A DNA stretch of 29,527 bases, from positions 1 to 29,527 of IMG/VR virus record IMGVR_UViG_3300046804_000856; one strand, 5' to 3'. The DNA is from a virus. The translations under genes and the position numbers were made by a program. Position 1 is the first letter of the stretch, and every line of letters starts with the position of its first letter. Of the stretch, positions 1-29,527 are shown one piece after another. The notes beneath the pieces are model-generated. The model was not told the origin of the DNA and searched no databases. It saw nothing but the letters and a program-made list of their open reading frames with translations.

Positions 1-662
1 AGCTTGATTCGCTGTCGCCCGAGTACGCGGATGCCCGCAACACGTTTGCCGGCATTGCAGAGCTGCGAACAGCGGTCGAAAAAGGCCAGGATGCGTTTAG
101 CGAATCGGCAAAATCGTTGCGCGCGCTGACGCAAGACATGACGCAATCGGAGCTCGATGCGTTTCGGATCGGCGCGGTGGATTCGTTGCGCGGTGTCGCA
201 GGCACCCAGGCGGGTCAAACCAGGCTGCTCAACATGTACAAAGAACCCGAGATGCAGGGCAAATTGCGGGCGATCTTTGGCAACGATTTCCGCAAATTCC
301 AAAGCATGATTTTGGGCCAAGAGGAGCTTAAAACCCTGGAACGCGCGGGCTCCAACAGCCCGACATTTAAGCGCTTTGCTCGAGCAAATGAGCAGGGCGA
401 GCAATACAACGCTTTGCAGATGGCACAGCAGGCCATTACAAACCCAGCTGCATCGTTGGGTTGGGTCCAAGAAAAAGCAACGAAATTTGGTATGCCGGAG
501 GAGCAGCGCAACCGCCTGGCGCGCCTCTTGTTGTTACGCGGTGATGCGAGAGAGGTTGAATTGGCGAACATGGAAGAATACATGCGCCGCCGAGCAGCCG
601 GTCAAGCATTAGGACGCCAGGCCGCTGGGCGCTTTGGGGCATTTGGTGCCGCACAAGATTAA
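1..662 (+). CDS. C-terminal part of a large phage virion protein (5'-truncated)
   Basis: The frame is open from base 3 to the TAA at 660-662, so the gene begins upstream of the window; a TTG at 117 is not its start. About 219 residues are visible, helical and charged, rich in Ala, Gln and Arg. The stretch containing SNSPTFKRFA resembles the C-terminal region of very large phage structural proteins thought to be internal or ejection proteins (recalled family resemblance, not searched). It ends 12 bases before the tail fibre gene and reads the same way. The virion gene that starts at 28973 and runs off the right end belongs to the same module, so this may be the end of that module in a circular map. 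Exact function is unproven. Confidence 0.6.
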   Translation, partial: LDSLSPEYADARNTFAGIAELRTAVEKGQDAFSESAKSLRALTQDMTQSELDAFRIGAVDSLRGVAGTQAGQTRLLNMYKEPEMQGKLRAIFGNDFRKFQSMILGQEELKTLERAGSNSPTFKRFARANEQGEQYNALQMAQQAITNPAASLGWVQEKATKFGMPEEQRNRLARLLLLRGDAREVELANMEEYMRRRAAGQALGRQAAGRFGAFGAAQD

Positions 663-674
663 GAGGGTTTCAGC

Positions 675-3059
675 ATGAGCTTTAACGGTAGCGGCACATT
701 TGTCATTAACTCGGCGGGGCAGCCGGTTGTTGCCAACACGGTCATTTCTTCGACTGTGTTTAACGCGTTGACGGCGGATCTAGCCACCGGCCTCTCGACT
801 TGTATCACCAAGGACGGCCAAACAACGCCCACGGCTAACATTCCAATGGGCAACAACAAGATTACGGGGTTAGCGGCTGGCACCCTGGCGACCGACGCCG
901 CCAATCTTTCCCAGGTACAAAGCACCGCGGCCAAACTCATCACAACGGTTGCGGGCGCCGACACAATTACTGGAACATTGTTGCCAACGTTGACGGCTTA
1001 TGCCACCGGCCAAATGTTTTACTTTGTGTCGGTTGGCGCTAACACCGGCGCGGTGACGTTGAACATTGATGGCCTGGGCGCCAAAGCGGTCACGCGCGAT
1101 GGCAGTAGTGCCCTGGCAGCGGGTGACATTAACTCGGGCGAAATCGTGGTGGTGGTGTACGACGGTACGCGCTTCCAGATGATTAACGCCGCCAATTCGT
1201 TTGGCAACACGACGATTAACGGCACGCTCACCGTCACCGGCAAGAGCAACCTGGCAGAAGTCTCAACGCCAAGCATCAACGCAACGGTCGCTGCAATCAC
1301 AACGCTGACCGCCTCGGATGCGTCTGTCACCTCGGCCAACGCCAATTACGCACGGATTACCAATTTACACGCCACCGGCGCATCGGTTGCCAGCATTAAC
1401 GCCGCTGTGGCGTTGCTGACAACGGCAACGGTCACCAGCCTTACCGCAACCGGCGCAAGCATAGCCTCGGCCAATATCGGATCGTTAAATCTGTCGGGCG
1501 TTTCGGTTGCTTCGGCTAATTTCGGCGTGGCGAACGTCACCGATCTACGGGCAACAGGTGCATCGGTTACTTCGGCAAACCTCGGTAACGCGGTCATTAC
1601 GACGATGACGGTTACCGGCGCGTCGGTGGCCTCGGCAAACGTCGGCACAGCTGTTGTGACGGGCTTGACGGCTACAGGCGCATCTGTGGCATCAGCCAAC
1701 ATCGGCACCGCCCTGGTGACGCGCCTAGACGCCACAGGGGCATCGGTCGCTTCGATCAACGCGGCGGTGGCGTTGGTTACCACCGGCACGGTGACGAACC
1801 TCACCTCTACCAACGCCTCTATCGCCTCGGCCAATGTCGGGGTGGCTAACATCACAGATTTTCGTGCAGCAGGCGCATCGGTCACCTCTGCAAACGTCGG
1901 CACGGCGGTGGTCACTACGATGACCGTTACCGGGGCGTCTATTGCCTCGGCCAACATGGGGCGATTGGACGTTACCAACGCCTCGGCGGCATCAATCAAC
2001 GCTGCAGTCGCGCTGCTTACAACCGGCGCGGTGACCAACCTCACCAGTACGTCGGCCAGCATTGCCTCGGCAAACCTTGGTAACGCGCAAATTACAAGCG
2101 GCAGCATCGCCTCGGCTAATGTTGCAACCTTGCGATTTACTGGCGCATCGTCGGGTTACGTCGGATTTGTTGCTCAAACGTCTGCCGGATCGGTTACTTA
2201 CACATGGCCAAATGCCGATGGTGTTTCGGGCTATGTATTACGCACCAACGGATCTGGCACGTTGTCATGGGTTGCGCAATCTGGCGGCGGCGGTGGCGGT
2301 GACGTAACCGGCCCGGCATCGTCAACAGATAATGCGGTTGCTCGATTTGATCTTACAACTGGCAAAATCATTCAAAACAGCCAGGTTATTGTTGATGACA
2401 GCGGCACGGTTACGGGCGTCGCATCACTTGCAGCCACAACAGTAAGTGCAACGTCAGCCAATCTTGGCACGGCGGTTATTACGACGCTAACGGCGACTCA
2501 AGCATCCGTAGCATCAATCAACGCAGCGGTAGCGTTATTTACAACTGGCACGGTTACAACCTTAACATCCACCCAAGCATCGATTGCGTCAGCAAATGTG
2601 GGAACGTTTGTTGCGACAAACGCATCGATTGCGTCAGCGAATGCAAACATTCTGACCGTATCTAATGCCAGCGTAACGTCGGCAAACATTGCAACATTGA
2701 CGGTGACCGGCGCGAGCATTACGTCAATTAACGATCAATACGGAAAAATCCGTGCGATCCCGCAATCTGGATCAGATAAAACGTCCACCTATACCATTTC
2801 GGCAGGCGATAACGGCAGATTTATTGGCGTTGGCACCAGCGGAAAAATCATTATTCCAAACGCCACAATGGCAACTGGAGATGCGGTAACGCTGTATAAC
2901 GCAACGACGGGCAATGTCACCGTGGAATGCAGCATCAGCATTGCTTACATTGCTGGAACAAATACCGATAAAGCATCGGTAACATTAGCAACACGCGGCG
3001 TGGCAACTATTTTGTTTTTGAATAGCGACAATTGCGTGATGAGCGGAAACCTCACTTAA
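675..3059 (+). CDS. tail fibre protein with approx. 20-aa tandem repeats
   Basis: 794 residues. The N-terminus, starting MSFNGSGTFVINS and followed by a region reading MGNNKITGLAAGT, matches the virion-anchoring part common to phage tail fibres. Residues about 180-485 and 600-715 are tandem repeats of roughly 20 residues built on TGASVASANVGTAVVT, a pattern expected for an elongated trimeric beta fibre. Between them (about residues 488-585) lies a domain with TYTWPNADG, a GGGGGG linker and a segment starting GPASSTDNAVARFD, also familiar from phage fibres. The C-terminus is a short beta-rich domain. Start ATG 675 has GAGGG upstream. The DNA becomes visibly more A/T-ending in codon choice after about position 2200. 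Likely role: receptor-binding fibre or the shaft that carries the adhesin encoded next. Confidence 0.85.
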   Translation: MSFNGSGTFVINSAGQPVVANTVISSTVFNALTADLATGLSTCITKDGQTTPTANIPMGNNKITGLAAGTLATDAANLSQVQSTAAKLITTVAGADTITGTLLPTLTAYATGQMFYFVSVGANTGAVTLNIDGLGAKAVTRDGSSALAAGDINSGEIVVVVYDGTRFQMINAANSFGNTTINGTLTVTGKSNLAEVSTPSINATVAAITTLTASDASVTSANANYARITNLHATGASVASINAAVALLTTATVTSLTATGASIASANIGSLNLSGVSVASANFGVANVTDLRATGASVTSANLGNAVITTMTVTGASVASANVGTAVVTGLTATGASVASANIGTALVTRLDATGASVASINAAVALVTTGTVTNLTSTNASIASANVGVANITDFRAAGASVTSANVGTAVVTTMTVTGASIASANMGRLDVTNASAASINAAVALLTTGAVTNLTSTSASIASANLGNAQITSGSIASANVATLRFTGASSGYVGFVAQTSAGSVTYTWPNADGVSGYVLRTNGSGTLSWVAQSGGGGGGDVTGPASSTDNAVARFDLTTGKIIQNSQVIVDDSGTVTGVASLAATTVSATSANLGTAVITTLTATQASVASINAAVALFTTGTVTTLTSTQASIASANVGTFVATNASIASANANILTVSNASVTSANIATLTVTGASITSINDQYGKIRAIPQSGSDKTSTYTISAGDNGRFIGVGTSGKIIIPNATMATGDAVTLYNATTGNVTVECSISIAYIAGTNTDKASVTLATRGVATILFLNSDNCVMSGNLT
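1242..2740 (+). repeat. degenerate tandem repeats inside the tail fibre gene
   Basis: Roughly 60-bp units encode TGASVASANVG-like repeats, interrupted at about 2140-2430 by a non-repetitive domain. A longer variant containing SINAAVALVTTGTV recurs at intervals. Units differ at many synonymous positions, so the protein repeat is kept while the DNA has diverged. The lack of certain codons produces a long spurious antisense frame at 1346-2107. Confidence 0.8.
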
Positions 3060-3060
3060 T

Positions 3061-3963
3061 ATGTCCGGCATCATGCAAATGCTGCTCGGCGCGGTTCAAG
3101 CAAGCGCAGCCGCACCGCCAAGCGTTGAATATCTTGTTGTTGCAGGCGGTGGATCGGGCGGCGCAGGAAGAACCTATGCAAGCGGCGCAAATCAAATTCA
3201 GGCAGAAGGTGGCGGCGGTGGAGCCGGTGGTTACAGAACCGCAACTGGATTTTCAATTACAACTAGTACGGCATACACCGTAACGGTTGGCGCGGGCGGT
3301 ACTGGTGGAACTCAACAACAAGGCGCAAACGGCAGTAATTCTGTATTCAGCACCATTACATCAACCGGCGGCGGTGGTGGTGGTTATTTAGGCACCGATG
3401 GCAACAGCGGCGGCTCTGGCGGCGGCGGTGGATTAAGTCACAACGTAGATCTTGGAATTTGGAATTTTGCTAATGGTGGAACCGGCACAAGCGGGCAAGG
3501 ACAAAGCGGTGGTCCAGGCGCAAACGATGACGCAACTGATCGAGCCGGCGGCGGTGGCGGCGCAACAGGCACAGGAGTTAACGGCGCAACGAGTGGCAAC
3601 GGTGGAAGCGGAACCGCATCATCTATTAGCGGCAGCAGCGTAACGTATGCAGGCGGCGGCGGTGGTGGCGCAAATAGTGGCTTGGCTTCCGCCGGTGCCG
3701 GAGGCTCTGGCGGCGGCGGCAATGGCGGTTTGGGCGCAGCGGGATCAAATGGAACCGTGAATACCGGCGGTGGCGGTGGCGGCGGTGGTTCTATTGGTAT
3801 TGGTTCAAATTATGCTGGTGGCAACGGTGGTTCTGGCATTGTCATTATTCGTTACGCAGACACTTATGCCGCAGCAACAAGTACCACAGGGTCGCCAACG
3901 ATAACGGTTGCAGGCGGTTATCGCGTTTATAAATTTACTGGGTCTGGCACTATTACTTGGTGA
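3061..3963 (+). CDS. glycine-rich tail adhesin / receptor-binding tip protein
   Basis: 300 residues. After a short N-terminus comes VEYLVVAGGGSGG, then long runs of Gly interrupted by Ser, Thr, Ala and Asn (about residues 25-260), then a compact C-terminal domain ending YRVYKFTGSGTITW. This matches the glycine-rich phage fibre domain family; polyglycine-II sandwich tips such as T-even gp38 adhesins are the structural parallel. It starts one base after the fibre stop codon, so translation is probably coupled to the fibre, and it likely sits at the fibre tip. Codons favour A/T third positions more than the head genes do, as in the 3' part of the fibre. Receptor identity cannot be read from sequence. 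Confidence 0.75.
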   Translation: MSGIMQMLLGAVQASAAAPPSVEYLVVAGGGSGGAGRTYASGANQIQAEGGGGGAGGYRTATGFSITTSTAYTVTVGAGGTGGTQQQGANGSNSVFSTITSTGGGGGGYLGTDGNSGGSGGGGGLSHNVDLGIWNFANGGTGTSGQGQSGGPGANDDATDRAGGGGGATGTGVNGATSGNGGSGTASSISGSSVTYAGGGGGGANSGLASAGAGGSGGGGNGGLGAAGSNGTVNTGGGGGGGGSIGIGSNYAGGNGGSGIVIIRYADTYAAATSTTGSPTITVAGGYRVYKFTGSGTITW

Positions 3964-3966
3964 TAT

Positions 3967-4338
3967 ATGGCGCATTACGCAGAAATTGACAGCAACGGCG
4001 TGGTTCAGCGCGTCATTGTTGTGGCAAACAAAGACACCTCCGACGCTAACGGCGTGGAAAAGGAAAACATCGGCAAAGCGTTCTGCGAACGTCTGTTCGG
4101 CGGTAACTGGGTGCAAACCTCGTACAACGGCAATATGCGTCGTCGGTACGCGGGCATCGGTTACACCTACCGCGCTGACCTCGATGCGTTTATTACGCCG
4201 CAACCGTATCCGTCATGGACGCTTGATCCCATCACCGCCGATTGGATCGCGCCGGTTGCCATGCCAGATGACGGCAAAATGTATGCGTGGGATGAGGCGG
4301 CACAGGCATGGGTTGAAATGAAAATTGGTGCAACATGA
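3967..4338 (+). CDS. conserved small phage tail-region protein
   Basis: 123 residues beginning MAHYAEIDSNGVVQRVIVV, with the motifs GGNWVQTSYNG, RYAGIGYTYRADLDAF and PQPYPSWTLD. This arrangement is familiar from a widespread uncharacterised protein in phage genomes, usually beside fibre or tail genes. No membrane segment or enzymatic motif is visible. It starts three bases after the stop of the adhesin gene and overlaps the next gene by 4 bases (ATGA), so it belongs to the fibre-lysis operon. It could be a fibre-associated or assembly protein; this is positional inference. Confidence 0.7.
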   Translation: MAHYAEIDSNGVVQRVIVVANKDTSDANGVEKENIGKAFCERLFGGNWVQTSYNGNMRRRYAGIGYTYRADLDAFITPQPYPSWTLDPITADWIAPVAMPDDGKMYAWDEAAQAWVEMKIGAT

Positions 4339-4529
4339 CAACTGTGCAAGAATTAGAAGTGACCGTAACCAGCCACATTGACGTTTGCGCGGTGCGGTAT
4401 GAGGCCATTAACGCTCGGCTCAAGCGTTTAGAGCGCATTATGATTACCGGCGGCGGTACGGCTATTGTGTTGTTGCTGACGGCCCTAGCGGCCACTACCG
4501 TCATGTTGCTGGAAGCGTTGCAGAAGTGA
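4335..4529 (+). CDS. small single-pass membrane protein, lysis cassette
   Basis: 64 residues. A charged, probably cytoplasmic N-terminal helix (residues 1-36) is followed by one hydrophobic segment (about 39-60, ITGGGTAIVLLLTALAATTV). ATG 4335 overlaps the preceding TGA (ATGA) and its own TGA overlaps the GTG of the next gene. Position just ahead of a holin-like gene and an endolysin suggests a role in lysis, as a holin, antiholin or accessory protein. No family is recognised with certainty. Confidence 0.65.
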   Translation: MTTVQELEVTVTSHIDVCAVRYEAINARLKRLERIMITGGGTAIVLLLTALAATTVMLLEALQK

Positions 4530-4939
4530 CCGAGCTGCAAGATTTGGAACTATTCCGAGCGCAAGTACAGGCCGAACTCAATCGGCTAGAGGCGCAATCC
4601 TCGGCCAAGGACGTTGCTGGTAAGGCAATCGGAAAGCATGGCCTCGCGTATATCACCGTCATCGTTGTCATTGGCGTGCTGTCTAGCCTTGCGCTGGATT
4701 CCGACAAGATCGCCGCCGTAATGGGTTTGTTGGGTGCCTCGCTGACCGCTCTGATCTCTATGCTTGCCAACATCGCAGGCGCCGTTGAAAAGGAAGAAAA
4801 ACCCGAATTTGCGGTTATCAAAGAGTTAATTGACAAGTTAGACAAATTAGATCGGCAAGAGATGCCGATGCGCGTAGACGTTGAAGGCGACCATGTAATA
4901 GTTACCAAAGGCACCGACACGGTAAGCGCAAAACGATGA
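4526..4939 (+). CDS. membrane protein with two hydrophobic segments, holin candidate
   Basis: 137 residues from a GTG start overlapping the previous stop (GTGA). An N-terminal amphipathic stretch (1-35) is followed by two closely spaced hydrophobic segments, about residues 42-58 (LAYITVIVVIGVLSSLAL) and 65-89 (VMGLLGASLTALISMLANIAG), and then a charged soluble tail. The hairpin topology fits a class II holin-like protein or a holin regulator. It sits second of three membrane protein genes directly before the endolysin. Which of the three forms the lethal hole cannot be decided from sequence. Confidence 0.65.
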   Translation: MTELQDLELFRAQVQAELNRLEAQSSAKDVAGKAIGKHGLAYITVIVVIGVLSSLALDSDKIAAVMGLLGASLTALISMLANIAGAVEKEEKPEFAVIKELIDKLDKLDRQEMPMRVDVEGDHVIVTKGTDTVSAKR

Positions 4940-5412
4940 TGCCAATCATTCAGAGTTTGTTGTCGAACGGCCTGGGCCTTGTCGCCAACGCGGTGATGGC
5001 AAGAGGACAGGCATTTGTCGAGGACAAACTAGGCGTCAAACTTGCGCCAAACATGAATCCTGAGCAAGTCGCGCAATTAAAAATTGCCGAAATGGAGCAT
5101 GAAGAAGAATTGATGCGCTTGCGCCTTGAGGAAAACAAGCTCGATATTGAAACGCTGAAAATTGATTCGGAAGCGGTAACCGATCGCTGGAAGGCCGACA
5201 TGGCTTCAGATTCCTGGTTATCAAAAAACATCCGGCCGATGACGCTGATTGCGATCCTGGCCGGCTATTTCGTGTTTGCGCTCATGTCAGCATTTGGCCT
5301 GGACGCCAATGCCAATTACGTCACGCTGCTCGGGCAGTGGGGGCAGATCGTAATGTTGGCGTACTTTGGCGGCCGCACCGTTGAGAAAGTTATGGAGATT
5401 AAAAACAAATGA
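4936..5412 (+). CDS. holin of the 3TM / gene-transfer-release type
   Basis: 158 residues. A weakly hydrophobic N-terminal segment (about 4-22) is followed by a long charged coiled coil (about 45-95), then WKADMASDSWLSKNIRPMTL and two hydrophobic segments (about 103-120 and 125-147). The SWLSKNIRPMTL signature followed by paired membrane helices is characteristic of the GTA_holin_3TM family (holin of 3TMs, for gene-transfer release). ATG 4936 overlaps the preceding stop (ATGA), and its own stop overlaps the endolysin start. This is the best holin assignment in the cassette. Confidence 0.8.
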   Translation: MMPIIQSLLSNGLGLVANAVMARGQAFVEDKLGVKLAPNMNPEQVAQLKIAEMEHEEELMRLRLEENKLDIETLKIDSEAVTDRWKADMASDSWLSKNIRPMTLIAILAGYFVFALMSAFGLDANANYVTLLGQWGQIVMLAYFGGRTVEKVMEIKNK

Positions 5413-5774
5413 GCCTGGCAACCGAGCAGGCTGCGTTTTTGCTGGATATGTGCAAACTGATCCAGAAAGCGACCGAAATGGGGTTTACGGTCACTGGCGG
5501 TGAGCTGTACCGCAGTGCCGAGCAACAGCAGATTTACGTTAAAACCGGCCGGTCCAAGACCATGAACAGCCTGCATTTGTCACGCCGGGCAGTGGATCTT
5601 AATTTCTTTCGCGACAACAAGCTGGTGTACGACAAAAACACCCTGGCGCCGATCGGTGCGTATTGGGAAAGCCTGCACCCGCTGAATTCCTGGGGTGGGA
5701 ATGGATTAAAACTGGTCGATACCCCGCATTTCTCGAGGGGTGACGGCCGAGCGGAGTGGCGCCGGGTAACTTGA
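5409..5774 (+). CDS. endolysin, M15-family zinc peptidase
   Basis: 121 residues, a full-length small peptidase domain. It should cut the peptide stems of peptidoglycan, as L-Ala-D-Glu or D,D-peptidases of the M15/VanY group do. Visible signature: GGELYRSAEQQ (30-40), SLHLSRRAVDLNFF (54-67) giving zinc ligands H56 and D63, and VDTPHFS (103-109) giving catalytic D104 and third ligand H107. There is no signal peptide, so export depends on a holin. ATG 5409 overlaps the preceding holin stop (ATGA). It is the last rightward gene before the convergent early region. A separate spanin gene is not recognised nearby. Confidence 0.88.
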   Translation: MSLATEQAAFLLDMCKLIQKATEMGFTVTGGELYRSAEQQQIYVKTGRSKTMNSLHLSRRAVDLNFFRDNKLVYDKNTLAPIGAYWESLHPLNSWGGNGLKLVDTPHFSRGDGRAEWRRVT

Positions 5775-5780
5775 TGCCGG

Positions 5781-5951
5781 TTATCGATTGAGCTCCTCGA
5801 GGAGCCGCTCCAGCCATTGCGCCTCGCGCATTAACCCGGCTCGCCGCATGCGGATCAGCACTACATCCGCCGAAAGATCTGTTTGCTGCCCATAAGCCCA
5901 GGGCGCGGCCTGCAGCTCACGCTCGAAAGCCTCATCGTCATCATCCGGCAT
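5781..5951 (-). CDS. small acidic hypothetical protein, end of early operon
   Basis: 56 residues starting MPDDDDEAFERELQAAPWAY, with a helical C-terminal half ending in LERLLEELNR. I place the start at 5951 because its ATG shares a base with the TAA of the next upstream gene (TAATG); a longer version from 5987 would overlap that gene heavily. No family recognised. It is the last gene of the leftward operon and its stop lies 6 bases from the stop of the endolysin gene on the other strand. Confidence 0.6.
   Translation of the reverse strand: MPDDDDEAFERELQAAPWAYGQQTDLSADVVLIRMRRAGLMREAQWLERLLEELNR
5792..5805. other. 14-bp perfect palindrome at the convergence of two operons
   Basis: GCTCCTCGAGGAGC lies just inside the 3' end of the last leftward gene, 18 bases past the endolysin stop. 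It has no loop and no T-tract on either strand, so a terminator role is weak. It contains the hexamer CTCGAG, which is abundant across the window. Confidence 0.35.
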
Positions 5952-6070
5952 TACAGATAATCCATGCCGTGACGCCGACAGGCCCAATTAGGTGGCTCAG
6001 AAACGTACCGCCAATCATCATTACGCCGTTTTGATAACAACCATTCGATCATCAAAATCAACATGTTCAT
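5951..6070 (-). CDS. 39-aa hypothetical protein
   Basis: The ATG at 6070 overlaps the upstream TGA (ATGA) and the TAA overlaps the downstream ATG (TAATG). The product starts MNMLILMIEWLLSKRR, a hydrophobic N-terminus followed by basic residues, then NDDWRYVSEPPNWACRRHG. Both overlaps match the coupling style of the operon, which is the main support. It may be membrane-associated. No family recognised. Confidence 0.55.
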   Translation of the reverse strand: MNMLILMIEWLLSKRRNDDWRYVSEPPNWACRRHGMDYL

Positions 6071-6618
6071 GGCATAGCCTCCACCGAGTAATTGTCAGAG
6101 GGAGATTCCCAACCCTGGGGCAATTCCTGGTCGATCCAACTTGGATCAGACCATAAAAGTTTGTTATTCGGGTAGGCGATCCATGGCCCGCTATCCAGGG
6201 CAATAATGTGATGATCCTTGCTCTGGTTGCTGATCTCCGCCCAACCGCCATTGCACCAGGCAACGGTAAACAGGTAGACGCCTGGGCGTTTAATACCGTC
6301 TCGGCCAACGGCCTGGACGCGGTGGTTACGCAAAAACTTTAATTCGGTAACCGTACAGTGGCGGCTAAAGGAATCCCACCAGCAGGCCAATTGTAAAGCC
6401 ATTACAGGGCACGGTTTGGTTGCCAGGGCATGGATAGGGATACGCGCCCATTGTGCCCCTTGGGCCGTCATAAGCTGAAACATGGGCACCCTGGCCGGTT
6501 CCGCTCTAAAAGCAAACACGGTGGCTTCCGTAAACTCACCGTGCCCGCGTTTCTGGTCGCAGAGGAATTCATTGCGCACCAGGCAAGGGGTGTAAGGCGT
6601 GTTGACCAGGAATGTCAT
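6067..6618 (-). CDS. conserved phage hypothetical protein
   Basis: 183 residues beginning MTFLVNTPYTPCLVRNEFL, with a Trp- and His-rich C-terminal half containing GVYLFTVAWCNGGWAEI, DHHIIALDSG, NNKLLWSDPSW. I recall similar proteins in other phage early regions but know no function. ATG 6618 overlaps the stop of the upstream 39-aa gene (ATGA), and its TGA overlaps the next start. Several Cys and His residues are present but no clear zinc motif. Being between YbcO-like nuclease and the operon end suggests an early role. Confidence 0.7.
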   Translation of the reverse strand: MTFLVNTPYTPCLVRNEFLCDQKRGHGEFTEATVFAFRAEPARVPMFQLMTAQGAQWARIPIHALATKPCPVMALQLACWWDSFSRHCTVTELKFLRNHRVQAVGRDGIKRPGVYLFTVAWCNGGWAEISNQSKDHHIIALDSGPWIAYPNNKLLWSDPSWIDQELPQGWESPSDNYSVEAMP

Positions 6619-6734
6619 GGCAAATTGGCCTTGGCCTGCTCAAGCGCCTCGCTGGCGGCGCGCCAGGCATAAAGTGCCTGCCGGAACGTTTCTCGCAACG
6701 TCAGTTCAATCTCGGTCAGTTCCTCGATCGTCAT
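6615..6734 (-). CDS. 39-aa helical hypothetical protein
   Basis: Starts MTIEELTEIELTLRETFRQA and continues as one predicted amphipathic helix to AKANLP. The ATG at 6734 overlaps the TGA of the YbcO-like gene, and its TGA overlaps the ATG of the following gene, both as ATGA. The composition and exact fit between neighbours support a real gene. No function recognised; small early phage proteins of this type often inhibit or recruit host proteins, but that is only a possibility. Confidence 0.6.
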   Translation of the reverse strand: MTIEELTEIELTLRETFRQALYAWRAASEALEQAKANLP

Positions 6735-7015
6735 ATTAAGCCCTCTTGCTGCAGCTGCATAATCGTGCGCGCCATGCCTTCAAAATGTGCTAAGCGCAGT
6801 TCATCCCTGGTCATTTTGCTTTTATGGGTACGGCCGTCGATTTCGTCATGACAGGCACTACAGGCCCAGGCGCCCAGAAGATCCGGCGATTTCTGACCCA
6901 TGCCCGAAACGCCAATTAAGCGCAAATGCGCGAGCACGACCGTTTCGTTGTTGAAATTGCAGATGTGCGGCAAACGAACCAGGCAGCCGCGGCCTTTTGC
7001 AGCTTTACGGAGCAC
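6731..7015 (-). CDS. YbcO-type nuclease (DUF1364 family)
   Basis: 94 residues, family-typical length. Motifs: RKAAKGRGCLVRLPHICNFN (3-22), a cysteine-containing basic N-terminus; VVLAHLRL (26-33); GQKSPDLLGAWACSACHDEIDGR (40-62) with CSACH as the probable metal or catalytic centre. This matches the DUF1364/YbcO group, HNH-like endonucleases of lambdoid ninB-region genes. In the leftward operon it follows a winged-helix protein and NinB, as in other phages. Start ATG 7015 overlaps the preceding coding region by 11 bases. Probable role: processing recombination or replication intermediates. Confidence 0.8.
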   Translation of the reverse strand: MLRKAAKGRGCLVRLPHICNFNNETVVLAHLRLIGVSGMGQKSPDLLGAWACSACHDEIDGRTHKSKMTRDELRLAHFEGMARTIMQLQQEGLI

Positions 7016-7301
7016 TGGCGATCCATACCGATGCCTGGCGGCCGGTCCGCGTTTTGCGGTTCATCGGCGCGCGCATGATTAATCCAAGTTCCACCAACTC
7101 AACGCGCCGCGGTCGCTCGGTGCTCGGATTCATGTCCAGGGCAACCTGAATCTCATCATCGGTTGCGCCGTGTTCGCCTTGCGAAAAAACGTAAGCAAAA
7201 ACCTTATCACGCAGTTTAATCGCGGCAGGTTTTATCGTTACCGCGGCCTCGAGCGACGGCTCCGAGTGTTTCTGATACGGCGGAAATAACTCAAGATTCA
7301 T
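7005..7301 (-). CDS. winged-helix DNA-binding phage protein
   Basis: 98 residues. The region IKLRDKVFAYVFSQGEHGATDDEIQVALDMNPSTERPRRVEL (about 28-69) reads as a winged helix-turn-helix: a helix, ATDDEIQ, then MNPSTERPRR as recognition helix, then VELGLIM and a basic wing (MNRKTRTGRQASVWIA). This architecture is common in phage recombination operons beside NinB. ATG 7301 overlaps the NinB stop by 4 bases. It may regulate early genes or assist the recombination enzymes; targets unknown. Confidence 0.72.
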   Translation of the reverse strand: MNLELFPPYQKHSEPSLEAAVTIKPAAIKLRDKVFAYVFSQGEHGATDDEIQVALDMNPSTERPRRVELVELGLIMRAPMNRKTRTGRQASVWIASAP

Positions 7302-7720
7302 TGTGCATCCTCTCGGTAAATAGGCTCGGGCAATGGACCGATGCCTAGTTCAATACACTTGTTTTCGATGAAATATAAAAAATCGGTAAATTCGGCTCGG
7401 GTTAATTTGCTACTGCGCCGCAGCGGTCGCACGCGCGTATGCCCAAGCCCCGTTAACGTTTCCCAACCTCCCCATTCGCCGAGCATGTATTCGTGCAGAT
7501 CCTGGCGGGTATAACCGCCGAGGAGTTCACCGCCGGCTTCCAGGATCATCGGGTACACCACCCCATTCAGATAATTGTTTTGCGCATTCGAGCGCGGTTT
7601 ACGCCAGGGCTCAAACGTAATTTGCCAGGGCATTTCGAGCGTGATCCCGCGCACCATCGTGCCAACGGCATGCAAAATCTGATCGCCCGAGGTGCCTTTA
7701 GGAAAAATGCGTTTCATCAA
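7298..7720 (-). CDS. ninB: NinB-like recombination mediator
   Basis: 140 residues, the expected length of NinB (lambda Orf) proteins, which load on SSB-coated single strands and help annealing proteins. Visible support: PWQITFEPWRKPRSNAQNNYLNGVVYPMI (31-59), the family's core of strand plus RSxxQNxYLxG helix, and the C-terminal SKLTRAEFTDFLYFIENKCIELGI. It sits between the SSB-like protein and a winged-helix protein in an operon with Exo and ERF, consistent with one homologous recombination system. The start ATGs at 7720 and 7717 are adjacent; 7720 overlaps the upstream stop. Confidence 0.75.
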   Translation of the reverse strand: MMKRIFPKGTSGDQILHAVGTMVRGITLEMPWQITFEPWRKPRSNAQNNYLNGVVYPMILEAGGELLGGYTRQDLHEYMLGEWGGWETLTGLGHTRVRPLRRSSKLTRAEFTDFLYFIENKCIELGIGPLPEPIYREDAQ

Positions 7721-7974
7721 AAATCATCGTCGTTGAACGGATCTTCCGGCGGTCGCTGAGGTTGCGGTGCAGGGTTCCGAGGCGGGGCAATCGACAACGC
7801 CATATACGTTTTGCCCGATTTCTGCGCTTTTTTGATACGGCCAAAAACGCTCCACTCTTTGCCCTCGACGTTTAAATTGCCAAGGTAATCGGGCGATTCT
7901 TCCGAGCGCTTGTTGTTTGCTTTGAACAACGCGCCTTTATTGGTTTTGTCGAAAGGGGTGTCGTACTGATTCAT
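7717..7974 (-). CDS. small SSB-like / DUF736-like protein
   Basis: 85 residues. A compact domain (about 12-62: GALFKANNKRS, PDYLGNLNVEGKEWSVFGRIK, GKTYMALSIAPP) has the pattern of a small OB-like single-stranded DNA binding or DUF736-type fold. A proline-rich linker and an acidic, aromatic C-terminal tail EDPFNDDDF follow, reminiscent of bacterial SSB tails that recruit partner proteins. It lies directly between the exonuclease and NinB, the position where an SSB would be useful. The identification rests on pattern and context, not on a recognised family match. Confidence 0.5.
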   Translation of the reverse strand: MNQYDTPFDKTNKGALFKANNKRSEESPDYLGNLNVEGKEWSVFGRIKKAQKSGKTYMALSIAPPRNPAPQPQRPPEDPFNDDDF

Positions 7975-8582
7975 AGCGTCATCTCCTGCAATTTGCTGAT
8001 CTTTTCTTCCATTTCACTTAAAAATTTGCGGACCTCGGCCTCGATCTCCGCAATGTATTGGTCATCCCGCGGCACGCGCTTGATAAATAACCGCAAGTGC
8101 TCGGGCAACCTGGGGTCGTAACTGGCGAAATCGCAAAACAACCTGCCGGTCACGCACATTTGCCACTGCATTTGCGCAACGTATTTTGCCGGCGGTTTGC
8201 CCGCAAAAATGTATTCCAGGTGAGTGCTGGTGTTAGGCGCCTTCAGCTCCACCAGGCCTTCACCCACAATCCCATCGGGCGAGGCTCCTGCGCCCTCGAT
8301 CGTCGGGTGGCAGATAAACCCCACCTCCTCGACCAATTCGCCGGTGCGAGCGCTATACGCCGCTCGAGCCTCGGGCTCGGTTTGTGTGCCCCATTCCATG
8401 GCGGCGTTTGTAAAACCCTCGGTCGCCTTCCCCGTCAGCCGCTCGCAGATCAACTGCGCCATGTAGTTATCGCGACTCGAGGAGTACCCGGTTTTGGTTT
8501 TTGCCATCAGATCGGCAATGCGCGAAGCCGTCACTTTCCCAAGCCTGGCCTCCCGCCATTCCTGTGATCCTTGTTGCATCAT
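7971..8582 (-). CDS. YqaJ/lambda-type alkaline exonuclease
   Basis: 203 residues, normal for the family. It should resect double-stranded DNA 5'-3' to produce single strands for the ERF protein. Motifs: GSQEWREARLGKVTASRIA (5-23), MEWGTQTEPEARAAY (62-76) with E70, AGASPDGIV (98-106) with D103, GLVELKAP (109-116) with E112 and K114, and YVAQMQWQM (134-142). These are the PD-(D/E)XK residues of lambda Exo and YqaJ enzymes. Two ATGs (8582, 8579) are tandem; 8582 overlaps the ERF stop. Adjacent ERF and NinB complete a two-component recombinase system. Confidence 0.9.
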   Translation of the reverse strand: MMQQGSQEWREARLGKVTASRIADLMAKTKTGYSSSRDNYMAQLICERLTGKATEGFTNAAMEWGTQTEPEARAAYSARTGELVEEVGFICHPTIEGAGASPDGIVGEGLVELKAPNTSTHLEYIFAGKPPAKYVAQMQWQMCVTGRLFCDFASYDPRLPEHLRLFIKRVPRDDQYIAEIEAEVRKFLSEMEEKISKLQEMTL

Positions 8583-9130
8583 TTGGCTCCCAATTCTTTT
8601 TTGCGTGCGGTGAAATAATCGATATGCGCCATGCGTTGCTCGGTGTTGAGCCGTTTGTACAGCGCATTAAGTGTTGCGGGCGTATCAGCCGTTTGGATCA
8701 ACCCAATTAAATCGTTGTCTAACTTGGGCCCCTCGGGCTTGCGACCTTGCGCCGCCTCCGCGTCATCGTCAGTTTGGTAGATCCCGACCAGGGCCGCTAA
8801 CGCATACCGCCTGGCATATGTCAGCCCGCTGCCCTGGGCTTGGGGGCTGGCATCCTTTGCCAATACCGGCATATCGCCCGCGATCCACTCACCGCTCGAG
8901 TGCAGCAATGTGGTGCGGAGCATCAACCCTTGAGTTTGGTAAACCTCGGTTGTTTGCACCACCGACAAACCGTTGTCGGTTAACGGTTTGCGACACGCTT
9001 CCCACACGCTCTGAAGATCCGCATATTTGCTTTTAAAAAACGGATTGCTGGAATCTTTCACCGCGCCGCTGATTTGCGCTTGCGCTTTGGATAACGCAGC
9101 TGCTAGGGCGCCAATTGTTTCTGATTTCAC
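8579..9130 (-). CDS. erf: ERF-family single-strand annealing protein
   Basis: 183 residues. ERF proteins (P22 Erf group) anneal complementary single strands and can circularise phage DNA. Motifs: NPFFKSKYADLQSVWEACRKPL (29-50), the family hallmark; GLSVVQTTE (54-62); ASPQAQGSGLTYARRYALAALVGI (around 94-117) followed by DDDAE. The C-terminal third (from about 130) is a helical tail. The start is GTG at 9130, which overlaps the upstream TGA (GTGA), with GAGAGG about 8 bases ahead. Immediately downstream is its exonuclease partner. Confidence 0.9.
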   Translation of the reverse strand: MKSETIGALAAALSKAQAQISGAVKDSSNPFFKSKYADLQSVWEACRKPLTDNGLSVVQTTEVYQTQGLMLRTTLLHSSGEWIAGDMPVLAKDASPQAQGSGLTYARRYALAALVGIYQTDDDAEAAQGRKPEGPKLDNDLIGLIQTADTPATLNALYKRLNTEQRMAHIDYFTARKKELGAK

Positions 9131-9276
9131 GGATTTAACCTCTCTAGTTTTTCAATTTCATGCTGGATTTCAGCCAGCGACATATTCAGCGCGGCGAGTT
9201 CCTTTCGCAGTTGCTCCTCGCGCTGCTGCATTTCTTCGTCTTGTTGCTGCCACCAGAAGTCGTCATCGGGATACAT
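9127..9276 (-). CDS. 49-aa coiled-coil hypothetical protein
   Basis: Starts MYPDDDFWWQQQDEEMQQRE and continues as a single highly charged Glu/Gln/Leu helix to IEKLERLNP, likely a coiled coil. The ATG at 9276 has GGGAAG upstream, and the TGA overlaps the GTG of erf. Its last codons also provide the erf ribosome binding site. Function unknown; being translated just ahead of erf suggests coupling or an accessory role. Confidence 0.6.
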   Translation of the reverse strand: MYPDDDFWWQQQDEEMQQREEQLRKELAALNMSLAEIQHEIEKLERLNP

Positions 9277-9475
9277 GGGTCACTTCCCGCAAGCACCGCA
9301 AATAGGTGTAGTGCCATTGCCGTGCAAACTTCACGCAAACCTTTCGGTAATATGGATTGTCTGACCTGCGGGCATCGCGCATGTTGTAGTCGCGCTCCGC
9401 TTGGGCGCGGCCAGCATGCAGGGCCTGCAGGGCAGGCCATGACAGTCGGGTGATGTTCAGTCTGCGCATTCTCAT
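9263..9475 (-). CDS. 70-aa basic hypothetical protein
   Basis: I choose ATG 9475 (MRMRRLNITRLSWPALQALHAG) rather than a longer frame from 9637, because AGAGGTG lies just upstream and the ATG overlaps the TGA of the small membrane protein gene before it (ATGA). The product is basic and helical with C-terminal YRKVCVKFARQWHYTYLRC. It overlaps the 49-aa gene by 14 bases. No family recognised; basic character suggests nucleic acid contact, unproven. Confidence 0.55.
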   Translation of the reverse strand: MRMRRLNITRLSWPALQALHAGRAQAERDYNMRDARRSDNPYYRKVCVKFARQWHYTYLRCLREVTHVSR

Positions 9476-9585
9476 CTCAACACCTCTTGATCGCAGCCGT
9501 GACCGTCGCAGGGCTCGATTACGCATGCAACCAGGTAAATTAAAATTAAGCCGATGATTTGCGGCCAATACGTTGCGCGTTTCAT
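9472..9585 (-). CDS. 37-aa small membrane protein, possible lipoprotein
   Basis: ATG 9585 overlaps the TGA of the upstream 107-aa gene and its TGA overlaps the next ATG (both ATGA). The product starts MKRATYWPQIIGLILIYLVA then C at residue 21: basic N-terminus, hydrophobic stretch, and an L-V-A-C lipobox. The short remainder (VIEPCDGHGCDQEVLR) has two more Cys. This looks like a tiny lipoprotein or a single-pass membrane peptide. Its location in the recombination operon, not the lysis cassette, is odd for a spanin subunit. Confidence 0.55.
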   Translation of the reverse strand: MKRATYWPQIIGLILIYLVACVIEPCDGHGCDQEVLR

Positions 9586-9905
9586 AGCTGATCCGCCTTC
9601 CAGTTTTCATACGCGCGATCGGCGGCGGAATCGTCATAACTGTTAGCGCGATCTTCGTTCGCTATGACTAACAACGATTCCAGTTCGTCTTTTTTTAATT
9701 CGCTAATGTTTAATTTAATGAAGTGCTTGGCAAGACGGTTGCCGCTGGCGTCGTAATGATCTGTTAGGTAAGCCGATTCGATTTCGGTATCGTCAAATAG
9801 TTCGTCAACGTACCAATAAATCGCAACGCTCCAAGTAACGCCCAGGCAAGTAATCAAACCATCTGCCATGCCAGAAGTAACAGGTTTGGATTTGCGAAAC
9901 GACAT
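9582..9905 (-). CDS. hypothetical early protein
   Basis: 107 residues. The N-terminus (MSFRKSKPVTSGMADG) leads into a hydrophobic stretch, about residues 16-32 (LITCLGVTWSVAIYWYV), then an acidic soluble C-terminal region. It may be a single-pass membrane protein. It is the first gene after the 9941-9969 promoter, and its ribosome binding site is the 16-nt repeat at 9912-9927, six bases before the ATG. It heads the transcript that would run through erf, exo and ninB. No family recognised. Confidence 0.65.
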   Translation of the reverse strand: MSFRKSKPVTSGMADGLITCLGVTWSVAIYWYVDELFDDTEIESAYLTDHYDASGNRLAKHFIKLNISELKKDELESLLVIANEDRANSYDDSAADRAYENWKADQL

Positions 9906-9911
9906 TTTTGT

Positions 9912-9927
9912 AACCTCTCTCTTGGTT
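9912..9927 (-). promoter_or_regulatory. 16-nt RBS repeat, copy 1
   Basis: Read leftward this is AACCAAGAGAGAGGTT, containing the Shine-Dalgarno GAGAGAGG of the 107-aa gene, with 6 bases to its ATG. AACC and GGTT can pair around an 8-nt loop. Identical to copies at 10554, 10765 and 10966. Confidence 0.8.
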
Positions 9928-9940
9928 ATTTGATGATGTA

Positions 9941-9969
9941 AATTTACCAGGGTAAACCAACCCGATCAA
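9941..9969 (-). promoter_or_regulatory. leftward early promoter with overlapping operator
   Basis: Leftward -35 TTGATC (9964-9969), 17-bp spacer, -10 TAAATT (9941-9946). The 14-bp dyad TTTACCAGGGTAAA (9943-9956) overlaps the -10. It should drive the 107-aa gene and probably all genes down to 5781, including erf, exo and ninB. The same dyad occurs at 10593-10606. Confidence 0.65.
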
Positions 9970-10550
9970 GCGTAATAGCTGAAATACCGGGGTTTAAACA
10001 TTTGCTGACCGTTTACTTCGATCAGCGGTTGCTCGGGGTATGCCCACTCGCTATTGGTAATCTTCACACTTGGGCTACCCGAAGCCATGCTCACTTTTCG
10101 GTTAAATGGCTTGCCAATAAACTTGTTTGGCACCGGGGTACACTCACCGCTCATAAACCCGGTTTCCATCGTGTTTTGAGCCACTTCGCACAGCGTTACT
10201 GAATTACGGGTTACCCCAACCACCTGGTAATACTGCACGTTGGTTTGCTCCCAACCCCAGCTGCTCCGCAAGATCTCGCCAACTTTTAACGTGTGCGGTG
10301 CATGCTGCTTGGCGCGGCGCTCAAGTTTTTTAGCTTCCCAGGCCTCGAGCCCGCTCACCGTTTCTTCGATCTTTTTCTGAATTTCACCCTGGTTTCTAAA
10401 CATGTGCCACCAGGTTGGTTTGCCAGCTTTTCCCTTAAATGCCATGGCGTGGAGTTTTCCGCCAAATTCTTTTTGGTACACCAGGAGCTGCGTCCCTTCA
10501 TGGATGTACACCAGGGAATAACCAGTGGGAATATGTCGTTCTGTTTTCAT
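9966..10550 (-). CDS. conserved hypothetical phage/plasmid protein
   Basis: 194 residues from ATG 10550 (MKTERHIPTGYSLVY). A longer reading from 10586 merely translates the RBS repeat, so I reject it. The N-terminal half contains GYSLVYIHEGTQ and GKPTWWHMFRNQ; the C-terminal half has LKVGEILRSSWGWEQTNVQY, VVGVTRNSVTL, MSGECTPVPNKFIGKPF and a closing W/Y-rich stretch. Proteins with the SSWGxxQTN pattern are widespread in phages and plasmids, with no known function that I can name. It has its own promoter/operator at 10591-10618. Its stop lies inside the -35 region of the next promoter. Confidence 0.75.
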   Translation of the reverse strand: MKTERHIPTGYSLVYIHEGTQLLVYQKEFGGKLHAMAFKGKAGKPTWWHMFRNQGEIQKKIEETVSGLEAWEAKKLERRAKQHAPHTLKVGEILRSSWGWEQTNVQYYQVVGVTRNSVTLCEVAQNTMETGFMSGECTPVPNKFIGKPFNRKVSMASGSPSVKITNSEWAYPEQPLIEVNGQQMFKPRYFSYYA

Positions 10551-10553
10551 ACT

Positions 10554-10569
10554 AACCTCTCTCTTGGTT
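10554..10569 (-). promoter_or_regulatory. 16-nt RBS repeat, copy 2
   Basis: AACCAAGAGAGAGGTT read leftward, ending 3 bases before ATG 10550. It supplies the ribosome binding site of the 194-aa gene and is identical to the three other copies. Confidence 0.8.
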
Positions 10570-10590
10570 GTGTGTTTTTTCAACACCTAT

Positions 10591-10618
10591 AGTTTACCAG
10601 GGTAAAGCAAGAAGTCAA
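10591..10618 (-). promoter_or_regulatory. leftward early promoter with overlapping operator
   Basis: Leftward -35 TTGACT (10613-10618), 16-bp spacer, -10 TAAACT (10591-10596). The perfect dyad TTTACCAGGGTAAA (10593-10606) covers the -10 and spacer. It drives the 194-aa gene. The -35 overlaps the stop codon of the upstream 48-aa gene. Confidence 0.7.
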
Positions 10619-10761
10619 CTTGCTAACCGCTGAGTGCGGTACCCGGTGATACGGAACCAATTGCCCGTTTTCACGCATTCCACATCATAAGTGCCGCATG
10701 GATGAACCTTCATAATGCGGACCTTGCCAATCGACAACTCGATGATTTGACCAACTTTCAT
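10615..10761 (-). CDS. 48-aa beta-rich hypothetical protein
   Basis: Starts MKVGQIIELSIGKVRIMKVH and ends WFRITGYRTQRLAS. Alternating hydrophobic strands with Gly turns suggest a small SH3-like barrel. ATG 10761 lies 3 bases after an RBS repeat (10765-10780), which supports it despite its size. It has two Cys. Function unknown; it may travel on the transcript from the 11006-11033 promoter. Confidence 0.65.
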   Translation of the reverse strand: MKVGQIIELSIGKVRIMKVHPCGTYDVECVKTGNWFRITGYRTQRLAS

Positions 10762-10764
10762 AAA

Positions 10765-10780
10765 AACCTCTCTCTTGGTT
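10765..10780 (-). promoter_or_regulatory. 16-nt RBS repeat, copy 3
   Basis: AACCAAGAGAGAGGTT read leftward, ending 3 bases before ATG 10761 of the 48-aa gene. Its first base is shared with the stop codon of the upstream zinc-ribbon gene. Confidence 0.8.
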
Positions 10781-10962
10781 TACGGGTGGTAAGCGCCAGT
10801 GCCGCCACAACGATGACAAACATACGGCAAGCCACTTTCTTCCTCGATGCCGTGGTCGCCTTCGCCTTTGCAGCTAAGACATAGCCCTAACGACGCCAGG
10901 GCATCGTAATAAGCCTCCTCGGCTTTAATTTCCGCATATTCGAGCCATTCGTTAACAAACAT
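10780..10962 (-). CDS. 60-aa DnaJ-type zinc-ribbon protein
   Basis: From ATG 10962 (MFVNEWLEYAEIKAEEAYYD), chosen because an RBS repeat ends 3 bases upstream; a frame from 11001 only reads through that repeat. A helix (1-28) precedes two CxxCxGxG-like knuckles: CLSCKGEGD (about 29-37) and CHRCGGTGA (about 49-57). These form a DnaJ-like zinc ribbon, usually a protein or nucleic acid contact module. It is the first gene of the leftward early region, directly under the 11006-11033 promoter, so one of the first proteins made. Confidence 0.75.
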   Translation of the reverse strand: MFVNEWLEYAEIKAEEAYYDALASLGLCLSCKGEGDHGIEEESGLPYVCHRCGGTGAYHP

Positions 10963-10965
10963 ACA

Positions 10966-10981
10966 AACCTCTCTCTTGGTT
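10966..10981 (-). promoter_or_regulatory. 16-nt RBS repeat, copy 4
   Basis: AACCAAGAGAGAGGTT read leftward, 3 bases before ATG 10962 of the zinc-ribbon gene. It lies in the short leader of the first leftward transcript. Confidence 0.8.
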
Positions 10982-11005
10982 TTTCTGGTTTTTCTCGACA
11001 CGGAT

Positions 11006-11033
11006 ATTTTACCAAAGTAAAGCAGGGATGCAA
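11006..11033 (-). promoter_or_regulatory. leftward early promoter with operator variant
   Basis: Leftward -35 TTGCAT (11028-11033), 16-bp spacer, -10 TAAAAT (11006-11011). The dyad TTTACCAAAGTAAA (11008-11021) overlaps it, with one arm change against the perfect copies. It is arranged back to back with the cro promoter, like lambda PL/PR compressed into one region. Confidence 0.65.
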
Positions 11034-11037
11034 CACC

Positions 11038-11067
11038 TTGCGCGCTTTTTTTTAACTACGGTAAAAT
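11038..11067 (+). promoter_or_regulatory. rightward promoter of the cro-like gene
   Basis: -35 TTGCGC (11038-11043), 18-bp spacer with a T8 run, -10 TAAAAT (11062-11067). A weak operator match, TTTAACTACGGTAAA (11051-11065), overlaps it. Expected transcript start is at or within a base or two of the cro ATG (11074), so the mRNA may be leaderless. Confidence 0.55.
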
Positions 11068-11073
11068 GCCGAA

Positions 11074-11247
11074 ATGACACCTCAAGACCTACTCAAGCAT
11101 TACGGCAGTCAGCGGGCGATTGCCAGGGCATTCGGGGTTACCGATGCCGCCGTGCTCAAATGGCTTAGGGCCGGCGTACTGCCACCCCTTAGGGCATACC
11201 AGGCCAGGGACCTCCTAGGGCGTCCAGGGCGTTCCAGGCGCGTTTAA
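11074..11247 (+). CDS. Cro-like helix-turn-helix repressor
   Basis: 57 residues, the size of Cro-type proteins. After MTPQDLLKHY comes GSQRAIARAFGVTDAAVLKW (11-30), a clear helix-turn-helix: helix 2 at about 12-19, turn FGV, recognition helix TDAAVLKWLRAG. Then LPPLRAYQARDL, typical of the Cro/YdaS group, and a basic tail. It is divergent from the leftward early operon and sits beside the shared dyads, so it is the natural binder of TTTACC-GGTAAA sites. No Shine-Dalgarno is visible, which fits a leaderless mRNA. No CI-like partner gene is seen in the window. Confidence 0.82.
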   Translation: MTPQDLLKHYGSQRAIARAFGVTDAAVLKWLRAGVLPPLRAYQARDLLGRPGRSRRV

Positions 11248-11271
11248 TGACGGTTTATACGGCCCTAAACG

Positions 11272-11298
11272 AAAAACCCCGGCTGTGGGTGCCGGGGC
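11272..11298 (-). terminator. leftward intrinsic terminator
   Basis: Leftward: stem CCCCGGC, loop ACCCACA, stem GCCGGGG, then TTTTT (complement of 11272-11276). The T-tract exists only on this strand, so it ends leftward transcripts entering from the right, just before they would run antisense into cro. Confidence 0.75.
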
Positions 11299-11345
11299 TT
11301 GACGGAGCCGGGAGGAGGCTCTACGCTCGGGATGCTAGTCGAGGT
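11272..11345 (-). ncRNA. predicted OOP-like small RNA with anti-Shine-Dalgarno loop
   Basis: A leftward promoter (11352-11381) and an intrinsic terminator (11272-11298) bracket about 74 nt. Inside, GAGCC and GGCTC (11305-11321) form a hairpin whose loop, read leftward, is TCCTCCC. That loop is the exact complement of GGGAGGA, the ribosome binding site at 11626-11632 of the putative replication gene at 11636. Location between cro and the replication gene, leftward direction and length all parallel lambda OOP RNA, a 77-nt leftward RNA between cII and O. Homology is not claimed. The RNA is a prediction from sequence alone. Confidence 0.5.
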
Positions 11346-11351
11346 GCCGGA

Positions 11352-11381
11352 AAGATAGCTGCCTGGGAGGGCCGCTGTCAA
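11352..11381 (-). promoter_or_regulatory. promoter of the predicted leftward small RNA
   Basis: Leftward -35 TTGACA (11376-11381, perfect consensus), 18-bp spacer, -10 TATCTT (11352-11357). The start would fall near 11345. No copy of the TTTACC-GGTAAA dyad overlaps it, so it may be constitutive. Confidence 0.5.
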
Positions 11382-11399
11382 ATATTCCCCACCTCCCAG
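11363..11399 (+). other. hairpin with an anti-RBS arm in the rightward leader
   Basis: CTGGGAGG (11363-11370) and CCTCCCAG (11392-11399) form a perfect 8-bp stem. A second copy of CTGGGAGG (11624-11631) is the ribosome binding site of the gene at 11636, so the CCTCCCAG arm could instead pair with and block it. Confidence 0.5.
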
Positions 11400-11635
11400 C
11401 TCGGGAATCCTGGTCGGGGCAACAACGCGCAGGAAACCTTAAACCCAAGCCGGGGCAGCCAGCCCTTGGGCGCGCAGCGTGTAGCGGAGAAGCGCGAATG
11501 GCACCGGGAAACCGGCAAGAGTAGACCGCAGCAGGGTGGCTCCGTCAGTCACAATCTCTGCACGATGGCTGTAGGCGTATTGCGCCTTAACGCCGTGCAG
11601 AGTTCACCATCAGTCATTAGTTTCTGGGAGGAAAC

Positions 11636-12166
11636 ATGATCGAAAACCTTAACGTTGAAGCCTGGGATCGTTGGAAAGCTTATCGGGTTGCGATCCGTAA
11701 ACCGATCAAACCAGCCAGTGAACATGCGATGCAGCTGGCGCTCTCGAGGTACGGTGCTGACCAGGCTGAAGTGGTTAATCAAAGCATCAGCAACCAGTGG
11801 CAAGGCCTGTTTGACTTAAAACGCGCTAAACCCGCCCCTGGCGAAAAACCAAAAAAGTCCGTTGAGCAGCTCACAGCCGATGCAGCTGCCTGGGAATATC
11901 ATATCCGCGCTGCCGAACGTTCCTGGCATGAAAAGATCCAAGATCCGTTTGGGCGCTTAAAACTGTGCGAGGCGCTGTGGTCGCGATACACCTGTGAGGC
12001 TGGGCCGGAGATTGAAGATAAGCTGGAGTGGCTAAAAAGCGTGATTGCGAAAAACTTGAAGGAGGCCAGCGCGAAGTCCGTGCTTGATGATCCGCACTTG
12101 CGCACGATGGTTTGGTGTTTTTTTGGTGCGAGCGGGATTCGCCGGCTGCAGGATCGTAGCGCGTGA
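11636..12166 (+). CDS. putative phage replication protein
   Basis: 176 residues. The N-terminal region, AWDRWKAYRVAIRKPIKPAS (9-28) through QSISNQWQGLFDLKR, is a module often found in phage replication initiators and accessory proteins; there it usually precedes or follows a DNA-binding or helicase-loader part. The C-terminal half is helical with many Trp and no P-loop, so it is not a helicase. Strong ribosome binding site GGGAGGA three bases before ATG 11636. It occupies the place of lambda O after cro. No DNA polymerase or helicase gene is seen in the window, so host replication enzymes are probably recruited. Confidence 0.5.
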   Translation: MIENLNVEAWDRWKAYRVAIRKPIKPASEHAMQLALSRYGADQAEVVNQSISNQWQGLFDLKRAKPAPGEKPKKSVEQLTADAAAWEYHIRAAERSWHEKIQDPFGRLKLCEALWSRYTCEAGPEIEDKLEWLKSVIAKNLKEASAKSVLDDPHLRTMVWCFFGASGIRRLQDRSA

Positions 12167-12438
12167 CGCGCGAGGAGCTGGTGCAGATCATTATGGAATC
12201 GGGGCTGATGCCGCCGGCGTTCCTGGATGGCGTGTACGCGCATTCGCTTTATGCCCTGGCGACCAGGATTGCCCAGGTCCAGCGCGATCGCGATGCGCAA
12301 ATCTGCGAAAAACTGGCTGAAGAATGGGGTGTTGGATCTTACGAAAAACTGATTTGCAAAGTTTGCGCGAAAAAAATCGCCGACGCGCCCGTTGAATTCC
12401 CGATTCCGACAAAATCGATAGGTGATAACGATGAATGA
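12163..12438 (+). CDS. hypothetical protein
   Basis: 91 residues from GTG 12163, which overlaps the preceding stop (GTGA). The first two thirds are helical (TREELVQIIMESG, YALATRIAQVQRDRDAQI); the end includes CKVCAKK, a single CxxC. It sits between the putative replication gene and a methyltransferase, with an 8-base overlap with the latter. No family recognised. Confidence 0.6.
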   Translation: MTREELVQIIMESGLMPPAFLDGVYAHSLYALATRIAQVQRDRDAQICEKLAEEWGVGSYEKLICKVCAKKIADAPVEFPIPTKSIGDNDE

Positions 12439-13135
12439 TCCGCGGCAACGTGGCGCTGAACGGGGTGGAATTCGCCGATATTTGGATACGGTGAAACCCG
12501 AGGAATATGTGCCGGATTTGGGCGAGGTTGATCCGCGGACAATTTCGCTGCAAGGGTTGGCGGATCTATATGGCAGCGACAAGGGTTCGATCAAACACAA
12601 TTACACCAACATTTATGTGCCGTTGTTGCAGGAGCTCGGCGTTAAAGATCGATGGACGCACCCGCTACGCATTGCCGAGATTGGGGTGGCGTGTGGGGCT
12701 AGTTTGCGCATGTGGGCGAATCATTTGCCCGCGGCCAGCATCGAGGGGTTTGACATACAACCCGAGTGCGGCGCGCTTTGCCAGGATCTCGCCAACGTCA
12801 AAATCTTTACGAAAGATCCGCGGGAAATCGACCGCGGCTCTGAGTTTGACCTGGTGATTGACGATGGCAGCCATATTGCCGAGGACATTCTCGGGGTGTT
12901 TGCCCATTGCTGGCGCTGGGTTAAACCAGGAGGTTTTTATGTGATCGAGGACATGGCGTGTACGTACAACGACGCCTATCGCGACAAGTTCAACAAACAT
13001 TTTGGCAAAAACCTTATCAACGACCGCAATTTGATGCTGAAAATGTGGGACGCGTTGACCAGGGAGATCGATGGCGGCGTTGGTGCATTTACCGAAATGC
13101 GGTATCACCGGCAAATGTGGATTTTCAAACGATGA
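12431..13135 (+). CDS. class I SAM-dependent methyltransferase
   Basis: 234 residues from ATG 12431, preceded by AGGTGA; a GTG at 12422 is an alternative. Motifs: LADLYGSDKGS, typical of the sugar/natural-product methyltransferase group; LRIAEIGVACGASLRMWANHLP (motif I, SAM binding); GFDIQPECG (acidic end of strand 2); FDLVIDDGSHI (motif IV) and WVKPGGFYVIEDM (strand 5 region). It resembles enzymes that methylate glycans or small molecules more than DNA methylases: no DPPY or PCQ motif is present. Together with the glycosyltransferase and second methyltransferase nearby it may alter a surface polysaccharide or a virion or DNA glycan; substrate unknown. Confidence 0.75.
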   Translation: MNDPRQRGAERGGIRRYLDTVKPEEYVPDLGEVDPRTISLQGLADLYGSDKGSIKHNYTNIYVPLLQELGVKDRWTHPLRIAEIGVACGASLRMWANHLPAASIEGFDIQPECGALCQDLANVKIFTKDPREIDRGSEFDLVIDDGSHIAEDILGVFAHCWRWVKPGGFYVIEDMACTYNDAYRDKFNKHFGKNLINDRNLMLKMWDALTREIDGGVGAFTEMRYHRQMWIFKR

Positions 13136-13455
13136 GATGGGCCGCCCGGCGCGACGGCAACGACACGATTATTGGCGAAGCGCTGAAAGCCGCGGGATTC
13201 ACGGTGCTGGATTTTGCCAAAGCCGGCAGCGGCATTCCCGATCGGTTGGTCACGCGCGCGCTGCCCGATGGGACACTTTGGATTTGCTGGGTGGAGATCA
13301 AAACCGATAAGGGCCGGTTACGCTTAGGGCAACAAGAATTCGAGGCGATTTTTGCGCCTAGGAACGAGTTTTACGTTGCTCGAGATGCGGAGCTAACGGT
13401 GCGTGAATTAATGGAACGCTACACCGCGGCAATTAGGCCAGAGCTTGCGCGCTAA
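13132..13455 (+). CDS. VRR-NUC-like PD-(D/E)XK nuclease
   Basis: 107 residues from ATG 13132, overlapping the methyltransferase stop (ATGA). Longer frames to 12958 lie inside the methyltransferase. Motifs: RRDGNDTIIGEALKAAGF with the helix Glu, GSGIPDRLV with the catalytic Asp, WVEIKTDKGRL with the E-x-K pair, and QQEFEAI downstream. This is the compact VRR-NUC layout found in phage Holliday-junction or flap-processing nucleases. It overlaps the convergent glycosyltransferase gene by 23 bases at the 3' end. Likely partner of replication or packaging clean-up. Confidence 0.8.
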   Translation: MRWAARRDGNDTIIGEALKAAGFTVLDFAKAGSGIPDRLVTRALPDGTLWICWVEIKTDKGRLRLGQQEFEAIFAPRNEFYVARDAELTVRELMERYTAAIRPELAR

Positions 13456-14113
13456 ACATCAGCGCTTTGCGCTTGCCTTTGTAGTGCATGATCGCAGGAT
13501 TCGGATGCGTGTCCAGATGCTCCGGCAAGCAGGCATACACATGCTCGGGCAAATGCGCTACGCAAAAGCTCGGCATGCTATTGACGTACTCGCGCAGCAC
13601 TTCCTGGTCGCCGTACCAGGCTTTGTATTTCTCGGGCAACGCCTGGTAACGCTCGGCCAATTCCACCCAGGGTTTGGCATTCGGCGTGATGGTGGCGCAA
13701 CCGACATACGGGTACACCTGGTCGAGCGTTTTATTGGCGTGCTCGGTGTACTGATAGCCGCGCTGCGCAACGTTAAAAATCGCATCACGCTGAAACGATC
13801 GCCGGCAAACCGCAATCGTAGCCTCCTGCAACAACATGGCCGGCAGGATCGGCTTGCGCACGATCATGTCGGTATCCATGTAAAGCGCAGGCTGCTGCAG
13901 CTGCAGATTGGCAAATGCTTGGGTGCGCCACAACATCAGCTGCGCCGGATCACCTATCGTCGGATGCGTCCAGGTTACGCCTGGCACCGAGGGCGTTTGG
14001 TGGTCGGTGACCTGGATGATTTCGGCGCCAGGGTTGTGTTTAGAAACTGACGCCACCATTGCGGTTGGCATCGTTAAATCGGCGCCAACGTGGAAAAAAA
14101 CGAAAGTAGACAT
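13433..14113 (-). CDS. glycosyltransferase-like protein
   Basis: 226 residues, starting MSTFVFFHVGADLTMPTAMV. YMDTDMIV (about 78-85) supplies the DxD motif of GT-A folds, FNVAQRGY and VGCATITPNA follow, WYGDQEVLREY resembles the GDQ motif of GT8-like enzymes, and HYKGKRK closes the fold. The pattern fits a sugar-nucleotide-dependent transferase. It reads leftward, alone, and its promoter (14121-14148) carries an operator-like dyad. It overlaps the VRR-NUC gene tail-to-tail. Likely to modify host envelope glycans or phage components; substrate unknown. Confidence 0.72.
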   Translation of the reverse strand: MSTFVFFHVGADLTMPTAMVASVSKHNPGAEIIQVTDHQTPSVPGVTWTHPTIGDPAQLMLWRTQAFANLQLQQPALYMDTDMIVRKPILPAMLLQEATIAVCRRSFQRDAIFNVAQRGYQYTEHANKTLDQVYPYVGCATITPNAKPWVELAERYQALPEKYKAWYGDQEVLREYVNSMPSFCVAHLPEHVYACLPEHLDTHPNPAIMHYKGKRKALMFSAQALA

Positions 14114-14120
14114 AGGAGCA

Positions 14121-14148
14121 AATTTACCATGGTTAATTTAAGCCGCAA
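14121..14148 (-). promoter_or_regulatory. glycosyltransferase promoter with operator-like dyad
   Basis: Leftward -35 TTGCGG (14143-14148), 16-bp spacer, -10 TAAATT (14121-14126). The dyad TTTACCATGGTTAA (14123-14136) overlaps it and also covers the ATG (14129) of the divergent methyltransferase. Expected start is next to ATG 14113, so the message may be leaderless; no Shine-Dalgarno is seen on this strand. Confidence 0.5.
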
Positions 14149-14764
14149 GCGCCTCAGCCGCGTAATCTGGGAAACGATCCTCGAGGGCTCGGTCAGTCAT
14201 TCCAAAATGCAATGGGTTGAACAGCTCAACATGCTCGAGGCATTGCGCGCCCAGGCAGCTGCGCCCACCGGCAGTATTTCCCTGGCATCGTTTTGGTGTT
14301 TGTACGCCGCAGTTCAGTTATTTAAGCCCAAACGGGTGGCCGAGGTAGGCACGTTTATCGGCAAGAGCACGTTGGCCCTGGCCTCAAGCGGCGCCGAGGT
14401 CCATACATGCGATCACAGCAACAACATCAAACTGCCGTTTAAAGTGACGCAATACCCGATGACCTCAAGCACCGAGATGTTTGCGCAAATGCAACCTGGC
14501 ATCGATCTGTTGTTTCTGGACGGCCGGCTACAAAAAGACGATTTGCAATACATTGGCCGGCTGTTACATGCCAGCTCGATCGTTGCCCTGGATGATTTCG
14601 AGGGAATTGAGAAAGGCGTGGCCAATGCCCAGCGGTTTACTTATCACGGCGCCATGCTGGTGTACCCGGCGGAACGTGAGCTGCTTGAGCGCCATGGGTT
14701 GCCGGATGAGAGCACGATCGCGCTGATTTTGCCGCATAACTTGGTATCATTGACGAACCAATAA
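14129..14764 (+). CDS. class I SAM-dependent methyltransferase
   Basis: 211 residues from ATG 14129 (MVNLSRKRLSRVIWETI), with AGGAGC 10 bases ahead; a frame starting at 14090 lies within the neighbour. Motifs: RVAEVGTFIGKSTLALAS (motif I), HTCDHSN after strand 2, IDLLFLDGRLQKDD (motif IV) and SIVALDDFEG. The GTFIGKSTLALA pattern resembles the O-methyltransferase / Methyltransf_24 group. It is divergent from the glycosyltransferase with only 15 bases between starts, so the pair is probably co-regulated. Substrate unknown, glycan or surface molecule likely. Confidence 0.72.
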   Translation: MVNLSRKRLSRVIWETILEGSVSHSKMQWVEQLNMLEALRAQAAAPTGSISLASFWCLYAAVQLFKPKRVAEVGTFIGKSTLALASSGAEVHTCDHSNNIKLPFKVTQYPMTSSTEMFAQMQPGIDLLFLDGRLQKDDLQYIGRLLHASSIVALDDFEGIEKGVANAQRFTYHGAMLVYPAERELLERHGLPDESTIALILPHNLVSLTNQ

Positions 14765-14805
14765 CGCGGCAGTAGGCTCACAACGAACCGCAAATTAGGT
14801 GCCCA

Positions 14806-15177
14806 ATGGCTAATCACAAAACCGCTGCCGAATTTGTCGGCGTGTTGTTACATAGCAGCACGGCCACTCATTTTTTGCATTTGCAAACCGCCAGTTACGC
14901 AGCCCACAAGGCGCTCGGTAGTTATTACGAATCGATTATCGATTTAGCCGACAAATACGCAGAGGCTTACCAGGGACATTTCGGCATTATTCCGCTGAAC
15001 GATTACCCCGATGGGTTCAAAGTCCAGGCTGATGCGGCCAAATACGCAAACAGTCTATTAACTTTTGTGAAGGGCATCCGCAAGGAATTGCCGCCCGAAA
15101 CAGATCTACAAAACATCATCGATGAGATCGTCGGCGAGATCAGCGCGCTGATTTATAAGCTCGAGCGATTCAAATAA
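14806..15177 (+). CDS. DUF5856-like helical protein
   Basis: 123 residues. Motifs KTAAEFVGVLLHSSTATHFLHLQTASYAAHKALGSYYE (5-42) and ADKYAEAYQGHFGI fit a conserved phage family with a Dps/ferritin-like four-helix look, labelled DUF5856 as I recall it. Whether it binds metal or DNA is not shown; His and Glu are present in helical positions. First gene of the long rightward late stretch; its stop overlaps the next start (TAATG). Confidence 0.65.
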   Translation: MANHKTAAEFVGVLLHSSTATHFLHLQTASYAAHKALGSYYESIIDLADKYAEAYQGHFGIIPLNDYPDGFKVQADAAKYANSLLTFVKGIRKELPPETDLQNIIDEIVGEISALIYKLERFK

Positions 15178-16220
15178 TGGGCAGGCGCGAGGAGATTGCC
15201 GCGGCTCTCCAGCGCATGACGAGCCTGGACCAACCGCAAGATCAAACCGGCGGCGAGATCGCGGCAGATATTGCCCTGGGGTTTACGCCGCTCGCAGTTC
15301 CGCAAAGCGCGCGCGACCTGGAACGCGCCAGGCGCCAGGGCGACAAGCTCGGCATGTTGTTGGCCGGTGTTGGCATGGTGCCGGTGGTGGGTGGGCTGAT
15401 GAAAGGCGGCAAAACAGCCGTTAAAGCCATCGACAAAGCAATTGAAGCGCGGTTTTTTGATCGGTTAACTAAGGATTTTGAGGGATTAAAAGCCGAATAC
15501 GCTGCGATTCCCGAAACCAAGGGCGGCAAAGTGCTCAACACGGATGCAGCCCGAGAGCTGTCACCCGACTACCTGGCCGATCGCACCCGATCTGCAGACG
15601 TACATGAGCCCTCGAGCGCATTCATCAAGCGCGTATTTGCCGAGCGGTTGGCACAACCGACGCCAGCAGGGAAAGATCCCGTAGTGATATTTACCGCAGG
15701 AGGAACGGGCGCCGGCAAAACCTCGGGCTTAAAGGGCTTACGGGAAACCGATCCTAGGATCGACCGCGCGGAGCTCGAGTACGACACCAACATGAACAAA
15801 TTTAGCTCGGCGAAAAAGAAAATCGACGAGGTGCTTAAAAGTGGCCGCCAGGCCCAGGTGTATTTCACCTATCGCAACCCGGTTGAAGCCTTGGATCAAG
15901 GCGCCTTGACGCGCGCCATGGACCAGGAGGCCGAATTCGGCAGCGGGCGCACGGTTCCTTTATCCGAGCATTTGAACACCCATATCGGCTCCAGGGACGT
16001 TATGGAGAAGCTGCAGAAAGAGTACGGCGACAATCCTAACTTCCGCTTAACGGTCATTGACAACAGCCGCGGCCGAGGCAACGCCGTGCTGTCATCACTG
16101 GATAATTTGCCCAAATTAGACGAAAATAAGGTGCGAGATGAATTACGACAAACCCTCGAAAAAGCCAGAGCCGAGAAAAGAATCTCTGAGAAGGTCTATC
16201 GAGGCTTTGCAGCGTACTAA
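15177..16220 (+). CDS. zeta-toxin-like P-loop protein
   Basis: 347 residues. Residues 1-95 form a Gly-rich, partly hydrophobic region (DIALGFTPLAVPQSARDLE, LLAGVGMVPVVGGLMKGG) of the kind seen in phage structural or ejection proteins. The second part has LNTDAARELSPDY (120-132), VHEPSSAFIKRVFAERL (142-158) and VVIFTAGGTGAGKTSG (169-184) with Walker A at 175-182, the layout of zeta-toxin/AAA phage proteins. Zeta kinases phosphorylate UDP-GlcNAc; here the activity is unproven. No antitoxin gene is adjacent. Start ATG 15177 shares a base with the preceding TAA. The N-terminal region suggests it might be packaged in the virion, an inference. Confidence 0.65.
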   Translation: MGRREEIAAALQRMTSLDQPQDQTGGEIAADIALGFTPLAVPQSARDLERARRQGDKLGMLLAGVGMVPVVGGLMKGGKTAVKAIDKAIEARFFDRLTKDFEGLKAEYAAIPETKGGKVLNTDAARELSPDYLADRTRSADVHEPSSAFIKRVFAERLAQPTPAGKDPVVIFTAGGTGAGKTSGLKGLRETDPRIDRAELEYDTNMNKFSSAKKKIDEVLKSGRQAQVYFTYRNPVEALDQGALTRAMDQEAEFGSGRTVPLSEHLNTHIGSRDVMEKLQKEYGDNPNFRLTVIDNSRGRGNAVLSSLDNLPKLDENKVRDELRQTLEKARAEKRISEKVYRGFAAY

Positions 16221-16311
16221 GGCACAACATTGGGGTGAGGCCAATAACATGGACCAATCCCTGGTTGATGCTTTAAACCGAGCTGCGTTAGGCAATAGAC
16301 CAGGGCGCTGA
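16138..16311 (+). CDS. small overlapping hypothetical ORF
   Basis: 57 residues from ATG 16138 with AAGGTG upstream, overlapping the 3' end of the zeta-like gene by 83 bases in another frame. The start reads MNYDKPSKKPEPRKESL, basic; the end is MDQSLVDALNRAALGNRPGR. A shorter version from ATG 16249 (20 residues) is also possible. It ends one base before the next gene's ATG, which supports translation of at least the 3' part. Confidence 0.35.
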   Translation: MNYDKPSKKPEPRKESLRRSIEALQRTKAQHWGEANNMDQSLVDALNRAALGNRPGR

Positions 16312-16312
16312 T

Positions 16313-16480
16313 ATGCCAAGCACCAGCGACAAACAACGTCGATTCATGGCCGCCGCCGCACATGATCCTAAGTTCGCCAAACGCGCCGGCATTCCTCAAT
16401 CGGTGGCCCAAGACTTCAACCAGGCCGACAAAGGCAAGAAACTTGCAGAAGCCATGAAACGGATGCCGAAGAAGGAATGA
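16313..16480 (+). CDS. conserved 55-aa phage protein
   Basis: MPSTSDKQRRFMAAAAHDP, then KFAKRAGIPQSVAQDF, NQADKGKK and a basic helical end. The KQRRFMAAAA pattern is frequent in small basic phage proteins just ahead of terminase genes. Function unknown. Start ATG 16313 lies one base after the stop of the overlapping small ORF. Confidence 0.7.
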   Translation: MPSTSDKQRRFMAAAAHDPKFAKRAGIPQSVAQDFNQADKGKKLAEAMKRMPKKE

Positions 16481-16489
16481 CGCATGCGT

Positions 16490-16579
16490 GTCTCCCGCGA
16501 GGTCATTTTTATATTGGGAGACTGCACACGATACGTCCGTGCCTCGCACGGTGCGCCCGCCACCAAGGCGTAAGCGGGC
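16490..16579. other. three consecutive hairpins upstream of terminase genes
   Basis: In the 142-bp gap before the small terminase gene: GTCTCCC (16490-16496) with GGGAGAC (16516-16522), 19-nt AT-rich loop; CCGTGC-CTC-GCACGG (16537-16551); and GCCCGC (16555-16560) with GCGGGC (16574-16579). None is followed by a T-run on the plus strand. The position next to terminase makes a packaging site or regulatory RNA plausible. Confidence 0.5.
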
Positions 16580-16622
16580 AGCTGTTCCAGGTATGAATCA
16601 ATAAGGCAATCAGATCAACGAC

Positions 16623-16862
16623 ATGCCCGCGCGCAAAAACACAGTCAAGCTCAGCGAATCCTGGCGGGAACGTATCCGCACAGCCGTCATCCTGCAGCGC
16701 CTCGAGCGGGCAGCCCTGGGCGAAACAGATGTGACCGCGACGCAGCTCAAGGCAGCTGAGATCGTCTTACGCAAAACGCTGCCGGATCTGGCGCGCACTG
16801 AAGTCACCGGCCAGGACGGCGGCCCGCAAGAGCTGGTGATCCGATGGCGCGAACCGAAATAG
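16623..16862 (+). CDS. terS: probable small terminase subunit
   Basis: 79 residues, short for the family. MPARKNTVKLSESWRERIRTAVI, then LERAALGETDVTATQLKAAEIVLRKTLPDLAR and TEVTGQDGG. The TATQLKAAEILLRKTLPDL pattern is usual in small proteins encoded directly before large terminase genes, where they recognise phage DNA. No separate helix-turn-helix is obvious. It overlaps the large subunit gene by 19 bases. Confidence 0.65.
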   Translation: MPARKNTVKLSESWRERIRTAVILQRLERAALGETDVTATQLKAAEIVLRKTLPDLARTEVTGQDGGPQELVIRWREPK

Positions 16863-18190
16863 AGCTGCCCTACGAGCCGCGCCGGCCTTTCCTGGCATTC
16901 CACAACCGCACCCAACGCTGGGCATGCCTGGTCGCGCATCGCCGCGCAGGCAAGACGGTAGCGGCCGTCAACGACATTATCCGAGCAGCTATTACCTACC
17001 AAGGGCCATACGGGCTATTCGCATACATCAGCCCATTCAGATCCCAGGCCAAGAACATTGCCTGGCAATACTTTAAGGATTTTGCTCGGCCGATTATTAA
17101 AGCCACCAACGAGCAAGAGCTGACCATCACCCTGGTCAACGATTCCCAGATCCGCCTATACGGGGCAGACAATGCCGATGCGCTCCGCGGCATGGGCTAC
17201 TCGGGCATTTTCTGTGACGAATACTCGGATTTTAAGCCGAGCGTGTTCGGCAACGTGTTGCGCCCAGCTCTATCAGACAAACAAGGATGGTGCGTGTTCG
17301 CTTCGACGCCGAAGGGACGCAACCAGTTTTACGACATTTACGACACCGCTCAACGGTTACCGCAAGAGTGGTTCCTGCTGCGCTTGCCTGCTTCCACCAG
17401 CGGGCTACTTCCTAGGGGTGAGCTAGAGGCCGCCAGGGCGCAATTGTCCGAGGACCAGTATTTGCAGGAGTACGAGTGTTCGTTTGAAGCGAGCCTTGGC
17501 CTCGGAGCTTTTTACGGGCGAGAAATGCGGTTGGCCGCGGAGCAGGGCCGGATCGTCCAGATTGAGTACGACGCCGAGCTGCCGGTGTATACCGCCTGGG
17601 ATCTGGGTTACCGCGATGACACGGCCATTTGGTTTTACCAGCAGCACCGCGGCGAGATCCGCGTCATCGATTTTTATGCAGTGAGCGGCGCCGATATCCA
17701 CGACATTGCCGAGTTTGTGACCGATAAGCCGTATCGGTACGAGCGGCATTATTTGCCGCATGACGCCAGGGCAAAGTCGCTGCAAACCGGCAAATCGATT
17801 GTTGAACAGCTGGCCGGTTACCTAGATCTGCGCAAGTTAACCGTGGTGCCCGACATTGGGCTGCAGTCTGGCATTCAGGCCGTGCGCATGATTTTGCCGC
17901 GCGTTTGGTTTGACGCGGAAAAATGCCGCGATGGCATCGAAGCGTTACGTCAATACCAGCGCGAGTACGATGAGGACAAAAAAGCGTATCGCCAAAATCC
18001 GCGACACGATTGGACCTCGCACCCTGCTGACGCTTTTCGTATGCTTGCGGTATCATGGCAAGAGCATGGAGACAAGTCCCCGGCACCAGCGGAGCCTAAA
18101 GCTCTGATCGTCGGGCCCGAAAACAAAGTGACGTTGAACGATATGTGGCAAGTCCACGATCGGACGGTGACCAGGAGAGCCCGAATATGA
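16844..18190 (+). CDS. terL: large terminase subunit
   Basis: 448 residues, complete. It packages DNA into the prohead using an ATPase and then cuts it. ATPase: AHRRAGKT (31-38, Walker A), GIFCDEYSDF (121-130, Walker B with the D-E pair), FASTPKGRNQFY (152-163, coupling motif). Nuclease (RNase H-like): AWDLGYRDDT (251-260, first Asp D253), YLPHDARA with D307, and SHPADAFRML (392-401, final Asp D396). ATG 16844 lies within the small subunit gene. The stop overlaps the next start (ATGA). The packaging mode cannot be deduced. Confidence 0.95.
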   Translation: MARTEIELPYEPRRPFLAFHNRTQRWACLVAHRRAGKTVAAVNDIIRAAITYQGPYGLFAYISPFRSQAKNIAWQYFKDFARPIIKATNEQELTITLVNDSQIRLYGADNADALRGMGYSGIFCDEYSDFKPSVFGNVLRPALSDKQGWCVFASTPKGRNQFYDIYDTAQRLPQEWFLLRLPASTSGLLPRGELEAARAQLSEDQYLQEYECSFEASLGLGAFYGREMRLAAEQGRIVQIEYDAELPVYTAWDLGYRDDTAIWFYQQHRGEIRVIDFYAVSGADIHDIAEFVTDKPYRYERHYLPHDARAKSLQTGKSIVEQLAGYLDLRKLTVVPDIGLQSGIQAVRMILPRVWFDAEKCRDGIEALRQYQREYDEDKKAYRQNPRHDWTSHPADAFRMLAVSWQEHGDKSPAPAEPKALIVGPENKVTLNDMWQVHDRTVTRRARI

Positions 18191-18489
18191 GCATTGTTTC
18201 CCCTAATCGTTACCCGTATGAAACAGTCGCGGCCTCGCAAACCGCCCAGGTGCTCGGCGGATCGGGCGCGGTTGGTGACTATCTGCATCGCCTGGTGGTG
18301 ACGGTGACTGCAACTGGCACCAGTACGTTGTCATTGCTGGACAACAGTACGACGGTGCTGACCATGGCAGCTAACACGCCGGTTGGCGTTTACAGCCTCG
18401 AGATCAACGCAGCATCAGCTAGTGGCCCCTGGAAGGTTACGACGGGCGCTGGCGTCACGGTGATGGCGGTCGGCTTCTTCACGGCCTAA
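18187..18489 (+). CDS. small beta-rich phage protein, head region
   Basis: 100 residues from ATG 18187 (MSIVSPNRYPYETVAAS), overlapping the terminase stop. It is all beta-like: HRLVVTVTATGTSTLSLLDN, TVLTMAANTPVGVYSLEIN, VTTGAGVTVMAVGFF. Its position between terminase and portal and its composition suggest a small structural protein. No family named. Confidence 0.6.
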   Translation: MSIVSPNRYPYETVAASQTAQVLGGSGAVGDYLHRLVVTVTATGTSTLSLLDNSTTVLTMAANTPVGVYSLEINAASASGPWKVTTGAGVTVMAVGFFTA

Positions 18490-18659
18490 TGAGAAGCCAC
18501 GGCAAACCTGGGTTGTACGCGAACATTCTTGCCAAGCAAGAGCGGCAGGCGCGTCAACGCCGGGAAGGCAGGACGGTTGAACGCACCCGCAAGCCTGGTG
18601 AGCCTGGCGCGCCAACCGCTGATGCGTTTAAACAATCTGCGAAAACGGCAAAGCAATGA
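18489..18659 (+). CDS. 56-aa basic conserved phage protein
   Basis: MRSHGKPGLYANILAKQERQ, then a basic segment and GAPTADAFKQSAKTAKQ. The KPGLYANI and GAPTADAFKxxAKTAK pattern is common in tiny proteins near terminase and portal genes. ATG shares a base with the preceding TAA, and its TGA overlaps the following ATG. Confidence 0.65.
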   Translation: MRSHGKPGLYANILAKQERQARQRREGRTVERTRKPGEPGAPTADAFKQSAKTAKQ

Positions 18660-18952
18660 CAGCAGCCTGGACGCGATCGGCGGGTAAAAACCCAAAAGGT
18701 GGCCTGAACGCCAAAGGCCGCGCGAGTTATCACCGAGAAACGGGTGGTACGTTAAAACCGCCGGTTAAAACAGGCGACAACCCGCGGCGCGCGTCATTTT
18801 TAGCGCGGATGGGCAACATGCCTGGTCCGATGAAAGAAAACGGCAAGCCGACGCGGTTGGCCCTGGCGCTCAAAGCCTGGGGTGCGAGCAGCAAAGAGGA
18901 CGCGAAGGCCAAAGCTCGAGCGATCAGCGCGCGAAACAAGGGTGACAAGTAA
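18656..18952 (+). CDS. conserved basic phage protein (DUF6321-like)
   Basis: 98 residues, starting MTAAWTRSAGKNPKGGLNAK and continuing GRASYHRETGGTLKPPVKTG, RASFLARMGNMPGPMKENGKPTRLALALKAWGA and a Lys-rich helix. The NPKGGLNAKGRASY and MPGPMKENGKPTR motifs match a conserved phage family that I recall as DUF6321. Strongly basic, possibly DNA-contacting or a prohead component. TAATG overlap with the portal gene. Confidence 0.7.
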   Translation: MTAAWTRSAGKNPKGGLNAKGRASYHRETGGTLKPPVKTGDNPRRASFLARMGNMPGPMKENGKPTRLALALKAWGASSKEDAKAKARAISARNKGDK

Positions 18953-20988
18953 TGCAGCAACCAAACAGCCCTCAGGTTGATAAATACCTGCGCATCGTCG
19001 GCGCCTATGACAGTGAATTTGCAAAATGGCTGGCGCGCACGAAGAAGCTGATTAAGCGATACCGTGATGATTCGCGCGGGCAAACGGGCAGTGAATCGGC
19101 GAAATTCAACATTTTGTGGAGCAACGTGCAGACGTTGATTCCCGCGGTGTACGCAAAATTGCCGAAAGCCGATGTAGGCCGGCGCTTTGGCGACAACGAC
19201 CAGGTAGGCCGGGTTGCCTCGCAAATCCTCGAGCGCGCGCTGGATTACGAAATTGAGCACTTCCCGACTTTCCGCAGCACGATGCGGATGGCCGTTGAAG
19301 ATCGATTCCTGGGTGGCCGCGGAACATCCTGGGTGCGGTATGAGCCGCACGTTGCGCCGATCGGCGTCGAGGATGACGGCGTATCGATCACCAGCGACAT
19401 AGAGCCTGGTGAAGGCGAGCCGAGCGAAGGCGAACCGCAGCAGCTCGAGCAGATCGAGTTTGAACGCTCGCCCGAAGATTATGTGCACTGGCGCGATTTC
19501 GGCCACTCCCAGGCGCGTACCTGGGAAGAAGTGACGCAGGTATGGCGCTGGGTGTACATGACCAAAGAGGCGCTTGAAGAGCGTTTCGGCAAGGAAGCCG
19601 CGGCCAAGATCCCGCTCGACCAGGGGCCGGAACCGCTCAACGCATACAACGAATCCAAGCGTGCCTACAACCGCGCCAAAGTGTGCGAGCTGTGGGACAA
19701 AGAACGTTTGAAGGTTGTTTGGTTTTGTAAGGGGCTGCCCAACATTATCGACGAGCGCGACGATCCGCTCGGCCTTGAGGGATTTTTCCCCTGCCCGCGA
19801 CCGCTTTATGCAACGACGACCTCGGATACCCTGGTGCCGGTGCCGGATTTCATTTTGTACCAAGACCAGGCGATGGAGCTCGACATTCTCTCGGATCGCA
19901 TCGACGGCCTGGTAAAAGCATTACGCGTGCGCGGCGTGTACGACGCCAGCCAGCCGACGTTGCAGCGCTTGCTCACGGAGGGTGACAACAATGCGCTTAT
20001 TCCAGTGGATAAATGGATGGCTTTCAGTGAGAAAGGCGGCCTTAAAGGCAGCATCGATCTCCTACCGATCGACACTATCGCCGCCGCTCTCCTCAACTGT
20101 TACCGCGCCCGAGAAGATATTAAATCGCAAATCTACGAAATCACCGGGATCAGCGACATTATCCGCGGTGCATCGTATGCCTCGGAAACGGCGACGGCCC
20201 AGCAGATAAAAGGGCAATATGCTGGCCTACGACTGCGCTCGATGCAGGAGGACGTAGCCCTATTTGCCTCCGAGATGATTCGTATTAAGGCGCAAATTAT
20301 GTGCCGGCATTACCAGGATCAGACGCTTGCGATGTATGCGGCGGTTGGGCAAATGACGCTTGCAGATCAGCAGCTGGTGCCCCAGGCCATGCAGCTGCTA
20401 CGCAACAATGTGCTGCGCAATTTCCGCATCGACATTGCGGCCGATAGCCTGGTGCAGATTGACGAGAACCAAAATAAGCAGGATCGGATGCAGTTCCTGC
20501 AGGCGTTTGGTGGTTTCCTCGCCCAGGCATTGCCAGTTGGCCAGGCCAGTCCCGAGATGGTGCCGATGATGATGGAGCTGCTGCGCTTCGGCATGCAGGC
20601 ATTTAAAGCTGCCCGACCGATCGAGGGGCAGATTGATGCAACGCTGCAGCAGCTGGTGCAGGCCGCTCAGCAACGCGGGCCCGATGGCGAACAGCAAGGC
20701 AAACAAGCCGAGCTGCAGGCCAAAGGCCAGATGGAAGCGAGCAAAATGCAGATGGATTCGGCGCTCCGCCAGGCTGAGATGCAGCACAAACTGCAGATGG
20801 AGCAGATGCGTGCGCAAACCGAAATGGCTATGCAGCAGCAAAAGATGGATTTTGAGGCCAGGCTCAAGGCCGCTGAGCTTCAATCCAAGCAAACCGCAGA
20901 CAAATACAAAGCCGATCTTGACGCGCAAACCCGGCTCATCATTGCGCAGATGGGCAAAACCATGCCGACGCCGCCATACGAACAATGA
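18952..20988 (+). CDS. portal protein (head-tail connector)
   Basis: 678 residues. The dodecameric portal is the DNA entry and exit ring of the head. The N-terminus (YDSEFAKWLARTKKLIKRYRDDSRG) leads into NILWSNVQTLIPAVYAKLPKADV (52-74), the characteristic portal core of podovirus-type connectors, and SYASETATAQQIKGQYAGLRL in the middle. From about residue 575 the chain is a long Met- and Gln-rich coiled coil (repeated QMxxALRQAEMQ, QMEQMRAQTEM), a barrel-like extension similar in nature to that of P22 portal. Located between terminase and scaffold, as in most tailed phages. Confidence 0.88.
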   Translation: MQQPNSPQVDKYLRIVGAYDSEFAKWLARTKKLIKRYRDDSRGQTGSESAKFNILWSNVQTLIPAVYAKLPKADVGRRFGDNDQVGRVASQILERALDYEIEHFPTFRSTMRMAVEDRFLGGRGTSWVRYEPHVAPIGVEDDGVSITSDIEPGEGEPSEGEPQQLEQIEFERSPEDYVHWRDFGHSQARTWEEVTQVWRWVYMTKEALEERFGKEAAAKIPLDQGPEPLNAYNESKRAYNRAKVCELWDKERLKVVWFCKGLPNIIDERDDPLGLEGFFPCPRPLYATTTSDTLVPVPDFILYQDQAMELDILSDRIDGLVKALRVRGVYDASQPTLQRLLTEGDNNALIPVDKWMAFSEKGGLKGSIDLLPIDTIAAALLNCYRAREDIKSQIYEITGISDIIRGASYASETATAQQIKGQYAGLRLRSMQEDVALFASEMIRIKAQIMCRHYQDQTLAMYAAVGQMTLADQQLVPQAMQLLRNNVLRNFRIDIAADSLVQIDENQNKQDRMQFLQAFGGFLAQALPVGQASPEMVPMMMELLRFGMQAFKAARPIEGQIDATLQQLVQAAQQRGPDGEQQGKQAELQAKGQMEASKMQMDSALRQAEMQHKLQMEQMRAQTEMAMQQQKMDFEARLKAAELQSKQTADKYKADLDAQTRLIIAQMGKTMPTPPYEQ

Positions 20989-21335
20989 AACGCACGTTTG
21001 TTTACATGGACGGTGAGTTCATTGAGCGTAAAAAAGACGCTAAAGGGCGTTATCACTACGTTATACCCGACATTCAGCCATACAAAAGCATGATTGACGG
21101 GCGCATGATTACCTCAAGATCTGAGCACCGCGCACATTTGCGGGCGAATGGCTGCATTGAGGTGGGCAACGAAGATCCGAGCAAACACATTCGGCGCGAT
21201 CGGGAGCAAAACTCGCGCCTTGACCGCATCCGGCATGAAGTTAACCAGCGCTTCACAAATGCCCAGGCGGATAAGGCACTCGCCAAGCTGCGAGATGACC
21301 TACGGTTTACTAACTTTCCCCACAGGAGAGGCTAA
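20985..21335 (+). CDS. conserved head-region protein
   Basis: 116 residues. MKRTFVYMDGEFIERKKDA, IPDIQPYKSMIDGRMITSRSEHRAH and LRANGCIEVGNED are clear blocks; the SRSEHRxHLRxNGCxEVGN pattern is common in phage proteins between portal and scaffold genes. A single Cys, no zinc motif. ATGA overlap with portal and TAATG with scaffold. Function unknown. Confidence 0.65.
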   Translation: MKRTFVYMDGEFIERKKDAKGRYHYVIPDIQPYKSMIDGRMITSRSEHRAHLRANGCIEVGNEDPSKHIRRDREQNSRLDRIRHEVNQRFTNAQADKALAKLRDDLRFTNFPHRRG

Positions 21336-22375
21336 TGACCGACGACATTAATACGATCACCGAGGCAGCGGGCAACACCCCGGCGCCAGAGGCAACCGAT
21401 CGTAAATCCATCCTCGAGCAAAAGTTTGATGCCGCTGAGCGAGGCGAAGATCCAGCCCCAGCTCGCCAGCGCGACGAATCTGGGCGATTTCGGGCCGCTA
21501 AAACGCCTGTAGAGGCCGAGGAGGCGTCCGAGAGCAACACCGATACCGCGGAGCCTGCCCTTTGGAAGCGGCCGCCTGCGAGCTGGAAAAAGGAATATCA
21601 CGAAGCCTGGGGCAAAGCCGATCCCAGGATGCAGGAGTACGTTTGGCAGCGCGAAGAACAGATGCGCTCCGGCGTCGAGAAAGTCATGTCCAAGGCGCAA
21701 TTTGCCGATGCAATGCAGCAGGCAATTGAACCCTATATGCCGACTATCCAGGGCATGGGTTTAACGCCCGAGCGTGCGGTGTCGGCGTTGATGGAAGCCG
21801 ATCACAAATTACGCACCAGCGATCCGCAGACGCGAACAGCGCTTTTTTACCAGCTGGCGCAGTCTTACGGCATCAACCTGGGCGCAGCTGCGCAACCAGG
21901 CGTGCAGCCAGGTGCAGTACCGCAACAGAGCGGCGTCGATCCGTTGGTTTGGCAGCTTCAAAACGAGCTCAACAACGTGCGCGGCGAAGTAATGGGCTGG
22001 AAACAGCAGCAGGAAATGCAGCAAAACCAGCAGCTATTGAACGAAATCAATCAATTTAGCCTAAAAGCAGAGCATTTCGAGGAAGTACGGCCGACGATGA
22101 TCCAGCTCCTACAGGGCGGGATGGCCGAAACCCTTGATGATGCTTACGATAAGGCAATTCGTCTCAATCCCGAGGTTGCAGAGCAGATCGCGCAGGCCCA
22201 ACAGGCCGAGGCCGCTGCAAAACAAGCCAAGGAATTGAACAAAGCCGCGAAAGCGGCAAGAGCAGCAGCAGTGAGTGTCAGAAGCGCTACACCAGGCGTT
22301 AACACGGCTCCAAAAGCGGCAACCCGTCGCGCGATCCTCGAGGAGGCTTTTGCCGAAACCGAGACGCGCTTGTAA
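21335..22375 (+). CDS. scaffolding protein
   Basis: 346 residues. Acidic, low-complexity N-terminus (TEAAGNTPAPEATDRKS, PAPARQRDESGRFRA), a central part with WKRPPASWKKEYHEAWGKADPRMQEYVWQREEQM (about 74-107), and a Gln/Ala-rich helical C-terminal end with Arg/Lys residues that could touch capsid. The composition and location immediately before major capsid are typical of an assembly scaffold of P22-like or T7-like phages. No protease domain is seen. Confidence 0.82.
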   Translation: MTDDINTITEAAGNTPAPEATDRKSILEQKFDAAERGEDPAPARQRDESGRFRAAKTPVEAEEASESNTDTAEPALWKRPPASWKKEYHEAWGKADPRMQEYVWQREEQMRSGVEKVMSKAQFADAMQQAIEPYMPTIQGMGLTPERAVSALMEADHKLRTSDPQTRTALFYQLAQSYGINLGAAAQPGVQPGAVPQQSGVDPLVWQLQNELNNVRGEVMGWKQQQEMQQNQQLLNEINQFSLKAEHFEEVRPTMIQLLQGGMAETLDDAYDKAIRLNPEVAEQIAQAQQAEAAAKQAKELNKAAKAARAAAVSVRSATPGVNTAPKAATRRAILEEAFAETETRL

Positions 22376-22398
22376 TTAACTGATGAAGGAGTAAAAAA

Positions 22399-23418
22399 AT
22401 GGCATTTGCCAACTCAAGCATCAGCGACATCATTGCCACGACCATTCAGAGCCGTAGCGGTGAGCTCGCTGACAACGTGACGAACAACAATGCGTTGCTT
22501 CGTCGCCTCAAGGACCGCGGGAACATTAAGACGTTCTCCGGCGGTAACGTGATTTTGCAAGAAATCATGTACAACGATCCGACCACCAACAACACCAACA
22601 GCTATTCCGGCTACGAAGTGTTGAACGTTGGTCAAAACAGCCCGATTTCGTCGGCGCAGTTCTCGATCACGCAGTACGCATCTGCCGTGACGATCTCTGG
22701 CCTCGAAATGATCCAAAACAGCGGCAAGGAAGCGATCATCGATCTGCTCGACGGCCGTATGGAAGTGGCCGAAGCCCAACTTGCCAACCGCATCAGCGGT
22801 GACTTGTATGGCGATGGCACCGGCAACGCGGGTAAGAACCTTACGGGTCTTGCTGCCGCTGTGCCGGATGATCCGACGACGGGCACCTACGGCGGCATCA
22901 ACCGCGCCGTGTGGTCGTTCTGGCAGTCCAAGGTGTTTGACGCATCGGTGAGCGGCAGTGGCGTGGTTTCGTCCACGACCATCCAGGGCTACATGGACGC
23001 CCTGGCCGTGCAGCTGATTCGCGGCACCGACAAGCCGGATCTGATCGTTGCGGACAATAACTACTACCGTTATTACTTGCAGTCGTTGCAAGCCATCCAG
23101 CGCATTACCGAGTCCGGCTCGGGCATGGCTGGCGCAGGCTTTGCGTCGCTCAAGTACTACGGTGCCGGCATGGCGTCTGACGTTGTGCTGGACGGTGGTA
23201 TCGGTTCCTCGACCTATAACAGCGGTTCGGGTAACGCGAATCACATGTGGTTCTTGAATACCAAGTACCTGATGTTCCGCCCCCACAAGGATCGTAATTT
23301 CGTTCCGATTGGTGGTGAGCGCCAGGCCGTCAACCAAGACGCCATCGTGAAACTGATTGGCTGGGCAGGCAATTTGACTTGCTCGGGCAGCCAGTTCCAG
23401 GGCGTGTTGATCGACTAA
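22399..23418 (+). CDS. major capsid protein
   Basis: 339 residues. Starts MAFANSSISDIIATTIQSRS with strong ribosome binding site AAGGAG. Blocks NNNALLRRLKDRGNIKTFSGG, NVILQEIMYNDPTTN, SAQFSITQYASAVTISGLEMIQN and LANRISGDLYGDG read as an HK97-fold coat of the type found in podoviruses; the C-terminal part includes WFLNTKYLMFRPHKDRNFVPIG. No N-terminal delta domain, in keeping with a separate scaffold gene. Confidence 0.92.
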   Translation: MAFANSSISDIIATTIQSRSGELADNVTNNNALLRRLKDRGNIKTFSGGNVILQEIMYNDPTTNNTNSYSGYEVLNVGQNSPISSAQFSITQYASAVTISGLEMIQNSGKEAIIDLLDGRMEVAEAQLANRISGDLYGDGTGNAGKNLTGLAAAVPDDPTTGTYGGINRAVWSFWQSKVFDASVSGSGVVSSTTIQGYMDALAVQLIRGTDKPDLIVADNNYYRYYLQSLQAIQRITESGSGMAGAGFASLKYYGAGMASDVVLDGGIGSSTYNSGSGNANHMWFLNTKYLMFRPHKDRNFVPIGGERQAVNQDAIVKLIGWAGNLTCSGSQFQGVLID

Positions 23419-23430
23419 GGGGTAACGAAA

Positions 23431-23907
23431 ATGGCAATTTCTACTAGTAATTTGATTGGCGTTTCCCTCGGTTCATCCGACACCTCGGCGTCGTTCAAGC
23501 TCGGCACGGTGGTTAACCTCGACGATGGCGGCCAGGCCGTTTACGTCCAGGCAGCTTCCGACTGCGCGACGAACGTTGCGGTTTCGGTAAAGGGCGACAA
23601 CACCGTGGTGCCGATCACCACGACTAACGCGGCGCAGAGCAAAGTCATTGGTTTTGCTCAGACCTCGATTGCCTCGGCCAGCTATGGCTGGGTGCAACTC
23701 GGTGGTAAGCCGGTTGTGAAACTGGCTGCATCGTGTTTGCCGTATGTGCCGCTTTTTACGACGAGCACCGCCGGCACGCTTGATGACGCCACCGTAACTG
23801 GCGGCCTGGTCGAAGGCATTGTTGCCCTCACCACGGCGTCGGGCGCGACCGCTCTGACCTGCGTTGCGGGCTACCCGCACGTTGCGACGGGCGTGGTGGG
23901 CTTCTAA
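23431..23907 (+). CDS. probable capsid decoration protein
   Basis: 158 residues, beta-rich, with Gly/Ala/Thr/Val repeats: SFKLGTVVNLDDGGQAVYVQ, VPITTTNAAQSKVIGFAQTS, GWVQLGGKPVVKLAA, VALTTASGATALTCVAGYP. It follows the major capsid gene by 12 bases and has the composition of head-stabilising or decoration proteins. No specific fold is certain. Confidence 0.65.
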   Translation: MAISTSNLIGVSLGSSDTSASFKLGTVVNLDDGGQAVYVQAASDCATNVAVSVKGDNTVVPITTTNAAQSKVIGFAQTSIASASYGWVQLGGKPVVKLAASCLPYVPLFTTSTAGTLDDATVTGGLVEGIVALTTASGATALTCVAGYPHVATGVVGF

Positions 23908-23909
23908 CG

Positions 23910-24686
23910 ATGCAACCCCTGGAGATCACGGTCCAGCCGGCAGGAACGCCTGAGGAGCTTGGCTCCAATATTCGTTCGGCCCTGGATCGTGGTCTGCCAG
24001 AATTGGCCCTCGCTCCGATCAAGCACGATGGAACTATGGTGCTGGTCGCGAGCGGGTGGTCAATGCCAAGCTTTATCGATCAAATCCGCGCGCACCGCAA
24101 AGCTGGGCGCCCAATTGTGGCTATAAAGGCCGCACACGATTTCCTGGTTGAAAATGGCGTCCACCCCGATCTGTGGGTCAACCTTGATCCGCGCGACCGC
24201 ACAAACGGTATACAGCGGTTAAGCGACCATACGGTATACATGCCCTCCTCGAGGTGCCCGCCGTCTACGTTTGACTACTTGAAAGGCAAGAAAATCTTGC
24301 TATGGCATTCCTGGGCGGAAGGCGCAGAAATGACGGCTATCGGGCCCGGCAAGTTAGCGATTGGCGGCGGGACGACCTCGGGGTTACGCGCCATCAACAT
24401 TGGTTACATTTTAGGGTTTCGTAAATTTGAGCTGTATGGATACGACAGCTGCAACGATGCAAGCGGCAACAAGCGATTTACGGGCGACAAAACAGGCCCG
24501 GCAATTGACATTTTTGTAGGCGGCCCAACCGGCAAGAAATTCAATTGCAACATGGCTATGGCGCAACAGGCCAACGAATTTCAGAAAATTTATGAGGTTA
24601 TGGCCGACGTAAACATCAACGCGCACGGCCCAGGCCTCATTGCGGAGATCTTGCGCGTGCGGCGCGAACGCCAGATGGCGGCATAA
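23910..24686 (+). CDS. DUF115 (Maf-type) glycosyltransferase-like protein
   Basis: 258 residues. GTMVLVASGWSMPSFIDQI (about 41-59), HDFLVENGVHPDLWVNLDPRD (75-95) and IGGGTTSGLRAINIGYILGFRKFELYGYD (149-177) are the hallmark blocks of DUF115, the family of bacterial Maf motility-associated glycosyltransferases and MptE-like enzymes. In flagellin systems Maf proteins put nonulosonic acids on Ser/Thr. Here it is a single gene between the decoration and head-fibre genes, so it may glycosylate virion proteins; inference only. Start ATG 23910 is two bases after the preceding stop. Confidence 0.75.
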   Translation: MQPLEITVQPAGTPEELGSNIRSALDRGLPELALAPIKHDGTMVLVASGWSMPSFIDQIRAHRKAGRPIVAIKAAHDFLVENGVHPDLWVNLDPRDRTNGIQRLSDHTVYMPSSRCPPSTFDYLKGKKILLWHSWAEGAEMTAIGPGKLAIGGGTTSGLRAINIGYILGFRKFELYGYDSCNDASGNKRFTGDKTGPAIDIFVGGPTGKKFNCNMAMAQQANEFQKIYEVMADVNINAHGPGLIAEILRVRRERQMAA

Positions 24687-25513
24687 TGGCCATCCCGTCA
24701 CGCGTACTCGGCTCCGGCGTTAATTCGCTCTCCACCATTTCGATTTGCGGCGATGGCAATGCAGCGGTGTCGGCCGCGGGCACCTCGGCAGGCAATGCCA
24801 CAGCGCTGACCTACGTTTACAACAACGTCAGCACGGTCGCCTCAAGCACCGGCGTTAAATTACCGCCAACCGAAATGGGCGAAACCATTTGGATCACCAA
24901 CTCGGGCGCCAATGCGCTGACGGTTTACCCCTACGAATCCACAACGCAGATCGATGGCGGTTCATCGGCTACGGTCAACATCGCTTGCTCGGCTGCATTT
25001 TATGCAGTCAGCAACAGCCGCTGGGAAGGGCTGCAGGGGTTTAACTCTGCCGTGCCGATCCTGCATTACGGCGCGTTTAGCGATACAACAATTCAGACGG
25101 CGGCATCGATTAACACCGCCTACGCTATGACGTTTAACACCACGGATGCGTCAAACGGCGTAAACAGAGGCTCGCCTACGTCGCATTTGGTCGTAGACGA
25201 TCAAGGCGTGTACAACGTGCAATTTTCGGCTCAGCTTGATGAAACCTCGGGCGGCACGGCAAACGTCTACATTTGGCTGCGTAAAAACGGCAGCAATGTG
25301 GCTAACACCGCGAGCACGGTTGCTTTGCAAGGCACCTCGGCGCGCACCGTTGCAGCCTGGAATTTTGTCATCGGTTTAGAGCCCAATGATTATGTGCAAC
25401 TGATGTGGGCGGCAGACTCAACAAACGTTAGAATCCTGGCAGCCAGCGCCACAAGCGTATGGCCCGCGATTCCGTCAGTGATTTGTACCGTCACCCAGGT
25501 CAACAATCTCTAG
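24686..25513 (+). CDS. structural (head fibre-like) protein with jelly-roll C-terminus
   Basis: 275 residues. The N-terminal part (MAIPSRVLGSGVNSLSTISI, TYVYNNVSTVASSTGVKLPPT, EMGETIWITNSGANALTVYP) resembles phage structural domains. From about residue 125 a TNF/C1q-like jelly roll follows: YGAFSDTTIQTAASINTAYA, DDQGVYNVQFSAQLDE, VYIWLRKNGSNVANT, NFVIGLEPNDYVQLMWAADS, PAIPSVICTVTQV. This C-terminal module is frequent in phage fibres and adhesins. Directly after the DUF115 gene with a TAATG overlap, suggesting coupled synthesis. Ser/Thr-rich, so a candidate glycosylation target. Confidence 0.75.
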   Translation: MAIPSRVLGSGVNSLSTISICGDGNAAVSAAGTSAGNATALTYVYNNVSTVASSTGVKLPPTEMGETIWITNSGANALTVYPYESTTQIDGGSSATVNIACSAAFYAVSNSRWEGLQGFNSAVPILHYGAFSDTTIQTAASINTAYAMTFNTTDASNGVNRGSPTSHLVVDDQGVYNVQFSAQLDETSGGTANVYIWLRKNGSNVANTASTVALQGTSARTVAAWNFVIGLEPNDYVQLMWAADSTNVRILAASATSVWPAIPSVICTVTQVNNL

Positions 25514-25539
25514 CCCCAATCCCCACAGGAGCAAGGAAA

Positions 25540-26094
25540 ATGCCTCTTGATAGCGACATTAACAACGCCGATGCCCAGCTGCATGTCGAGTTTTTTGTGC
25601 GCGATGACGGCCCCAATAAGGGCAAAACGTACATCCGCATTCAAACGCCTGGCGACAAGACCAACATTATCGAACAGCCTGCCAAAGACCATCATCGTGA
25701 GCGGTTTCCGCGGCAATGGTTGTATTACCAGATGCAGCAAAACGAAAGCGAGGCCGCTCAGATCGGCACCCCGTTTTCGCAGTGGCTGGCGGATGCGCCG
25801 GAGGACATTACGCGCGACCAGATCGCCGAACTTTCGATCCTGAAGTTTATGACCGTCGAGCAACTTGCCCTGGCGTCGGATTCGCAATTGCAGCGTGTTG
25901 GCATGGGAGGCACCGGGCTACGAGAGCGCGCGCGCATGTATTTGCAGCGCAAGAATCGTTCGGAAGCCAGCGCCGAGCTCGAGGACACCAAGAAACAGCT
26001 TGCAGATTTGCAAGCGCAAATGGCACAACTGATTGCGGTTAAAGATCCGCGCCCGCGCGGCAGACCGCCTAAAGAGATAGCAACCGAGGGATAG
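25540..26094 (+). CDS. conserved phage protein with C-terminal coiled coil
   Basis: 184 residues from ATG 25540, chosen for CAGGAGCAAGG upstream; frames from 25459 lie within the previous gene. Blocks: HVEFFVRDDGPNKGKTYIRI, RFPRQWLYYQMQQNESEAAQ, IGTPFSQWLADAPEDITRDQ, a helical pair, then a coiled coil (LEDTKKQLADLQAQMAQL) and a tail PRPRGRPPKE resembling an AT-hook. Its position before the connector protein suggests a head-completion or scaffold-related role; function unknown. Confidence 0.65.
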   Translation: MPLDSDINNADAQLHVEFFVRDDGPNKGKTYIRIQTPGDKTNIIEQPAKDHHRERFPRQWLYYQMQQNESEAAQIGTPFSQWLADAPEDITRDQIAELSILKFMTVEQLALASDSQLQRVGMGGTGLRERARMYLQRKNRSEASAELEDTKKQLADLQAQMAQLIAVKDPRPRGRPPKEIATEG

Positions 26095-26096
26095 CC

Positions 26097-27008
26097 ATGG
26101 GCAGCACGATGATTCAGCTTATCCAGCAATGTACGAATGAGCTGGGTATCCCGACGCCCGCAACCGTGGCCGGCAACCAAAGCCAGGAAACGGTGCAGCT
26201 GCTCGCGTTGATGAACGCGACCGGGTACGAGCTGTTGCGTCGAGCTGAATGGCGAGAGCTGACCAGGCAACATACGTTTTACACCGAGGCGACCACAGCG
26301 ACCGGCAGCTGGGTGAATGGCGTAGCCGCGATTACCGGCCTGGCGTCAACAACGGGGCTGTCAACGTCCTACCAGGTGCAAGGGGTTGGCATTCCCAATG
26401 CCACTTACATCACCTCAGTAGGCCCAACCTCGGTGACGTTAAATTACCAAACCACCGCAACAGTGGTGAACGGCCAGGCGATTTTCCAAAAAGTTAAGTA
26501 CGATTTGCCGGCGGATTACTACAGCACGGTTAACCGTACCCATTGGGACAAATCCAAGCGCTGGGAAATGCTCGGCCCCGAGAGTCCACAACAATGGGAA
26601 TGGCTGCTCTCGGGCTACATTAGTACCGGCCCGCGCATCCGTTGGCGTTTGCTCGGCCAATACTTCCAAATTTGGCCAGGCATGAACGCAGGCGAGCTCC
26701 TGGGCTTTGAATATCGCAGCAAAGGCTGGGCTTACGCTGCTGATGGCACGGTTAAAAACAGCTTTACGGCGGATACGGATACTTGCATTTATCCCGACCG
26801 CGTAATGGTTCTATCGACCAAGCTCAAGTATTTTGAAGCTAAGGGCTTTGATACGACGGCGCTCTATCGCGATTACTTGATGGAGCTTGAGACGGCGATG
26901 GCGCAGGATCTTGCGGCAGCTAACTTATCGTTTGCGCCGCGGCCTGGCACGGTGTTGATCGGTTACGACAATATCCCCGATAGCGGCTACGGTACCGAGA
27001 GCACCTAA
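26097..27008 (+). CDS. head-tail connector / tail tubular protein A-like
   Basis: 303 residues. TMIQLIQQCTNELGIPTPAT at the N-terminus, LLALMNATGYELLRRAEWREL (about 40-60), KVKYDLPADYYSTVNRTHW, WEMLGPESPQQWEWLLSG and IWPGMNAGELLGFEYRSKGW, YPDRVMVLSTKLKYFEAKGFD. This is a familiar podovirus adaptor pattern (gp4/gp11-like) that docks beneath the portal. A Thr/Ser-rich insert occurs at about 65-130. TAATG overlap with the next gene. Confidence 0.7.
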   Translation: MGSTMIQLIQQCTNELGIPTPATVAGNQSQETVQLLALMNATGYELLRRAEWRELTRQHTFYTEATTATGSWVNGVAAITGLASTTGLSTSYQVQGVGIPNATYITSVGPTSVTLNYQTTATVVNGQAIFQKVKYDLPADYYSTVNRTHWDKSKRWEMLGPESPQQWEWLLSGYISTGPRIRWRLLGQYFQIWPGMNAGELLGFEYRSKGWAYAADGTVKNSFTADTDTCIYPDRVMVLSTKLKYFEAKGFDTTALYRDYLMELETAMAQDLAAANLSFAPRPGTVLIGYDNIPDSGYGTEST

Positions 27009-28585
27009 TGGCCTCCCCGGTACGCCGCAGCAGGCTGATTCAGCGCACCCAGGCGAATGTGGCTTCATTGCCGGCGCCAGTGGGTGGTTGGAACGCTCGA
27101 GACGCGTTGGCCAACATGGCGCCAACCGATGCCGTTACCCTGGATAATCTTTTCCCAGGTGTTTCGAGCGTTACGTTGCGCGGCGGGTATGAAAAACACG
27201 CCACCGGCATGACCGGGCAAGTCGAAACGCTGATGACGTACAACGCCGGTGCCAGTAGCAAACTGTATGCGGTTGTCGGCGGCAAAATTTATGACGTAAC
27301 GACGGCGGGCGCTGTAGGCGCGGCCAAGGTGACCGGGTTATCTAATAGCCGTTGGGAATACACCAACATCACTACCTCGGGCGGCAGTTATTTGTATGCC
27401 GCGAACGGGGTTGATAAACCGTTGTTGTTTGATGGCACGACCTGGACGGCCATCGATGGCGCATCGACGCCTGCCATTACGGGCGTTACCACCACCAGTT
27501 TAATTTCGCCGGTGTTGTTTAAAAACCGCATTTGGTTTATTCAAAAAGACACGCTGAAAGCTTGGTATTTGCCTACGGCGTCAGTGGGCGGTGCAGCTGC
27601 AGTGCTCGATTTGTCGTCGGTTGCGCATTTGGGCGGCAATTTGATTGCCATGGCGGCCTGGACGATTGATGCGGGTTACGGCGTTGACGATAACCTGGTG
27701 TTTGTCACCGACCAGGGCGAAGTGATTGTTTACCGCGGCACCGATCCCTCGAGCGCATCGACCTGGGCGTTGATCGGCGTTTGGATCGTCGGCGCGCCTA
27801 TTTCTAAACGGTGTTTGCTAAAGTACGGCGGCGATCTGCTAGTGCTGACGCTCGATGGCTTGATCCCAATGGCTTCAGCACTGCAATCCTCGCGGCTTGA
27901 TCCAAACGTTGCACTATCCGACAAGATCCAGGGTGCATTTGCTGCAGCGGCCAAAGCGTATAAAAACAACTTTGGCTGGGGCATGTTGTATCACCCGCTA
28001 AACAATGCGCTGATCGTCAATATCCCGCAAACGACCGGCGGTCAAGTGCAATTTGTGATGAACAACATCACCAAAGCCTGGTGCCGATTTACCAACTGGA
28101 ATGCGAATTGCTGGGCGAGCTTGAACGATAAGCCATATTTTGGCGGTAACGGATATGTGGCAGAAGCGTGGACCACTGATGTTGGCACAAGCGGTTTCGA
28201 TGACGATGGCGAAGTTATTAATACTCGAGCGCTGCAAGCATTTAATTATTTTGAGACGCGCGGCGTCATTAAGTATTTCACCCGCGGGCGTGTTACGACT
28301 TATACCAATGGGCAACCAACGGTAGGCGTTGGGATCGCGGTTGATTTTCAAACAGACGATTACCTTGGCGCGCTGTCTTTTGTGCCAACAGCGTATGGGC
28401 TTTGGGATGTTGGGTTATTTGACCAGGCGATTTGGGGCACAAATCAAATTGCAAACAACAACGTTATTGGGTTAAGCGGCATTGGTTATTGCGGCGGCAT
28501 CATTTTTAACAGCAGCAGCAAAAACGTGTCGCTTGAGTGGGCATCAACCGATGTGGTGTATCAGCTAGGATGGGCTGGAATATAG
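27008..28585 (+). CDS. tail nozzle / stabilisation-like protein
   Basis: 525 residues. SLPAPVGGWNARDALANM (about 20-37), PTDAVTLDNLFPGVSSVTLRGGYE, then a long series of beta segments (LYAVVGGKIYDVT, YLYAANGVDKPLLFDG, KTRIWFIQ-like pattern at KNRIWFIQKDTL, YTRIL-type strands), suggesting a propeller or beta-stack. It follows the connector gene and fits P22 gp10-like packaging stabilisers or a T7 gp12-like nozzle; which one is uncertain. Confidence 0.68.
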   Translation: MASPVRRSRLIQRTQANVASLPAPVGGWNARDALANMAPTDAVTLDNLFPGVSSVTLRGGYEKHATGMTGQVETLMTYNAGASSKLYAVVGGKIYDVTTAGAVGAAKVTGLSNSRWEYTNITTSGGSYLYAANGVDKPLLFDGTTWTAIDGASTPAITGVTTTSLISPVLFKNRIWFIQKDTLKAWYLPTASVGGAAAVLDLSSVAHLGGNLIAMAAWTIDAGYGVDDNLVFVTDQGEVIVYRGTDPSSASTWALIGVWIVGAPISKRCLLKYGGDLLVLTLDGLIPMASALQSSRLDPNVALSDKIQGAFAAAAKAYKNNFGWGMLYHPLNNALIVNIPQTTGGQVQFVMNNITKAWCRFTNWNANCWASLNDKPYFGGNGYVAEAWTTDVGTSGFDDDGEVINTRALQAFNYFETRGVIKYFTRGRVTTYTNGQPTVGVGIAVDFQTDDYLGALSFVPTAYGLWDVGLFDQAIWGTNQIANNNVIGLSGIGYCGGIIFNSSSKNVSLEWASTDVVYQLGWAGI

Positions 28586-29010
28586 TCAACGGCCCCCAGG
28601 TGGGGCATTGGGTATCGGCCCAAACGGATGGCGCTTTTTGGCCCGAGCGTTCGCTGGCAATCGGCCTTGAGCAGGATGGGCAGCTGGTCGCCGGCACGAT
28701 TTTTGAGAATTGGAACGGTCGATCGGTGGTATGCCACATTGCCTGGCAACGCGTGACGCCGACCTATATCGCCGCGGTGTACGACTATGCGTATAACGTG
28801 GCAAATGTTGATAAGATAATCGGACCGATTTCGAGCAATCATACCCGAGCGCTCAAACTGGTCAGAAAAATGGGGTTTTCAGAGGAAGCGCGGATTAAAA
28901 ACGCCGCACCCGATGGAGACATTGTTTTGATGACGCAGACACCCGATAAGTGTCGTTTTTTGGAAGCAAGGTATGGGCAAAAAATCTCCAGCACCGCCGC
29001 CGGCGCCTGA
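28570..29010 (+). CDS. GNAT-family acetyltransferase-like protein
   Basis: 146 residues from ATG 28570, overlapping the previous gene by 16 bases. Acetyl-CoA-dependent fold visible: RSLAIGLEQDGQLVAGTIFE (strands 2-3 with V-A-G-T-I), VCHIAWQ, YIAAVYDYAYNVANVDKIIGPI (helix-strand), SSNHTRALKLVRKMGFSEEA, the N-x-R-x-L-x-x-x-x-G-F core, and DIVLM. The classic Q/RxxGxG/A pyrophosphate loop is not obvious. It sits among tail genes, where GNAT proteins are seen in other phages; substrate unknown. Confidence 0.72.
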   Translation: MGWNIVNGPQVGHWVSAQTDGAFWPERSLAIGLEQDGQLVAGTIFENWNGRSVVCHIAWQRVTPTYIAAVYDYAYNVANVDKIIGPISSNHTRALKLVRKMGFSEEARIKNAAPDGDIVLMTQTPDKCRFLEARYGQKISSTAAGA

Positions 29011-29527
29011 TTACGCAACCCTCGCGATTAAGCAGGGTGAGGCCAACTTGGCAGCTGCCAAGCAATCGGCCTACATGTCCAACCCCAACATTTACTCGCC
29101 GACCGGCTCGCAAACGGTTACTTGGACAAAAACGCCGACCGTTGATACCGATGCTTACAACAAAGCGCTGGAAGGGTATCAAAATCGCCTTGCGCAATAT
29201 GGTTATGACGCGGCAGGCGATGCCCCGACACAAGAACAGTTCACAACGTACATTGAACAACCGACCGTGCGCCAAACGGTCAGCCCAGAAGCCGAACAGG
29301 CGTTACGCGCGCAAGAACAGGCGCAGCTTTACATGTCGCAAGCTGCTCGAGGAGCAGCACAAGGCCTTAGCGCGCTTGGTATTGCCTCGGCATTTCGCCC
29401 GAGCGACATTCCGGCGCTAAATTACACGATAGGCGACTTTGGCACGGTTGCCAAACCGCAAGACATTACGCAGCTCGGATCTGCGCAGGGTGTTAGTGCG
29501 ATCCAGGGCGCTGCAGCCACTCCAACC
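28973..29527 (+). CDS. virion protein (N-terminal part, cut by the window end)
   Basis: 185 residues visible from ATG 28973, which overlaps the GNAT gene by 38 bases. MGKKSPAPPPAPDYATLA, then AIKQGEANLAAAKQ, NPNIYSPTGSQTVTW and QLYMSQAARGAAQGLSAL. The K-K-S-P-x-P-P-x-P-D-Y start and Q-G-x-A-N helix are typical of phage structural proteins encoded before the large internal virion proteins. The frame stays open to the last base. It may belong to the same module as the truncated gene at the start of the window. Confidence 0.7.
   Translation, partial: MGKKSPAPPPAPDYATLAIKQGEANLAAAKQSAYMSNPNIYSPTGSQTVTWTKTPTVDTDAYNKALEGYQNRLAQYGYDAAGDAPTQEQFTTYIEQPTVRQTVSPEAEQALRAQEQAQLYMSQAARGAAQGLSALGIASAFRPSDIPALNYTIGDFGTVAKPQDITQLGSAQGVSAIQGAAATPT

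Follow-up and report, generated by a model that had tools for sequence, protein, structure and literature searches.

In phage lambda, the replication protein O is full length and the origin iterons lie inside its gene. Phages P1 and P7 encode C4, a structured RNA proposed to pair with a ribosome binding site (RBS), and the RNA I/RNA II system of ColE1 places opposed promoters, an antisense RNA and a structured transcript at the replication region. In phage HK022, put is a structured RNA found directly behind an early promoter. The OOP RNA of lambda is a leftward, self-terminating RNA of 77 nt, 55 nt of which overlap the 3′-end of cII (PMC3349717). The lambda promoter pO lowers transcription from pR, loss of pO harms replication, and OOP RNA does not act in trans on the O mRNA (PMC3985674).

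The window analysed here is a 29.5-kb IMG/VR virus record (29,527 nt), in which genes run leftward from about position 11000 and rightward from 11074. Between its cro-like and O-like genes lie a predicted OOP-like leftward unit, a rightward promoter that opposes it and a structured RNA (Table 1). Related loci were collected with an O-like protein search (63 loci), an 18-mer search (at least 120 stretches) and a profile of the region (at least 148 matches, in at least 104 distinct phage sequences), and promoters were counted in the 85 distinct upstream regions of sufficient length. Judging from these sequence comparisons, the locus is kept across a large group of uncultivated phages; as the relatives share descent, the counts given below are not independent events. 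Searches with blastn against INPHARED phages and against plasmids returned no match to the region. The 35 exact 18-mer matches in bacterial genomes are about the number expected by chance for 257 Gb, with the sole exception of a contig from a Colwellia metagenome-assembled genome (MAG; L187).

The O-like protein of the window matches phrog_678 (E 6e-11) solely at positions 222–310 of 346, which is the C-terminal part of the family. It does not contain the N-terminal origin-binding helix-turn-helix (HTH) domain of lambda O, and the frame upstream of the gene closes after five codons. No convincing iterons or tandem repeats were detected in this gene, and no iteron array was found. A 130-aa frame at 11247–11639 resembles no protein family above cut-off in the Pfam and PHROG comparisons; a coding explanation for this interval was thus rejected, and the interval shows RNA covariation instead (see below). 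No tRNA or tmRNA was found. The minimum of the cumulative GC skew falls on the locus (near 11000–11500, within 10501–11500); this would agree with an origin, but gene direction is a confounder.

Table 1. Features of the region between the cro-like and O-like genes, with window coordinates.
Feature	Coordinates	Strand	Basis
Cro-like repressor gene, 57 aa	11074..11247	+	Pfam P22_Cro, E 1.8e-11, above curated cut-off; PHROG transcriptional regulator, E 1.7e-10
Predicted OOP-like RNA (leftward, 74 nt) with three hairpins, of which the final one is the terminator	11272..11345	-	Fold; conservation
Leftward intrinsic terminator, stem 11300-11274, then TTTTT	11274..11300	-	AAACGA(CA)AA signature in relatives
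Rightward promoter TTGACG, 17 nt, TACGCT; opposes the leftward promoter	11299..11327	+	76/76 relatives
Hairpin with loop UCCUCCC (GAGCC-GGGAGGA-GGCTC on +); doubles as spacer of the rightward promoter	11305..11321	-	Palindrome in relatives
Hairpin P0 in the leader of the rightward transcript; the leftward -10 and -35 lie within it	11341..11395	+	66/66 folded leaders
Leftward promoter TTGACA (11381-11376), 18-nt spacer, TATCTT (11357-11352)	11352..11381	-	Conserved in relatives
Type I structured RNA core, ~218 nt, two pseudoknots	11400..11617	+	Covariation in the 50-sequence alignment A1
Pseudoknot a: P2 loop 11458-11461 pairs with 11499-11502	11458..11502	+	Compensatory exchanges in 3/4 pairs
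Pseudoknot b: P4 loop 11484-11488 pairs with 11525-11529	11484..11529	+	Compensatory changes in 4/5 pairs
Direct repeats on either side of hairpin P7: TCAGTCA (11545-11551), TCAGTCAT (11610-11617)	11545..11617	+	Joint changes
GGGAGGA, RBS of the O-like gene	11626..11632	+	Sequence
O-like replication gene, 176 aa, without N-terminal DNA-binding domain	11636..12166	+	phrog_678 match

All the leftward elements proposed in the earlier note, which comprised a -35 box, an 18-nt spacer, a -10 box and a 74-nt unit ending in a GC-stem terminator with TTTTT, are found in the window at the positions given there. Scanning for consensus matches alone, promoters and terminators were no commoner than in shuffled DNA. 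The leftward unit is nevertheless very probably real, because its promoter, terminator and length are conserved among relatives. The -35 hexamer TTGACA is exact in 78 of the 85 upstream regions, and every one of these 78 has a -10 box with A2 and T6 at a spacing of 16–18 nt; 41 regions reach a -10 score of at least 4, against a background of 1% at shifted positions. The terminator signature AAACGA(CA)AA is present in 90/96 relatives, and the predicted RNA, which in the window would start at about 11345, measures 66–75 nt across the group. The earlier note had called for structure prediction, and a 79-nt leftward stretch indeed folds into three hairpins far better than shuffled sequences (-32.2 kcal/mol, z -4.35, 0/200 shuffles as good). 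The palindrome of the UCCUCCC hairpin is kept in 90/91 relatives, its arms and loop changing.

The parallel to lambda OOP drawn in the earlier note thus stands for direction, a size of about 70 nt and position between the cro-like and O-like genes, and the predicted RNA is also self-terminating. As in lambda, a conserved leftward promoter and intrinsic terminator would yield an RNA of about 70–80 nt beside the O gene and opposing rightward transcription (66–75 nt predicted, compared with 77 nt in lambda). The cII overlap does not carry over: the window has no cII-like gene, and its cro-like gene ends at 11247, beyond the end of the leftward RNA at 11272. Unlike OOP, the leftward RNA overlaps no recognised gene and spans a second, rightward promoter. 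By itself, it would be another OOP-like RNA of a known kind. The window further differs from lambda in the structured RNA between leftward unit and O gene, the truncation of O and the lack of an iteron array in the O-like gene; lambda is not known to have a comparable RNA at that place.

The earlier note had overlooked the rightward promoter that shares the leftward hairpin, as well as the ~218-nt structured RNA between the leftward unit and the RBS. The rightward promoter has TA---T at 17–18 nt in all 76 relatives with TTGACG, and the two opposed -35 boxes lie 76–81 nt apart across the group. With starts placed at 11334 (+) and 11345 (-), the 5′-ends of the two transcripts would overlap by about 12 nt. 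The first ~65 nt of the rightward RNA are predicted to form a long hairpin, whose outer helix appears in each of 66 distinct leaders folded singly and whose inner palindrome is kept in 86/86 relatives. Mismatches in the leader hairpin are G.T in 29 cases and A.C in 4, an excess which argues for an RNA on the + strand. On the comparison of relatives, both promoters, the leftward terminator and the leader hairpin can be regarded as established parts of the locus. The loops of the leftward RNA and the leader hairpin match each other more than in shuffles (p=0.0005); the match holds in some clades only and is a lead. It is also conceivable that the two palindromes are repressor operators and that no functional leftward RNA exists, since both lie within promoter spacers (90/91 and 86/86 relatives). 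The G.T/A.C ratio of the right-hand palindrome (17 vs 10) is not decisive here. Such an operator function is nonetheless improbable, as the two palindromes within a genome have different arms, which vary freely among phages while the hairpin form stays, and as a U-tract terminator is conserved, its distance from the leftward promoter being fixed.

The arrangement resembles that of ColE1 in its opposed promoters, predicted antisense RNA and structured transcript; in the window, however, the overlap would comprise only the ~12 nt at both 5′-ends, and the RNA precedes a protein gene. The earlier note had proposed that the leftward RNA acts in trans, its loop pairing with the RBS of the O-like gene to time O translation and hence replication. 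The sequence confirms that the TCCTCCC loop is the exact complement of GGGAGGA at the RBS, and this 7-mer occurs at two sites only on both strands of the whole window, at 11310 (the complement of the loop itself) and at 11626. The RBS of the 11636 gene is also the best target among 35 gene starts (-14.7 kcal/mol; next -11.1). Among 45 relatives, however, a match to the whole loop lies in the RBS region of two only, the window and L007, the latter likewise with 7 nt. The mean shared length is 3.6 nt vs 3.7 nt for shuffled partners (permutation, p=0.80), and loci with a gene directly downstream give p=0.33. In relatives, promoter, terminator and hairpin persist while the loop no longer complements the RBS, an outcome which the earlier note had itself named beforehand as evidence against the idea. 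C-rich loops match purine-rich RBSs through composition, and several relatives have an inserted methyltransferase, nuclease or other gene, and not the replication gene, next to the RNA, between it and O. Anti-RBS pairing was rejected as a conserved mechanism by the permutation result; as a general mechanism it is unlikely, and timing of O translation by this RNA in trans is very improbable, although pairing in the window phage alone is possible.

The rightward transcript would continue from the leader hairpin into the type I structured RNA, of which at least 104 distinct copies were found. Alignment A1 (n=50) was built by sequence and not fitted to the structure. In it, 96.7% of cells in the 49-pair structure are paired, compared with 29–42% when partners are slid, a control that favours the structure because the structure was read from the same sequences. 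The count of compensatory changes does not rest on that control alone: 27/49 base pairs show changes on both sides (double compensatory), and the covariation score exceeds that of each of 500 shuffles. Independently, a mutual-information scan of all column pairs ranked the helices, including both pseudoknots, at the top. Mismatches are G.T in 90 cells and A.C in 20, so that the RNA lies on the O-coding (+) strand; a minus-strand RNA was rejected on this asymmetry in core and leader. The P6 loop is a GNRA tetraloop in 67/94 copies, and unpaired stretches are strongly conserved. The comparison of relatives therefore carries both structure and strand, and it is strongly supported that the type I RNA is a new structured RNA family with a common fold on one strand.

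Its novelty rests on Rfam 15, database and literature searches. None of the 4227 covariance models of Rfam 15 matched the window at gathering scores, and at E ≤ 10 only unrelated low scores far below cut-off were obtained; a second locus (L022), searched at E ≤ 10, likewise matched no family. No description of the type I RNA was found in the literature, with the search restricted to open-licence papers. The leftward RNA is, like P1/P7 C4, a structured phage RNA for which pairing with an RBS has been proposed; it differs from C4 in the lack of an Rfam match at gathering scores and in its unconserved RBS complementarity. The two copies of the TCAGTCA(T) repeat come after GGCTCC and TCACC and change jointly, to ACAGTCAT in L049 and L052 and to AAGGTCAAA in L048, with a 12-nt CCAGCGTGTGCA pair in L215. 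A role of the repeats as guides to other phage sites was considered and rejected, as the contigs show no enrichment of the repeat complement.

A further 21 O-like loci carry a different core (type II), which ends in ..CCGAGCAT. Those with enough upstream sequence agree with the type I loci in cro gene, terminator, opposed promoters and leader. The type II RNA of L023 has no Rfam match at E ≤ 1. Of the N-terminally truncated O-like genes, 57 have enough upstream sequence, and all of these carry one of the two RNA types, 36 type I (window included) and 21 type II, the divergent L215 being left aside. The sole full-length O in the set (L066), which has an HTH domain ahead of the shared part and an adjoining DnaC-like loader, has neither type. 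Four annotated control phages with related O-like sequences gave no match to the RNA model. The co-occurrence of RNA and truncated O, apparent from this comparison, suggests that the RNA serves replication; as the loci are related, it may also reflect common descent and not function. In nearly all loci with room, the RNA holds its position between the cro-like and O-like genes, and it stays where the O-like gene has shrunk to ~107–127 aa or has been lost (L175).

Examples of type II at the same site are L023 (5687–5894), L037 (5331–5536) and L042 (5296–5513). Type II has CTTAAAT..CCGGGGCGG in common with type I, of which, by sequence, it may be a distant homologue. In L215 (Manatee Spring phage, MW202691), an element at 5906–5993 takes the same position as type I with a different sequence; its 12-nt direct repeats lie upstream of a truncated O gene. 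The Colwellia contig (L187, 890–1184) carries a distant homologue of the structured RNA with a nearly identical 3′ repeat-hairpin-repeat core, and an HNH nuclease gene is found directly 3′ of it. Its O-like gene lies ~3.2 kb downstream of the RNA, and the match again starts only past the N-terminal part. In eight loci (L010, L020, L031, L037, L041, L042, L086 and L108), the interval that separates the RNA from the O-like gene contains inserted genes for HNH or Vsr-like nucleases, methyltransferases and others, and it looks like a favoured insertion site.

Taken together, the locus would be a phage replication control with two promoters face to face. The leftward promoter would give a terminated RNA of ~70 nt that crosses the entire rightward promoter, and the rightward promoter would give the leader hairpin, the ~218-nt pseudoknotted RNA and the mRNA of an O-like protein without an origin-binding domain. 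Leftward transcription most likely acts as a brake by interfering in cis with the rightward promoter. Its RNA would be antisense to any read-through from cro and to the initial ~12 nt of the rightward transcript; it is most likely not an in-trans blocker of the O-gene RBS. The cis brake has a precedent in lambda pO (PMC3985674). The structured RNA, for its part, most likely serves replication initiation, where it would do part of what the absent O domain does elsewhere. We give about an even chance to the joint reading that the leftward unit brakes rightward transcription in cis and the structured RNA serves replication initiation. A more specific version can be put forward tentatively, namely that a pseudoknotted RNA, in two interchangeable types, replaced the DNA-binding half of the initiator and marks or primes the origin with the C-terminal O domain, its rate of synthesis being tuned by the opposing OOP-like promoter.

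With modest confidence, replication initiation is favoured for the structured RNA over antitermination or a separate function in trans. If it were a cis-acting antiterminator or leader that RNA polymerase reads on entering the rightward operon, it would resemble HK022 put in lying directly behind an early promoter; it is indeed the first element behind the promoter whichever gene comes next, and the conserved unpaired stretches would suit this role. It is, however, far larger than put and pseudoknotted, and it occurs at a single place, the loci searched having given no further copy that could serve the leftward operon. No rightward terminator was recognised just downstream either. These points leave this explanation rather doubtful. 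A separate trans-acting RNA, for example one that binds a host protein and merely sits within the replication operon, could account for its retention where the O-like gene shrinks or disappears and for its place beside an HNH nuclease gene in the Colwellia contig. That too is unlikely, given the position held between the cro-like and O-like genes and the alternation of two RNA types at exactly one site.

If the structured RNA does take part in replication initiation, an RNA would stand in for a protein domain in a phage group that is common, and the role of OOP/pO-type opposed transcription at lambdoid origins would be reopened. Even without a function, the type I RNA is a structured family that has strong support and no counterpart in Rfam, and a second type occupies the same site in other loci. 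What is new here is the structured RNA and its pairing with a truncated initiator, and the pseudoknots, direct repeats and opposed promoters of the locus offer precise testable elements.

Several other features were observed in the window. TTTACC-N3-GTAAA-like sites near the divergent early promoters (~10600, 11011 and 11055) are possible Cro operators. The block AACCAAGAGAGAGGT is repeated before several leftward genes (10548–10609, 10759–10781 and 10960–10982) and is apparently a common ribosome-binding leader. A 794-aa protein (675–3059) contains 60-bp tandem repeats at 1606–1747. Shortly upstream of the packaging genes, a 347-aa protein (15177–16220) contains a zeta-toxin-like kinase domain (Pfam E 1.2e-13).
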